This document shows, one piece after another, positions 1-64,000 of a stretch of 64,000 nucleotides of DNA. The position numbers and the translations under genes are program-made. The stretch covers positions 1,426,001 through 1,490,000 of the forward strand of contig CANMFO010000001.1 in assembly GCA_947497245.1 (NCBI GenBank), in the 5' to 3' direction. Below the pieces are notes generated by a model. That model saw only the letters and a list, made by a program, of their open reading frames with translations, did not search any database and had not been told where the DNA came from. This stretch comes from an uncultured Flavobacteriaceae bacterium (lineage in GTDB: Bacteria; Bacteroidota; Bacteroidia; Flavobacteriales; Flavobacteriaceae). The stretch's first letter is position 1. Every line of letters starts with the position of its first letter.

Positions 1-183
1 CTCCTTAAGGGTCCGTGAGCCTATCAACAAAATAATAGTGAAAATGCTGAATGTCGATGCTCTGAAAGCTATAGGTGATCAAGAAGTTGAGGGAGGCAGT
101 CGACAGGGCAACCATCCATATCTGGGGCCGCTTAAACAATAAGTCCTGGTTTACTTTTATTACCTCCCCCGAACGTTTGGTCG

Positions 184-1947
184 TCATTTGCCCGTCCGCT
201 TAAATTTATATCCGGATAGCATTAAAACGGGTTCCCCGCTTTTTTCCTTTTGCAATTTCACCGTTTCGCCTCCGAAGAAGTCAAAATTGTACCCAGGAAT
301 AACGGCGAGCCCATCGGATATTGGCGATAAACCCAACTGTATCCCCATTTCTCTCGGATATTTGGCACTTCCCCTTATTTCCAGAACATTGTCCGAATTG
401 ACCAGTAGTTGCAGATTATCAATGGTTCGGTAATCATTCTCACCATAATTGTCAACCTTGTATGTTCCTACGGCATTCCTCCAGGAATCCGGTATCTTTT
501 TAGTATTGATTTTCGAGCCCACCACATGCCTGGTACCATTTTCGAACTGCTCCCCAATGATGAGCTCCCCGTTCGATTCTTTCCAAAAAACGTCCATACT
601 GTGCATTTTTATGCCCAAAATCTTGCCATATAGTTTTATCAGACCGTTTGAGTATGGAATACCCACTCCTTTTTTGCCCTCCGCTTTAAGATCGACATCA
701 AACCTATTGCCATTTCTTTTGAAGTTTAAAATTCCAATGGATGTACTGTATGAACCCTCAATTTTTTTGAATTCCGCATTGGTCAATGTGGTTTTCTTGT
801 AAGCAATCTTTTCCTCGGCGGAATTCTGGTATTTGGAAGCCTTGTACTTTTTACCCATGAAAGCATATAACTTGCCCCAACTGTCCCAATGGATCGCACT
901 GCTGGAATTCGAGTTGCTGCAGATAATGATCGAGGTGTCAAGTTCGGGTATAAAAAAGATGTAGGAATAAAAAGGTTCGTGCACCCCCGCCTTTTTGACC
1001 CGGGTATGTCCACTCTTTAGCCGCATTACCTCCCACATGAGCCCGATACCAGTGTCAAACGCCAAGGGCGCACCGGTAAACTGGTTTTGAAGGGCATCCT
1101 CGACAACCGCATCGCTCAGGAACCCCTTATTGGTCCTTCTACCATTCTTGGTATACAAACGAGCTATTTTGAGCATGTCGGACGCACTGGATGTGACCCC
1201 GTCCGAACCAGGGTAGCTATACGTATAGGTCTTGGTCTCAACTCCCTTGTTATACCCCTTTGTATGTTGGGCCGGACCAAAATACGAATGGTTCATTTTC
1301 AGAGGCTTGAATATATTGTTTTCGACGTATTCCTCATAAGAAACCCCGGACACCCGGGCTACCAGCAAGGACAAAAGATCAACCCCCCAATCCGAATATT
1401 GATATACCCTTCCGGGCGGGGAAATGAGGTATTCCTCCTTGGAGTTCAGCAAAAGATTCTCCAGGGGCTCCGGTCCTTTCTTCATAAATCCTTTTGCAAG
1501 CAGTCTGGGAAGGCCCGCATAGTGGGAAAGCAAATGTCGTACGGTAAACCCGTTTTCACCCTTAAAATGTGACCTCATGGAGAAGTCCTGAACATAGTGG
1601 GTGTAGGGTTTGTCTATATCGATCCGTCCATCCGTGTACAATTTTAAAATGGCCGTGGAAGTAATGATCTTTGATACGGAACCGATGGGATACTCCGTAT
1701 CTTTGGTCGCTTTGATGTTTTTGGATTTATCCGAGAACCCGAACCCTTCCGCAAGGACCAGTTGGTCCTCAATTTCCATAGCAATGCTCAAGCCAGTAAC
1801 ATGGTGTTTTTTCATTTTCTTCAATACATGCTCTTTGAAGTCTTGTTTAAAACGTTCCAATTCGGCAGGTGAAAAATATTTTTGGGCACTGATTTCGCAT
1901 GCGAACAGCAATCCCAGTACAAGAAAGGTTTTGTGATGTAGTTTCAT
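184..1947 (-). CDS. Secreted serine hydrolase, beta-lactamase/class C (PBP4*-like) family
   Basis: ORF 184..2391(-); signal peptide at internal Met MKLHHKTFLVLGLLFACEISAQ gives start 1947. SxxK motif in YPIGSVSKIITS and YSD motif in YQYSDWG. Confidence 0.85.
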   Translation of the reverse strand: MKLHHKTFLVLGLLFACEISAQKYFSPAELERFKQDFKEHVLKKMKKHHVTGLSIAMEIEDQLVLAEGFGFSDKSKNIKATKDTEYPIGSVSKIITSTAILKLYTDGRIDIDKPYTHYVQDFSMRSHFKGENGFTVRHLLSHYAGLPRLLAKGFMKKGPEPLENLLLNSKEEYLISPPGRVYQYSDWGVDLLSLLVARVSGVSYEEYVENNIFKPLKMNHSYFGPAQHTKGYNKGVETKTYTYSYPGSDGVTSSASDMLKIARLYTKNGRRTNKGFLSDAVVEDALQNQFTGAPLAFDTGIGLMWEVMRLKSGHTRVKKAGVHEPFYSYIFFIPELDTSIIICSNSNSSSAIHWDSWGKLYAFMGKKYKASKYQNSAEEKIAYKKTTLTNAEFKKIEGSYSTSIGILNFKRNGNRFDVDLKAEGKKGVGIPYSNGLIKLYGKILGIKMHSMDVFWKESNGELIIGEQFENGTRHVVGSKINTKKIPDSWRNAVGTYKVDNYGENDYRTIDNLQLLVNSDNVLEIRGSAKYPREMGIQLGLSPISDGLAVIPGYNFDFFGGETVKLQKEKSGEPVLMLSGYKFKRTGK

Positions 1948-2613
1948 GATTCCAATTCGTTTATGATTGTTATTCCGACAAAAGTAGTTGCGGTAAAAGA
2001 CCGGGTTGGCATAAAACGGTTCAAAACAAAGCGAAACGGTATGAATTTTAGGTTGGACCGCTATTGGACAATCCGTTCCCTTTGGTAAAATCATGAATTC
2101 GGTCGGAAAACAGCGAAGTGGCCCTTGAGTTCCACGGCGCTTATTTTTTGTCCCAAGGAAAAAACGGATTGCCATTTTGGACCTCAATTGGGCCGTGCAA
2201 AGTTGGGTTGAAGATGAGATGCCCACAATCAACGAAAGGGTATGATCGGTCCCGGAAAGAAACGTTTTTTTGGGACTGCCCTGTTGGCTACCACAAAATT
2301 GGAATGGATAGGGTTTCACCCCGTCCGGTGACATTGGCCCTCCTCTTCCAAATCCCCAAACCAAGGGGTGCCGGGTGATTTCGCCAAACAACTGTTATCA
2401 TTTCCAGTACGGCCCTTAACGCCCTGCATTGGGTTTTTTTGGTTGTTGTCTAACGGACCGATGGGACCCGTATATCGGGCAGCACCACCGGCATTTTATG
2501 GTGCCGGACTTATTTCAGCGTGTTCTTGTTGTCCGGACATTTTATTAATTATCATCGACGGAACGGTCCATTTCAAGGGAGCATCACTACAGCTGAAAAA
2601 GTATCCTTCAAGC

Positions 2614-3480
2614 TCATTCCCTGAAAATCCACTTTAGCCCTTCTTCGAATGCAAATTCGGGCACGTCATAATGTCCATGGTTTTGAAACTCGGTACTCCT
2701 TAAATTGACGCCCTTATATTTTCTGTCCACCAGTTTTTTAACAAATTCCCTATGGGCCTTTAACAACGCTAGCTTAGCGTCGAGCCCCCCGATCCCGATG
2801 AAGAGGCTCTTACCGGACAATAATTCCGTATCCTCGGCTTTGGCCAGGTCTTCCTCTAATTTGTAGGTTTCGGTTTTTGTGCCATAGACACCGGAAATGG
2901 AGATAAACTTTCCAAAAGTGTCCGTCTTGTACCGGGCATCATTCAATAGAACATAGGTCGAAAAGTGGGCCGAAGCGGAATATCCAAACAAAAGCCTGTC
3001 ATAGGGTTTTTTACTGGCCCGGAATTCAGATTCTATCCTCGGAATCAAGTCTTCCCTAAAAAAAGCATGAAATGCATCGACCTTACCCATAGTAAATGAA
3101 TGTCGCTGCCGCTCCGTATATCCTATGCCGATCAGTATGGTCGGAGGAATGTCTTTGCTGTCTGTCAGCTTCTTAACAATATTGGTCATTCCCTCCCCCC
3201 TTTCCAAAAGAAAATCCAAGGTCCCTTCATCCGCATCAAAAAAATAGTGGGCGTCCAGCACATACATGCTGTTATACATTTTGTTCGGATTTTCTCCATA
3301 CCCCTGTGGAAGTATTACTTCAATGGAGAGGGTATCCATCAATTTCTCCGATATGATCACAAAACTTTTATGCGGTTGATTCGGGGGGGCAATACTTTTG
3401 GCGTTACCGTTTGTGACCAATAAGATGGCCAATACCAATAAACTTAGTGATCTTGAAACCGGTTTAAAAATGGCGCTCAT
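2614..3480 (-). CDS. Putative esterase, alpha/beta hydrolase (esterase D-like)
   Basis: Signal peptide from MSAIFKPVSRSLSLLVLAILL (start 3480); nucleophile elbow-like GYSASA; VILPQGY...YVLDA pattern of putative esterases. Confidence 0.75.
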   Translation of the reverse strand: MSAIFKPVSRSLSLLVLAILLVTNGNAKSIAPPNQPHKSFVIISEKLMDTLSIEVILPQGYGENPNKMYNSMYVLDAHYFFDADEGTLDFLLERGEGMTNIVKKLTDSKDIPPTILIGIGYTERQRHSFTMGKVDAFHAFFREDLIPRIESEFRASKKPYDRLLFGYSASAHFSTYVLLNDARYKTDTFGKFISISGVYGTKTETYKLEEDLAKAEDTELLSGKSLFIGIGGLDAKLALLKAHREFVKKLVDRKYKGVNLRSTEFQNHGHYDVPEFAFEEGLKWIFRE

Positions 3481-3541
3481 GGCAGTTGTTTTTAAGTTAT
3501 TTTTCCTTTTTGGGAGAACAGGCGGGATAAAATGCCCTGTC

Positions 3542-4852
3542 TTAGGGCGTTGATCGTATTTCTTGCGCAACCCTTGCCACCTCATCCAATACACGCAACA
3601 GGTTCCCGCTCCAAAGTTGGCCGATTTGATCTTCGCTATAGCCCCGTCGCACTAACTCAAGGGTTATGTTCATGGTTTCCGAAACATCCATCCACCCTTC
3701 TACTCCGCCACCTCCATCAAAATCGCTACTGATTCCAACATGGCGAATTCCAATTTTTTCAACCAGATAATCTATATGGTCGACAAAATCGGAAACATTT
3801 ACGGCTTCGGGAAAATCGGTCATTGTACTTTTTTTTTCTTGCACAATTGCCGTAACCTTTTTAAGGGTGTCCAGGAAATCAAGTTGCTCTTCATAACTGA
3901 GCACATCAAATTCTGCTATAGAGTACATTTTTACATTTAGGGAATCAACCACTTGTTCTTGAATTTCCTCTTCCCTTTTTGTCCGGGCCTCGTTTTTTTC
4001 AGCATTCAAATGGGTGGCAAGTGCCATGGTTTGGACTACCCCATCATTTTGCTCTATCCACTCCAGTTGCTCGTCGTCCAAATTCCCTGTATGGTCGCAC
4101 AATGCCCTCGCAGAGGAGTGGGATGCTATTACCGGTGCCCTGCTTAAATCTATCGCTTGCTTAACGGCTTCTTTGGAAGTATGCGATAGATCGATCATAA
4201 TTCCCAATCTGTTCATTTCCCGGACCACTTCCCTTCCAAGATCGCTCAGGCCATTGTGAAGCCAACTGTCATCTAATTCTCCCGTGTGGCTGTCCGATAG
4301 TTGGCTATGGCCATTATGCGCCAAAGACATGTACCTTGCGCCCAAATCGTAAAACTTCTTTACATTGCCGATCTCCAGACCTATCGGATAGGCATTTTCA
4401 ACACCTATCATGGCAACCTTCTTTCCGGCCCTATTGATGCGCCTCACATCTTCTGAACTGGTCGCCAGTTCAATGCGCTCCGGAGCAAATTCATTTACCA
4501 ATTTGTGGATGGCATTGAACTTCGCCATCGCATTCTCGTGAGCTCTTGAATAGCCCTCGACCGACAACGCGTCTTGACCGGTATATACGCTGAACCAGAC
4601 GACATCCAGCCCCCCTTCATCCATCTTGGGCAAGTTTACCTGTGTATTGATATCTTGGGAATAATTCCTGGATTCAACGAAATTCCGGACGTCAATATCA
4701 CAATGGGAGTCCAAGGTTATCGCCCGTTCATGAATCACCTTGGCTTTGGCATGCAACTGGTCTTCACTGATGTTGGTCTTTTCTTTTTTACAGGAAGTAC
4801 TGAAAAGGGCGGCACATAAAATGGTGATCGATATCTTTTTACTTCGTGTCAT
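3542..4852 (-). CDS. Membrane dipeptidase (peptidase M19) lipoprotein
   Basis: Lipobox FSTSC; LDSHCDID metal motif; MIDLSHTS and GISSDFDGGGG motifs of renal dipeptidase family. Confidence 0.9.
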   Translation of the reverse strand: MTRSKKISITILCAALFSTSCKKEKTNISEDQLHAKAKVIHERAITLDSHCDIDVRNFVESRNYSQDINTQVNLPKMDEGGLDVVWFSVYTGQDALSVEGYSRAHENAMAKFNAIHKLVNEFAPERIELATSSEDVRRINRAGKKVAMIGVENAYPIGLEIGNVKKFYDLGARYMSLAHNGHSQLSDSHTGELDDSWLHNGLSDLGREVVREMNRLGIMIDLSHTSKEAVKQAIDLSRAPVIASHSSARALCDHTGNLDDEQLEWIEQNDGVVQTMALATHLNAEKNEARTKREEEIQEQVVDSLNVKMYSIAEFDVLSYEEQLDFLDTLKKVTAIVQEKKSTMTDFPEAVNVSDFVDHIDYLVEKIGIRHVGISSDFDGGGGVEGWMDVSETMNITLELVRRGYSEDQIGQLWSGNLLRVLDEVARVAQEIRSTP

Positions 4853-4862
4853 AATTTCACTA

Positions 4863-5417
4863 TCATTCCAGAACTTTTGGTTTGGGCCTGTCCGGACCCG
4901 GAATTTCGTTAAGAATGGAAACGATCCACCAGCGCCCTCCTTTTTTCATCAAATGAAAGGAATCCACACCTTCCCTGGGCGCTTTACCCTTACCGGGAAC
5001 GAATGAGGTGTACAATACCAGTACATGCGCTATATTTCCAAAGACCATGGTTTCCATTTTAACTACCTTTTCCTCAAAGCCAGTAGTCCTTACATCTGCA
5101 TTATGGATGAAATTGACAAAATCCAAAACCCAACCATCCAAGGTCAATGCCTCCGTTTTCGTTTTGTCCAAACGCATCACTACGGTTGCCTCTTTTAAAA
5201 ACAGGCTCCGTACATGATCCCAATCCGGGGTTTTTTCAGCCGGAAAAGTGACTTGGTCGTACAAATGCCGCACCAGGACCTCCGGGTCTTTGAACTGGGC
5301 ACCGACCTGCGCCCTTAACAACGTATTGCCCAGTATAAACACGAGAGGGAACAAATAAAACCTTCGGTGTTTTATCGGGCATGTCATGAATTTCGAAAGC
5401 CGTTTCATAAGGTTCAA
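4863..5417 (-). CDS. NTF2-like / SnoaL-like domain protein, secreted
   Basis: About 184 aa with hydrophobic N-terminus; NTF2-like pattern (DWDHVRSLF..., DSFHLMKKGGRWWIVSILNE). Confidence 0.6.
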   Translation of the reverse strand: MNLMKRLSKFMTCPIKHRRFYLFPLVFILGNTLLRAQVGAQFKDPEVLVRHLYDQVTFPAEKTPDWDHVRSLFLKEATVVMRLDKTKTEALTLDGWVLDFVNFIHNADVRTTGFEEKVVKMETMVFGNIAHVLVLYTSFVPGKGKAPREGVDSFHLMKKGGRWWIVSILNEIPGPDRPKPKVLE

Positions 5418-5475
5418 CGTTCATTGGGACAGCCGGTGATTCCCGGCCGCTGCCCGTTTTGTTCGGTTTTATGGC

Positions 5476-7695
5476 TTATTTTCCTTTGATCTTATCCTTG
5501 AAACTATCAAAATCCGATTTGCCCTTTACTCTGGGGAAAATATTGTTTTCAACATCAACATCGGCAGTCTCTTCATTCGGATCCAATTTTATCGATGCCA
5601 CTTTTTTGTTAAAGTAAAACACCTTGGAGAGCTCATTTTCATTGAAGCGCCAAACCTCAGCTGGAATCTCAATTGCTTCATTGGTACCATCTTCGAATTC
5701 AATCTCCAACAAGAGGGGCATAACAAGTCCACCCTTGTTTGAAAAGGACATTTCATAAAAATGCTTGCTTTCCATTCTGCCGGACAGCGTCTCCTCGTCC
5801 AGTTTGTTCATGAACTCACCGTAATATACATCTTCGGTTTTATTGAGTTCAAGGAAGGTGGGTTGTCGAAAACTATCGATAACCTCTGCTTTTTTGGAAG
5901 GGCCATCATCACCAAAACGATAATATTTCACATCGTCCAAAGCGATATCGACATGGTCCGTTGAATAAAACCACCCTCTCCAAAACCAATCCAGATCCAC
6001 GCCGGAGGCATCCTCCATGGTTCTAAAAAAGTCAGCTGGCTTGGGGTGTTTAAAGGCCCACCGTTGTGCATACGTTTTAAAGGCCATGTCGAACAATTCC
6101 GGTTTCATTATGGTTTCCCTCAGGATGTTCAGGGCCGCGGCTGGCTTGCCATACGCATTGTTGCCGAGCTCGGCCATCATCAATTGATCGGCATTGACCA
6201 TCAGGGGGCGCATTCCCTCGAACCCGCTTCCCATATATTGTACAATTTTGTTTGCGGGACCGCGATTTGATGGAAAGTTGGTATAATTTTCCTGTTCGGT
6301 CCTGTATTCCAGGAATGAGTTCAGCCCCTCATCCATCCAGGCCCATTGCCTTTCGTCCGAATTGATGATCATGGGAAAATAATTATGTCCGACCTCATGG
6401 ATGATGACCCCGATCATCCCATATTTCTTGGCGTCTGAATACGTTCCGTCCGCGTTTGGCCTGCCAAAATTGAAACAGATCATCGGATACTCCATTCCTA
6501 TATCCGCCGCATGTACCGAAGTTGCGACCGGGTAAGGGTAGTCAATGGTATACTTTGAGTATGTTTTAATGGTGTTCACTACCGCCTTGGTAGACTCTTT
6601 TTCCCATAGCGGATTTCCTTCCTTGGGATAAAATGACATGGCCAGAATATCCTTTTTGCCCATCTTTACGGCCTGTGCGTCCCAAATGAACTTACGGGAA
6701 CTCGCGAAGGCAAAATCCCTGACATTCGTCGCCTTGAATTTCCAGGTGCGGTTTTTGGCGGTCCCTTCTTTTTCGTTCTCAATGGCTTCACTTTCGTCAA
6801 CGATCACTACGGGCTTATCGTAGGATTTTTTGGCCGATCTGAACCTGGACAATTGTTTTTTGCTCAAAACCTCCTCTGGATTCTGCAGTTCTCCGGTAGC
6901 CGCCACGATGTGATCGTCCGGGACCGTTATCTCCACATCGTAGTCGCCGAATGTCAACGCAAATTCGCCAGTTCCCAAAAATTGTTTGTTCTGCCAACCT
7001 GTGTAATCATCATAAACACATAAACGGGGATAAAACTGGGCAATGGTATATAAATAGTTTCTGTCTTTGGGAAAATACTCCAGACCACTGCGCCCGTAGT
7101 CTTCCGAGCGATCATTGATGTTGTACCACCAACCCATGCTAAATTCGAAGGATTCTCCGGGCTTTAAAGGCGTTGGCAGGTCAATTCGCATCATCGTCTT
7201 GTTGATGACAAATGGCAGGTCCTGCTTGGATCTGTCCACGACCGAGGTGAGGTGCATTCCGCCCTCAGTGGAAACCTCGTTCAAGTTGAGTCTTAAAAAA
7301 CGGGTGTTCCAGTTCCCCTTTTCAAATCCCTTTAAAGTGCCCGTCAATGTTTTATCGCTGTTTTTATCCCGAATGTTCTGATCCAGTTGTATCCAAATAT
7401 AATGTAAGGTCTGGGGAGAGTTGTTGTGGTACTCCACGGATTGCGAACCCGTCACTTTTTGAGTTCCGTCATCAAGCCTTACCTTAATTTTGTAATCTGC
7501 CTTTTGTTGCCAATATTTAGGTCCCGGGGCGCCATCCGAAGCCCGAAACTCATTTGGTGTGGGCAACATTTGGCCCAGTTGTTCGAACTTTCCTTTCCAT
7601 TTATTTTGCTGGGCGCCTAGGGTATAGGTCCCGAGAAGAAAGACACCTGTAACGATCCATTTTGCAACGAATCTTGCTTTCCAACTTAAAGTCAT
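5476..7695 (-). CDS. M1-family metallopeptidase (gluzincin aminopeptidase-like), secreted
   Basis: Zinc motif HEVGHNYFPMI followed by WMDEGLNSFLEY; GMEYPMI (GxMEN-like) motif; signal peptide. Confidence 0.9.
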   Translation of the reverse strand: MTLSWKARFVAKWIVTGVFLLGTYTLGAQQNKWKGKFEQLGQMLPTPNEFRASDGAPGPKYWQQKADYKIKVRLDDGTQKVTGSQSVEYHNNSPQTLHYIWIQLDQNIRDKNSDKTLTGTLKGFEKGNWNTRFLRLNLNEVSTEGGMHLTSVVDRSKQDLPFVINKTMMRIDLPTPLKPGESFEFSMGWWYNINDRSEDYGRSGLEYFPKDRNYLYTIAQFYPRLCVYDDYTGWQNKQFLGTGEFALTFGDYDVEITVPDDHIVAATGELQNPEEVLSKKQLSRFRSAKKSYDKPVVIVDESEAIENEKEGTAKNRTWKFKATNVRDFAFASSRKFIWDAQAVKMGKKDILAMSFYPKEGNPLWEKESTKAVVNTIKTYSKYTIDYPYPVATSVHAADIGMEYPMICFNFGRPNADGTYSDAKKYGMIGVIIHEVGHNYFPMIINSDERQWAWMDEGLNSFLEYRTEQENYTNFPSNRGPANKIVQYMGSGFEGMRPLMVNADQLMMAELGNNAYGKPAAALNILRETIMKPELFDMAFKTYAQRWAFKHPKPADFFRTMEDASGVDLDWFWRGWFYSTDHVDIALDDVKYYRFGDDGPSKKAEVIDSFRQPTFLELNKTEDVYYGEFMNKLDEETLSGRMESKHFYEMSFSNKGGLVMPLLLEIEFEDGTNEAIEIPAEVWRFNENELSKVFYFNKKVASIKLDPNEETADVDVENNIFPRVKGKSDFDSFKDKIKGK

Positions 7696-8141
7696 ATTTC
7701 CAATGGTTTTGAATTTGATGATCCTTCGGGAACTATATTATTGAAACGGGGCAAAAGTTCAAAGTTTAATAAACAAGTACCCCTTTCAAAAGGACGATAA
7801 CCGACTCATGGTCAACAAATGGCAATTTTGGACGGCAGGCAGACCCAAGCGCCCATTGCGATCAACCGTTGACAATGGGAACGCTATGATTCTATATAGA
7901 AAAATCATGAATGCAAAGGGGGCGGCACTTCCCGATCGGCGCCAGTGACCATACTTTTCCAGCCCGGAAAACAGATTTACGTCTACTCCCGACCCTTTAT
8001 CGTCGTAAAAAACAGGATTGCCGTAAACAATGCCCGGATATTGCCATTAGGTTGTTATTTATACCCCTTCCATGAATCTGGGATGTTGGATTTTTTGATT
8101 CTCCGCGAATACCTTGTACTTTCATTCATAATTCGTTGTCC

Positions 8142-9194
8142 ATGAATTTCAAGTATATCGTTGAGCGAGGAACGAAACAGAGGATTGTAGAGCATTTCCT
8201 TTTTTGGATCGCTGTTATTTGTCATTTAATGCTCTATTTTTGGCACCCCAATCCGTTTTTGGTGAAGTTCAAATACCTGGTGATCAACCTCCCTGGCGAA
8301 ATATTTTTCATTTACTTCACCTTATACTTTTTGTTGCCCAGGTATCTTTTAAGAAAAAAATACCTGTCATTTTTGGTATCGTTCCTTTTGCTGGGGTATT
8401 TTAACGAAGTAGTTAGAACGGCAGTATTGAGAATGGTGTTCCATCCCGATCTGGAGTATCCGGTGAAGAGTTATTTCATCCACAACGGGCTTTTTAATAT
8501 TTTCTACACCTATTTTTATGCTACCGTTGCAATTGCATTGCACCTGACGAGAAAGTGGTATTTGGAAAATCAATTGGCCAAGAAAGTGCTGGAAGATAAG
8601 TTCCGGGCAGAACTAAAACTAAAGGATTTGGAGTTGAACCTTCTTAAAGCGCAGTTGCATCCGCATTTTTTGTTCAACACTTTGAACAACCTTTATGGTC
8701 TGACCCTTGAAAAATCGGACAAAGCATCGGAAATAGTCCTAAGAATGTCCAAACTCCTAAGCTATATGTTATATGAATGTAATGTGGAATCCGTTCTCTT
8801 AAAAAAAGAAATTGACCATGTTCTAAATTATATTTCAATAGAAGCACTAAGATATGACGATGACCTGAAACTGGATATCATCAACAATTGCAAAACCAGT
8901 GGAAAGCACATTGCGCCCCTGGTGATTCTACCGTTCATAGAAAACTGTTTCAAACATGGTGTGACCAATACAGTGGGGAAATCCTGGATGAAAGTCCACT
9001 TTGACTCTACCGAAAACTTCGACTTTGTCATGAATGTAGAGAATAGTATTTCCGAATCGGGCGGTACCCCAAAAAATGGCATAGGACTCCGGAATGTGAG
9101 GCAACGGCTCAATAGCATATACCCCAACGGCCATAGGTTGTCCATAAAAGAACTCGATGGTAAATTTTCAGTAAGCTTAAAGTTAAAATTATGA
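8142..9194 (+). CDS. LytS-type sensor histidine kinase
   Basis: N-terminal TM helices; His_kinase motif QLHPHFLFNTLNNLYGL; GIGLRNVRQRL ATPase motif. ORF track starts at TTG 8136; ATG at 8142. Confidence 0.92.
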   Translation: MNFKYIVERGTKQRIVEHFLFWIAVICHLMLYFWHPNPFLVKFKYLVINLPGEIFFIYFTLYFLLPRYLLRKKYLSFLVSFLLLGYFNEVVRTAVLRMVFHPDLEYPVKSYFIHNGLFNIFYTYFYATVAIALHLTRKWYLENQLAKKVLEDKFRAELKLKDLELNLLKAQLHPHFLFNTLNNLYGLTLEKSDKASEIVLRMSKLLSYMLYECNVESVLLKKEIDHVLNYISIEALRYDDDLKLDIINNCKTSGKHIAPLVILPFIENCFKHGVTNTVGKSWMKVHFDSTENFDFVMNVENSISESGGTPKNGIGLRNVRQRLNSIYPNGHRLSIKELDGKFSVSLKLKL

Positions 9195-9889
9195 CGTTGA
9201 AGTGTATAATCGTTGATGATGAGCCCATAGCAAGAAAGGTGATCAAGAGCCATTTGGAAAATTTTGAAAACGTTGAGGTGGTATCGGAATGTAAAAATGC
9301 GATACAGGCCTTTGAAGTTTTGAAAACAAAGAATGTGGATCTAATGTTTTTGGATATCCAAATGCCACAAATAAGCGGAATGGATTTCTTAAAAAACCTA
9401 AGCTACCGGCCAGCGGTGATAATCACCACCGCATATAGGGACTATGCCGTTGAAAGTTTTGATTTTGACGTGATAGACTATCTTTTAAAACCCATTTCCC
9501 TGGAACGATTTCTCAAAGCGATAAATAGGTATTACGAAAAATATCAACCCTTAAAAAAAACTTTGGGTGAAAATGAGGGAGAATTTATATATGTAAAGGA
9601 AAACAAGATTACCAATAAGGTCGTATTGGACGAAATAGTCTATGTGGAAAGCATGAGGGAGTATATTACCATATATACCCAGGAAAGAACCATTACGGTA
9701 AAATCAAGCTTGACCAAATTCTGCGATAATCTTCCAAAAGAGGCATTCGTAAGAATTCACAGTTCGTTTGTTATTTCCATGAGTCAGGTAAAATCGTTCT
9801 CGACAACCAAAATAATCTTAAAAACAGGACAAGTGCTCCCGATCAGCAGATCGTACAAAAATATGGTAATGGCACAATTGAACTTATGA
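9191..9889 (+). CDS. LytTR-family response regulator
   Basis: Receiver (IIVDDEPIARKVI, MFLDIQMPQISG, TTAYRDYAVESF) plus C-terminal LytTR domain (FVRIHSSFVISMSQVKSF). Overlaps kinase by 4 bp. Confidence 0.93.
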   Translation: MTLKCIIVDDEPIARKVIKSHLENFENVEVVSECKNAIQAFEVLKTKNVDLMFLDIQMPQISGMDFLKNLSYRPAVIITTAYRDYAVESFDFDVIDYLLKPISLERFLKAINRYYEKYQPLKKTLGENEGEFIYVKENKITNKVVLDEIVYVESMREYITIYTQERTITVKSSLTKFCDNLPKEAFVRIHSSFVISMSQVKSFSTTKIILKTGQVLPISRSYKNMVMAQLNL

Positions 9890-9999
9890 GAACGATCCGT
9901 GATGGCGAAATGGAAAATGGGAACGCTTCCATTTTAGGGGAAAGCGGCAAAAAGGATAGGGTCTCCCTTTAAAATACAGGCTCAGGGCCATTTACGGAC

Positions 10000-12414
10000 T
10001 TACTCCGCCCGTAGGCTTTCCACTGGATTTGCCTGGGCCACCTTTATGGTCTGGAAACTGACCGTTGATAGTGCTATGGCAAATGCTCCCAATCCGCCGA
10101 GAACAAAAACCATCCAGCCGATATCGATACGGTAGGTGTATTCTTCCAACCATTGCCCCATAAAGTGCCAGGCCACCGGCGCAGCTATTGCAAAAGCTAT
10201 TGCGATCAGCACAATAAATTCCTTGGAAAACAGGTATAAAATATTGCTGGCCGTCGCTCCGAGAACCTTTCGAATGCCGGCTTCCTTTATGCGCTGGTTC
10301 ACCATAAAGGAGGCCAGTCCGTAAAGCCCTAGGCAGCTCAACAAAATGGCAATAGCGGCAAACAACTTGTACATTTGGGACAGCTTTTTTTCCTCTTTGT
10401 AGAAGTTGTCGATCTTGTCATCCAGAAATTGGTACTCAAATGCATAATTGGGAAAGGTATCGTCCCATACCTTTTCTATCGCCGATACGGTATTCGAAAT
10501 GTTGTTGGTCGCCAATTTGATTCCCGCCATACCCAACCAATTTTTTCTGTTGACCATTATTATGGGAGACATTCCATCTTTAAAGGTACTACTGTGGTAG
10601 TCCTTTATAACGCCCACTATCTCTCCCTGTATTCGGCCACCGGCAAGACTTACCTCTTTGTTCAAGATTTCGTTTCCGTCGGTGACCCCAAGGCGGTTCA
10701 TAAGATCTTCGTTCAGAAGAATCTCAGTCGCCTCAGAAGCTTTTTTTACGTTTCTACCGGCCACTATGGAAAGTCCGTAGGTTTCCAAATATTCGTGGTC
10801 GATTCCTTTTCGGATGCTATAAAAGTCGGTTTCTTTGGAAGCGTTGTCATAAACGAACCTCGTCCAGTTATTGGTCCGGTACTCGGTAGGTGTATTGGAG
10901 CTGAAGCTAACGTTCCGGATACCGCCTATGTCCAGTAACGAGTTGCTTAGATAGTCCATCTTGCCCAGACTAACACTGTCTGTGGGAATTAATACGTTCA
11001 CAACGGCCTCCTTGTCATAACCCATGGATTGATTCGTAAAATAGTCCATCTGTTTAACGATGATCAGTGTTCCAAAAATTAGGGTCTGTGCAATGGCGAA
11101 TTGAAAGACAACCAGACCCCGTCTTAAGGTAATGCCTTCGTTTTTGCCAACTTTTCCTTGATTCTTAAGGGCGGAAATAGGGTTGAACTTAGAAAGTACC
11201 AGTGAGGGATAAAATCCTGCCAAAAAGGTTACCGCAAGGGCCATGGCACTGGTTAAAACCAAAGTTTTCAAGTTCAGGACCGAGGTAATGGACAACGGTA
11301 GGTCAAGAAGTTTGCCGATCGAGGGCAAGGACCCAAGGACCACGATGGAAGCAATACAAATGGAGGCCACAACGATCAGGAGGGTTTCGGTAAGGAACTG
11401 TACCTTCAGTTGAATTCTTGTGCCTCCGATGACCTTTCTTACCCCTATTTCCTTTGAGCGGTTCACGGCCTGCGCCGTAGATAGGTTGATGAAATTGATA
11501 CAGGCGATCAAAAGAATGAAGATTCCGATAAGCCAAAGGACATTAATGAGCTTCTGGCTTATCGTTTTTCCGCTATAATTTCCGGAGCGGGCATCATAAT
11601 GGATCTTATCCAAGGATTGCAATAGGTGAATATCTTTGTTGTCCCCGGTCTTTTTTTCCTTTGACAATACTTTCAACCTGGCATTGATATCACTTTCGGA
11701 AACATTGGGGGGCAACAGGACGAAACAACCAAACCTTCCGTTGGTACCGTTCCAATTGTCCGAATTTTTAAAGTCGATCGTATATCCTGTCCCATAGGAT
11801 ATTACCGCCTTAAACCGTAAATCCGTATTTGGCGGTAGGGTTCCCAGAATCCCGGATACGGTCAAAATTTCGTTGTTGTTCCACTTAAGCGTCCTTCCTA
11901 TCGCGCTCTTCCAGTTGTCAAAATATTTCTCCGCGGTCTCCCGTGTAAGCACTACTTGGTTCAGGTCGCCCAACGTGGCCGGCGTGCCCGCGAGCCATTC
12001 AAAATCCATGATGTCGAACAAAGCGGGTTCGGCCAAAAAAACACCGTCCTTTTCCTTGAACTTTTTAAGGGGGTCGCCGTTGTCGTCCAACACCAATATT
12101 TGATCATCGCCGTCGGAATATATCGCCGAAACCTTTTCCAATTCGGGAAAAGAAGCCTTTAGTTCTTCGGGCAAAGGATACGGGACCCCGCTACCGGTGA
12201 AGATTTCAGGCTCTGCGTGGTGGTACTCCGTCAATATCCGGTATACCCGGTCTTTCTTTTCATGGTAATCGTCAAAGCTCGATTCAAACTGCGTTATGAT
12301 GAAAATCATAATGCAAACGGCTATACCAAGGGCCAGGCCACCTATATTGATGAGGGCGTGGCTTCTTCGGCGAATTAGATTCCTAAGGGCTACTTTAAAG
12401 TGGTTTTTGAACAT
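10000..12414 (-). CDS. ABC transporter permease, FtsX/MacB type (no ATPase domain)
   Basis: MFKNHFKVALRNLIRRRSHALINIGGLALGIAVCI; two FtsX modules (NRSKEIGVRKVIGGTR; NQRIKEAGIRKVLGAT); C-terminal ANPVESLRAE. Confidence 0.93.
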   Translation of the reverse strand: MFKNHFKVALRNLIRRRSHALINIGGLALGIAVCIMIFIITQFESSFDDYHEKKDRVYRILTEYHHAEPEIFTGSGVPYPLPEELKASFPELEKVSAIYSDGDDQILVLDDNGDPLKKFKEKDGVFLAEPALFDIMDFEWLAGTPATLGDLNQVVLTRETAEKYFDNWKSAIGRTLKWNNNEILTVSGILGTLPPNTDLRFKAVISYGTGYTIDFKNSDNWNGTNGRFGCFVLLPPNVSESDINARLKVLSKEKKTGDNKDIHLLQSLDKIHYDARSGNYSGKTISQKLINVLWLIGIFILLIACINFINLSTAQAVNRSKEIGVRKVIGGTRIQLKVQFLTETLLIVVASICIASIVVLGSLPSIGKLLDLPLSITSVLNLKTLVLTSAMALAVTFLAGFYPSLVLSKFNPISALKNQGKVGKNEGITLRRGLVVFQFAIAQTLIFGTLIIVKQMDYFTNQSMGYDKEAVVNVLIPTDSVSLGKMDYLSNSLLDIGGIRNVSFSSNTPTEYRTNNWTRFVYDNASKETDFYSIRKGIDHEYLETYGLSIVAGRNVKKASEATEILLNEDLMNRLGVTDGNEILNKEVSLAGGRIQGEIVGVIKDYHSSTFKDGMSPIIMVNRKNWLGMAGIKLATNNISNTVSAIEKVWDDTFPNYAFEYQFLDDKIDNFYKEEKKLSQMYKLFAAIAILLSCLGLYGLASFMVNQRIKEAGIRKVLGATASNILYLFSKEFIVLIAIAFAIAAPVAWHFMGQWLEEYTYRIDIGWMVFVLGGLGAFAIALSTVSFQTIKVAQANPVESLRAE

Positions 12415-12886
12415 CGCTATTTACTTTATATGATCGAAGGGACCTGTACCTGAGCGTAAACGTTTTAGGTGCCATTGGGATCGATCTGGAAAAAATGCAA
12501 ATCCCTTATAACCATAAATATGCCAAGAACGCAAGAGGCTAAACATCAATGTTTTAAACAATACGACCGTGCAGTAAAAGACAGTGACTGTAAAAAATCT
12601 ATACAGAAAATGTCCAATGTTTTTACGTTTTTTGAGGTTTGCCCGGGAGGGCCGTACCCACTGAAGCTTTAGCGATCACGGGTCCACAAAACGCATTGGG
12701 CCATTCGGGTCCGCAAAGTATCGCCATCGGCTCCAATGGACCGATCAGGCTACGGTCGCCCCATCCGATGCATACTTGGCCCATATCCCGTTCCGGGTAA
12801 TAGCGTGCTGCCGGTGCGGGAAAAAACAACATTTGGTTACGACTTGAGAGACCACGGGCCCACTTGGTTTTCTTACTAGGGCCGTA

Positions 12887-13456
12887 TCAATAGTTCAATC
12901 CGTAATGTTCCATTGCCCCGTAATAATCGTTGTAGTCCAAAATGGTCTTTCCAGTTGTTACCGCAGAGGCTTTGATTATAACCAGCTTCGCCCTATCGTA
13001 ATCTCCAGAAAAATTTACATTGGCCCCTCCACTGAACTGGATAAGTACTTCCCCTTCTATCAAGATTGATGACAAGAGGTGATCTGTATTTCTACCGGGG
13101 CCAGAGGCAAGGATCCATTCATAGGGCATATTGTTGGCATACCTCAGATATACCAATATTACATCCTCCTCCAACACTTTTTGAGTAAGTTGAGGAGCCA
13201 GTAAAGAAATGAAAGCGTTCCCCGTTTGATCCGAAACATCAAAAACAACCGTCTGTACATTTGCATTGCCGTCCTCCCCGGGGATGCCCTGGGCCCCATC
13301 GGCCCCAGATGGACCTGTTGGCCCTTCCTGCCCAGCCTGTCCAGCCGGACCGGCGGCTCCGGCAGGTCCCGCAGGCCCTTCGGGCCCCTCGCAGGAAACA
13401 AAGACCAGTGTAAACGATAGTAGTCCGACAACCAAACCATTTCTAAGTTTTTTCAT
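12887..13456 (-). CDS. Collagen-like (Gly-X-Y) lipoprotein
   Basis: Lipobox FVSC at Cys followed by EGPEGPAGPAGAAGPAGQAGQEGPTGPSGADGAQGIPGEDG. Confidence 0.85.
   Translation of the reverse strand: MKKLRNGLVVGLLSFTLVFVSCEGPEGPAGPAGAAGPAGQAGQEGPTGPSGADGAQGIPGEDGNANVQTVVFDVSDQTGNAFISLLAPQLTQKVLEEDVILVYLRYANNMPYEWILASGPGRNTDHLLSSILIEGEVLIQFSGGANVNFSGDYDRAKLVIIKASAVTTGKTILDYNDYYGAMEHYGLNY
13268..13387 (-). repeat. 13 uninterrupted Gly-X-Y triplets (collagen-like tract)
   Basis: Direct translation of the minus strand gives GPE GPA GPA GAA GPA GQA GQE GPT GPS GAD GAQ GIP GED G. Confidence 0.9.
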
Positions 13457-13526
13457 AATAAATGCATTTTCTGTTGATCATTAAATTCAAAAACACCTAT
13501 GTCATTACCCCACAGTCCCTGTTGTT

Positions 13527-14882
13527 TTATTTTTCGAGATTGTACAGATGGGGGAAATATCGAGGGGTAATACCCGCCAATTGGTTGCCCAATCCGATAA
13601 TACAATTTTCTTGGAACCTAAATATGATCGGGCCCAGAATATCATCCGCCGGTATATTGACAATACTAAACCATTCGTCATTGAATGGGTCATAAGCGAC
13701 GGTCCTGCTTTTTCTATCCACAAAAACCAACCAGTTATTGAACTCAAAAGCTCCCACTATCTGTCCAAAGGGCTCCGTGTTAGAGCTTATCAAACTAAAC
13801 ATCAGATTGTCCTCGTTGAACTGGTAGAGCACCCCTCCGGCGGAAACATAAGAAATGCCGTTTAGAGTAAGCCCCTCAAAGGGGTATGCCGAAAGGGAAA
13901 AAGGAAGATCGTCGAGTACTTTCTCCCAGGTCAACGCCTTGGTATCAAATCGATATAAAAATTCATTAAAAAGAAAGGAATCCTCTGAGCCAAAGACATA
14001 AATATTATCTCCCAAAGCGAATGAACCGCAATTAAAACACTGATCTATTTGCTCCGGAAAGTTCGGCAATGGTTCCCAACAGCCCGTTGAGACTTGAAAA
14101 CTCCAAAAAAACCGTATCAATGCAGACGAAGTTCCTCCCGTTTCCACCGTGGGAAAATCGTACAGGCCAACATAGGCGGTATTGTCAACCACTTCCACAA
14201 TACGAAAGTTTCTGGCATTGTTAAACGGCCTTCCACTTAGGCAATTACCAAAATCCAATTCTGTCCACGTATCCGTGCCATTGTCGTATTTCCAGAAGTC
14301 GCTAAGCGCCAGTCCCCCTGAAGCGCCAGCATAAGATCCACAGAACATATATCCTTCGTCCCCTATTGTAAATGCACCCGCATGGGCCCTTCCAGGTCCA
14401 GGGAAGTTGGCCAACCTGTACCAACCTACGGTCCTGGTCACTAGGGTTTCGCTGTACTGGATCTCATTGTCCGGCAATTCCAGGAATACTCTGACATAGT
14501 AGGTGGTCGCCTCTTCCAAGTTTTCGATCTGTGTCTCAAATGCTCCGTTCAGACCAAAAACCACATTTTCAGTTAGTTCGGCGTCGACAAGGGTGGGCGA
14601 GGAATCAACAGTGCTGTAAACAAGCCCCATCCTTTGCAAAACACTTCTGTCGCCCGTTAAACTGCCAACGAAATCGAGTGTGGTGGCTGTCTTCGTACTT
14701 ACCTGGAAATCACCAAAGGAAAAAACAATGGGTTCTTCATCCGGATTGTTTTCATCCTCGTCAGGTAGTTCATTCTCTATTTCATTCAATTCTACAAATG
14801 GATCATCGTCCGGACTGGGACAGCCGAAGAGGCACAAGGTCGATAATAGAAGAATCAACTTAAATCTGAAAGTGTTCTCCAT
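13527..14882 (-). CDS. Kelch/beta-propeller-like lipoprotein
   Basis: Lipobox CLFGCPSPDDD from internal Met MENTFRFKLILLLSTL (start 14882); repeated kelch-like blades (GRAHAGAFTIGDEGYMFCGS...FWKYDNGTDTWTEL; LGDNIYVFGSED...FLYRFDTKALTWEKV). Confidence 0.7.
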   Translation of the reverse strand: MENTFRFKLILLLSTLCLFGCPSPDDDPFVELNEIENELPDEDENNPDEEPIVFSFGDFQVSTKTATTLDFVGSLTGDRSVLQRMGLVYSTVDSSPTLVDAELTENVVFGLNGAFETQIENLEEATTYYVRVFLELPDNEIQYSETLVTRTVGWYRLANFPGPGRAHAGAFTIGDEGYMFCGSYAGASGGLALSDFWKYDNGTDTWTELDFGNCLSGRPFNNARNFRIVEVVDNTAYVGLYDFPTVETGGTSSALIRFFWSFQVSTGCWEPLPNFPEQIDQCFNCGSFALGDNIYVFGSEDSFLFNEFLYRFDTKALTWEKVLDDLPFSLSAYPFEGLTLNGISYVSAGGVLYQFNEDNLMFSLISSNTEPFGQIVGAFEFNNWLVFVDRKSRTVAYDPFNDEWFSIVNIPADDILGPIIFRFQENCIIGLGNQLAGITPRYFPHLYNLEK

Positions 14883-15054
14883 GTTTGGGGCAAGTTTGCT
14901 CAATGAAGTGTTTGAATTTTCCAATTTTATTGAATCGGTGATTGTCAAAGCTTAAAAGTAAGGGGATCGGCTAAGGGCGCAAATACCCATTAATGCGTAT
15001 TTTTTGGTAGAAAACCGGCGTTACATCGATAAAATAGACCACTTTATCGATATG

Positions 15055-15861
15055 TCAGAAAATTCCGTTGCGTTGGCAGAAGGTAAGCAGTTGTTCCTTA
15101 TTGGAACAATTGCTCTTGCGAAGAATGTTTTTACGGTGGGTGTCGACCGTTAATTTACTTATGGTAAGGCTATTGGCAATTTCCGTGCTTTTCATCCCTT
15201 TTTTAATGCCTTGGATAATGAGCTGTTCCCGGGTGGTAAAAAAATCCTTGAATTCGAGGTAGACCCTGTCCTTGAATTTTTGTCTGTCCACCTCGGCCGC
15301 GTTCACGTCCCACTCTACCTGATTGCCGTTCGATATGAAACCGATATCGGTCAACATGCTCCAATTGCTGACCAATCTGCCCTGTCCAAAGGTTTCATAA
15401 GCACCCGACTGCCTCAGTACTTTAATGGCCGTACCGTCTTTTTTCAACAGGCGATAGGTTATGGTCAGGTAGGTTTCCTTCCCGGTGACATTATGGTGCA
15501 CATAGTGGTCGACAATTCCCTTTATCACCCTGGAAACCACGGCAATATCGTCCGGGTGGATGCGGGTATGGATGATGCTGTCATCAAAATCATTCTGGGA
15601 ATAGCCTAATAATTGTTCAACGTTCCTTTGATACGTAACCCTGTTCTGTTTCCAATCCATAACATAAACGGCCTGCTTGCCTGGAACGAGTGGAAAATGT
15701 TCCAGGTCGTAGAACGGTCTTTTATCCCGTTTCCTGTGTAGCAGTTGGTGGGATACCCCGTTCGCGAAGTCCATCAGGTCTACAGGGGATATCGCCTGTT
15801 CGTTCACTTGTTCACGGGATGGTTTTTTCTCGGTGTCCAAAACTTTATTTACATTTAACAA
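15055..15861 (-). CDS. LuxR-type transcriptional regulator with PAS-like N-terminus
   Basis: C-terminal HTH TTREQLIIQGIKKGMKSTEIANSLTISKLTVDTHRKNILRKSNC; PAS-like NRVTYQRNVEQLLGYSQNDF...IHPDDI. Confidence 0.85.
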   Translation of the reverse strand: MLNVNKVLDTEKKPSREQVNEQAISPVDLMDFANGVSHQLLHRKRDKRPFYDLEHFPLVPGKQAVYVMDWKQNRVTYQRNVEQLLGYSQNDFDDSIIHTRIHPDDIAVVSRVIKGIVDHYVHHNVTGKETYLTITYRLLKKDGTAIKVLRQSGAYETFGQGRLVSNWSMLTDIGFISNGNQVEWDVNAAEVDRQKFKDRVYLEFKDFFTTREQLIIQGIKKGMKSTEIANSLTISKLTVDTHRKNILRKSNCSNKEQLLTFCQRNGIF

Positions 15862-15937
15862 ATTCGGCCATTTGGAATTTTTTTTGCAATTTACTCAACA
15901 CGAAACATTATCGGCCGAAAAAACAAGAAAACCACTG

Positions 15938-16690
15938 ATGACCAAAAAGGGCACTATTTTTTATATCCATGGCAATTCGTCCTCTTCAAGGGTTTTTCAG
16001 CAGTTGATGCATTCCAAAAAAATTAGGTATGCGCAAATGGCCCCCGATCTTCCGGGACATGGCAAGCTGGCCTCCAACAACCGGTTTCCGGACTTCAGCA
16101 CCAAGGGGTATTGTGATTTTTTGTTGGCCAAAATCAGCGAAATCGATGACGATATAGTATTGGCGGGAAATTCTCTGGGCGGACATATCGCGTTGGAAAT
16201 GGCACAAAAAATAGAGCGTTTGAGGGGCCTGTTGATTTTTGGGACCCCACCGGTCAAAAAGCCGGTAAATATCAGTGAAGCCTTTTTGCCCGTACCCGCC
16301 CTCCAGACATTTTTAACGGAAAACCCCGGGATGGCAGAGGTTACTGAAGCGTTTTCGCAGATTCTGTTCGGTCGAAAGCCCGTTGATGGGTTTGTCGCTG
16401 ATTTTAAACGGGCAAATCCAAAGGTAAGGAGCGCTTTGGCCAAGGATCTAGGGGCCGGGAACTGGACAGACCAAGAAAAGGTTTTTGTCGAACTGAAGGT
16501 CCCAAAATTTATAATTGCCGGGAGCCACGATGTTTCCGTCAACCCAGACTATTTGAAGCGTGTAAGGGATCAATGCAACGGTAGCTGTGAGCTCATCTTT
16601 TTTGACCAATGCGGGCATTACCCCAGTTTGGAGAAACCGGTCGATTTTGAACGGGCCATACAGTACATAGCCCAAAAAAGCTTTATGTGA
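15938..16690 (+). CDS. Alpha/beta hydrolase
   Basis: IFYIHGNSSSS oxyanion motif; LAGNSLGGH nucleophile elbow; FFDQCGHYPSLEKP catalytic His. ATG 15938 preferred over upstream 15833. Confidence 0.88.
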   Translation: MTKKGTIFYIHGNSSSSRVFQQLMHSKKIRYAQMAPDLPGHGKLASNNRFPDFSTKGYCDFLLAKISEIDDDIVLAGNSLGGHIALEMAQKIERLRGLLIFGTPPVKKPVNISEAFLPVPALQTFLTENPGMAEVTEAFSQILFGRKPVDGFVADFKRANPKVRSALAKDLGAGNWTDQEKVFVELKVPKFIIAGSHDVSVNPDYLKRVRDQCNGSCELIFFDQCGHYPSLEKPVDFERAIQYIAQKSFM

Positions 16691-17382
16691 TGAGACTGCA
16701 TACGGAAAAGGAGTACGTAAACCACGTTCAGCTATTTGCTTTCAAATTGCGAAAGCTCTATTTGACCGATCCTGGTCTGTTCTATGAGATCAGCCAACTG
16801 ATTCCCTATTCGGTCTTTATCAACAAAAGGGATAATCTGGATATCACCTGGGCCAATGGGCAATTGACGGGCCGGGGTGCCGAAATGGAGAAATTGGTCG
16901 AACTCGGTGCCAGTTATCTGCCCAAAATTTCCAACCCGATCCTGCTTCAGACCGCAAAGCGGAAGGCGCATAATTTTGACCGGTCGAATGACGCCGAGGC
17001 ACTGTGCTGTTATCTACAGCAGTTGCGGGTAAGCAATACATTGAAATTCTTTTATTCCAATAAACTTTTGCTCGATGAAGCCCTGTATTTCAATGTTTCG
17101 AGCTTCACTGAGGATTTGGGACTGATCGGCAAAGTCTTTGAAGAAGTGTTCGAACCACTAAAACAAAATGAGGTCAATTGGCTTAAATTCCAATCGTTGA
17201 CCAAACAAGAAAAGCGCGTCATCGAGTTGCTTGCCAGGGGCCACAGCCACAAAGAAGTGGCCGAAACGCTGTTCATCTCCATCAACACCTCTCGGACGCA
17301 CATAAAAAACATCCATAAAAAATTAGACACCAATAGAACTGCCGAGATCATCCGATTGGCCTTTGCCCTGGAAATTTTGTAG
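16687..17382 (+). CDS. LuxR-type transcriptional regulator
   Basis: C-terminal HTH LTKQEKRVIELLARGHSHKEVAETLFISINTSRTHIKNIHKKL; 4-bp overlap with upstream hydrolase. Confidence 0.85.
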   Translation: MMRLHTEKEYVNHVQLFAFKLRKLYLTDPGLFYEISQLIPYSVFINKRDNLDITWANGQLTGRGAEMEKLVELGASYLPKISNPILLQTAKRKAHNFDRSNDAEALCCYLQQLRVSNTLKFFYSNKLLLDEALYFNVSSFTEDLGLIGKVFEEVFEPLKQNEVNWLKFQSLTKQEKRVIELLARGHSHKEVAETLFISINTSRTHIKNIHKKLDTNRTAEIIRLAFALEIL

Positions 17383-17461
17383 CACCTTGCGCGGTTTCGA
17401 TCTTGAACAGATCGAAATACATGCCCGAAAGCGCGGCAATCCTTCCCTTTCGAGGAGAGAA

Positions 17462-18238
17462 CTATATCAGCCCCTGTCTCACATAATGACTTACCGCTTG
17501 GGCCAAATTTCTAAAATCGGTTTTTTGTAGAATGTTTTTGCGATGGGTACGCACGGTATCCAGTGAAATATGGAGGTAGTCGGCCACTTCTTTCGAACTG
17601 AACCCCTCTGATATCAATTTCAAGATTTCCATTTCCCTTGCCGAAACCGTTTGTTTCAGTTGATCTCGGTCCAAATCGGCTATGGAACCGATCCCATAGT
17701 AACTTTTGCCCCCTTGTACATTGATAAAGGAAACTTTGTTGTTATTGCGGGTGGTGATATGGCTGATATCCGATTGGTTGGTGAACACGGTGGACAATTT
17801 GTAATCACTGTCCCAGGTCAATGCTATGGATTGCCTTAAAAAGAGCCGGTACGAGTCATCGATTGTTTTATACCTGATCTGGTAGGAAACCTTGTAGCTG
17901 GGAATTTGCCCGCTGTCAATATGGGAAAACAAAAAATGTCCGGCAATCTCCTCACAATTAACAAAGTGTGGTAGGTCATCGGGATGGATCCGCTCTGCAT
18001 AGTCATCCACCTGAAAAGTATCCAGGTTTTCTCCGATCAAAGCTTGGACACTTTTGCTCAAAAAAATAAATTGTCGAGTTGAAAAGTCAAATACGTATTG
18101 GAAGGATGGCCCTGGCGAATAAAGGTTTTCCAATATGGAATTTAACTTCTTTTGGTCGGTTCCAATGGATCGATGCGACAAAAATTTGCTCTTACCATCG
18201 AAAACCTTATAGATCTCGCGTATTTTTTTGTCACTCAT
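17462..18238 (-). CDS. PAS-like/LuxR transcriptional regulator (tandem paralogue A)
   Basis: VSAREMEILKLISEGFSSKEVADYLHISLDTVRTHRKNILQK; PAS-like FQYVFDFSTRQFIFLSKSVQALIGE...RIHPDDL. Confidence 0.88.
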   Translation of the reverse strand: MSDKKIREIYKVFDGKSKFLSHRSIGTDQKKLNSILENLYSPGPSFQYVFDFSTRQFIFLSKSVQALIGENLDTFQVDDYAERIHPDDLPHFVNCEEIAGHFLFSHIDSGQIPSYKVSYQIRYKTIDDSYRLFLRQSIALTWDSDYKLSTVFTNQSDISHITTRNNNKVSFINVQGGKSYYGIGSIADLDRDQLKQTVSAREMEILKLISEGFSSKEVADYLHISLDTVRTHRKNILQKTDFRNLAQAVSHYVRQGLI

Positions 18239-18275
18239 GGTCGGTCGATTATTGAGAATTGGTCTTGGAGCTTTG

Positions 18276-19055
18276 CTAAATCAGCCCCTCCTTAATGCAA
18301 TGCGCTATCGCTTGCGGCATATTGTTAAAATTGGCCTTTTTGAGTATGTTCTTTCGATGGGTCCGCACGGTATCGAAGGAGATATGCAAATAATCCGCTA
18401 TCTCTTTTGAACTAAAGCCCTCGGAAATCAATTTAAGGATTTCCGATTCCCTCAGCGAAACAAGCTGTTTCGTTGGATTGGCCTTTCCAAAATCATCGAT
18501 ATGCCCTATCCCGAGATAGTTTTTGCCCCCCGCGATATTGATGAACGAGATCTTATGGTTGTTGTGGGTGGTTATATGGTCTATTATGGAGTGGTTGGCT
18601 AGGGAAGAGGAAATATTGTGTTCATCATCCACGGCCACGGCAATGGCTTGGTGCAAAAACAGTTTGTAGGCCCCGTTTACGTCCTTTATCCTGAACTGAA
18701 ACGACACCTTGTATTCGGGAATGGCTTCCTTTGCTATGTGCTCGAACAAAAAGTGGGCAGCAATTTCCTGGCAGTGCACATAATGTCCTATATCGTCCGG
18801 ATGTATGCGGTTCACAAAATCCTCCGGCTCGAAGGTCAAGGGATTTTCCCCGAAAAGCGTTTCACTTCCGTCGCTCACAAAATCGAACTTTCTACCGGCG
18901 AAATCAAAAATGTATTGAAAAGATGGGCCCGGTGAGTACAGGTTTTCGAGAATGCTGTTCAGTTTACCAGATGCCACCGCAGTGGAACTATTGGCCAGAA
19001 AATCTTTGTTCCTATCAAAAACGGCATAGATTTCCCTGACTTTTTTGTCTTTCAT
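18276..19055 (-). CDS. PAS-like/LuxR transcriptional regulator (tandem paralogue B)
   Basis: Highly similar to 17462..18238 (shared KLNSILENLYSPGPSFQY, SEGFSSKE(V/I)ADYLHIS). Confidence 0.88.
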   Translation of the reverse strand: MKDKKVREIYAVFDRNKDFLANSSTAVASGKLNSILENLYSPGPSFQYIFDFAGRKFDFVSDGSETLFGENPLTFEPEDFVNRIHPDDIGHYVHCQEIAAHFLFEHIAKEAIPEYKVSFQFRIKDVNGAYKLFLHQAIAVAVDDEHNISSSLANHSIIDHITTHNNHKISFINIAGGKNYLGIGHIDDFGKANPTKQLVSLRESEILKLISEGFSSKEIADYLHISFDTVRTHRKNILKKANFNNMPQAIAHCIKEGLI

Positions 19056-19292
19056 TTTGATCGATGTTCGGCCTGATGGTAGTTTAAATAATTCTTCAAA
19101 TTAAAGAATTCAATTTAAATACCCTTTGGCCGCCAACGTCCATCATACAATCTATTAATAATCAGAATCTTAACAAAACGATCAAATGCCCCGCCAGCGT
19201 TCCCATGCATAGGACCGTACGGTATACCGGCTCAAGATCATATCGCCTTGGGCTCCCCTAAATTTCATTTGATGGGACCTCCAGCCCGGCAC

Positions 19293-20393
19293 TTACTCAT
19301 TTCCGTTTAGCTCTGGGGCAGTGGCATAAATGCCCGCTATTTCATCACAGATCAATGCGTATTCATGTTGCCAATACCATTCGCCAATCTGGTGAAAACC
19401 CAGCACTTCTTTAAAAAGCGCATCTGCCTTCAGTGGCCTGCCCGCTTTAAGATACGCCTTGCCTTCTAAAAATTTGGTATAATAGAATCCTTGGTGGCAA
19501 TATTGGCCCAGAACAGTCAATGCGCTGTCCGGACGGTTCTTTTCTATGAGTATTCTTGCCCATATTCCACCGTATCCGTTTTTGTTCTGGTCAAAATTTG
19601 AAATAAAGTTGGCATGAGAAGCGTCGTACCGCCCTTTTTCAAAAAGATACATGCTCTCAAAATAGTTGTGGTCCGATCGAATAAGGCGGGCCGTTTTACG
19701 GTTTTCCCCGGTGTCCAGTAATTTCAAGCCTTCCTTCATGATTGCTTTTGCCGAGTCGGGCCAGTGCATCGCCAGATAGATGTTACCGATCAAATGATGG
19801 TCCCAGTACGGGTGTTCCAGGGTGCCGGAAGCCCTGTTGTACAATTTCTTGGACAAGGGTATCCTTAGTTTCATGAAGTCTACGGCCCCGAGCATAGAAC
19901 CTTTTCTGATGGACAAAACGGCCGCTATGGAATACGCCTCCCTCCTAATCTTGGGGTTGTCACTCAGGAGCATTTGATCCACTATGGAATCGGCCCTTCC
20001 GTAGTTGTCCTGAAAAGAATAAATGGTGGCCATGGATCCGTAGGCGCCCAACAAGCCCAGGGAATCCTGTTGGACAACCTTTGTAAGCAATCGTAGGGAT
20101 TTGTTGAAATCCCCGTTCCTTGAACCGACCAAAGCCAGAGCATACAGATTCAAAATGTTATTGGAATCCAGGACAGCGGCATATTCGAACAGCCGTTGCG
20201 CGGGTTGCAGGTCACCGCTGTTGTAATGGGTAAAACCCCTTTCCCTTGCCAACTTGCTTTTGAGGTCATCCGCAGTACCGGAATTGTTCAAACTGTCCAG
20301 AAATATTCCGGTCGAATCAGTTTTTCCAGAAGGGGTACAGGCCGTCGTCACCAGAACGGCAAACACAATGGTCTTAAGAATCCTCATATCCAT
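19293..20393 (-). CDS. TPR-like repeat lipoprotein
   Basis: Lipobox VTTAC; helical repeats (LARERGFTHYNSGDLQPAQRLFEYAAVLDSNNILNLYALALV...). Confidence 0.7.
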   Translation of the reverse strand: MDMRILKTIVFAVLVTTACTPSGKTDSTGIFLDSLNNSGTADDLKSKLARERGFTHYNSGDLQPAQRLFEYAAVLDSNNILNLYALALVGSRNGDFNKSLRLLTKVVQQDSLGLLGAYGSMATIYSFQDNYGRADSIVDQMLLSDNPKIRREAYSIAAVLSIRKGSMLGAVDFMKLRIPLSKKLYNRASGTLEHPYWDHHLIGNIYLAMHWPDSAKAIMKEGLKLLDTGENRKTARLIRSDHNYFESMYLFEKGRYDASHANFISNFDQNKNGYGGIWARILIEKNRPDSALTVLGQYCHQGFYYTKFLEGKAYLKAGRPLKADALFKEVLGFHQIGEWYWQHEYALICDEIAGIYATAPELNGNE

Positions 20394-20898
20394 AGTTAAT
20401 CCTAAATTTCCGGTTTCCGATCAGTTGCATACGCTGACCTTGGCACGTGGAAGGTAGTGGTACCGCACCGTTCCCACAACTATGTTATGTAGCCCTGCTT
20501 CCAGAAAAACAAAATTCGGAAGCCCATGAAGGACAGGAACCACCCATGTAATGGGCATGTACCTTGCACCGCCCTCTTGCCCGACCCCAAATGACATGGC
20601 ATCCGGGGGAGGAATTCGGCCAAATCAAGTTTTTTAGGTTTTTAACTCCTATTGCATGTACAATTTTCTATCTTTAGTAAGAATTTACCTTCTATATTTA
20701 TAGTCTTTAGTTTATAAAATTTGAATAAAGGATGATTGATACCACTGGTTTCACGGCCCAAGGAGTTTTGAACCCAACAAAAGTAAAAAACACAGGGCCC
20801 TATATGGTGGACGCTAGACCTTCCCTACCGGGAGGACCCCGCTTTGACCACCGCATCACGGAAGATTTAAGGAAAACCTCAGGATAGGACAAGAAAAA

Positions 20899-20921
20899 GG
20901 CCCAAAGATGAACTTTGGGCC
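20899..20921 (-). terminator. Hairpin with a U-tract on the minus strand (candidate intrinsic terminator)
   Basis: Perfect 9-bp stem ggcccaaag-atgaa-ctttgggcc; on the minus strand it is followed by TTTTTCTTG. Confidence 0.5.
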
Positions 20922-21007
20922 ATGAACAATATTCTCTCGCGAAGAATGGACATAAACCTTGAGTGTCCTAAATTGTTCAGGGCAAATATAATTTTAAAGT
21001 TTTTATA

Positions 21008-21205
21008 ATGAAAAAGTTGAGTTTTAACAATTTGGATTTAAAAGTCGATGATGTACTTCATCGTAAGGAAATGAAGACGGTTTTAGGGTCCAGGGCGGGC
21101 AGCTGCTCGGTTGACCCTGGTTGTTCCACTGGATGTAGACAAGAGGTGTATCCCGGGTCCTACCCGAACACCTTTTGCAGCACCTGCTGCCAACCCCCTT
21201 ATTAA
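21008..21205 (+). CDS. Small Cys-rich peptide with GG-Bacteroidales-type leader (candidate RiPP precursor)
   Basis: 65 aa: MKKLSFNNLDLKVDDVLHRKEMKTVLGS leader-like, then SRAGSCSVDPGCSTGCRQEVYPGSYPNTFCSTCCQPPY with 6 Cys. Leader resembles 'MKKL...VLsReEMKxVLGG' natural-product precursors. Confidence 0.65.
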   Translation: MKKLSFNNLDLKVDDVLHRKEMKTVLGSRAGSCSVDPGCSTGCRQEVYPGSYPNTFCSTCCQPPY

Positions 21206-21405
21206 TATCTGAATGAACTGCTGTGTGGGAATCGTCTTTTAGATGGTTCCCATACCGCTTTTCAATGCCCAAAACCTCTGGTTGCACAAGGGGTACCCGT
21301 AGCCCACATATTCAGCTGATGCCTTTTCATGTGGTACGAATCCATTGAGGAAAGACATATGGTGGTATTGCCTTCTGCGCCCCGGCCCGGCATTACCCGA
21401 ACGGG

Positions 21406-22455
21406 TCAACCATACGCCCAATCTGATTTTGAGCGATAGAGCACATCGAGTTTAAGCCTGTGGTATTGTTTCGCTATCCTATCTTTGTCGTCAATGGTCT
21501 CGATCAAACCCAATATATGAACCATGTTGCGCTCCGATAACATATCGGAAACCAAGTACGATTGCAATAGTGCCCTCAGTTCCCCATCCTTTTGATCCGC
21601 TTCGTCCATGTACTGATAGATCTGAAAACAGGTCCCAAGGCCGTGCAGGATAAACCGCATTAAAAATTGGTCATTGCATTTTTCGATAAGGCCATCATTC
21701 GCCAAAAACGCATATAGTTTGTCATATACGGATATGATGTCGACAATCTTTTCCTTAGAATACATCTGGGTTATGGAGTCGTGCTTCTCGCAATTGTAAT
21801 AGTATAGCGATTTAGGGACCGCTTCGATATTTTCCGCATAGTGGACCGCTTTGGCTACAAAAAGAATATCCTCATAGTACACCTTTTCGGGAAACAGGAT
21901 ACCGTGCTTCAGGAGCAGCGATCTGGAATACAGATAGAGAAAGGGGTAGCTGAAAAATCCCTTTGTCAGGTTCAGGAAATTGTTCAAAGCACTTTCCCCT
22001 GCGTCCAGGTTCCGGGGAAGTCGGGTTCTTTTATGTTCTTCGTTATTATCCTTGCCATAGTGTTCCGTATGTCCAAAAACCAGCAGATCTACATCCTTGG
22101 AAGATTGGTTCAAGTGGTCCACCAACTCTGAAATGGCCCCCAAGGGTATCCAATCGTCTGCATCGACGAACCAGACATATTCCCCTGCAGCCTCTTTTAG
22201 GCCCAGATTTCGGGTATATCCAACCCGCAGGTTCCTCACGTTTCGGAGGAGCTTGATACGGGGGTCCTTTTTTTGGTATTCTTCAACTATCTGTATCGAA
22301 TTATCGGTGGAAAGATCGTCTATAACAATGACCTCTATTTGCCCATACGTTTGACAAACAATGGAATCCAAGCACCGTCGTAAATAGGAAGATGCGTTGT
22401 GAACGGGTATAACGATACTCAGAAGCATGGGCCCAGGGTCTTCTTGCTCATTCAA
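21406..22455 (-). CDS. Glycosyltransferase family 2
   Basis: LSIVIPVHNASSYLRRCLDSIVCQTYGQIEVIVIDDLSTDNS; DADDW motif. Confidence 0.9.
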   Translation of the reverse strand: MNEQEDPGPMLLSIVIPVHNASSYLRRCLDSIVCQTYGQIEVIVIDDLSTDNSIQIVEEYQKKDPRIKLLRNVRNLRVGYTRNLGLKEAAGEYVWFVDADDWIPLGAISELVDHLNQSSKDVDLLVFGHTEHYGKDNNEEHKRTRLPRNLDAGESALNNFLNLTKGFFSYPFLYLYSRSLLLKHGILFPEKVYYEDILFVAKAVHYAENIEAVPKSLYYYNCEKHDSITQMYSKEKIVDIISVYDKLYAFLANDGLIEKCNDQFLMRFILHGLGTCFQIYQYMDEADQKDGELRALLQSYLVSDMLSERNMVHILGLIETIDDKDRIAKQYHRLKLDVLYRSKSDWAYG

Positions 22456-22688
22456 ATAATTTTTAAGAATTATTGTTAAATATAGTAAGAATTAGACTAC
22501 CTACTCCAGTATTTCCAGCAAAAAAGGCAAGGAATCCGACCTTTCAAAAAGGTGGAATTATGCCGTATCGGTTCCATTAAACCGACGGAAAAGGATCGGG
22601 AGTCCATTTGGCCTACCGGTTCGCCGAAAATTACGATGCTTGCACCAGAACATCTGGACTGCGCGATCGTTTTCACCCCCCTGGCGGC

Positions 22689-23669
22689 TCATGACCCTGT
22701 CGCCATGGCACGCTCCACGACCTGTACCGTTTTTACATAACTGTTCTTTAACATGGTCTCCGCGTCCATAGTGGCCCAATACTCCCGATTGAAGAGCTCC
22801 ACCGAAAGACCGCCCCGAAAACCCGAATCATAGAGTTTGGGCAATACCTGATCAAAAGGACAAATCCCATCGCCCGGCAATATCCGGTGTGCATCGGTCA
22901 GCGATTCCCGTGCCGGTGTGGCCGGGAAATCGTTTATATGTATAACCGGTAGGCGTTTGCCATTGAGGCAATCCACCGTGTCCCAGTCATTGCCCCCGCG
23001 ATACAAATGGTAAAAATCGAGTAGTACCGCCGCGGCCGGATGACCGGTCCTGATCACGATCTGGGCGCAATCGGCCAATTTGTGCAGGGCACCGGCCCCC
23101 CAGAGTTCCAACACGGGGGTAACGGAAGTTTCCGCTTTCAAATCCAAAATAGCGGCATAGCGCTCGGCATATTCGTCGAACTTTGTGCAATCCAATGACT
23201 TGATCCCCATGACAGGGGCCGCAATAAAGCTCCCTCCCAATGCGGCGGTAATCTGCATTTCGCTGCGCAATTGTTCTATGGCCTTTTTTCGTTCCTCGGG
23301 GTCGTCATGACACCATTGCGAAAAACCAATAATATTCTCCAGGACCAATTGGCCGGCCTTTAATCTGCCCTTTAATGATTCCAGGGTCCCTCCTTTTTCT
23401 AGATAGGAAGTGATATCGCGCATCCACAGTTCAATTCCCTCAAAACCGGCTGCCGATACCATTTCTATCTGCTGGTCGACACCCAGCCCATAGGCCGAGA
23501 TGGTAGAAGTGTTCAAGCTAATCCGAAAGGGCAATTGCTTTTTCACAACGGCCTTTGTGGCATTTGAACCTTCAAGGTCCTTGGGGCCGAACGCGTACCC
23601 TCCAAACGCCCCCAACGTAGCTTTAAGGCTTGTTGTAATCACTTTCCTCCTACTGATCCCATTTCCCAT
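22689..23669 (-). CDS. Sugar phosphate isomerase/epimerase-like TIM barrel protein with Tat-like N-terminus
   Basis: AP-endonuclease-2/xylose-isomerase-like pattern (GLGVDQQIEMVSAAGFEGIELW, VLLDFYHLYRGG, IHINDFPA, LSVELFNREYW); N-terminal SRRKVITTSLKATLGAFGG. Confidence 0.8.
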   Translation of the reverse strand: MGNGISRRKVITTSLKATLGAFGGYAFGPKDLEGSNATKAVVKKQLPFRISLNTSTISAYGLGVDQQIEMVSAAGFEGIELWMRDITSYLEKGGTLESLKGRLKAGQLVLENIIGFSQWCHDDPEERKKAIEQLRSEMQITAALGGSFIAAPVMGIKSLDCTKFDEYAERYAAILDLKAETSVTPVLELWGAGALHKLADCAQIVIRTGHPAAAVLLDFYHLYRGGNDWDTVDCLNGKRLPVIHINDFPATPARESLTDAHRILPGDGICPFDQVLPKLYDSGFRGGLSVELFNREYWATMDAETMLKNSYVKTVQVVERAMATGS

Positions 23670-23822
23670 AATGCATATTTTTTTTCCTAAGGTCTTTTTT
23701 GTCTTTCAATCGAAGTTAAATATAACCAAGATTCCCTTCTGGACCCTTGGTGGTGCCCAATTTCTGGAAATTGGGCGCGATTTTACGGGTTTCCAGCAAA
23801 CCACTTTAAGAACAAATCGAAT

Positions 23823-25040
23823 TCAATGTCCTTTTAAAAGCAGTATTTTTTCAAGAATCAAGGAAAAGGCACCCATCAATGCTGCGTCCTCCCCAAAACT
23901 TGATGGTAGTATCTGAACGGGACCCGTTACGACCGGTAATTTAAGTGATTCCACCTTATTTCTGATTTTGTCGAGGAAAAAATCCCCGCTGAGCGCCAGG
24001 TCCCCTGAAAGGACTATGGCCTGCGAATTGAACAGTTTTAAAAGTGTATCTATCCCTATTCCGATATAATCAGCGGCCGCATCCACAACTTCCAATGCCA
24101 GGGAATCCCCTTTTATAGCAGCATCCATTACGAGCTTGGAGCTTATTTCGGAACGCCTTGGTCCCTCTAGAATGCTCGCCCTTTTGTTTTGGATCATTTC
24201 AACCACGATATCCGCAATCCCATATCCCGATGCCAAGGCCTCCACAGTCCCGGAAATACCTTCCCGCCCCATTCGTCCGCTATTTTTGTCCACCACGATA
24301 TGTCCAAACTCTCCCGCATACCCATCGGCGCCATAAAAGGGTTCCCCATTGATGATGATCCCGGATCCGATACCGTATCCCAAGTTGATACTGATCAGAT
24401 CGCGGTATTTTTTCCCTATGCCGTAGTGCAGTTCGCCCAGGGCGATCAAGTGTGCCACATTGTTCAGTTCTATCCTCAGATCGGTATAGGCGCCCAGGGC
24501 CTTTTTCACATCGACATTTTTCCAATTGAAAACCGGGGAATACGCTACGATGCCACTGTGCCTGTTCACGATCCCGCACACGGCCACGCCGATCCCGAAT
24601 ACCCGGGCCCTTTTCCCTTGGGCCCTATGCAGTAACTTCTGAATAAGTTCCCCGACCTGCCGCATCACTCCTTCAAAACCCCTGTCAATTTGTGTAGGTA
24701 GGTGGATTTCATAAAGAAATTCCCCGTCCAGATCGGAAAGGGCGGCCCGGATGAAGGTGGCATCGATATCGATGCCTATCACGTAATTGTTCCGCGCATC
24801 GAACCGGATGATTTGGGGCGGCCTTCCCCCTTTGGAAGAACCCAGATCATCCGCCGTGATGAGGTTTTTCATTAAAAGGGCCTCTATCGTCCTGGTGATG
24901 GTCGGGGCACTTAAGCCGCTTTTGCGTATGAGATCGGCCCTGGTAATCTTCATTTCATCACGGATAAGCCGAAGTACCCTGATTTCGTTTTTACCGGGCT
25001 TGGTATCGGGTTTAACTATATGTGACGAAGGTTCGGACAT
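23823..25040 (-). CDS. ROK-family transcriptional regulator
   Basis: N-terminal wHTH (KITRADLIRKSGLSAPTITRTIEALL), GRPP, then ROK kinase fold (VIGIDIDATFIRAALSDL, GYAGEFGHI). Confidence 0.9.
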   Translation of the reverse strand: MSEPSSHIVKPDTKPGKNEIRVLRLIRDEMKITRADLIRKSGLSAPTITRTIEALLMKNLITADDLGSSKGGRPPQIIRFDARNNYVIGIDIDATFIRAALSDLDGEFLYEIHLPTQIDRGFEGVMRQVGELIQKLLHRAQGKRARVFGIGVAVCGIVNRHSGIVAYSPVFNWKNVDVKKALGAYTDLRIELNNVAHLIALGELHYGIGKKYRDLISINLGYGIGSGIIINGEPFYGADGYAGEFGHIVVDKNSGRMGREGISGTVEALASGYGIADIVVEMIQNKRASILEGPRRSEISSKLVMDAAIKGDSLALEVVDAAADYIGIGIDTLLKLFNSQAIVLSGDLALSGDFFLDKIRNKVESLKLPVVTGPVQILPSSFGEDAALMGAFSLILEKILLLKGH

Positions 25041-25779
25041 GTTTATTTCATTATATTATAAAACTGCATTCCCACTGGGAATATGGCGAAGGTACTAAAT
25101 AGTTCGTTCATATCTCCGGTTCCATTCCCTGACCAGAAAGGATGTTTCATTGGGCTTCTAAAACCCGCATCAAATAATTTCACTGGGAAAGCGGACATTC
25201 TAAGTTTATTTCATTACTTTCGAAAAGTAGTAGCGCAACGATCTGGACCATACGAAATCTATGGCCGCCGGCCTACTCGGGAATACAATTCATCCCTTGT
25301 TCGAAACTTTGGGGGAAGAAGTAGACGGACATCAAAACAGTCCCGAAGATCGGGCCATCTCCGAAGAAAATACAGTCATTTGTATTGTAACGGAGACTGG
25401 AAAAAATACGGTAAGCTGTTCGGGAAGGATCCAACAGGAAAAAGGTATTTTTTAATATCGCTTGGCACCAGGCCAGTCAGGCTTGGATCAGGGGACGCGG
25501 TGACCGGGAAATACGAAAAACTGGTTTTAGGAAGGGGAGGTGAACCCGGAAGACTGTTCCCCGATCGGACTTCCCGAGTTGATCGGCTGGGTGGGGGGAC
25601 AACCCTTGCCATCGGCTTTAGCGGATTTAGGGGGTTCAATGATATCGACATTGTCCAAAATGCGGTACGGAAGTGTTGGGCAAAATAAAACGCAATGATA
25701 AGAAGGTTTGGACAAGGTGCTCACGACCAGACCCTCGCCCTTTCAAAACAACCAAAACCACTACCTAAAATCATACCTT

Positions 25780-26844
25780 ATGGGCCCAAAAAAAATTAAC
25801 AGACGTGATTTTGCAAAATCATTGGGAATGGTGTCGACAGCTGTCTGTACGACCGGAATGGGAACCCTTATGCTGGGTTCTTGCCAGAATGCACCCGTGC
25901 CGAACAAACGCGAGGCGGTATTGAACCTATTGACATCGACGGGAAAGCAAGACTATGTCCCCAGTGGGTTTTTTGTCCACTTCGGGAAAGGATATCAATG
26001 GAGCGACGCCGCGGTAAATAGGCATCTGGAGTATTTCAAGGCCATTGATATGGATTTTATAAAAATTCAGTATGAGGCGTTGTTCCCAGCTTTGAGCAGC
26101 ATCAAAAAACCCGAAGATTGGGCCAATATGCCCTTTTATAAAAAAGACTATTACGAGAAACAGCTGTATGTGGTAAAGCAACTGGTGAACAAGGGCAAAA
26201 AACTCGCCCCGGTCATCGCCACAGTGTATTCACCCTTTATGTGCGCTGGACATACCGCGACCGGTGCAGTGCTGACGGAACATATGAAGCAAGATCCCGA
26301 AAGCGTAAAAAAAGGACTGGAAATCATCACGGACAGTGTAATGATCTTCGTTAAGGAATGTATCAAATTGGGGGTCGATGGCTTCTTGGCCCCTACCCAG
26401 GGCGGTGAGGCCTTTAGGTTCCAGGATCCCAATATGTTCCGGGAGTATGTGAAACCGAGCGATTTGGTGTATATGAACGAAATAAATGATTCCTGCATAT
26501 GTAACGTTTTGCACGTGTGCGATTACGAGGGGCCCTATGACGACCTAACGCCTTTTTTGGATTATCCAGGACATATCGTGAATTTAAGCGATGTGGTAGC
26601 GGGCGAAAAGGTACCCCTAAAAAAGCTGTATAAAATGTTTGGAAACAGGCCCATAATGGGTGGCTTGGAAAAAAGAGGCCCCATTCTCACAGGTACCGAA
26701 CAAGAAATAACCGAAACAGTGGCCCAGGTGTTGAAAGCTGCTCCGGAGCGGTTCATTTTAGGGGCCGAGTGCGCGTTGTTGGGCGAAGTGGACTGGAAGA
26801 AGGTAAGGACCGCCGTAAACGTCGGACATACCCACCGTAATTAG
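25780..26844 (+). CDS. Uroporphyrinogen decarboxylase-like family protein with Tat/lipobox N-terminus
   Basis: NRRDFAKSLGMVSTAVCTTGMGTLMLGSC N-terminus; URO-D-like barrel motifs (HVCDYEGPYDDLTPFLDYPGHIVNLSD, PIMGGLEKRGPILTGT, FILGAECAL). ATG at 25780. Confidence 0.75.
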   Translation: MGPKKINRRDFAKSLGMVSTAVCTTGMGTLMLGSCQNAPVPNKREAVLNLLTSTGKQDYVPSGFFVHFGKGYQWSDAAVNRHLEYFKAIDMDFIKIQYEALFPALSSIKKPEDWANMPFYKKDYYEKQLYVVKQLVNKGKKLAPVIATVYSPFMCAGHTATGAVLTEHMKQDPESVKKGLEIITDSVMIFVKECIKLGVDGFLAPTQGGEAFRFQDPNMFREYVKPSDLVYMNEINDSCICNVLHVCDYEGPYDDLTPFLDYPGHIVNLSDVVAGEKVPLKKLYKMFGNRPIMGGLEKRGPILTGTEQEITETVAQVLKAAPERFILGAECALLGEVDWKKVRTAVNVGHTHRN

Positions 26845-26909
26845 CTTTTGGCGCAACCACATGAAAAAAAATACTAGAACGAACAGTTTGAATAAACGAG
26901 AACAGTACC

Positions 26910-27908
26910 ATGAAAAAAAAGTATACCGCAGATGCGGATAGATATGACAAAATGAAGTTCAACCGCTGTGGACATAGCGGACTCCAACTACCCTTGGTCT
27001 CTTTGGGCCTGTGGCATAATTTCGGAGGGGTCGACGTGTATGAGAACGGAAGGGAAATGGTGTGCCGCGCATTTGATCTGGGCATTACCCATTTTGACCT
27101 GGCGAATAATTACGGTCCGCCATACGGATCTGCTGAAGAGACTTTTGGAAACATCATGAAGGCCGACCTGCAACCGTACAGGGATGAACTGGTCATCACT
27201 TCCAAGGCCGGATATGACATGTGGCCCGGCCCCTACGGCGAATGGGGATCCAGAAAGTACTTGATCGCAAGCTGTGACCAGAGCCTGAAGCGGATGGGCT
27301 TGGATTATGTGGATATTTTTTACAGCCATAGACCCGATCCCAACACGCCCTTGGAGGAGACCATGATGGCCTTGGATCAAATTGTACGGTCGGGAAAGGC
27401 ATTGTATGTCGGAATATCTTCCTACGGTCCCGAACAGTCCCAAAAGGCAATTGATATTTTGGATTCCTTGGGAACACCTTGTCTGGTGCACCAACCTTCC
27501 TACAGCATGTTCAACCGATGGGTAGAGGACGGGTTGTTGGATGTCCTGGAAAAGAACGGCGTCGGCTCGGTGGTCTTCAGCCCCCTGCACCAAGGCCTTT
27601 TGACGGACAAATACCTCCATGGGATTCCCGAGGGCTCCAGGGCATCCAAGGCGGCCGGTTATTTAAAATCTTCTGACATTACCCCAGAGAAGATAGACAA
27701 GGTCAAGAAACTCAATGAAATTGCTGCCGCCAGGGGTCAAAAAATGGCGCAGTTCGCGCTTGCTTGGGTGCTGAGGGACAAAAGGATCACTTCGGTGATC
27801 ATCGGCGCCAGCAAGGTATCCCAAATCGAAGATGCGGTGTCCATTCAATCCAATCTGGAGTTTACGTCCGAAGAATTGGATGCGGTCGAAAGAATTCTAA
27901 AGGAGTAA
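26910..27908 (+). CDS. Aldo/keto reductase (YghZ-like)
   Basis: LPLVSLGLWHNFGG...HFDLANNYGPPYGSAEE...LVITSKAGYDMWPGPYGEWGSRKYLIASCDQSLKRMGLDYVDIFYSHRPDPNTPLEETM; typical AKR active-site residues. Confidence 0.93.
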   Translation: MKKKYTADADRYDKMKFNRCGHSGLQLPLVSLGLWHNFGGVDVYENGREMVCRAFDLGITHFDLANNYGPPYGSAEETFGNIMKADLQPYRDELVITSKAGYDMWPGPYGEWGSRKYLIASCDQSLKRMGLDYVDIFYSHRPDPNTPLEETMMALDQIVRSGKALYVGISSYGPEQSQKAIDILDSLGTPCLVHQPSYSMFNRWVEDGLLDVLEKNGVGSVVFSPLHQGLLTDKYLHGIPEGSRASKAAGYLKSSDITPEKIDKVKKLNEIAAARGQKMAQFALAWVLRDKRITSVIIGASKVSQIEDAVSIQSNLEFTSEELDAVERILKE

Positions 27909-28233
27909 AAAGGACGAACCCATGCCCAGAAGCACCAAGGTGCCTGCCGCCATCTAAGGAAATGGCGATTTTGTCCGGCATGGGTTTGACCCGGCCTGAG
28001 GGTGCATCGCATTGGGCCGGATTGAAGCGGAACTTGGGTACTTCTATGGGTCCTCCCTTCCGAACACCTCTCGCTCCCCATGCGGATAACTGCCGACATC
28101 TATCGGAACAGCGCCTCGAAAGATCCCTGGTCGGGATAATCACCAAAGTCTTATATTTGCATCTGCAAAAAGCATTTGCACCTGAAAGGGAATCTGTTGT
28201 CCAGGTAAAAAAGGGGCGGTTTAAAGATCGAAC

Positions 28234-28974
28234 ATGTTTCAAATATTTAAGAAAAAAAAGTTTCTGGTTGATCATTTGGAGGGCTTTGTGGACATGCACA
28301 ACCATATTCTTCCCGGAATCGATGACGGTGCAAAAGATGTGGAGGAATCCATAGCCCTGATCAAAATGTTCACCGAAATGGGGGTGCACAGCTTCATCGC
28401 CACACCCCATATCATGCACAACTACTACCCCAACAACCGTGAGACCATCGGCGATGCTTTGAATTTACTCAAAAATGCCCTATTAAAACACGGGTTGGAC
28501 CATGTTTCGGTCAGTGCTTCGGCGGAGCACATGGTCGATTCGGATTTTGAACGGCTCTTGGAAACGGGAGAGGTGATGCCCCTTAAAAAAAATTATTTGC
28601 TGATCGAAATGTCCTACCTACAGCCTTCGATCAATTTTGATGCGGCGGTTCAGAAAATTGCCTCGGAGCGGTTTTTTCCCATACTGGCACATCCGGAACG
28701 CTATGTATATTTAAAAGCGAGATCTTCACGGTACAAAAAATACAAGGAGCAAGGGCTCTTATTTCAACTGAATCTCTTGTCCCTTGGGGAGTACTATGGG
28801 GCCGAGGTACAGCAAAAGGCATTCAAACTTATCGACCAGGGACTGGTGGATTTTTTGGCGTCCGATGTGCACAATCTGGCCCAATTGCAAAATTTAAGGG
28901 AAATAACCATCAGCCGTAAATTGGAAGAATCGTTATTTCCCTTAATGGAAAAGACTATTAATAATTTTTACTAA
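28234..28974 (+). CDS. CpsB/YwqE-like PHP-family tyrosine-protein phosphatase
   Basis: VDMHNHILPGIDDGAKDVEESIALIKMFTEMGV; FPILAHPERY; LASDVHN PHP metal motifs. Confidence 0.92.
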   Translation: MFQIFKKKKFLVDHLEGFVDMHNHILPGIDDGAKDVEESIALIKMFTEMGVHSFIATPHIMHNYYPNNRETIGDALNLLKNALLKHGLDHVSVSASAEHMVDSDFERLLETGEVMPLKKNYLLIEMSYLQPSINFDAAVQKIASERFFPILAHPERYVYLKARSSRYKKYKEQGLLFQLNLLSLGEYYGAEVQQKAFKLIDQGLVDFLASDVHNLAQLQNLREITISRKLEESLFPLMEKTINNFY

Positions 28975-28975
28975 A

Positions 28976-31348
28976 TCAGAATTTCCACCACTTTTTGGTG
29001 CTCTTCCCATAGCCATAACCGTACTTTCCGCCATAGCCCAGATTGGATTCCTTGACATCGTTCACCACAAAGGACAGGCCTTTAAGTTTGCCCTCTTTTT
29101 TAAGCTTGAGGGGGAATTCGATGACCCTGGTTTCGGTCATACCGGCACGGGTCACATATATGATATGGTCTGCGTAACTACTGATCAATAGGGTGTCCGT
29201 AACCACCATCAAGGGTGCGGTATCCACAATGACATAATCGTATTTAAGTGACATATCCGCCAAAAGGTCCTTCATTCTATCGCTCATCAAAAGCTCGGAA
29301 GGATTCGGTGGTATCTTACCGGAATAGATAAGGTCTATGGTATTCGTATGTGCCAACATCGGGTTGATGATGTCCTTGGAGGTCAGTGAATCGTCATAGA
29401 GATACTCGGTAAGACCGGCATCTTTATTGCGCCCGGGTTTCCCCAACTTGTCCACATCCTTGCTGCTGAAGAAGGTGTACAGTTTTGGGTTTCGAATATC
29501 CGCTCCCAACAACAGCACTTTTTTATTGGTGTTGGCAAAAATCATGGCCAAATTGGAAGACAAGAACGTTTTCCCTTCACCGGGCACACTGGAGGTCACA
29601 AAAATAACATTGTTTCTCCCGGCGTGTTTGGACTTTATCAGATAGTCCAAATTGGTCCTTAAAATCCGAAGCGATTCCCCTAGGACGGAACGGTCTTCCT
29701 TGCGAACAAGCACTTCGTCCTTTTTACCCAACCTTGGCAACTCGGCAAGAACGGGAACATCCCTTAACAGCTTTTCAAGTCCAACCTTGTTGTGGATCTT
29801 GTTGTCCAAAAGATCGTTCCCGTAAATAACGGAAAAGGGCAACAATAGTCCCAAGATCAAAGAGGCCAGGAAAATAAGCGGTTTTTTAGGTGTTACGGGG
29901 TCTTCCGACACCAAATATGCGCTATCGACAATTTTGGATTTTGCAGGGCTCGAGGCCGCCTTAATTTGGGATTCCTCCCTTTTCTGTAGCAAATACAGAT
30001 AAAGTGATTCTGTGGTTTCCTGTTGTCTTGTAATAATTCTCAGGTCCCTTTGGTTCTTTGGGGCGGAATATATCGTTCCCTGTATTCTTCCCATCTGGTT
30101 CTGCAGGGTTCCCACGTTCATCCCCACATTTCGTTCCATGGCCGTTAAACTGGATTGCATGGTCGACTTTAACCCGTCCAGTTGCTGGTCCAGGTTCACT
30201 ATCATCGGGTTTTTCTCATCCGCACTCTTCAACAAGCGCTTTCGTTCCGCGACCAATTGGTTGTATTTCGCTGTGGTCTCGGTAATGGCATTGCTGCCTA
30301 CATCCACAACGGGCATTTCTTCATATCCCCCTTCTTGCGACACATAATCTTTCATTCCGGTGACCATCTGGAGCTGAATCCTCGCATTTTCAAGCTGCTG
30401 CCTACTGGCCGCGCTCACCTGTACGGCCGCACCTACCTCCAGCCCTCCCCCTGTTATTCCTTTTTCCGTCAACAATTGTTCGGCATCCTGATCAACCGAG
30501 GTAAGCGTGGTTGAAATGAGTCCGATACGGTTGTCAATAAACTCAGAGGTTTTGTCCGCAACGGCCTGTTTGTCCTCAATGGCATTTTTGTTGTAGTTGA
30601 ATATCAACGAATTGATGATGTCCGTGGCCTTCTTTTCAATGGGATCGTTAAGGGTGATATCGATGATATTTGAAAATTCGAGCGCCGGGGCGATGACGAT
30701 TTTTCTTTGGTACCGTTCCGCGACCACAAAAAGCGGTTTTACGGAAACCTTTATTTTCTGTCCTTTATATTTCGTAAAGTGCGGGAGGTTGGGGGTAATT
30801 ATGACATCGCCGAGCAAGGTGGGTACGCTTTTCCCGAAGGAATAGATCTTCACAGGGCTGTCGCGCTCAATGCTATATCCAAAAGTGGTATCGGAAGATA
30901 GTTCAAGATAAAACTCAAAGGTAGATTGGTTTATTATAGAATCGTTTGATATGAAGTTGATGCTTACGGGGCGGTTATTGTAAATTTCCGAGTCTTTCAC
31001 ATTTCCCAGGGCAATAACATTGACATTCAGCCCCAAATCACTCACGACCTGCACGAAATTTGATCGGGAGTTCAGGATCTCCATTTCATCCTCCACCTTA
31101 TTTTTAGCTCCCCCCAATAGCGTCAGGTCTTGAAAAGCAGACAACTCAGATGTTGAATTCTTATCTTCCAAAATCTGGATCTTTGCCTTCGCGGCATATT
31201 CGGGAGTAGCGTATCGAATATAGATAAAGGCCAGGACCATGGCCGCAAGGGCGGATAGAAGAAACCATTTCCAATGTTTGGTATAAGTAGCAATGGTCTC
31301 CTTCAAATCGGCACTGTTGCTAGGGAAATCTTGTGCGTTTGTACTCAT
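28976..31348 (-). CDS. wzc: Polysaccharide co-polymerase / tyrosine autokinase (Wzc-like)
   Basis: Wzz domain and TM; Walker A FVTSSVPGEGKTFLSSNLA; Walker B-like YVIVDTAPLMVVTD; Tyr-rich tail GYGGKYGYGYGKSTKKWWKF. Confidence 0.92.
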   Translation of the reverse strand: MSTNAQDFPSNSADLKETIATYTKHWKWFLLSALAAMVLAFIYIRYATPEYAAKAKIQILEDKNSTSELSAFQDLTLLGGAKNKVEDEMEILNSRSNFVQVVSDLGLNVNVIALGNVKDSEIYNNRPVSINFISNDSIINQSTFEFYLELSSDTTFGYSIERDSPVKIYSFGKSVPTLLGDVIITPNLPHFTKYKGQKIKVSVKPLFVVAERYQRKIVIAPALEFSNIIDITLNDPIEKKATDIINSLIFNYNKNAIEDKQAVADKTSEFIDNRIGLISTTLTSVDQDAEQLLTEKGITGGGLEVGAAVQVSAASRQQLENARIQLQMVTGMKDYVSQEGGYEEMPVVDVGSNAITETTAKYNQLVAERKRLLKSADEKNPMIVNLDQQLDGLKSTMQSSLTAMERNVGMNVGTLQNQMGRIQGTIYSAPKNQRDLRIITRQQETTESLYLYLLQKREESQIKAASSPAKSKIVDSAYLVSEDPVTPKKPLIFLASLILGLLLPFSVIYGNDLLDNKIHNKVGLEKLLRDVPVLAELPRLGKKDEVLVRKEDRSVLGESLRILRTNLDYLIKSKHAGRNNVIFVTSSVPGEGKTFLSSNLAMIFANTNKKVLLLGADIRNPKLYTFFSSKDVDKLGKPGRNKDAGLTEYLYDDSLTSKDIINPMLAHTNTIDLIYSGKIPPNPSELLMSDRMKDLLADMSLKYDYVIVDTAPLMVVTDTLLISSYADHIIYVTRAGMTETRVIEFPLKLKKEGKLKGLSFVVNDVKESNLGYGGKYGYGYGKSTKKWWKF

Positions 31349-31389
31349 GGTAAATTTTAGGTATTATAACGTGTGATGAAAATAAAACG

Positions 31390-32166
31390 CTAATTGCTCC
31401 TAGTTATTATCAATACGGTCGATGTAATGAGAAGTGAGGCTACTGAGACCCAGATGGAAGCCCTATTGTCGAGTGCCGAGGAGGTGATCGCCGAATTGTT
31501 GGGTTCAACATATACCACATCGTTCTGGGTCAGATAATACACCGGGGAATTTAGGGACTCTTTCTTTGTCAGATCAATTCGGGTATACACCTTGGTTCCG
31601 TTAAAATCACGGATGACCATAACATTATCGCGCTTTCCCTTGATGGTAAGGTCGTTCGCCAGACCAATGGCCTCCAAGACCGTAATCTGTTCGCCCAGCA
31701 CCGGGTAGGTCCCCGGCTGTCTTACCTCGCCCAATACCGTTACGGTAAAGTTCTTTAACCGAATGTTGATAATGGGATCCTTCAGGTAATCGGACAATTT
31801 TTCCTTGAGCAAGGTCTTGGTTTCCTCCGGGGAAAGCCCTACTACCCTGACGGTACCCAGGACTGGAAAATCGATATCACCATTTTTATCGATGATATAA
31901 TCCACCTGTTCGGGTCGTATCCCTCCCTCTTCGGCACCTTTGAAAAGATTAAAGGGCAAACTCGCCACGGGGTCCAAGGTGGACACATGGATGCTTAGCA
32001 CATCATCTATCTTAAACTTATTGGTGTGGGAGTTATTGCTTTTAATGGTTTCATAATCGCTTGCGTTCTGAAAATAAACGACATCCTTTTTTGAGGCGCA
32101 TGACGAGAAAATAACAGCTGTAACCAGAACGATTAGGGTATTTGGAGAGAAAAAATTTATTTTCAT
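31390..32166 (-). CDS. wza: Polysaccharide export outer-membrane lipoprotein (Wza-like)
   Basis: Lipobox FSSCASKKDVVYFQN; Poly_export domain (KIDDVLSIHVSTLDP...VDYIIDKNGDIDFPVLGTVRVVGLSPEE) and SLBB (VTVLGEVRQPGTYPV). Confidence 0.92.
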   Translation of the reverse strand: MKINFFSPNTLIVLVTAVIFSSCASKKDVVYFQNASDYETIKSNNSHTNKFKIDDVLSIHVSTLDPVASLPFNLFKGAEEGGIRPEQVDYIIDKNGDIDFPVLGTVRVVGLSPEETKTLLKEKLSDYLKDPIINIRLKNFTVTVLGEVRQPGTYPVLGEQITVLEAIGLANDLTIKGKRDNVMVIRDFNGTKVYTRIDLTKKESLNSPVYYLTQNDVVYVEPNNSAITSSALDNRASIWVSVASLLITSTVLIITRSN

Positions 32167-32209
32167 AATAATGGTTTACGATATTTTAGAGTGCAAGATT
32201 AGTGAAAAA

Positions 32210-34147
32210 TTATGATTCAACAACCTTCAGCGTAGGCTTGTTGCTGGTAGTTTTCTGTTCTTTTTTATCCAAGTCACAGAACTCCGAGTTCCTTGAAACA
32301 AACTCGGGAACAATAATTTTCATGAGCTTCACAGTATCGCCGCTAAAGAACATATTGGTGACACAAAGTTCGTCAATTTTAGATCGAACGTGTGCATAAT
32401 CGAGCTCCCGTACCTTGCTGATCTTGATCTTTTTGTGGTATGTGGGCAAGGTATTCTCTCCATTCGCCAAAAGCTCTTCGTATAATTTCTCCCCTGGACG
32501 CAAGCCGGTGATTTTAATGTCAATGTCCTCCGGATAGCTCAGGCCCGATAACTTGATCATGTTTTTTGCCAAATCGAATATCTTGATCGATTCACCCATA
32601 TCGAAAATAAAGATTTCGCCGCCTTCTCCCATCGCTCCCGCTTCCAACACAAGCTGTGAGGCCTCCGGTATGGTCATAAAATAGCGTGTAACATCCTTGT
32701 GGGTCAAGGTCAATGGTCCACCCTTTTCGATTTGTTTTCGGAACAGGGGAATCACCGATCCATTGGAGCCCAGGACATTTCCAAAACGTGTGGTAATGAA
32801 CTTGGTCTTCTTTTCTTGCTCCATGCAACTGATGTACATTTCCGCAATTCGCTTACTGGCCCCCATTACATTCGTAGGGTTCACCGCCTTGTCGGTAGAT
32901 ACGAAAACAAATTTCTCTACCTTGTGGTTGACCGATAGATCGGCAACGGTCTTGGTGCCAGCTATGTTGATCTTGATCGCCTCATAGGCATTGTACTCCA
33001 TCAGCGGGACATGTTTATAGGCCGCCGCATGAAATACCATATGGGGCTTGTGTTCCTGGAAAATCGCATTTAGCCTGTTCTTGTCCCTAATATCACCCAC
33101 AATTGGAATAAAGTTGTGGTACCCGTTTTGTTTGAGTTCCTGTTGCAGGTCGTACAGGGCCGATTCCGCCTGATCTATTATGATGAGTGACTTATAGTCA
33201 TAGCTGCATATCTGACGGACGATCTCACTACCTATGGAACCTGCACCACCGGTAACAAGGACCACCTTGTCCTTAAGCTGCATTTCGATTTTTTGGTTTT
33301 TGATATTGATCGGGGCGCGATCGAGCAAATCCTCGATCTGTACCTGCTTTATCTGGGAAGCCCTTAACTCTCCATTTATCCAATCTTCAACGGGCGGTAC
33401 TATTTTTACCTGTACATTGAATTCCACCATGCCTTCCACCAGCGCCCTCAATTTCTTTGGATCGATATTCTGTATCGAAAAAATCACCTCCGAAATGTTC
33501 TGTTTATTGATAAAGTCGCCAGTGAGCATGTCTTTGTGAAAGACCTTTACCCCATTGATCTGTTTTCCCGATTTTTGGTTGTCATTGTCTATATATCCCA
33601 CCACCCGAGATCTGCTCTTGGAATGATTGGTGATCGCATTGTGAGTCAGTATGCCCGATTCGCCCGCACCGTAGATCAGCACGTTTTTGTTTACCTTAAG
33701 GTCGCGACTCGCGTAGCTTTCGTAAATGGCCTTAAAAATATAGCGCGAGGCCGTAAGTCCTATGAAGGCCAAAAGACTATGAATGATGATGATTCCGAGA
33801 AAAATGGTAAAATTTTCGAAAAAACCGAATTCCTTATTGATCAATACAACCGTGATCATAAGAATGCTCGACAGGCATATTGCATTAAATATGTTGTACA
33901 CATCCCGCACCCCCGTATGCCGAACCACTCCCTTGTACGAGCCCACGATCAAAAACGCCACTAGGGAAATTAGGGCGACCACGGGCAACTGAATATAAAG
34001 TTTGTCCACATCGAACTTAAAGGACAGGTTGAATCTAATAAAGTAGGATAAGAAGAAGGCGATACATGCCGATATTACATCTATGGCCAATACCAGCCAT
34101 TTAGATGCATACCTATTGGCGCTGTGGGAAATGTAGTTTTGTATCAT
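32210..34147 (-). CDS. Membrane-anchored nucleotide-sugar 4,6-dehydratase (PglF/WbpM/CapD-like)
   Basis: N-terminal TM helices plus CoA-binding-like domain; GGAGSIGSEIVRQI; STDKAVNPTNVMGASKR with Met in place of the SDR Tyr, as in the WbpM/PglF group. Confidence 0.9.
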   Translation of the reverse strand: MIQNYISHSANRYASKWLVLAIDVISACIAFFLSYFIRFNLSFKFDVDKLYIQLPVVALISLVAFLIVGSYKGVVRHTGVRDVYNIFNAICLSSILMITVVLINKEFGFFENFTIFLGIIIIHSLLAFIGLTASRYIFKAIYESYASRDLKVNKNVLIYGAGESGILTHNAITNHSKSRSRVVGYIDNDNQKSGKQINGVKVFHKDMLTGDFINKQNISEVIFSIQNIDPKKLRALVEGMVEFNVQVKIVPPVEDWINGELRASQIKQVQIEDLLDRAPINIKNQKIEMQLKDKVVLVTGGAGSIGSEIVRQICSYDYKSLIIIDQAESALYDLQQELKQNGYHNFIPIVGDIRDKNRLNAIFQEHKPHMVFHAAAYKHVPLMEYNAYEAIKINIAGTKTVADLSVNHKVEKFVFVSTDKAVNPTNVMGASKRIAEMYISCMEQEKKTKFITTRFGNVLGSNGSVIPLFRKQIEKGGPLTLTHKDVTRYFMTIPEASQLVLEAGAMGEGGEIFIFDMGESIKIFDLAKNMIKLSGLSYPEDIDIKITGLRPGEKLYEELLANGENTLPTYHKKIKISKVRELDYAHVRSKIDELCVTNMFFSGDTVKLMKIIVPEFVSRNSEFCDLDKKEQKTTSNKPTLKVVES

Positions 34148-35283
34148 GAAATGGTTTTTGTAATAATATTGGTTATTCTGCTGAGCACCTTCTCCGAGAG
34201 GTCCGTACCGCTTGGAAGACAGAGACCACGTTCAAAAAGGTTTTCAGAAACCCCGTTTACGTGGCTTTTGAACTGCTCAAAAACCGGTTGCCGGTGCATC
34301 GGTTTCCACAGCGGTCTGCATTCCACGTTCTCTTCCGATAGGGAGATTCGGATCGCCTCCCGCATTTCGTAGGATTCAGATAGCATGCAGGTCAGCCAAC
34401 GGTTGGAAAAAAACCCTTCGGGCTCTTCCAAAAACTCGATACCGCCAAGGTGCTGCAAATGTTCTTTATAGAATTGATAGTTATTTCTTCTCGCAATCAC
34501 CCGATCTTCCAACACTTCCATTTGCCCCCTACCGATACCCGCAAGTATATTGCTCATTCGATAGTTATGGCCTATTACGGAATGTTGATAGTGAGGTGCT
34601 TTGTCCCTCGCCTGAGTGGCCAGAAAAATGGCCTTTTCCTTGATCTCCGGGTCTTTGGTGACCAACGCCCCGCCACCCGAGGTGGTTATGATCTTGTTTC
34701 CGTTGAAGGAAAGGATGCCGATATCACCAAAGGTGCCGCATTTAACACCATGGTAGGTGCTTCCCAACGCCTCGGCGCTGTCCTCCAGGATCGGAATGTC
34801 ATATTTTTCCGAGATGTTCTTGATCTCCTGCACCTTATAGGGCATCCCGTACAAGTGTACCGCTATGATGGCCTTGGGCTTTTTTCCTTCCGCTATGGAT
34901 GCGACAATGGCCTCCTCCAGAAGCTGGGGAGACATATTCCAAGTATCGCTTTCGCTGTCAATGAATATGGGAGTGGCCCCCAAATATTCTATCGGGTTGG
35001 CCGAAGCGGAAAAAGTAAAGCTCTGACAAAGTACGGCATCCCCTCTTTTGACCCCCAAAAGTTTTAGTCCCAAATGAATAGCGGCCGTTCCCGAGCTCAG
35101 GGCGGCAACAAAACTATTTTCGTTCAGGAAATCGGCGAGTTTCTGTTCGAATCCCGTTACATTGGCGCCCAATGGAGCTATCCAATTGGTTTCAAAGGCC
35201 TCCTGAACATAGTGCTGTTCCAAGCCGCCCATATGGGGTGCCGAAAGCCAGATTTTTACCTTACCAATGGTTTTAGCGTCCAA
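34144..35283 (-). CDS. DegT/DnrJ/EryC1/StrS aminotransferase, PglE-like
   Basis: LSAPHMGGLEQHYVQEAFETNWIAPLGANVTGFEQ; EDSAEALGSTYHG; FNGNKIITTSGGGALVT (PLP Lys). 4-bp overlap with the next gene. Confidence 0.92.
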   Translation of the reverse strand: MDAKTIGKVKIWLSAPHMGGLEQHYVQEAFETNWIAPLGANVTGFEQKLADFLNENSFVAALSSGTAAIHLGLKLLGVKRGDAVLCQSFTFSASANPIEYLGATPIFIDSESDTWNMSPQLLEEAIVASIAEGKKPKAIIAVHLYGMPYKVQEIKNISEKYDIPILEDSAEALGSTYHGVKCGTFGDIGILSFNGNKIITTSGGGALVTKDPEIKEKAIFLATQARDKAPHYQHSVIGHNYRMSNILAGIGRGQMEVLEDRVIARRNNYQFYKEHLQHLGGIEFLEEPEGFFSNRWLTCMLSESYEMREAIRISLSEENVECRPLWKPMHRQPVFEQFKSHVNGVSENLFERGLCLPSGTDLSEKVLSRITNIITKTIS

Positions 35284-36085
35284 AAGGTTATAGATTTTAG
35301 AGGATTTATCGTGTAAAAATAAACATACTTTCCGTGCAACGAATAGAAAATCAACATATTTCGTTTAAGATTGAAAAATCTCGGTAAACTACAACAACGA
35401 AACATTTTGACCCAGAAAACGTCGCTTCTGTCAACACTTCAAATCTTTCCGCTATGGTTGTACAATATAGGTGCCAACAGTAAATCAATGGAATTATCCT
35501 TACCGCGAACCCAGTCGCCAAGAATTGAAATCAAAAAAACAAAAACCATCAACCCCAGTGAAGGGCGAAAGAGTAGTAACCATCGGCAATAGGTTCGCGT
35601 GGACAACGCTCTGGTAATTTACGAAAATTTGTTAATTTCCAAGGTTTATCATTTAAATATTCCATAATTAAAGGGTCTTCTCTCAGAACCCCATCGCTCC
35701 GTACCTTTTAATTATACCTTATTGTATGTATTGCGGACAGAAATGTTGCCGGGACATATCGTTCCGATACCCTGTTGAAAATCGCGTACCGGCCCGCCCC
35801 TGGCCTTGTAAAACCATTCCACCGTATGGCCTTGGGGCGCCGTCCAGATCATCGTTTTTCGCGACTTGGAGATAAGAAGGTCTGCCCACCTGTTCCCCAA
35901 AATGTTCCTGAAGGTGTGCCGAAACGCCATGGCCATCCACCAAGACCGAATCTCCGGTTTTGTGCGGATCAGGGCAATCCCTAATTGAAACTCCAAATTG
36001 GGTAGGGTTTATCGTATTTCACTTGTTATTAGTCGAGTAATTGTCCGTTTTGACGTTTTATTCTTTTTTTTTCTATTATACCACA

Positions 36086-36093
36086 TAAATTTG
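36086..36093 (+). promoter_or_regulatory. Candidate Bacteroidota -7 element TAAATTTG
   Basis: Matches TAnnTTTG, 32 bp upstream of the 36125 ATG; no clear -33 element seen. Confidence 0.35.
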
Positions 36094-36124
36094 GCCTATC
36101 AATAATGATAACCCCAGCAGCGCT

Positions 36125-39100
36125 ATGAGAAAAAATTACGCACTATTGAAATTACCCATACTTTTTTTTATAGGATCAATCGTTTCTTCCGTTCAGGCCC
36201 AAACCCCTGAGCAAGATGGTCAATGGAGCGATCCGATTCCGTTTGGAATTGTACCGGTTGCCGTTGCGAACCTTCCTGACGGCAAGTTGATCACCTGGTC
36301 ATCCAAGTTCCGGGACACGTATACCGAGATGGAGGATGGAATGACCTATACTGAAATATTCGACCCCACTCTGGGCACGGACGGCCAAGCACTTGGCGAA
36401 ACAGTGACCCAGACCAACCACGACATGTTCTGTCCCGGAATCAACAACCTGGCCGATGGACGGATCCTTTCAGCAGGAGGTACCAGCAGCGAGCGCACCA
36501 GTATATATGACCCCGTGACAGGTATCTGGTCCCGGGCCGCCGATATGAATGTCAATCGGGGTTACCAGGGCAATGTGACACTGGCAGACGGATCGGTCTT
36601 TACCGTTGGCGGTTCTTGGAGCGGTAGCAACACCGTGGCCACCAATGGGGGCAAGAATGCGGAACTCTATACGCCGTCCACCGGATGGATCAATCTTCCC
36701 AATATCGAAGGGGAGGACATATTCACGGCGAACGATCTGGCCAAGGAACTTCAGGGCCCGTATAGGGTGGACAACCATGTATGGCTCTGGCCTGCGCCCA
36801 ATGGCAAAATCTTCCATGCGGGTCCGGGTGAAATGATGCACTGGATCGAACCGGATATCGCGAACGGAGGTTCCATTTCAGATGCGGGCTTACGGGGCAC
36901 GGACACTTACTCCATGAAGGGGACCACCGTAATGTTCGACATTGGTAAAATATTAAAAGTGGGAGGGGCGGAATCCTACGGCAGTTCCGATCCGGCCTTT
37001 GTGCCGGCCAAGGACAACTCCATGGTCATCGACATCAACGATGAGAACAACGTCACCGTAACGGCCACCGTGAACAATCTGAGCTTCGCCAGGACCATGC
37101 ACAACAGTACGGTGCTCCCTGATGGAAAAGTGCTGGTTACCGGAGGGCTCGATAAGGCCGAAGTCTTTTCGGATACAGGTGCCAGGCTCACAGCCGAGCT
37201 GTACGATCCCGCGACGAACAGTTGGAGCAATGTTGCCGGGATGGCAATACCCAGAACATACCACAGTGTTTCCATTTTGCTGACCGATGGCCGTGTCTTT
37301 GTTGGAGGCGGCGGTCTTTGCGACACTTCCAACCTGGATGAATGCGTCAACCACATGGACGCTGAAATCTATAGCCCACCGTATCTCTTTACCGCGGGAG
37401 GCGCACTGGCCACAAGGCCCACGATCTCGGCCCCGGCAACATCCGACTATGACACAAATATCAGTGTAACGGGCACGAATGGCATCAATGGGTTCAGCCT
37501 CATCCGTTTTTCCGCGGCTACCCACAGTACCAACAACGAACAACGCCGGATCCCTGTAGGCTTTACGGAGGACACTCCGGGAAATTATACCGTCTCCATC
37601 CCGAATAGGGAACTATTGCCTCCTGGAAACTACATGCTCTTTGCACTGGACATTAATGGGGTGCCCAGCGTCGCGGAGACCATCAATATCGGTTCCGACG
37701 TACCCTTGTCCATCAATCCAAACCTTATATTGGACCTCAGCTTCGATGAGACCTCCGGGTCTACGGCCAATGACGGTTCTTTGTACAACAACGACGCCAC
37801 TATTTATGATGTGGACAACGATGCGGCCGACAAGACAGCGGGTACCCATACATGGGATACCGGTGTTTTTGGCGGGGCCATCGCCATGGATGGTTTCGAA
37901 TTCCAGAGCAACACGATCATCGAGGTGCCCTATTCGGCATCCATGGCGACCATCCAGGACGCCGTAACCGTAATGGCCTGGGTGAACCGTGCCGATATCG
38001 ACTTCAACGTGGGCATCTTGAGCCACGACTACCCGCAATTGTTCTTCGGCTTCCACAACAGTATGTACAAATGGGACTTCCCAACCGATACCGGTGGAAG
38101 GGCGGACTGCTACGCGGGCTACTCCCCATTGAACACTTGGGTGCACATAGCGGCCACCTATGACGGACAGACCGCCCGACTCTTTGCCAATGGCGTGGAG
38201 ATATGTACGCAGGCCGTTTCGGGAGATTTCAATCTCAATTCCGCAGAGGCGAACTTCTCGGCTTTTACAGCTTCCGGTTTTTACCAGCGTGATCCCAATG
38301 TGGTACCTTCCTACAATGGAAGTGGCGTTACGGACGAGATCAATGGAAAAATTGACGAATTTAAAGTATTCAACAAGGCATTGGGTGCCCAGGAGATCCA
38401 GGCATTTTTCGAACTGGGCCAGGCTCAGGGTGTCGGAGTGCCCGTCTGCCCCGACGGCACGATAACCGCCGAGTATAAAATAGGCAATGGAGCATGGATC
38501 GCCGGCAACAACATCAATGTGCCCGAGGGTAGCGAGGTCTTCATAAGGGCCCAGGCTACAGGGGAATACCTGGTCACCGTACCCGAAGTGGACAGTGATA
38601 CTTTCAGTTCCCTGACCGATTTCACCCAAACAAATGGTTACAAATTGGATACGGGAACAAAAACCTCTGACAACGATGGGACCGTGTCGGCCACCAACGA
38701 GGGTCAGTACGTACTGACCACTGTGGGCGGGTGCGCCGTGGTAATCAACCTGAACGTCACGGGCAGCTGTGATCCTGGAGACACCCAGGTACAGGCTGAA
38801 TGGAGGATAGGGACAGCGCCCTACCAGAACGGTAACATCGGGGAAGACGTGAACATCACGGCAGACGAAGGGCAGAACGTACGCTTGAGCCTGCTTCCCA
38901 ATGTTAAGGACAGCGACGGCACCGCCCTGCGCTTCGACGTCACAACACCAAGCGGAGCCATTATAAACAGTGTTTTCGGGGACTACAGGATCGATGGCAT
39001 CAAGCCCTCCGATGCTGGGAACTATATCTTGGAATCCGAGGAAGGCTGTTCGCTTATCATCACGGTGGATGTCAATGCATTCGATTGTGGCACGGTGGAA

Positions 39101-41257
39101 ACCGAATACAGGATCAATGGCACCGGGGCCTTTATTACCGGGCAAAGCACGCTCTCTATAGAGGAGGGCAACGAATTGCTTTTGAGCATCATCCCCAATG
39201 GGAACGCTTGGTCGCTCTCCGGACCCAACGGCCATAGCAAACCTGAGGATTTTACCGACTACACCATACCGAGCCTTACCACAGCCGATTCTGGACTGTA
39301 CACCTTCACCACCATCACAGGCTGTGAGGTAACCCTGGACGTAACAGTTACGGCAGTGGACTGCAGCATAGTGGAAACGGAGTACGAGATCAATGATAGC
39401 GGGGATTTCATAGAGGGGGCCACAGAGGTCACCGTAGTGATTGGGAGCGATCTGCTCTTGAGCATCATCCCCAATGGCACACCCTATTCCATCGCCGGGC
39501 CCAATGGCAATGACAAAACCATGAGTACGTCCGATCTGGTCATTACGGATATCGCCGCCGATGACGCGGGCACCTATACCTTTACCACACAGGGTGGATG
39601 TATCGTCACCCTGGATGTAATTGTCAATTCAGTGGATTGCGATGCGCTGGGCCTAGTCACCGAATATAGGATCGACACCGGTCTGTACGTTTCTGGTGAA
39701 ACTGTGGTAACCGTCAATGAGGGCAGTAGATTGGATCTGAGCATCCTTCCCAACGGCGTACCTTTTTCCATAGATGGCCCCAACGGGAACAACAAGGCGG
39801 AAAGCGTTCAAGATCTGACCATTTCCAGTATGACCATAGCGGACGGGGGAACCTACACCTTCACGACCAACACAGGTTGTGAGGTTACCTTATTGGTCGG
39901 TGTGGATAGCTCGGACTGTACCGCGCTGAACGTACAATCGGAATACACTATTGATGGCGGTGCAAATGTAACCGGTCAGTCGCAGGTAAGCCTGCCCGAG
40001 GGAAGTACCTTGCTATTGAGCATTATCCCGGACGGTATTCCTTATAGTATAGCCGGGGCAAATGGAAACGACAAACCCGCCGACTTGTCCGATTTGACCA
40101 TTACCAATATCGCTGCGGCGGATGCGGGTACTTATACCTTTTTGACCACAATGGGCTGCTCGACAAGTATCGAGGTCCTTGTTACCGATCCTTGTCCACC
40201 GGGTAGTTTTACCCCGGAATACACGCTTGACGGGACCGCCGGAAGTGGTGATAGTTCCATCTCCGTAGAATTGGGAACCCCTGTTTCCCTTGGCGTTGTC
40301 CAAGGCGGTACGTTTGAAATAACACAGCCGAACGGCACCAAAACCAATGGCGTCCTTGATTTGGGCAATATTGCCCTTGCCCAGGCAGGCGATTATGTCT
40401 TTACCTCTTCCGTCGGTTGCATGGAGACCTTGACCATAGTCGTGGTCGACCCCTGTACCGCGGCCAATTTTGCTCCGGAATACACGATCGATGGCATCCC
40501 GGGAAGTGGCAACGCCACCATCACGGTGGATGAAGATACTCCGGTCGTCCTGGGGCTGGTACAAGATGGCGTCGAATTCAGCATTACAGCTCCCGACAAC
40601 AGCACGACCGTGGGAGATCTTGATTTGGGCAATGTGGCACTATCGCAAGCTGGAGACTATGTGTACAGCTCGCCCAAAGGATGTGCCGCCACGGTAACTA
40701 TCGTAGTGAATGCCAGTGACCCTTGTCCTGCGGGCAGTTTTACCCCGGAATACAGTGTGGGTGGCGCGGTGTCAAACGGCGAATCAAGCATTACCGTCGA
40801 TGCTGGGACCCCTGTGATCTTGGGCATAGTCCAAGATACTGGCTTTACGATTACCGATCCCAACAACGTAACCACCACGGGGAATCTTGATTTGGGCAAT
40901 ATTATTGTGACCCAGGCCGGGAACTATGTTTTCACTTCCGATGCCGGCTGCACTGCCGAACTGTTGATTACGGTGAACGCGCTTCCGGCAATAGGACTGG
41001 ATGATGTTAAACTGTTCCCCAACCCGACCACGGATGGCACGCTGTCTTTTGGGCTGGAAAACTTCATGAACGAACGAATGTTCATTAGTTTTTTCAATAT
41101 CCACGGTAGATTGATGTTCCAGGAAACGGTTCCCGATAACCATGCTGAGGTTGTGACCGTTGATGTCTCTTCCCTGAGTTCGGGCACCTATCTGGTTGAA
41201 ATCAGAAGAAGCGAAAAAGATGAGAATACCATCAAAAAAGTAATTAAAAGGAGGTAA
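36125..41257 (+). CDS. T9SS-secreted galactose-oxidase-like copper radical oxidase with LamG domain, Ig-like repeats and type A sorting domain
   Basis: HDMFCPGINNLADGRILSAGG, NRGYQGNVTLADGSVFTVGGSWSG, RTYHSVSILLTDGRVFVGGGGLC, SAATHSTNNEQRRIP correspond to galactose oxidase active-site motifs; LamG around residues 540-770; 9 C-terminal repeats; CTD VKLFPNPTTDGTLSF...GTYLVEIRRSE...KKVIKRR. Confidence 0.93.
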   Translation: MRKNYALLKLPILFFIGSIVSSVQAQTPEQDGQWSDPIPFGIVPVAVANLPDGKLITWSSKFRDTYTEMEDGMTYTEIFDPTLGTDGQALGETVTQTNHDMFCPGINNLADGRILSAGGTSSERTSIYDPVTGIWSRAADMNVNRGYQGNVTLADGSVFTVGGSWSGSNTVATNGGKNAELYTPSTGWINLPNIEGEDIFTANDLAKELQGPYRVDNHVWLWPAPNGKIFHAGPGEMMHWIEPDIANGGSISDAGLRGTDTYSMKGTTVMFDIGKILKVGGAESYGSSDPAFVPAKDNSMVIDINDENNVTVTATVNNLSFARTMHNSTVLPDGKVLVTGGLDKAEVFSDTGARLTAELYDPATNSWSNVAGMAIPRTYHSVSILLTDGRVFVGGGGLCDTSNLDECVNHMDAEIYSPPYLFTAGGALATRPTISAPATSDYDTNISVTGTNGINGFSLIRFSAATHSTNNEQRRIPVGFTEDTPGNYTVSIPNRELLPPGNYMLFALDINGVPSVAETINIGSDVPLSINPNLILDLSFDETSGSTANDGSLYNNDATIYDVDNDAADKTAGTHTWDTGVFGGAIAMDGFEFQSNTIIEVPYSASMATIQDAVTVMAWVNRADIDFNVGILSHDYPQLFFGFHNSMYKWDFPTDTGGRADCYAGYSPLNTWVHIAATYDGQTARLFANGVEICTQAVSGDFNLNSAEANFSAFTASGFYQRDPNVVPSYNGSGVTDEINGKIDEFKVFNKALGAQEIQAFFELGQAQGVGVPVCPDGTITAEYKIGNGAWIAGNNINVPEGSEVFIRAQATGEYLVTVPEVDSDTFSSLTDFTQTNGYKLDTGTKTSDNDGTVSATNEGQYVLTTVGGCAVVINLNVTGSCDPGDTQVQAEWRIGTAPYQNGNIGEDVNITADEGQNVRLSLLPNVKDSDGTALRFDVTTPSGAIINSVFGDYRIDGIKPSDAGNYILESEEGCSLIITVDVNAFDCGTVETEYRINGTGAFITGQSTLSIEEGNELLLSIIPNGNAWSLSGPNGHSKPEDFTDYTIPSLTTADSGLYTFTTITGCEVTLDVTVTAVDCSIVETEYEINDSGDFIEGATEVTVVIGSDLLLSIIPNGTPYSIAGPNGNDKTMSTSDLVITDIAADDAGTYTFTTQGGCIVTLDVIVNSVDCDALGLVTEYRIDTGLYVSGETVVTVNEGSRLDLSILPNGVPFSIDGPNGNNKAESVQDLTISSMTIADGGTYTFTTNTGCEVTLLVGVDSSDCTALNVQSEYTIDGGANVTGQSQVSLPEGSTLLLSIIPDGIPYSIAGANGNDKPADLSDLTITNIAAADAGTYTFLTTMGCSTSIEVLVTDPCPPGSFTPEYTLDGTAGSGDSSISVELGTPVSLGVVQGGTFEITQPNGTKTNGVLDLGNIALAQAGDYVFTSSVGCMETLTIVVVDPCTAANFAPEYTIDGIPGSGNATITVDEDTPVVLGLVQDGVEFSITAPDNSTTVGDLDLGNVALSQAGDYVYSSPKGCAATVTIVVNASDPCPAGSFTPEYSVGGAVSNGESSITVDAGTPVILGIVQDTGFTITDPNNVTTTGNLDLGNIIVTQAGNYVFTSDAGCTAELLITVNALPAIGLDDVKLFPNPTTDGTLSFGLENFMNERMFISFFNIHGRLMFQETVPDNHAEVVTVDVSSLSSGTYLVEIRRSEKDENTIKKVIKRR
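38447..40980 (+). repeat. Nine tandem about 80-100 aa Ig-like, Cys-paired repeats within the 1710-aa protein
   Basis: Each unit begins at a Cys and ends with a 'GC xx (V/L)xVxV' strand; units 3-6 share DC...TEYxI...LLLSIIPNG...GPNGN...AGTYTFTT; units 7-9 share PC...PEYTxDG...TPVxLGxVQ...LDLGNI..AQAGDYVFTS. Confidence 0.85.
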
Positions 41258-41277
41258 ATCTCCCCAACAACCAACCT

Positions 41278-41316
41278 ATAAAAGCCCTATCCCTGATGAT
41301 AGGGCTTTTATTTTTG
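41278..41316 (+). terminator. Intrinsic terminator
   Basis: 14-bp perfect stem ataaaagccctatc / gatagggcttttat with 6-nt loop followed by T-tract; 20 bp after the 36125 gene stop. Confidence 0.85.
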
Positions 41317-41374
41317 TACAGAACAAGGTCTAATTAAAATATCATACGGATATTTGTATTCAAATGAAGGCAGC

Positions 41375-42421
41375 ATGAAAATATTGGTGACCGGTGCGGC
41401 CGGGTTCATAGGGTTCCATGTTAGCAAAAAATTGTTGGAAAATGGACATACGGTCATTGGTCTGGACAACATCAACGACTATTACGATCTTGATCTGAAG
41501 TATGCCCGACTGGAACAACTCGGGGTGGAAAAGGAAAAGGCGGAGGTTTTTGACCAAACCGTCACGAGTGGATCGTTTGAAGGCCGTTTCAAGTTTGTCC
41601 GCTTGTCCCTGGAAGATCGCGAAGCCCTTCCCCTACTCTTCCAGACCGAAAAGTTCGAGGTAGTCTGCAATTTGGCGGCCCAGGCAGGGGTACGGTATAG
41701 TCTGGAAAACCCGGAAACCTATGTCGACAGTAATATCGTGGGGTTTTTAAATGTTCTGGAGTGCTGCCGTCATCATCGGATAAAGCATTTGGTATATGCC
41801 AGTAGTTCCAGTGTTTATGGCCTGAACGAAAAAATTCCATTTGAAACCACCGATCCGGTAGACCATCCCGCAAGCCTGTATGCAGCATCGAAAAAAAGTA
41901 ACGAACTTATGGCGCATACCTATACCCATCTGTATGGTTTTCCAACAACGGGACTGCGTTTTTTTACGGTCTATGGCCCCTGGGGAAGGCCGGACATGGC
42001 CATGTTCCTTTTTACCGATGCCATAGTAAAGGGAGCACCGATCAAAGTATTCAACAAGGGCCATATGGAAAGGGATTTTACCTACATAGACGATATCACC
42101 GATGGGGTGGTCCGTATCTTGGAAAAGGAAAAGGATGGCACGGAAGGGCCGCCCCCGTACAGGGTGTACAACATTGGGAACAACAAGGCCGTAAAACTGC
42201 TCGATTTCATAGACGCCATTGAACGCAGTTTGGGAAAAAAGGCAAAAAGACAATTGATGCCCATGCAGGCCGGAGATGTCGAAAAAACATGGGCCAATGT
42301 GGACGATCTGATCCGGGATTATGGTTATCGGCCCAATACCCCTATCGAACAGGGCATTGATTCCTTTATCGGTTGGTACAAGCAGTATTACGGTACGGAT
42401 ACTGCCCGAACAGCTCCTTGA
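41375..42421 (+). CDS. NAD-dependent epimerase, UDP-glucuronate 4-epimerase-like
   Basis: MKILVTGAAGFIGFHVSKKLLENGHTVIGLDNINDYYDLDLKYARL; YASSSSVYG; PWGRPDMA motif. Confidence 0.9.
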   Translation: MKILVTGAAGFIGFHVSKKLLENGHTVIGLDNINDYYDLDLKYARLEQLGVEKEKAEVFDQTVTSGSFEGRFKFVRLSLEDREALPLLFQTEKFEVVCNLAAQAGVRYSLENPETYVDSNIVGFLNVLECCRHHRIKHLVYASSSSVYGLNEKIPFETTDPVDHPASLYAASKKSNELMAHTYTHLYGFPTTGLRFFTVYGPWGRPDMAMFLFTDAIVKGAPIKVFNKGHMERDFTYIDDITDGVVRILEKEKDGTEGPPPYRVYNIGNNKAVKLLDFIDAIERSLGKKAKRQLMPMQAGDVEKTWANVDDLIRDYGYRPNTPIEQGIDSFIGWYKQYYGTDTARTAP

Positions 42422-42494
42422 AACCCATCGCCGTTTCCCCACTATAATTGAATTGGAGGCTTTTATCGGATTTAATTACTGCTAACATGGAATA

Positions 42495-42527
42495 TTGGGC
42501 AATTTAATTTTCTTTTGCCCATCTTTG
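42495..42527 (+). promoter_or_regulatory. Candidate Bacteroidota-type promoter (TTG ... CATCTTTG)
   Basis: TTG at 42495-42497 and CATCTTTG (one mismatch to TAnnTTTG) at 42520-42527, 22-nt spacer, about 20 bp before ATG 42548. Confidence 0.35.
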
Positions 42528-42547
42528 CACTTTCAAAATTGGATCAA

Positions 42548-43546
42548 ATGGACTTATCATCATTGAAACTCGACTCCAACTACAAAATTTTGGTTACAGG
42601 AGGAGCCGGTTTTATAGGGTCTAACATATGTGAATCGCTTCTTGCCAACGGGAACCAAGTCGTTTGTCTTGATAATTTTGCCACTGGAAAACGGGATAAC
42701 ATAGCCCATTTGCTTGCTCTGGAAAATTTTGTACTGCAAGAAGGGGACATCCGGAACCTGGATGACTGCCACAACGCTTGCAAAGGTGTGGACTTTGTCC
42801 TTCACCAAGCCGCATTGGGATCCGTACCAAGATCCATCAAAGATCCGATCACCAGCAACGACGTCAACGTTTCCGGTTTTCTGAATATGTTGGTCGCGGC
42901 GCGGGACGCCGGCGTAAAGCGATTTGTTTATGCCGCCAGTTCCTCGACCTATGGGGACTCCAAAAGTTTGCCCAAAGTTGAGGAACATATAGGAAAGCCG
43001 CTCTCACCTTATGCCATCACCAAATATGTGAACGAGCTTTACGCCGATATTTTTGGCAAGACTTATGGTTTGGAAACCATAGGGCTACGATATTTCAATG
43101 TTTTTGGGCGAAAACAGGATCCAAATGGGGCGTATGCCGCCGTCATTCCAAAATTCGTGATGCAGCTGATGAAGTACGAATCCCCCGTTGTTAACGGTGA
43201 TGGTTCTTTTTCGAGGGATTTCACTTATATCGACAACGTGATCCAAATGAACATCAGGGCCATTGTCACGGATAATAAAGAAGCGGTGAACACCGTTTAC
43301 AATGTAGCCTATGGAGAACGGACCGATCTTAACGATCTGGTCGCATTGTTGAAGGAAAACCTTGGGGTCTTCGATGCGAAGATCCTTGATGTGGAAACCC
43401 TATATGGGCCGACCAGGCAAGGGGATGTCCCCCACTCTTTGGCGGCCATTGACAAGGCGAAAAAATTACTGGGCTATGACCCGGAATTCGGTATCCAGGA
43501 AGGCTTGAGGGAAGCCGTTAACTGGTATTGGGAAAACTTGAGATAA
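42548..43546 (+). CDS. UDP-N-acetylhexosamine C4 epimerase (WbpP/TviC-like)
   Basis: [75 protein letters not shown] track starts at TTG 42515; ATG at 42548. Confidence 0.92.
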
Positions 43547-43553
43547 GCGTAGC

Positions 43554-44882
43554 ATGAATTTAACTGTAATAGGCACCGGATATGTAGGCCTGGTAAGCGG
43601 CACCTGTTTTGCGGAAATGGGCAATACCGTTACCTGTATTGACGTCGACTCCAAAAAAATTGAAAACCTTCAACAGGGCATCGTTCCAATCTATGAGCCC
43701 GGTCTGGATGCCATGGTGAAACGCAACCTCAACAACAAAACCCTGCGTTTCAGTACGGATCTTTCCAGGAACTTGGAAAAATGCAATATTGCATTTATTG
43801 CCGTGGGCACGCCCATGGGCGATGACGGTTCGGCAGATTTGCAATATGTACTTCAGGTGGCCATGGAAATAGGAAAAAATATGACCCACCCTTTACTGAT
43901 CGTCGATAAGTCCACGGTCCCGGTTGGTACGGCGGATAAAGTTAGGGAAACCATTGAGAGGGAACTCGACGGCCGAGGCCTTTCCATTGCTTTCGACGTG
44001 GTTTCCAATCCCGAGTTTTTAAAGGAGGGCGATGCGATCAATGACTTTATGAAACCCGACAGGGTGGTCATAGGCTCGGACAACGAAGAAGCCGCCGATA
44101 AAATGAGGGCCCTGTATTCTCCATTCTTCCGGAGCAGCATGGACCGACTGATCACCATGGACGTAAGGTCCGCCGAAATGACCAAATATGTGGCGAATGC
44201 CATGTTGGCCACCAAGATTTCCTTCATGAACGAAATCGCGAACATTTGCGAACTGGTCGGGGCGGATGTCAATAAAGTAAGGATCGGAATAGGTTCCGAT
44301 AGCCGAATCGGATACAGTTTTATTTATCCGGGAAGCGGCTATGGGGGGTCCTGCTTCCCTAAAGATGTCAAAGCGCTCAAAAAGACCGCGGAAGAACACG
44401 GCTATACCGCCGAGTTGATTTCTTCGGTCGAGGAGGTCAACAACAGACAGAAAATGGTCATCGCCCAAAAAGTTATCAAACGGTTTGGCGAAGACTTGAG
44501 CAACAGGACCTTTGCCGTATGGGGCCTGGCCTTTAAACCGGAAACGGACGATATGCGCGAAGCGCCCTCCATATATATTATCAAGGAGCTGATCGGTCGT
44601 GGTGCGAAGATCCACGCATATGATCCAAAGGCCATGGACGAAGCCCAAAATTTTTATCTAAAAGATGAAAGGAACGTTACTTACTTCAACTCGAAATATG
44701 AAACACTGCACGATGCCGATGCGATGATCCTGTTAACGGAATGGAAAGAGTTCAGGTCGCCGGATTTCGATGAACTGAAAAAACAGTTGAAGCAGCCCGT
44801 GGTCTTTGACGGAAGGAACCAGTACAACCACGTCCGGATGCAAAAACATGGCTTTGAATATTTCCAAATCGGAAAGAAATAA
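43554..44882 (+). CDS. ugd: UDP-glucose 6-dehydrogenase
   Basis: MNLTVIGTGYVGLVSGTCFAEMGNTVTCIDVD; NPEFLKEGDAINDFMKPDRVVIG; PGSGYGGSCFPKDVKAL. Confidence 0.95.
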   Translation: MNLTVIGTGYVGLVSGTCFAEMGNTVTCIDVDSKKIENLQQGIVPIYEPGLDAMVKRNLNNKTLRFSTDLSRNLEKCNIAFIAVGTPMGDDGSADLQYVLQVAMEIGKNMTHPLLIVDKSTVPVGTADKVRETIERELDGRGLSIAFDVVSNPEFLKEGDAINDFMKPDRVVIGSDNEEAADKMRALYSPFFRSSMDRLITMDVRSAEMTKYVANAMLATKISFMNEIANICELVGADVNKVRIGIGSDSRIGYSFIYPGSGYGGSCFPKDVKALKKTAEEHGYTAELISSVEEVNNRQKMVIAQKVIKRFGEDLSNRTFAVWGLAFKPETDDMREAPSIYIIKELIGRGAKIHAYDPKAMDEAQNFYLKDERNVTYFNSKYETLHDADAMILLTEWKEFRSPDFDELKKQLKQPVVFDGRNQYNHVRMQKHGFEYFQIGKK

Positions 44883-44908
44883 ATATAAAAAAGAAATAAA
44901 CAGCAAAT

Positions 44909-46192
44909 ATGTCTTCAACAAAAATAGCAATAATAGGTCTGGGATATGTGGGATTGCCCTTGGCGCGTCTGTTCGCGACCAAATATGCCGTTGTCGGTTT
45001 TGATATCAACGAGGAACGGATACAGGAACTGCAGTCCGGAACGGACAGTACATTAGAGGTAGCCGACGATGTTTTGCAGCAGGTATTGACCGATACCCCT
45101 AAAATGGAACAAGGACTATATTGTTCGAGTCGATTGGAGGATATCGCCGACTGTAATTATTACATCGTTACCGTGCCCACGCCCGTAGATAGCACCAACA
45201 GGCCCATACTGATTCCGTTGTACAAATCGAGCGAAACAGTTGGAAAAGTGCTGAAAAAGGGAGATACGGTGGTCTACGAATCAACTGTTTATCCAGGTGT
45301 TACCGAAGATGAATGCGTACCGGTTCTTGAAAAAATAAGCGGGCTAAAGTTCAACGAAGACTTTTTTGTAGGATATTCCCCCGAACGAATCAATCCTGGT
45401 GACAAGGAACACACCGTGGAAAAAATATTGAAAGTTACTTCCGGCTCTACCCCCGAAGTGGGCCAAAAAGTGGATGAACTCTACAAATCCGTTATCACGG
45501 CAGGTACCCATCTGGCCCCTTCGATTAAGGTGGCCGAGGCCGCAAAGGTAATCGAAAACTCCCAAAGGGATATAAACATCGCCTTTGTGAACGAGTTGGC
45601 CAAGATCTTCAACCTTATGGAAATCGACACCCACCAAGTACTGGAAGCTGCCGGGACCAAATGGAATTTCCTTCCTTTTAAACCAGGCCTTGTGGGAGGG
45701 CATTGTATAGGGGTCGACCCCTATTATCTGGCACAAAAAGCGCAGGAATTCGGATACCATCCCGAAATTATCCTTGCCGGACGGCGTATGAACGATGGCA
45801 TGGGCAAATACGTGGCAAGCGAGGTCATTAAACTAATGGTACAAAACGATATCAGGGTCAAAGGTTCCCATACATTGATATTGGGGATCACGTTCAAGGA
45901 AAACTGTCCGGACGTTCGGAATACCAAGGCGGTGGATGTAATATCCAACTTACAAAGTTACGGTACCAACCTTACCATATACGATCCCTGGGCCTCGCCC
46001 GAAGAGGTGGAACACGAATACGGGCTGACCACTACCCAGGAACTGTCGAGTTCAAAAAAATTCGATGCGATCGTGCTGGCTGTCGCCCACAAAGAATTTT
46101 TAAAGCTCGATTTTTCAGGTCTACTATCTGAAAAAGGCATTTTATACGATGTAAAGGGAATTTTGCAGTCCGGTGTGGATGGCAGACTGTAG
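44909..46192 (+). CDS. Nucleotide-sugar dehydrogenase (WbpO/TviB-like, UDP-HexNAc 6-dehydrogenase)
   Basis: KIAIIGLGYVGLPLARLFATKYAVVGFDINEERI; FVGYSPERINPGD; GLVGGHCIGVDPYYLAQKAQ. Confidence 0.93.
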   Translation: MSSTKIAIIGLGYVGLPLARLFATKYAVVGFDINEERIQELQSGTDSTLEVADDVLQQVLTDTPKMEQGLYCSSRLEDIADCNYYIVTVPTPVDSTNRPILIPLYKSSETVGKVLKKGDTVVYESTVYPGVTEDECVPVLEKISGLKFNEDFFVGYSPERINPGDKEHTVEKILKVTSGSTPEVGQKVDELYKSVITAGTHLAPSIKVAEAAKVIENSQRDINIAFVNELAKIFNLMEIDTHQVLEAAGTKWNFLPFKPGLVGGHCIGVDPYYLAQKAQEFGYHPEIILAGRRMNDGMGKYVASEVIKLMVQNDIRVKGSHTLILGITFKENCPDVRNTKAVDVISNLQSYGTNLTIYDPWASPEEVEHEYGLTTTQELSSSKKFDAIVLAVAHKEFLKLDFSGLLSEKGILYDVKGILQSGVDGRL

Positions 46193-46220
46193 GGTGCTCA
46201 AGACCTTGGGTGTTCCGCCC

Positions 46221-46257
46221 AAAAAAAGCCGTACGATACCATTGTACGGCTTTTTTT
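46221..46257 (+). terminator. Intrinsic terminator (sequence is bidirectional)
   Basis: aaaaaaagccgtac / gtacggcttttttt, 9-nt loop; 28 bp after the 44909 gene stop. Confidence 0.85.
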
Positions 46258-46507
46258 GTTCCCATCACCAGAATGCAACCATGCGATGCGTGTTTCCGGG
46301 GAACACGGACCCGTTCCCATTTTCTTTTCCAACGGTGCATCGCCGTAAAGGAGGCAACCCCTCTTAGGAATCAAATCCAGCCCCGAGTGGTTCCCAAATT
46401 TGCCCCATTCCAGATACTGACCACTAATTATAAGTAATTTATCTCAAAAAAAGTAGGATAATACATTAAAATATAATAGGATACCTCGTGTTTAGCAAGG
46501 AAAAATC

Positions 46508-46778
46508 GTGCATTATATCGATTCACATGTTGCCAAAAGTGCATTTCATCTATTAAATCGGTCCGTTCACAACATTTTACGCCATTTTCAAGTTCTAGGT
46601 ATAGGCTTTTGTCAAAAATTCTAGCTGGATTCCTTAGAGTCGTTAAAAATGTTAAAAAAAAGTGCATTTCATCGAAAAAACGAGCAGTTGAAAGACCAAG
46701 ATCGTAGCTTCCTCCGTACTTTTGTCGAAACAAGTAAAACCTATGTGCATTTCATCGAAAAAAAGTGAATTTCGCCGA
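46508..46778 (+). promoter_or_regulatory. Array of direct repeats, consensus GTGCATTTCATCGA
   Basis: Copies at 46508 (GTGCATTATATCGA), 46539 (GTGCATTTCATCTA), 46662 (GTGCATTTCATCGA), 46745 (GTGCATTTCATCGA), 46765 (GTGAATTTCGCCGA), all in the orientation of the downstream gene. Confidence 0.75.
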
Positions 46779-46845
46779 TCGAATGCAAGTCATTTCGTAA
46801 TATTAAACTCCCAAGTTTGAAAACCCCTAAACCCTAGACCTACTT

Positions 46846-48321
46846 ATGAAATTTCCCCTAGTAAAGATCATTCGTTTGATTGTACCCATTTTCTTCCTGT
46901 TCCTAAGTTTTTCCTGCAGTAAGGATTCCGATTTGCTGACCGAGTATGCCGTAGCGGATCCAGGCAATAAAATTGCCATTCTAAACATCGTCGTCGATGA
47001 CAAGTACGATGCCGTTTATGGTAGCGCTACGGTGCTCAATGTACTGGACAACGATACCTTCACCAATTCGGACAATGTAACGATCGTTGAGACCTCGACC
47101 CCCGAAAATGGAACGGCCGTGATCAATGACGACAATACCATTACCTATACCCCTACAGAGCAGTCCACTCCCCAGGAAGAGACCACCGATACCTTCACGT
47201 ATACCACGGAGACCCAAAACGATGACAATACAGTGGATACGAATGTCGGCACGGTTACGGTTACGGCTTCTGAAGAAGTTACCTATTGGCAGAAGAAGTT
47301 CGACGCCGAAAGCAACGATAACGACAATCAAGTGGACGCGTCGGATGCATTGGCTAAATCGAAAAGTGCCAACGAGAACCAGGAATATTATTTTCTCGGT
47401 TACTATGTGGATGCCTATGTATCGATGTGGCAGGCCACTGGAGACAACACCTATTTGGATTATGCACTTACCCTGATAGAGAATACCATGGACGATGCCG
47501 TGAACGTTAGCGTCAATGGAAGAACATTCAAGGGTTGGCCGACCGATCCAAACCATTCCCAACCGTCGTCCTATGGCCATTCACTATGGGAGTCGTTCAT
47601 GTTCCGATTCGTTGCCTCTTTAATGCGGATTATGGACCGCTCACCCAATTTAAGGGCAACCGCCAATTACCAGAGCCGATATGACAGTATATTGAACTTC
47701 ACCATTGAAAACATTTGGAACAAATGGGAGCACAACGGTGTAGGCAATTTCTATCGCATCAATACGCATATGGCTTCGCATTGGGCCAGAATTGGAATGG
47801 AACTCTACCTTATTACCGGAGAAGCCAAGTACAAGGAAGTATTTGACAATATTTCCCATGGAACCATGGTAAACCGACCTTCCAATCTGAGGAACCAACT
47901 CAGGTCCAATCCCAATGTACCCTCTGCTTATACTTGGAACCAGAATTGGGACAGTGGCGGCATACAGGATACCTCCCACGCCGGCGCTATCGTTTCTTTC
48001 TGGGTCGAGGCGTACGAAACCGATATGTATTGGGATCAAAATGACATCGATGCATTGATTTCTACCCTTGTCAATGTGATTTGGCCCGAAAGCAAAGGAG
48101 ATAAGTTCAATGAAAATGTTGACGGCACAGGTGGCAACGCGTATAGTGGACGACTTCACGAGTGGTTGCATTTGGGGGCTTACAGTCAGGAAATACAGGA
48201 TAGGATCAAGTCGGATTATACGGGAGCCAACTTGACCTATTTCGGTGTCCAGCCGATTGGCATTGCCGCTCTGAACGCCAGAATTTTGGCCGATGGCAAA
48301 CCCATTTATCCCGAACAATAA
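46846..48321 (+). CDS. Lipoprotein with cadherin/Ig-like N-terminal segment and alpha-helical (toroid-like) domain; possible polysaccharide-active protein
   Basis: Lipobox SFSCSKDSDLL; VLNVLDNDTFTNSDNVTIVETSTPENGTAVINDDNTITYTPTE; helical repeats YYVDAYVSMWQATGDNTYLDYALTLIENTMD...HMASHWARIGMELYLITGEAKYKEVFDNIS. Confidence 0.7.
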   Translation: MKFPLVKIIRLIVPIFFLFLSFSCSKDSDLLTEYAVADPGNKIAILNIVVDDKYDAVYGSATVLNVLDNDTFTNSDNVTIVETSTPENGTAVINDDNTITYTPTEQSTPQEETTDTFTYTTETQNDDNTVDTNVGTVTVTASEEVTYWQKKFDAESNDNDNQVDASDALAKSKSANENQEYYFLGYYVDAYVSMWQATGDNTYLDYALTLIENTMDDAVNVSVNGRTFKGWPTDPNHSQPSSYGHSLWESFMFRFVASLMRIMDRSPNLRATANYQSRYDSILNFTIENIWNKWEHNGVGNFYRINTHMASHWARIGMELYLITGEAKYKEVFDNISHGTMVNRPSNLRNQLRSNPNVPSAYTWNQNWDSGGIQDTSHAGAIVSFWVEAYETDMYWDQNDIDALISTLVNVIWPESKGDKFNENVDGTGGNAYSGRLHEWLHLGAYSQEIQDRIKSDYTGANLTYFGVQPIGIAALNARILADGKPIYPEQ

Positions 48322-48351
48322 ATAAGGTGATTGTGTCAATATAATCTACCC

Positions 48352-48384
48352 AAGGCCATTGCTTTAAAGCAATGGCCTTTTTTT
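48352..48384 (+). terminator. Intrinsic terminator
   Basis: aaggccattgcttt/aaagcaatggcctt perfect inverted repeat followed by T-tract, after the 46846 gene. Confidence 0.85.
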
Positions 48385-48617
48385 GTCTCCTTGATGCGGC
48401 CCACTTGTGCCCTTTTTCACTTTTTCCTTCGCCCCTATTGGAAGTTCCTAAAAGACAAAGGTTCGTTCTTATGTACGAAGAGGCCATTGGTACTCCCCGA
48501 CCACAATATCATAGGCCCCTAAAACGTTATTCATTTTGTTTGTACATTTAGTGCAATTTTTAAGAATATCCAGCCAGACCAGAAATAGGATAGATCTGTT
48601 TGGCTTAAAATCGCTTA

Positions 48618-49823
48618 ATGAAAATACTCTACATACACCAATATTTCAACACTCCTAAAGACCATGCCGGCACAAGATCTTACTGGATATGTCAAGAGCT
48701 CATCAAAAGAGGGCATCAGGTTACCATGTTGACCACAAGCAGTAAAATTGGTTCCAAGAAAGAAAAAGTGAACGTTGATGGTATCGAAGTAATTTATCTG
48801 AGGGTTCCCTATAGCCAGAAGATGAATGTTTTTGATCGGTTGGCGTCCTTCGTCAATTTCATGATGAAATCCACCCTGTTGGCCTTGAAATCCAGGGGCA
48901 TGGACTTGGTAATTTCTACTTCTACTCCATTGACAGTGGGGTTTCCGGCACTCGTTGCGAAAAAATTAAAGAACATCCCCTTTGTTTTCGAAGTAAGGGA
49001 CCTCTGGCCAGAGGTTCCCATACAAATGGGCGGTCTGAAAAATAAATTGGCAATTAAAGTTGCCCTGTGGTTTGAAAAATCAATCTATAAAAATGCGCTG
49101 CATATTGTGGCGCTCTCCCCAGGTATGATGGAAGGCGTTGTAAAAAGGGACATTCATCCCGAAAAAGTTTCCATGATACCGAATATGTCAAAAATAGATG
49201 TGTTCTGGTCAAGGGGCAAGAATCTGGAACTATCAAGGAAGTTGGGCCTAAAGGACGATTCGTTCAAAGTGGTCTATTTCGGGGCCATGGGTCTGGCCAA
49301 CGGCATGGAATATATTATTGATGCCATGCAACATTTTAAGACCGAGACCGACATTGAATTTGTTTTCATGGGAGGGGGAGCCACGGAATCGACCTTGAAG
49401 GAGAAATGCGCTGACTATGGCCTTCGAAACGCCCATTTTCTAGGCGGGTTCGGATTGGAGGAACTGTCTGAAATAGTGAACCTCTGCGAAGTTTCTTTGG
49501 TGACCTTTGCCAACATACCGATTTTGTCGACCAACTCGCCCAATAAGCTGTTCGACTCCTTGTCCGCGGGAAAACCGATTATCGTCAATTCCCCTGGATG
49601 GACCAAAGATCTGGTGGAAGAGCACGAATGTGGGCTGTTCGCCGATCCGGAAGACGCCAAGGACCTGGCACAAAAAATAAAGTTTTTGAAAGAAAATCCA
49701 GAGATTGGGGTAAAAATGGGGCGAAACGGGCGGAATTTAGCGGAAACCGAGTACGACAAGTCCATTTTATGCAAAAAATTTGTCGATGTCGTGGATTCCC
49801 TGTCCCCACAGGTACTTAAATAG
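48618..49823 (+). CDS. Glycosyltransferase family 4 (WbuB-like)
   Basis: MKILYIHQYFNTPKDHAGTRSYWICQELIKRGHQVTMLTTSS; VFEVRDLWPEVPIQMG; SAGKPIIVNSPGWTKDLVEEHECG. Confidence 0.92.
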   Translation: MKILYIHQYFNTPKDHAGTRSYWICQELIKRGHQVTMLTTSSKIGSKKEKVNVDGIEVIYLRVPYSQKMNVFDRLASFVNFMMKSTLLALKSRGMDLVISTSTPLTVGFPALVAKKLKNIPFVFEVRDLWPEVPIQMGGLKNKLAIKVALWFEKSIYKNALHIVALSPGMMEGVVKRDIHPEKVSMIPNMSKIDVFWSRGKNLELSRKLGLKDDSFKVVYFGAMGLANGMEYIIDAMQHFKTETDIEFVFMGGGATESTLKEKCADYGLRNAHFLGGFGLEELSEIVNLCEVSLVTFANIPILSTNSPNKLFDSLSAGKPIIVNSPGWTKDLVEEHECGLFADPEDAKDLAQKIKFLKENPEIGVKMGRNGRNLAETEYDKSILCKKFVDVVDSLSPQVLK

Positions 49824-50201
49824 TAAACCCAGCAGAACCGGCCGTAGCCACTTTCTATGTACTGAGGTCTGGTTCAATATCTTCAAAATTTCCGTTCCGC
49901 AAGCCCGTAGTATCCAAAATCCAGATCGCTTTCCAATACAGGGGTGTCTGCACCACATAGCTGGGACCTCTTGTTGGACCGGTGTCCTTTGTCCGGGAAT
50001 CTTGTCAAAACAAGGCTTGAAATTCATTCCCACCGTCCTCTCAAATCCACTGGTCCTTAAATGAACCCCTATTATTGGTAGTTCATCCTTATTGCATTGA
50101 ATATCGTTAAAAGTTACAGCTATTTTTTTTATCATTGTACTTGCTTAATACAGTGCCTTTCTTGTAAAACAGGCAAGGAAAAATAAGGTTCTACCCAACT
50201 T

Positions 50202-51512
50202 ATGAGACCGTTCAATGAGAATACATTTGCAGGGAATTCTACAGACAACAGTCGCTTCATTGGCATCCTGATCGTTACTACCATTGTGTTCCTTATCGCC
50301 CTGGGACCGTTTTTAAGTCTGCAGAAGTTGACCACAATGGGGCTGGTACCCTTTCTCTTTTTGATTGCCCTGTCGAGGGACCTGCGATCTTTCGGTGGTA
50401 ACAAAAGGGAATTTTTTCTGGTAGCCCTGCTCGTACTGACCAGTGTCACTTCCATTTTCAACTATATCAATTATGAATTGTTGTTGAAAGGTTTCAGTCG
50501 CCTCTCCGGGGTCTTGCTGGTATCTTTCATTCCACTTGCACTTAACAGGAAACAGGATTATACGAACTATTTTCACATCGGCTATGTGCTGGCAGCGCTC
50601 ATACTCATCATGATCATGTACCTTGAAGGCAATTTTACCTTCTCCGATTTTGCGACACGGGTAGACTTCAGAAATCGCTTTTTGTTGAATGCCAATGCGT
50701 ATTCGTACTACACTTTTTTTGCCAATTTTTCACTTTTTTACCTTTATTTGAGGTATAAGAGCAGATTCTTGCGGCTATTGTTGGTTCTGCTTCCCGTTCT
50801 TTTTTTGATAATCTCCTTTGTGACCCAATCGCGATCCGGACTTTTGTTGACCGTCTTGATCAATATTTGCTTTTGGTTGTTTGTAAACAAAATACCGAAT
50901 CCCACAAAATTTCAGAAATTCCTTCGGACCCTGGGAATAGTCATCATTTTTTTGTTCATGGCCTTCCAGTTTCTTAGAATTTATGAAAATTCCAGAATAA
51001 AGGACCGTGTCGATGTTGCCACGCAAAAAGGGGATGTCAGAGGGTACTTGATCGTGGACAGCTTTGATGCCTTTGCCCAGCACCCACTGTTGGGCGTTGG
51101 ATTGGACCAACTTCCCTATTATACCAGAATCCGGCAGTTTTCGCATAACTCTTTTGTGGAAGTCATCGCGGAGCAGGGAATTCTTGGGGGGGTATTGTTG
51201 CTTTTACTCTACGGTATTCCGTTGAAACATTGCTGGTCGATGTACCGAAAACATCCAAAAAACGCGCTCCTGAAGCTCAATTTGCTCTTCTTTGTTTGCT
51301 TTTATCTTTTCAACAACTTTTACCCGTTCTATAAATTCGCTTTTTCCATGCTCTATTTCTTTTTGGTGATAAGTATCCAGTATCAATGGGCGGCAAGGGA
51401 AAAAAGAACTTCAGAGTTTATTGAGTTCCCCTTTGCCGAAAAGGAAGTTCGAAAGTTGGGGGGCACCAGGGGCGAAACCAATTTAGATGAACCAAATCCT
51501 TACGAAACCTAA
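50202..51512 (+). CDS. O-antigen ligase/polymerase family membrane protein (Wzy-like)
   Basis: Multiple TM helices; TQSRSGLLLTVL and HPLLGVGLDQLPYYTRIRQFSHNSFVEVIAEQGILGG motifs of the Wzy_C/O-antigen ligase family. Confidence 0.88.
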   Translation: MRPFNENTFAGNSTDNSRFIGILIVTTIVFLIALGPFLSLQKLTTMGLVPFLFLIALSRDLRSFGGNKREFFLVALLVLTSVTSIFNYINYELLLKGFSRLSGVLLVSFIPLALNRKQDYTNYFHIGYVLAALILIMIMYLEGNFTFSDFATRVDFRNRFLLNANAYSYYTFFANFSLFYLYLRYKSRFLRLLLVLLPVLFLIISFVTQSRSGLLLTVLINICFWLFVNKIPNPTKFQKFLRTLGIVIIFLFMAFQFLRIYENSRIKDRVDVATQKGDVRGYLIVDSFDAFAQHPLLGVGLDQLPYYTRIRQFSHNSFVEVIAEQGILGGVLLLLLYGIPLKHCWSMYRKHPKNALLKLNLLFFVCFYLFNNFYPFYKFAFSMLYFFLVISIQYQWAAREKRTSEFIEFPFAEKEVRKLGGTRGETNLDEPNPYET

Positions 51513-52975
51513 TGACGCTGAAAAACAAGGCCATCAAAGGTTTCAGTTGGACTGTCTTCGAAGGCATATTTAGCCAGGGGTTTCTGTTTATTGTCGGGAT
51601 TGTCCTTGCAAGACTGCTTACTGTCGAAGAATTTGGTATCATAGGGATCATCACGGCGATTATCGCAATCTCGAGCAGTATCGTGGAAGGTGGTATGGGC
51701 AGTGCGCTAATCCGCAAGTTGAAAACAACTTCACGGGATTACAATACCGTTTTCTACTCCAATCTGGCTATTGCAATTTTCCTTTATGGCCTGATATTGG
51801 CCAGTTCATATCGATTGTCCGTTTTTTTTGGGGAACCCCTGTTGGACGAAATATTAAAATATTCGGGAACCTTATTGATCATCCATGCGTTCTCTATTAT
51901 CCAACGGGCACTGTTGACGAAAAATCTGGATTTTAGAACACAGGCCATGGTATCGATAAGCGCGTCGATCGGGAGTGGTGTTGTAGCCGTGGTGATGGCC
52001 TATAGGGGTTATGGGGTTTGGAGCTTGGTGGTTATGTCCATTCTGCGCCCTTTTATGAATACGGCCCTGTTATGGGTTTTCAATTCATGGAAACCCGCAC
52101 TGGAATTTTCATTGGACAGTTTTAGGGAGCTGTTCAATTTTGGCTATAAGGTATTGGTCACCAACCTTATCAATACGGCCTATCGCAACATCTACTATAT
52201 TTTGATAGGAAAGTTTTTTTCAACCCAGTCCTTGGGCTTCTATACCCAGGCCGAAAAGTTCCAAACCCCTTTTTCAACAAACATCACTACGGCCATTCGA
52301 AGGATCAGTTTCCCCATATTGTCCAAGTTTCAAAACGACGAAGCTGTATTGAAACAAACATTCATCCGGTTTTTGCGATATACCCTCCTGCTCAATTTTA
52401 CCGTAATGCTCGCAATAGCCGCAATGGCCAGGCCCATTGTACTACTCTTGATCGGGGAGAAATGGGAGACGTCTATTTTCTACCTCCAATTGCTCTGCAT
52501 TCCGGGCATGTTGTACCCGCTTCAGATGTTGCACCTGAACCTCATTTTGGTCAAGGGGTATTCCAACCTGTATCTAAGGCTTGAGCTCATTAAAAAGGCC
52601 ATTTTGTTCCCGCTCATCTTCACCACCGTTTTTTTCGGCATTGAAGCTATGTTGTACGGCCTTGTGCTCTTTGCCTTTATCGAGTATTTCATAAACAGCT
52701 ATTACACCAAAAAGTTCATCAATTATCGGATCAAGGACCAACTACTGGATATGCTGCCCTTTTTTGTAGTCGCCTTCGGTACTTTTTTGGGAATGTTCGG
52801 TATCTCGCTATTGAATTTGGACTTGGTGGCAATGCTTTGCCTACAGATCTTTACTGGGGGCCTAACTTTCGTTTTGATAAACGAAATTTCAAAACCCAAG
52901 GAATACCTTGAGATCAAATATAAAATAATAGATTTGTGCAGGAAAAGCATCAATAAGGTATGGCCAAAAAAATAA
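51512..52975 (+). CDS. Polysaccharide flippase, MOP superfamily (Wzx-like)
   Basis: MTLKNKAIKGFSWTVFEGIFSQGFLFIVGIVLARLLTVEEFGIIGIITAIIAISSSIVEGGMGSALIRK; about 14 TM helices. Confidence 0.92.
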   Translation: MTLKNKAIKGFSWTVFEGIFSQGFLFIVGIVLARLLTVEEFGIIGIITAIIAISSSIVEGGMGSALIRKLKTTSRDYNTVFYSNLAIAIFLYGLILASSYRLSVFFGEPLLDEILKYSGTLLIIHAFSIIQRALLTKNLDFRTQAMVSISASIGSGVVAVVMAYRGYGVWSLVVMSILRPFMNTALLWVFNSWKPALEFSLDSFRELFNFGYKVLVTNLINTAYRNIYYILIGKFFSTQSLGFYTQAEKFQTPFSTNITTAIRRISFPILSKFQNDEAVLKQTFIRFLRYTLLLNFTVMLAIAAMARPIVLLLIGEKWETSIFYLQLLCIPGMLYPLQMLHLNLILVKGYSNLYLRLELIKKAILFPLIFTTVFFGIEAMLYGLVLFAFIEYFINSYYTKKFINYRIKDQLLDMLPFFVVAFGTFLGMFGISLLNLDLVAMLCLQIFTGGLTFVLINEISKPKEYLEIKYKIIDLCRKSINKVWPKK

Positions 52976-54078
52976 ATGTTGCCTTTCTTCTAACCCGGAT
53001 CAGGGAAAAGGGTGGTATATCCAGAGTCACTTCGATCATCAGCAAAGAACTTGCTAAAGATGAAAGGTTCAATATTCATCTAGTAAGTTATCAAAAAAGG
53101 GAAGAAAGCGGATACGATTGGGATCAAAATCTATTCTACCACGAATTGGTCGATGCTAGAGTGAAGATGAAACGGGGCATGCTCAAAGCCAATAAAAGAC
53201 TTCGCAAGATCATTGCTCAAAACGGTATACAAATCGTAGTGAGCTGTGGACAGGAAGTCGGTCCACTCGGCGTGCTCTGTACCAGATTCGGCAAGACCAA
53301 GCTGGTATATTGGTCGCACTCAAGTTTCAAGGGAAAAACCCATAGCAAGTTCAAAGTGGCCAACGAGTATTTCACGACATCATTTGCCGATGTGGTAGTG
53401 AGCCTTACCAAAACCGACAAAGTCAACTACAAAAAGGGCACCCTGGCCAAGAAAGTCATTCAAATATACAATCCGGTCGATGGCAGGCTGTTGGGCAGTC
53501 AAAGTACCTACGATGCCGATAGCCACAAGATCATCAGTGTTGGACGATTGGTCTTCCAAAAAAACTTCCTGTTGCTCGTCGATGTGGCAAAATTGGTGCT
53601 GGAATCCAATCCGAAGGCAAGTTGGCACATTTTCGGGTCGGGCTATCTGGAGCAGGAGATCCAAGAAAAAATCGTGGCCAACGGATTGCAGGGTAGGTTG
53701 ATTCTTGAGGGGCAATCGGACAATTTGTACAATCAATATGGGGAACATGCCATGCTCGTCATGACCTCCCGTTTCGAGGGTTTTCCCATGAGTTTGTTGG
53801 AGGGGATGGCCTGCAAACTCCCCCTGGTCAGTTTCGACATTCCCACCGGACCCAACGAAATCATTCGAGATGGTGAAAATGGATATTTGATTCCGCCCAA
53901 CGATATAACCGCCATGGCGAATAAAATAGACGACCTGTTGAAGAACAGGGAACGAAGGATTGCTTTTTCCCATGCGTCCCAGGAACAAATAGGGATGTTT
54001 GGCCTACCACAAATAGTGGACGAGTGGTCGACCCTTTTTAAATCTTTAGCGCACAATGAAGTGTCTTCATCTATGTAA
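52960..54078 (+). CDS. Glycosyltransferase family 4
   Basis: INVAFLLTRIREKGGISRVTSIISKELA; SVGRLVFQKNFLLLVDVAKLV; MTSRFEGFPMSLLEGMACKLPLVSFDIPTGPNEII. Confidence 0.92.
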   Translation: MAKKINVAFLLTRIREKGGISRVTSIISKELAKDERFNIHLVSYQKREESGYDWDQNLFYHELVDARVKMKRGMLKANKRLRKIIAQNGIQIVVSCGQEVGPLGVLCTRFGKTKLVYWSHSSFKGKTHSKFKVANEYFTTSFADVVVSLTKTDKVNYKKGTLAKKVIQIYNPVDGRLLGSQSTYDADSHKIISVGRLVFQKNFLLLVDVAKLVLESNPKASWHIFGSGYLEQEIQEKIVANGLQGRLILEGQSDNLYNQYGEHAMLVMTSRFEGFPMSLLEGMACKLPLVSFDIPTGPNEIIRDGENGYLIPPNDITAMANKIDDLLKNRERRIAFSHASQEQIGMFGLPQIVDEWSTLFKSLAHNEVSSSM

Positions 54079-55189
54079 CGATCTGTTGGGCAGTAAAGTC
54101 CATAGAAATTTATACCACCATTTGGCCGATCTTGGAGTGGAACAGACCGTATTTTATCCGGTAAGACCGCACACGGTCGAAAAGATCAAAACCTTCCAAG
54201 AGACCTCCAACCTGAATGTGATCCGGTCGATACCTCTTAAAAATTGGCATCGCATATTTTTTCGTTTGAAAATAAGGACACTCTACAAATCCCTGACATC
54301 GCAAACAGATGTCCACCGTTTCAATTTTAGCCACGCGACCACACTCTTCAGTGATGGTGCCCTGGCATTACGGCTGTATAAAGAGTTCAAAATACCCTAT
54401 GTCGTTACCGTAAGAAGTACCGATATCAGTGTTTATCTGAGGCGGCGCCCCGATCTTCAGAGCCTTGGTTTGGAGATTTTGGAAAAAGCGACGAAGGTAA
54501 TATACATCAGCAACTCCCTTAAAACCAAATTTGAAGGTCATTCCCTTATCAACCAACACCTGGACAAATTCGTCCATAAATCTGAAATCATCTACAATGG
54601 GATCGACGACTATTGGATTGACAACGTACGAAGCCAAAATAAGGGAGGGGGCCATAAAATGAAAATACTCTATGTAGGTATTCTGGCCAAACAGAAAAAC
54701 ATAGAAAAACTGATAGCATCGGTACTGCTGCTTAACCAACAAAACGTGGAATGCGAATTGAACATAGTGGGAAGTGGGGGCGATGATGAGGCAAACATTA
54801 AAAATTTGGCAGGGGAGAATCCGGGCACCATCAATTATATGGGCGCCATCGCGGACAGGGAAACGCTAAGGAACGTATATCGCGATAACCACATTTTTGC
54901 CATGCCGGCCAAAACCGAGACCTTTGGTCTTGTATATATTGAAGCGCTCACACAAGCGGTACCGGTACTGTACATCAAAAATGAGAGCATAGACGGCGTT
55001 TTTGATATTTCCGTAGGTGAAAGATGTCCGGGAATAGAAATTTCGCAAATCGCGGATTCCCTGAAAAGTTTGATCGCGAACTACAGTTCCTATGACTTCA
55101 GTACGATCGATTTTACCATTTTTCGGTGGAAGAGTATTTCCAAAGCGTATCTCGAACTGTACCGCCAACTTCCCCGTACCGATTTATGA
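54056..55189 (+). CDS. Glycosyltransferase family 4
   Basis: ILYVGILAKQKNIEKLIASVLLL; VGSGGDDEANIKNLAGE; FAMPAKTETFGLVYIEALTQAVPVLY. Confidence 0.9.
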   Translation: MKCLHLCNDLLGSKVHRNLYHHLADLGVEQTVFYPVRPHTVEKIKTFQETSNLNVIRSIPLKNWHRIFFRLKIRTLYKSLTSQTDVHRFNFSHATTLFSDGALALRLYKEFKIPYVVTVRSTDISVYLRRRPDLQSLGLEILEKATKVIYISNSLKTKFEGHSLINQHLDKFVHKSEIIYNGIDDYWIDNVRSQNKGGGHKMKILYVGILAKQKNIEKLIASVLLLNQQNVECELNIVGSGGDDEANIKNLAGENPGTINYMGAIADRETLRNVYRDNHIFAMPAKTETFGLVYIEALTQAVPVLYIKNESIDGVFDISVGERCPGIEISQIADSLKSLIANYSSYDFSTIDFTIFRWKSISKAYLELYRQLPRTDL

Positions 55190-55387
55190 TTTTCACTTAT
55201 TTTGGCAAGACTTGGAGCCGAGAGGAAAATTCCATTTGGAAACTAAAGCACAAAATCTGATCCAAAAATGGAAAAAACCTCCGTATCTTAGTGGTATGGA
55301 ATACCTCCCCTTCTTGCTAGGACATATGCGATCACATCTTGAAAGGTACAGCGCATTTGGCCAGTACGTTTTGACCTTAAATAGACC

Positions 55388-56152
55388 ATGAACGACAAAG
55401 CGCAATGGAAACCGAGTAAATTTGTTTACCGCAACGGTAGACTGAGAGCGTCCAGAAACCCTAAGGAGGTAGGTATAGGTTCACGACTGATGGCCGACCT
55501 GATAGCCCAATTCTACGATACCCACCTCGGGCGGCATGCCAAGGGACATCTGCTCGATCTTGGTTGCGGAAAAGTTCCCTTTTATGAAGCGTACCGTGCC
55601 CATGTAGAGGACAATACCTGCGTGGATTGGGACAACTCCCTCCACAAAAATATATATTTGGACCTGAGCGCGGACCTCAACGAACCCCTTCCGTTGGAAG
55701 ACCGGAAATTTGATACCATAATCCTCTCCGATGTCTTGGAGCATATTCGGGAACCTAGGTTGTTATGGCGGGAGATGAACCGAGTAATGGCCGACAACGG
55801 AACGCTCCTGCTCAATGTTCCCTTTTACTACTGGCTGCACGAACTTCCACACGATTACTTTAGATATACAAAATATGCCTTGGCCGCCATGGCGGACGAA
55901 TCCGGTTTTGAAGTGGTGAAGTTGGAGCCCCTGGGAGGAGTGCCAGAAATTCTCACGGATATCCTATCAAAAATATTGGTTGGGGTCCCCATTATCGGCA
56001 AAATTACGGCAAAGGCCATGCAAACCTCCACAGGCTTGTTCATAAAAAGTGGCCTTGGGAAAAAAATTTCTAGAAAAACGGCCAAAAAATTCCCTTTTGG
56101 CTATGTGCTGATTGCCAAGAAAATAGCAAGTCCGGCAACCGCCAAAGTATAA
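55388..56152 (+). CDS. SAM-dependent methyltransferase (class I)
   Basis: GHLLDLGCGKVPFYEAY; FDTIILSDVLEHIREPRLLWREMNRVMADNGTLLLNVPFYYWLHE. Confidence 0.92.
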   Translation: MNDKAQWKPSKFVYRNGRLRASRNPKEVGIGSRLMADLIAQFYDTHLGRHAKGHLLDLGCGKVPFYEAYRAHVEDNTCVDWDNSLHKNIYLDLSADLNEPLPLEDRKFDTIILSDVLEHIREPRLLWREMNRVMADNGTLLLNVPFYYWLHELPHDYFRYTKYALAAMADESGFEVVKLEPLGGVPEILTDILSKILVGVPIIGKITAKAMQTSTGLFIKSGLGKKISRKTAKKFPFGYVLIAKKIASPATAKV

Positions 56153-56290
56153 TTGAAATTACGGGCTCTGCTTTTGGCGCCCTCCCTGTTGCTGGAACAA
56201 GGGACCTCACAAGGAAGCAGGCCCTTAACCTTGGCCCCACGGAATCTGGAAACACCTTTCCCCGCCGGGGCCCATAGGTCGGAAATTAGA

Positions 56291-57523
56291 ATGAAGATAC
56301 TGTATATCCATCAATATTTTTCCACTCCAAAAACCTCGGGCGGGATACGGTCCTACAAGCTCGCTAAAAAACTCTTGGAAAACGGACATGAGGTAGAATT
56401 TTTGACCACTTCCCACGGTTTTTCCGAAAAATTTGAAAAAAGGTGGAATTACGTGGAGATCGAAGGCATCAGGTTCCACGTGTTGCGTACCAAAAGGGCC
56501 AGCAACTCGACCCCTTATTTGAAACGAATAGGGCTGTTCCTTCAGTTTTCCTTTTTGGCAAGCATGAAAATACTGAAGCTGGAGGCCGATGTAGTACTGG
56601 CCTCCTCCACCCCGCTTACCGTGGGCATTCCCGCCCTGGTAAAAAAATGGCGCCATAAGAAGCCGTTCGTTTTTGAGGTGAGGGATGTATGGCCCGAAGC
56701 CGTTGTTGCCATTGGAGCCGTTAAAAATGGGATGGCCAAAAAATTGTTGTACGGCCTGGAAGCGCTTATCTATAGAAATGCCAACGCCCTGGTTCCCTTG
56801 TCCATGGATATGGAAACGTCCATCACAAATCGATTTCCCGGCCTGGATTGTCCTGTAAAGACCATAGAGAACATTGCCGAGCCCGGTTGGTTTAAACGCA
56901 ATATCGACCCCGAGAAATCGATCATAACGGAAAAACTGGGTTTTAAGCCCAGGTTCGCCATTCTGTATGCCGGAACGTTCGGAAAGGTGAATGGCCTGGG
57001 TTATGCACTGGCTCTCGCCGAACGATTGCTACCGATCGATCCATCGATCGTCTTCATTTTGATCGGAGCGGGTGGTGAAAGGGAAACCTTGGTTCAAAGG
57101 GCGAAGCAAAAGAACATCTTGGACAGGAATGTCTTTATTTGGGACCCCGTGGCGAAAAACCAGCTTCCCCAGTTATACTATGAAGCTCAAATGGGCAGTT
57201 CCTTTGTCATTCCGATAAAAGAACTCTGGGCCAATTCGGCTAACAAGTTTTTTGATACCTTGGCCGCCGGAAGGCCCGTTCTGCTAAATTATGAAGGGTG
57301 GCAAAAAAAAGCGTTGATCAAAAATAATGTGGGATTCGTACTGCCGTACGACCCGGAACATATCGATCTTACCTTTTTGAACAATTTTGTAGCATATACC
57401 AGGGATAAAGTGAAACTGCAACTACAGCAAAAGAACGCAATTGGACTTGCGGAACAATTCTCGTTGGAAACGGCCACTCGTAAATACCTTAAAATACTCA
57501 ACGGAGCCGTGAACCATGAATAA
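56291..57523 (+). CDS. Glycosyltransferase family 4 (WbuB-like paralogue)
   Basis: MKILYIHQYFSTPKTSGGIRSYKLAKKLLENGHEVEFLTTSHGF (ATG 56291); VFEVRDVWPEAVVAIGAVKN; AAGRPVLLNYEGWQ. Confidence 0.92.
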   Translation: MKILYIHQYFSTPKTSGGIRSYKLAKKLLENGHEVEFLTTSHGFSEKFEKRWNYVEIEGIRFHVLRTKRASNSTPYLKRIGLFLQFSFLASMKILKLEADVVLASSTPLTVGIPALVKKWRHKKPFVFEVRDVWPEAVVAIGAVKNGMAKKLLYGLEALIYRNANALVPLSMDMETSITNRFPGLDCPVKTIENIAEPGWFKRNIDPEKSIITEKLGFKPRFAILYAGTFGKVNGLGYALALAERLLPIDPSIVFILIGAGGERETLVQRAKQKNILDRNVFIWDPVAKNQLPQLYYEAQMGSSFVIPIKELWANSANKFFDTLAAGRPVLLNYEGWQKKALIKNNVGFVLPYDPEHIDLTFLNNFVAYTRDKVKLQLQQKNAIGLAEQFSLETATRKYLKILNGAVNHE

Positions 57524-57727
57524 AGGGAGACAGTGGCCCGCTATGCCATTGGGCGCAGAAATGATCGAATACCCAAATCATACGCTTAATCAAGGATTAT
57601 CCCCTGTTAATCCATTTAAAGTCGCTCTTTTTATTATAAGTGCTTTCTTTGTGGAAGGAAACTGTATTGACCGGAACATCTTGCCTATGGACGCATTCCA
57701 GTGGCATTGAACCTAGCAAAACTTGTG

Positions 57728-58846
57728 ATGAAGATTCTTTTTTTATTAAGTAGAATAGATAGGACCGGAGTAACCACCCATACCCTGGATCTGGCCGGTG
57801 GATTGATCAAGGAAGGACATCAGGTTTTTTTGATCGCAGGTAACAAGGTACACCAGGGAAAGAGCCATGAGGAATTTTACAATAAGTTCCTTGATATGGG
57901 GGTGGTAATTAAAGAATTCAATACCCCTTCGGGAAATGCGGGAAAGAAATTGTTCGGAACGATTGCCTCCATCATCAAAATGATCAGAATCATTAAGGGG
58001 CTCAGGCCGAATATTATTCATTGCCAATCGCCCTATTTGAGCTTTGTGCCCTGGTTAATGGGCAAAAAATTCACGGTCACCATTCACAATACCAAACTCA
58101 AAAAAGACATCAAGTTCAAAAATCCGACACATTTGATTGCCATTAGCAATGAATCGAGGGAAATGGCACAGCATGTTTTCGGAATAAACGGTAAAACCAT
58201 TTCCATAGTGCACCACGGTGTCTCCGATAGATATGCCCTGCCCCTTTCCATTGGGGAACAACAAACGTATCGTGCCCAAAGTAAAATTCCGTCGGAGAAA
58301 GTCATCGTTGGATTTGTGGGGAGGACCACCTGGAAAAAAGGTTGCGATGTCTTGGTAGAAGCCATGGCAAAACTGGATGATGCCACAAAAGACAAAATGC
58401 ACGGTATATTCCTTGGAGGCATACACGGTTCCGATGAGTTCAACTGGCTGCAAAAGCTGATCGACGATTCGGGCATCGGTCCATATGCCACCATGCTTCC
58501 GTTTCAAGATCCAAAACCTTTTTATGATATTTTTGATATTTTTGTGCTGCCCTCCCGCATGGAATCCTTTCCTTTGGTCACCATAGAGGCCATGATGGCC
58601 GAATGCTGTCCGGTGCGGAGCAATACGGAAGGCTGTTACGAACAGATAACACACGGAAGTACCGGGATGCTTTTCCAAAATGAGGATGCGGAGCAGTTGG
58701 CACAGATTTTAGGGGAATTGATCAACGACCGTGCACTCAGGGAACGACTTGGAAAAAATGCAAAAGCAAAGGCCCTAAACGAATTTACGATTCCCATCAT
58801 GACCAAAAATACACTGGCGGTATATGAAAAAGTTCGAATACATTAA
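57728..58846 (+). CDS. Glycosyltransferase family 4
   Basis: MKILFLLSRIDRTGVTTHTLDLAGGLIKEGHQV; GFVGRTTWKKGCDVLVEAMAKL; LPSRMESFPLVTIEAMMAECCPV. Confidence 0.92.
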   Translation: MKILFLLSRIDRTGVTTHTLDLAGGLIKEGHQVFLIAGNKVHQGKSHEEFYNKFLDMGVVIKEFNTPSGNAGKKLFGTIASIIKMIRIIKGLRPNIIHCQSPYLSFVPWLMGKKFTVTIHNTKLKKDIKFKNPTHLIAISNESREMAQHVFGINGKTISIVHHGVSDRYALPLSIGEQQTYRAQSKIPSEKVIVGFVGRTTWKKGCDVLVEAMAKLDDATKDKMHGIFLGGIHGSDEFNWLQKLIDDSGIGPYATMLPFQDPKPFYDIFDIFVLPSRMESFPLVTIEAMMAECCPVRSNTEGCYEQITHGSTGMLFQNEDAEQLAQILGELINDRALRERLGKNAKAKALNEFTIPIMTKNTLAVYEKVRIH

Positions 58847-58858
58847 ATCCATGTCACG

Positions 58859-59473
58859 ATGTATAAAAATGGCTTGAAAATGGGATTCGACTTTTTGGTT
58901 TCCCTTGGGATGCTGGCACTTCTTTCACCTGTTTTCCTTGTGGTTTTCATTGTCTTGATAATTAACAACAGGGGCACCCCGTTTTTTGTGCAACCACGCC
59001 CAGGGAAAGATGAAAAGACTTTCAATCTGCTCAAATTCAAGACCATGACCGATGCCAAGGACGAAAACAACGTGCTCTTACCCGACAATATGCGCCTGAC
59101 GAAGGTCGGAAGATTTGTTAGAAAAACCTCCTTGGATGAAATTCCCCAGCTGATCAACATTTTAAAGGGCGATATGAGCTTGATAGGGCCCAGGCCACTG
59201 CTAATGCGCTACCTGCCATTCTATTCCGAAACGGAAAGACAGCGCCACCAGATGCGTCCGGGCATTACGGGACTGGCCCAGGTCTCGGGCAGAAATAAGC
59301 TGAATTGGGATGCCAGGTTGGCCATGGATGTCGAGTATGTCAAAAATGTTTCGCTGGCGCTGGACCTAAAAATTTTTTTTAAAACAATCAAAAATGTTCT
59401 TGGCTCGAAAGATATCGTGGTCGATGCCGGAGCGGTAATTCCCGATTTGGATGCATACAGATCAAAAGCTTAA
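58859..59473 (+). CDS. PglC-like phosphoglycosyltransferase (undecaprenyl-phosphate sugar-1-phosphate transferase)
   Basis: MYKNGLKMGFDFLVSLGMLALLSPVF; FVQPRPGKDEKTFNLLKFKTM; TSLDEIPQLINILKGDMSLIGPRPLLMRYLPFYSETERQRHQMRPGITGLAQVSGRN. Confidence 0.93.
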   Translation: MYKNGLKMGFDFLVSLGMLALLSPVFLVVFIVLIINNRGTPFFVQPRPGKDEKTFNLLKFKTMTDAKDENNVLLPDNMRLTKVGRFVRKTSLDEIPQLINILKGDMSLIGPRPLLMRYLPFYSETERQRHQMRPGITGLAQVSGRNKLNWDARLAMDVEYVKNVSLALDLKIFFKTIKNVLGSKDIVVDAGAVIPDLDAYRSKA

Positions 59474-60053
59474 ATGGGCCATCCTGGTCACGGGATGGGG
59501 AAGAAATGCCAAAGATACCATTGAGGCTTTCCAGAAGGGAATGCTAAAACGTTCTTCCATAGACCTTCTCATATACCAATCGCTACCTTCGGGCGCCGTA
59601 GAGGCCGCGGAACGGGCGGGAATCGATAGCAAGCGATTCATACGGAAGGACTACGACAGTGCCGAAGCGTATCAAGAGGCCATTTCCAAGGCACTGAAAG
59701 GACACAACATCGATTATGTCCTTTTGCTGAGCTTCAAGTACATTATTCGACAAGGACTTTTGAAAGCCTTTCCAGATAGGATCATCAATATACACCCGTC
59801 ATTATTTCCCAGTTTTTTGGCCACAACAACGGCCATACAGGAAGCCTTGGACTACGGTGTGAAGGTTTCGGGAATCACCACCCATATCATAGACGACAAA
59901 ATTGATCAAGGGTCCATTTTATGTCAGGAACCCATACGTTTCGACGAGGGCGAAACCTTCGAAAGTGTATACCCAAAGTTTGCGGAAAAAGGTAGAAAGA
60001 TCATTTTGGACACCATTGCCTTGATCGAAGAAAAACACTTTGAAGATCGGTGA
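59451..60053 (+). CDS. PurN-like formyltransferase, candidate sugar N-formyltransferase
   Basis: RIINIHPSLFPSF (N-x-H...HPSL) and GVKVSGITTHIIDDKIDQGSILCQEPIRF, as in the formyltransferase catalytic core; overlaps PglC-like gene by 23 bp. Confidence 0.85.
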   Translation: MHTDQKLKWAILVTGWGRNAKDTIEAFQKGMLKRSSIDLLIYQSLPSGAVEAAERAGIDSKRFIRKDYDSAEAYQEAISKALKGHNIDYVLLLSFKYIIRQGLLKAFPDRIINIHPSLFPSFLATTTAIQEALDYGVKVSGITTHIIDDKIDQGSILCQEPIRFDEGETFESVYPKFAEKGRKIILDTIALIEEKHFEDR

Positions 60054-61129
60054 ACAAAACGCATTGTGCCCTGGAATCGGCCATCAATAAACTCAAAACT
60101 CCAACCATTACCATGGAAATAATCAATAGCAAGGACAAGTGGGAACAGGTTTTGGTGGAAGTCGGATCATTTGACTTCTATCATACCTATGACTACCATA
60201 TCATCTCCAAAAAAGAGAGGGAACAACCTGTCCTCTTGGTTTATAGGGAAGATGATGCCTTAGTGGCACTTCCACTTTTGATACGGCCTATATTCGATAC
60301 GGAATATTTTGATGCTACTTCCGTATATGGCTATCCCGGCCCCATTTCAAAAGGGGTGGGCCCCGACTCGGATTTGGGAGGGTTCAACAAAAACTTGGCC
60401 CTTGTTCTTAAGGAAAAAAAGATAATCAGTGCCTTCTCCAGGTTGAACCCGTACATTCCGTTCCAGGACGCGGTCCTTCAATCCCTGGGCAGGGTCGATA
60501 CCATCGGTAAGGTAGTAAACATCGATCTTGGGCTGACTTTGGAAGAACAGCGTGCCCATTACGGAAAAAGCACCAAAAACAGGACGAACAAATGTAGAAG
60601 GGTCAGTGAGGTCGTAGCGGCCACAACGGAGGAGCAGATACATACCTTTATCGATATTTACTATGAAAATATGGATCGGCTGTCCGCCAACAAGGACTAT
60701 TATTTTTCCAGGGAATATTTTTTTGAGTTCCTAAACTGCACTGGATTCAACACGGATATCCTGTTGGTAATGAACCAAGAGACCAATGAGGCAATGGCCG
60801 GCTCCATGTTCGTCAAGACGAACGACATCGTCCAATTTCATCTTTCTGGCACTAGAACAGACTATCTGCATCTTGCACCGGCAAACGTTTTTTTGGATGA
60901 GATGCGCATTCGGGCCACTGATGAGGGCTACCGTATTTTTAACCTCGGCGGCGGCCTGGGCGGAAGGGAGGATTCGCTTTTCAATTTTAAATCTTCGTTC
61001 TCCAAAGACCACCGCGATTTTAAGGTTTGGAAATATGTGGTGGACGAAACGGTATATCATCAGCTTTCCGAAGGGCAGGACGTTTCTGAAAACGATGGTT
61101 TCTTCCCTTTGTACAGAAAACCTAGATGA
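60050..61129 (+). CDS. FemAB-like / GNAT-fold aminoacyl- or acyltransferase
   Basis: WEQVLVEVGSFDFYHTYDYH; YYENMDRLSANKDYYFSREYF; MAGSMFVKTNDIVQFHLSGTRTDYLHLAPANVFLDEMRIRATDEGYRIFNLGGGLGG. GTG 60050 or ATG 60113 start. Confidence 0.85.
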   Translation: MNKTHCALESAINKLKTPTITMEIINSKDKWEQVLVEVGSFDFYHTYDYHIISKKEREQPVLLVYREDDALVALPLLIRPIFDTEYFDATSVYGYPGPISKGVGPDSDLGGFNKNLALVLKEKKIISAFSRLNPYIPFQDAVLQSLGRVDTIGKVVNIDLGLTLEEQRAHYGKSTKNRTNKCRRVSEVVAATTEEQIHTFIDIYYENMDRLSANKDYYFSREYFFEFLNCTGFNTDILLVMNQETNEAMAGSMFVKTNDIVQFHLSGTRTDYLHLAPANVFLDEMRIRATDEGYRIFNLGGGLGGREDSLFNFKSSFSKDHRDFKVWKYVVDETVYHQLSEGQDVSENDGFFPLYRKPR

Positions 61130-61159
61130 CCGATAACTGCCCTAAAAGCCGTACAATGA

Positions 61160-61918
61160 TCAAAGAATCCTGTAGCTGCCAAGCTTCAGCTTGGTCTGTT
61201 TTTTAAGTTTTGTCAGTTTTCGCTTGAGCCTTATTTTGTCCATGTCCCGTATCTCAAGCCCTTTTTTGTCAAAATCCACATGCACCATGATCTCGTACTT
61301 CCTGTTCGGTTTGATCCCGCAGTAGATGGCCTCGTCCAAGTCCCCAAAATTATCCGTGGTCTTGAACCCTTTGAGTCTCAGGTATTTGTTGAACAGGGAT
61401 TTATACAGTCTTTTCTTGTAATCGTTATTTCGATTCAGGTTCCTCGAGGGCCGTATGGCCAGTAAGTTATGTTTTTTTGCCACTTTCGCAACACATTGCA
61501 TAATGGCCCATTTCGTGTGAACGTGCTGATGTGAGTCGATGTGGCTGGGAAGAAAACCAAATTTTTCGATGAAATGTCTGATCTGCGCATCCAGTTCGCC
61601 ATAAACGCATTCCCTGGATTCCCGGTCCATGGAGAAAGTCGGGATGGCTTCCAATCCCTTAAAGAGGCCCCCTTCACAGAAGGTATCGTTTCGCTTCATC
61701 CTATCGGTCAACGGGGCGCCTTCCGTCAGGTTAAGGTGAATCCCTACCACATCCGGACTTATTTTGCCCGTTTTAACGTATTTCACCGCATCCTCAAATC
61801 CTTTTTCAAAGTTCACCAATGCAGTCGTGGAACTGATCAATTTTTCCTTCAGTGCATAATATGTGGCGCGGTTGATACTTTCGGAGGCGCCGAAATCGTC
61901 GCTGTTGATAATGATCAT
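61160..61918 (-). CDS. ChbG/HpnK (YdjC-like) carbohydrate deacetylase
   Basis: MIIINSDDFGASESINRATYYALKEKLISSTTALVNF; DVVGIHLNLTEGAPL; GFLPSHIDSHQHVH. Confidence 0.92.
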   Translation of the reverse strand: MIIINSDDFGASESINRATYYALKEKLISSTTALVNFEKGFEDAVKYVKTGKISPDVVGIHLNLTEGAPLTDRMKRNDTFCEGGLFKGLEAIPTFSMDRESRECVYGELDAQIRHFIEKFGFLPSHIDSHQHVHTKWAIMQCVAKVAKKHNLLAIRPSRNLNRNNDYKKRLYKSLFNKYLRLKGFKTTDNFGDLDEAIYCGIKPNRKYEIMVHVDFDKKGLEIRDMDKIRLKRKLTKLKKQTKLKLGSYRIL

Positions 61919-62448
61919 TATTGCTTTGTTTGGTTTGGTCTGGAATTATGGCACTACGTTGATACCATTTTTTGGCCCTGTTCAAAGGGACTTTGTCGTT
62001 CTACGTTTTCCAGGCCCAATCATTCCAAAGGTCTGGACAAAAGAAGAACACTGTAAAATTAGAGCAGGTGGGCAAAAGGGAATGATTTTCTCGACTATCC
62101 ATGGAATTCCTCTTTAAACATCCAAAAACTCGTCTATCGGCCTTATTATTGCGATGTATTGGATCTAGGAAGATTCGACATATCCACGGAAAATCCGACC
62201 AACGCCCGGGACGATCCGAGGCATTCCCCTGCCCTTGGTCAAATGCGGAAAGAGCACCGTCATTCCCAAAAAGGGCGAAATGGACATTTGGGCCGCTCAA
62301 AAGAATCGGGGTGGCCGTCGGCAGAACGCCTTGATCACAGCCTCACCCCTCTTGGGACAATAAACCAAAACTTGGCCCCGTATGGAAATCAGCTTTTGGT
62401 ATTTTATGACAATCTTTCAGTTTACCACCCGATCAGACAACAACAAAA

Positions 62449-62635
62449 GTGCATTTCATCTATAATATTGACCTTTTCACAACATTTTTGGGGATATGTA
62501 GTTGTACTCTTAGAGGGTTCAGCAAATGGATGGATTTTCGATGAAAGGAGGATTAACTCCGCCAAAATTCACAATAAATGAATTTGAAATGTTAAAAAAA
62601 AGTGCATCTCATCGAATAAATGTGTTGTTCATGGT
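62449..62635 (+). promoter_or_regulatory. Second array of GTGCATTTCATCGA-type direct repeats
   Basis: Copies at 62449 (GTGCATTTCATCTA), 62602 (GTGCATCTCATCGA), and a weak copy 20 bp later at 62622 (GTGTTGTTCATGGT). Confidence 0.7.
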
Positions 62636-62783
62636 CCAAAATATTTTGCTGTGCGTAATTTATCGAACCAAATCGTCGATGATACGTAGTTCATCTAAAA
62701 ATAAGCAGTTTTCAACCTAGTTTTTATCTTGTTTAGCAAAGTTTTTAGTAACCCAAAAAAGCAATTGAAATAAAAGCCTACTT

Positions 62784-64000
62784 ATGAAATTTCCCCACAT
62801 CAAAGTCGTTCCGATGACGATATTTGCTTTTGTCTTTCTATTGAGTTTTTCCTGTTCCAAAGATTCCGATCTGCTTTCCGAGTATGCCCTTGCCGATGAC
62901 GCTGGGGATTTGGTAATCAATACGTATTTGGTCGACGATCGCTATACCACCTATGCGGACAGCAGCATCATTCTCGACGTATTGTCCAATGACATTTTCA
63001 CAGATGAGGAAAACGTCAAAATAGTGGAAACCTCCCCTCCAATCAATGGAGAGGTTATCATCATAGAGAACAAGACCTTGTTGTATATCCCCGAACAGGC
63101 CGCCGCGCCCGAGGAAAATGGCCCGGAGGAAACGCCCGCTCCGGATCCCGTACCCGAGGAAACACCGGCGCCCGAAGAGACCCCGGAAGCGGAGACGGAC
63201 ACCTTTACCTATACCACGGAAGTGTCCAATGAGGACGAAACGGTCACTACGGAGACGGCAACGGTTACGGTGGAAGTGGTGCCCCCATCGGATAACGGTG
63301 AACAGGACGTATCGGGGCTCAAAACCGTAGCGGAGTTCAAGGCCGATTTTGATGCCTACTGGAGTGCGGAGGAAAAGGGATGGTATACCGCTATCTCGAC
63401 CAGTGGAAATGAGGGGGATATATACTACCTGGATGGTATCCAGGCTCTGGTGACCATGTTTCAGGCCACGGGGGATACGGATTATATGGACGATGCCATC
63501 CGGCTCATAAAGAATATCATGGCCACTGCAAAGCCGTCGAGTAGCTTGCCCCAGTACCGGGGATACAACGACAGCTATCTTTCTTGGCATAGTAATTCCA
63601 GTACCAGTGTCACCGGCCAAGGCCTTTCTGGGGATGGTGGCCAGGCTCCCCTATATGAAACCCGGGGTTTCCAGCACGTTGCAAAATTGCTATGGGTACT
63701 CTACGAAAGTCCCAATCTGAGGGCAAGCAGGTATCAGTCCGATTATCAGGCGATTTTGGATTTCGTAGAAACGCACATTTGGGAAAAGTGGTTCAGCAGG
63801 GACGATTGGGTTCCGTACCGACTTAGTATAGACGGAACTGCCGGATGGGCCAGAATAGGTTTCTTTCTTCATAAAATTACAGGGGATTCCAAATACAGAC
63901 TGGTCTTTGATCGATTCAATACCAATATGAACTACGGAACCAGTGCTAAATCCATGCGGGAGATACTCAAAAGCAACAGCGCCAATTCAAGTGGTTATCA
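62784..64000 (+). CDS. Lipoprotein paralogous to 46846..48321; 3' end beyond the window
   Basis: Open frame from ATG 62784 read to the window end: MKFPHIKVVPMTIFAFVFLLSFSCSKDSDLLSEYALADD...ILDVLSNDIFTDEENVKIVETSPPINGEV...DTFTYTTE...YYLDGIQALVTMFQATGDTDYMDDAIRLIKNIM...NLRASRYQSDYQAILDFVETHIWEKW. Not in the ORF track, presumably because there is no stop. Confidence 0.88.
   Translation, partial: MKFPHIKVVPMTIFAFVFLLSFSCSKDSDLLSEYALADDAGDLVINTYLVDDRYTTYADSSIILDVLSNDIFTDEENVKIVETSPPINGEVIIIENKTLLYIPEQAAAPEENGPEETPAPDPVPEETPAPEETPEAETDTFTYTTEVSNEDETVTTETATVTVEVVPPSDNGEQDVSGLKTVAEFKADFDAYWSAEEKGWYTAISTSGNEGDIYYLDGIQALVTMFQATGDTDYMDDAIRLIKNIMATAKPSSSLPQYRGYNDSYLSWHSNSSTSVTGQGLSGDGGQAPLYETRGFQHVAKLLWVLYESPNLRASRYQSDYQAILDFVETHIWEKWFSRDDWVPYRLSIDGTAGWARIGFFLHKITGDSKYRLVFDRFNTNMNYGTSAKSMREILKSNSANSSGY

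Follow-up and report, generated by a model that had tools for sequence, protein, structure and literature searches.

A two-part direct repeat of probable LytTR type in EPS-locus promoters and across the Flavobacteriaceae

The stretch of DNA analysed here (the window) covers 64,000 nucleotides from an uncultured Flavobacteriaceae bacterium. An array of repeats before the lipoprotein gene at 46846, in the EPS locus, is best explained as a tandem of three sites bound by a response regulator with a LytTR domain. A site would consist of a strong 14-mer, GTGCATTTCATCGA, and a weaker copy 20-21 bp further on, on the same face of the DNA. Two regulator monomers would bind per site, presumably cooperatively and with the strong copy occupied first, and the regulator would activate a promoter whose putative -7 box lies about 53 bp past the start of the last site. 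The predicted targets are this lipoprotein gene and its paralogue at 62784, within a regulon that may extend through the Flavobacteriaceae, with a prominent share of surface and secreted proteins. The best candidate for the regulator is a protein here called L135-OG. The probability of this reading as a whole, tandem LytTR sites bound by L135-OG, is put at about 0.62. The motif, its pairing, its family-wide enrichment, its conserved spacing and its co-occurrence with L135-OG were all established by computation.

A first-pass annotation of the window had reported five copies of the repeat, all on the forward strand, and all five were recovered: 46508 (12/14 bases matching GTGCATTTCATCGA), 46539 (13/14), 46662 (14/14), 46745 (14/14) and 46765 (11/14). 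Under a Markov model of the same 445-bp region, three copies with at most one mismatch were observed against 0.00025 expected, and five with at most three mismatches against 0.02 expected; a mismatch scan of the minus strand of this region found no copy. Weak downstream half-sites at 46559 and 46682 can be added to the earlier list. The features of the region are as follows.

46221..46257, + strand: terminator-like hairpin, an inverted repeat GCCGTAC ... GTACGGC followed by T7, after the UDP-sugar dehydrogenase gene
46508..46521, + strand: weak solitary copy GTGCATTATATCGA (12/14), outside the recurrent spacing, doubtful
46539..46552, + strand: site A, strong half GTGCATTTCATCTA (13/14)
46559..46572, + strand: site A, second-half position (+20), CGGTCCGTTCACAA, only 4/14
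46662..46675, + strand: site B, strong half GTGCATTTCATCGA, exact; kept in the paralogue, two congeners and Maribacter
46682..46695, + strand: site B, second half (+20), GAGCAGTTGAAAGA, 9/14
46745..46758, + strand: site C, strong half GTGCATTTCATCGA, exact, 83 bp after site B
46765..46778, + strand: site C, second half (+20), GTGAATTTCGCCGA, 11/14
46798..46805, + strand: putative -7 box TAATATTA, 53 bp after the start of site C, proposed from the sequence and the family-wide peak
46846..48321, + strand: predicted target lipoprotein gene of the EPS locus, with a Big_9/cadherin-like domain

Two spacings had been singled out as close to whole helical turns. The 20 bp between 46745 and 46765 is the recurrent one: among 85 sites, same-strand partners peak at +20 (z 6.2) and +21 (z 3.7), which is the layout of a LytTR site. 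The 31 bp between 46508 and 46539 is not repeated elsewhere and does not appear meaningful; 46508 is therefore the least certain copy. In the aligned sites the strong 14-mer is followed by an A/T stretch and then by a second copy, degraded and in the same direction (roughly TG-ATTT-ATCG), and conservation stops at about 36 bp. In a subset of the 85 sites, taken family-wide, a TAnnTTT[GA] box peaks at +52 to +56; TAnnTTTG is the -7 box of flavobacterial sigma-A promoters (PMC9723704). The second half would thus end near the expected -33 region, a usual position for an activator. The sites of LytTR regulators such as AgrA, AlgR, VirR, ComE and BtsR usually lie upstream of the -35/-33 region.

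The terminator-like hairpin, which a simple terminator scan did not list, closes the UDP-sugar dehydrogenase gene upstream, so the lipoprotein gene at 46846 probably has its own promoter, separate from that gene. The lipoprotein has weak similarity to six-hairpin glycosidases (E 0.001); its AlphaFold2 model has a mean pLDDT of 45 and was not used as evidence. Ahead of the EPS genes, 36125-41257 (+) encodes a protein of 1710 aa that carries a T9SS sorting tail and has galactose-oxidase-like, laminin-G and Ig-like domains.

A second promoter with this arrangement of sites, missing from the first-pass annotation, lies at 62449-62717, further along the EPS locus.

62449..62462, + strand: site A, GTGCATTTCATCTA
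62602..62635, + strand: site B, GTGCATCTCATCGA, with second half GTGTTGTTCATGGT at +20
62684..62717, + strand: site C, degraded, ACGTAGTTCATCTA with AGCAGTTTTCAACC at +20, 82 bp after site B
62784..63998, + strand: predicted second target, the paralogous lipoprotein gene, which runs past the window end and is 43% identical to the lipoprotein at 46846 over the part inside the window

The spacing of sites B and C is kept: 83 bp before 46846 (46662 to 46745), 82 bp before the paralogue and 83 bp before the orthologue of Maribacter sedimenticola. In the latter the sites lie at -179 and -96 from the ATG, and the -96 site has its own +21 partner. In two congeners, site B is exact and a degraded site C follows 76-82 bp downstream. 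Only the two lipoprotein promoters of this genome showed a site A. Lack of conservation before orthologues had been named beforehand as evidence against a functional motif; the sites in Maribacter and the congeners show the opposite. A sequence model built without the sites of this genome gave 13 matches with E < 0.01 in it, five of them in the two lipoprotein promoters, which makes the EPS locus the densest target in the genome.

Random frequency across the genome had likewise been expected of a meaningless motif. Genomes were scanned with exact-pattern and sequence-model searches, and the reversed pattern served as control. In this genome of 5.25 Mb the exact pattern GTGCATTTCATCKA was matched 11 times and the reversed control not once, and within the Flavobacteriaceae there are 384 matches in 164 of 301 genomes (reversed control, 17). 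An extension beyond the family was rejected: about 235 genomes of the other families of the order hold nine matches, near the rate of the family genomes that lack L135-OG. In the fetched loci, 68 of 75 exact sites lie outside open reading frames of at least 130 aa, and 85% of the sequence of these loci is coding. Where a gene start was found downstream, it lay 55-257 bp from the site, and downstream genes in the same direction are weakly favoured (27 vs 14, p 0.06); some sites fall where two genes converge, or close to housekeeping genes. The two-part direct repeat is real, occurs family-wide and is linked to promoters, and at the EPS locus it forms a conserved cluster of several sites.

A minority of sites are palindromic, with an opposite-strand peak at -21. 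In two loci a near-perfect 34-bp form, TCGATGAAATGCAC-N6-GTGCRTTTCATCGA, was observed (L043:4001-4034 and L080:3001-3034), just after an amidophosphoribosyltransferase-like gene in this genome and in genome G228; it may represent either a LytTR site in inverted form or the hairpin of a terminator. This near-perfect class and the copies between convergent genes would suit an element that binds no transcription factor at all, such as an RNA hairpin or terminator, a dispersed repeat or a chromosome-maintenance sequence. That explanation is very improbable. Covariance models of Rfam families, Flavo-1 and other cis-regulatory RNAs included, gave no match here or in 20 site loci; the short conserved length is unlike that of a mobile repeat; and the -7 box stands at a preferred distance, while spacing is kept before orthologous genes.

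The identity of the element as a transcription-factor site may be read from its likeness to a known one. In E. coli, the LytTR response regulator YpdB (PyrR) binds GGCATTTCAT-N11-GGCATTTCAT in the yhjX promoter; the high-affinity site is bound first and then the second, which is thought to permit recruitment of RNA polymerase (PMC4847170). LytTR sites consist of two repeats of about 9-11 bp with 11-13 bp between them, direct or inverted (PMC4847170), which corresponds to a period of about 20-24 bp. The core here, TGCATTTCAT, agrees with GGCATTTCAT in 9 of 10 bases. Both systems have a tandem direct repeat with a strong and a weaker half about two helical turns apart, and the sites here, like that of YpdB, would serve an activator with the promoter downstream. 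There are differences, however. The period is 20 (sometimes 21) here and 21 in the YpdB site; the half-site here is longer (14 bp, with a 3' CGA) and its second half much more degraded; several sites occur per promoter, and the regulon would span many genes in a family of another phylum; and the candidate regulator, an orphan, shares only about 24% identity with YpdB. The sites of AgrA, AlgR, VirR, ComE and BtsR have the same two-repeat layout, with distinct consensus sequences and no common regulon. Some degraded copies here, CCGTTCATCGA for example, are similar to the AlgR box, CCGTTCGTC.

The first-pass annotation had likened paired direct repeats about two turns apart to the sites of LytTR-type regulators. 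This suggestion is strengthened by the agreement in core and period, and by the fact that, among 301 genomes, the motif goes with the presence of a LytTR response regulator. A regulator of another kind, whose site resembles that of YpdB by chance, is improbable. Palindromic sites are also seen with helix-turn-helix dimers, the phylogenetic profiles cover two LytTR groups, and many other genes could share the distribution of L135-OG; however, a joint chance match of nine core bases and the 20-21 bp direct-repeat geometry is unlikely, and LytTR sites may themselves be inverted. Judged from sequence, the element is very probably a LytTR-type site, whichever LytTR protein binds it. Its working as a paired LytTR site is better supported than membership in a YpdB regulon, which is not claimed.

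The candidate regulator L135-OG is encoded at G000:C1:338535-339224 of this genome. It is a 230-aa orphan response regulator with receiver and LytTR domains, both above the Pfam cut-offs (PF00072, 70.0 bits; PF04397, 72.8 bits), and is at least 90% identical in many genera. No kinase gene neighbours it; the flanking genes are taken to be rpsF and priA. The NCBIfam families BtsR (NF008677) and LytR (NF010684) have the same architecture, and L135-OG belongs to neither, since it scores 119 bits against a cut-off of 246 for BtsR and 80 against 375 for LytR. Nor does it qualify as the YpdB/PyrR orthologue: its identity to YpdB is 24%, against 32% for L127, and there is no adjacent LytS-type kinase. 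An HTCS hybrid sensor beside one of the motif sites, which had seemed a recurrent neighbour in four genomes, was discarded because different kinases had been grouped by their common kinase domains.

This genome has 37 LytTR genes, and three small motif-rich genomes have 5-6 each; one of the 37 lies inside the window, at about 9617-9880 (+). Only two orthologous groups, L132-OG and L135-OG, are common to the three small genomes and this one, and profiles were run for these two of the 37 LytTR proteins over the 301 genomes. Where L135-OG is present, 244 genomes hold 382 exact matches (control, 11); the 57 genomes without it hold 2 (control, 6), which is the background level. Fisher tests of this co-occurrence give p 7e-20 overall and 3e-7 when the genomes counted have at least 3 Mb, values that overstate independence because the genomes are related. 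Another gene gained at the same node would yield the same pattern.

A different LytTR protein, or several with overlapping specificity, could bind the same sites. The size of the LytTR complement, the closer relationship of L127 to YpdB and the presence of L132-OG in the motif-rich genomes speak for this explanation, which we still consider rather unlikely. L127 is the best match of no LytTR protein in the three small motif-rich genomes and was rejected. L132-OG is not required: 28 genomes with L132-OG and without L135-OG hold 2 matches (control, 5), whereas 17 genomes of the converse kind hold 10 (control, 0).

The sequence model, which needs no exact core, gives a similar picture. The mean number of matches was 1.35 in 17 large genomes that lack L135-OG, 5.07 in 14 genomes that have L135-OG but no exact copy, and 7.2 in ten genomes positive for L135-OG and negative for L132-OG. 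About a third of the L135-positive genomes lack an exact copy. From the co-occurrence, L135-OG is predicted to be the regulator of the GTGCATTTCATCGA sites, with somewhat better than even confidence. No clear autoregulatory 14-mer was found near its own gene. A pair GCAGTT...TTTGTCGATG is conserved before L135-OG genes in many genera (L135, L164, L184-L193); it is possibly a degraded tandem site, with autoregulation.

Some genes follow a site in two or more genomes. They encode the EPS lipoprotein, T9SS subtilase-like proteins, secreted leucine-rich proteins, a conserved protein of 147 aa and what we take, by eye, to be a CAP-like lipoprotein. In seven genomes a conserved predicted membrane protein of 28-29 aa (MDKYLITLGTYLILMLFFKIYYYVVAKE here) starts 81-98 bp after a motif copy (loci L044, L070, L081, L089, L109, L120 and L122; in our own genome, G000:C3 near 273350). 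A Pfam search of this protein gave no match, and its gene presumably lies between uvrC and the gene for 5-formyl-THF cyclo-ligase. Housekeeping neighbours also occur, presumably malate dehydrogenase and the amidophosphoribosyltransferase-like gene, so each of these genes is a candidate member of the regulon.

In the open literature searched, no description of the GTGCATTTCATCGA motif was found; LytTR and GCATTTCATC appear together only in one Vibrio study, and LytTR is absent from the main text of a transcriptome paper on F. psychrophilum. It is an even bet that one orphan LytTR regulator, over 90% identical in many genera and fixed between rpsF and priA as we name them, runs an undescribed family-wide GTGCATTTCATCGA regulon of EPS-linked lipoproteins, T9SS-secreted proteins and the 28-aa membrane protein.

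How Flavobacteriaceae control the transcription of their surface and exopolysaccharide genes has been mapped only poorly. The present analysis contributes a concrete predicted binding site, a set of predicted targets from many genomes and one named candidate for the regulator, and thereby opens an apparently undescribed control network to test. If the proposal is true, a YpdB-like LytTR specificity would serve a family-wide regulon in another phylum.
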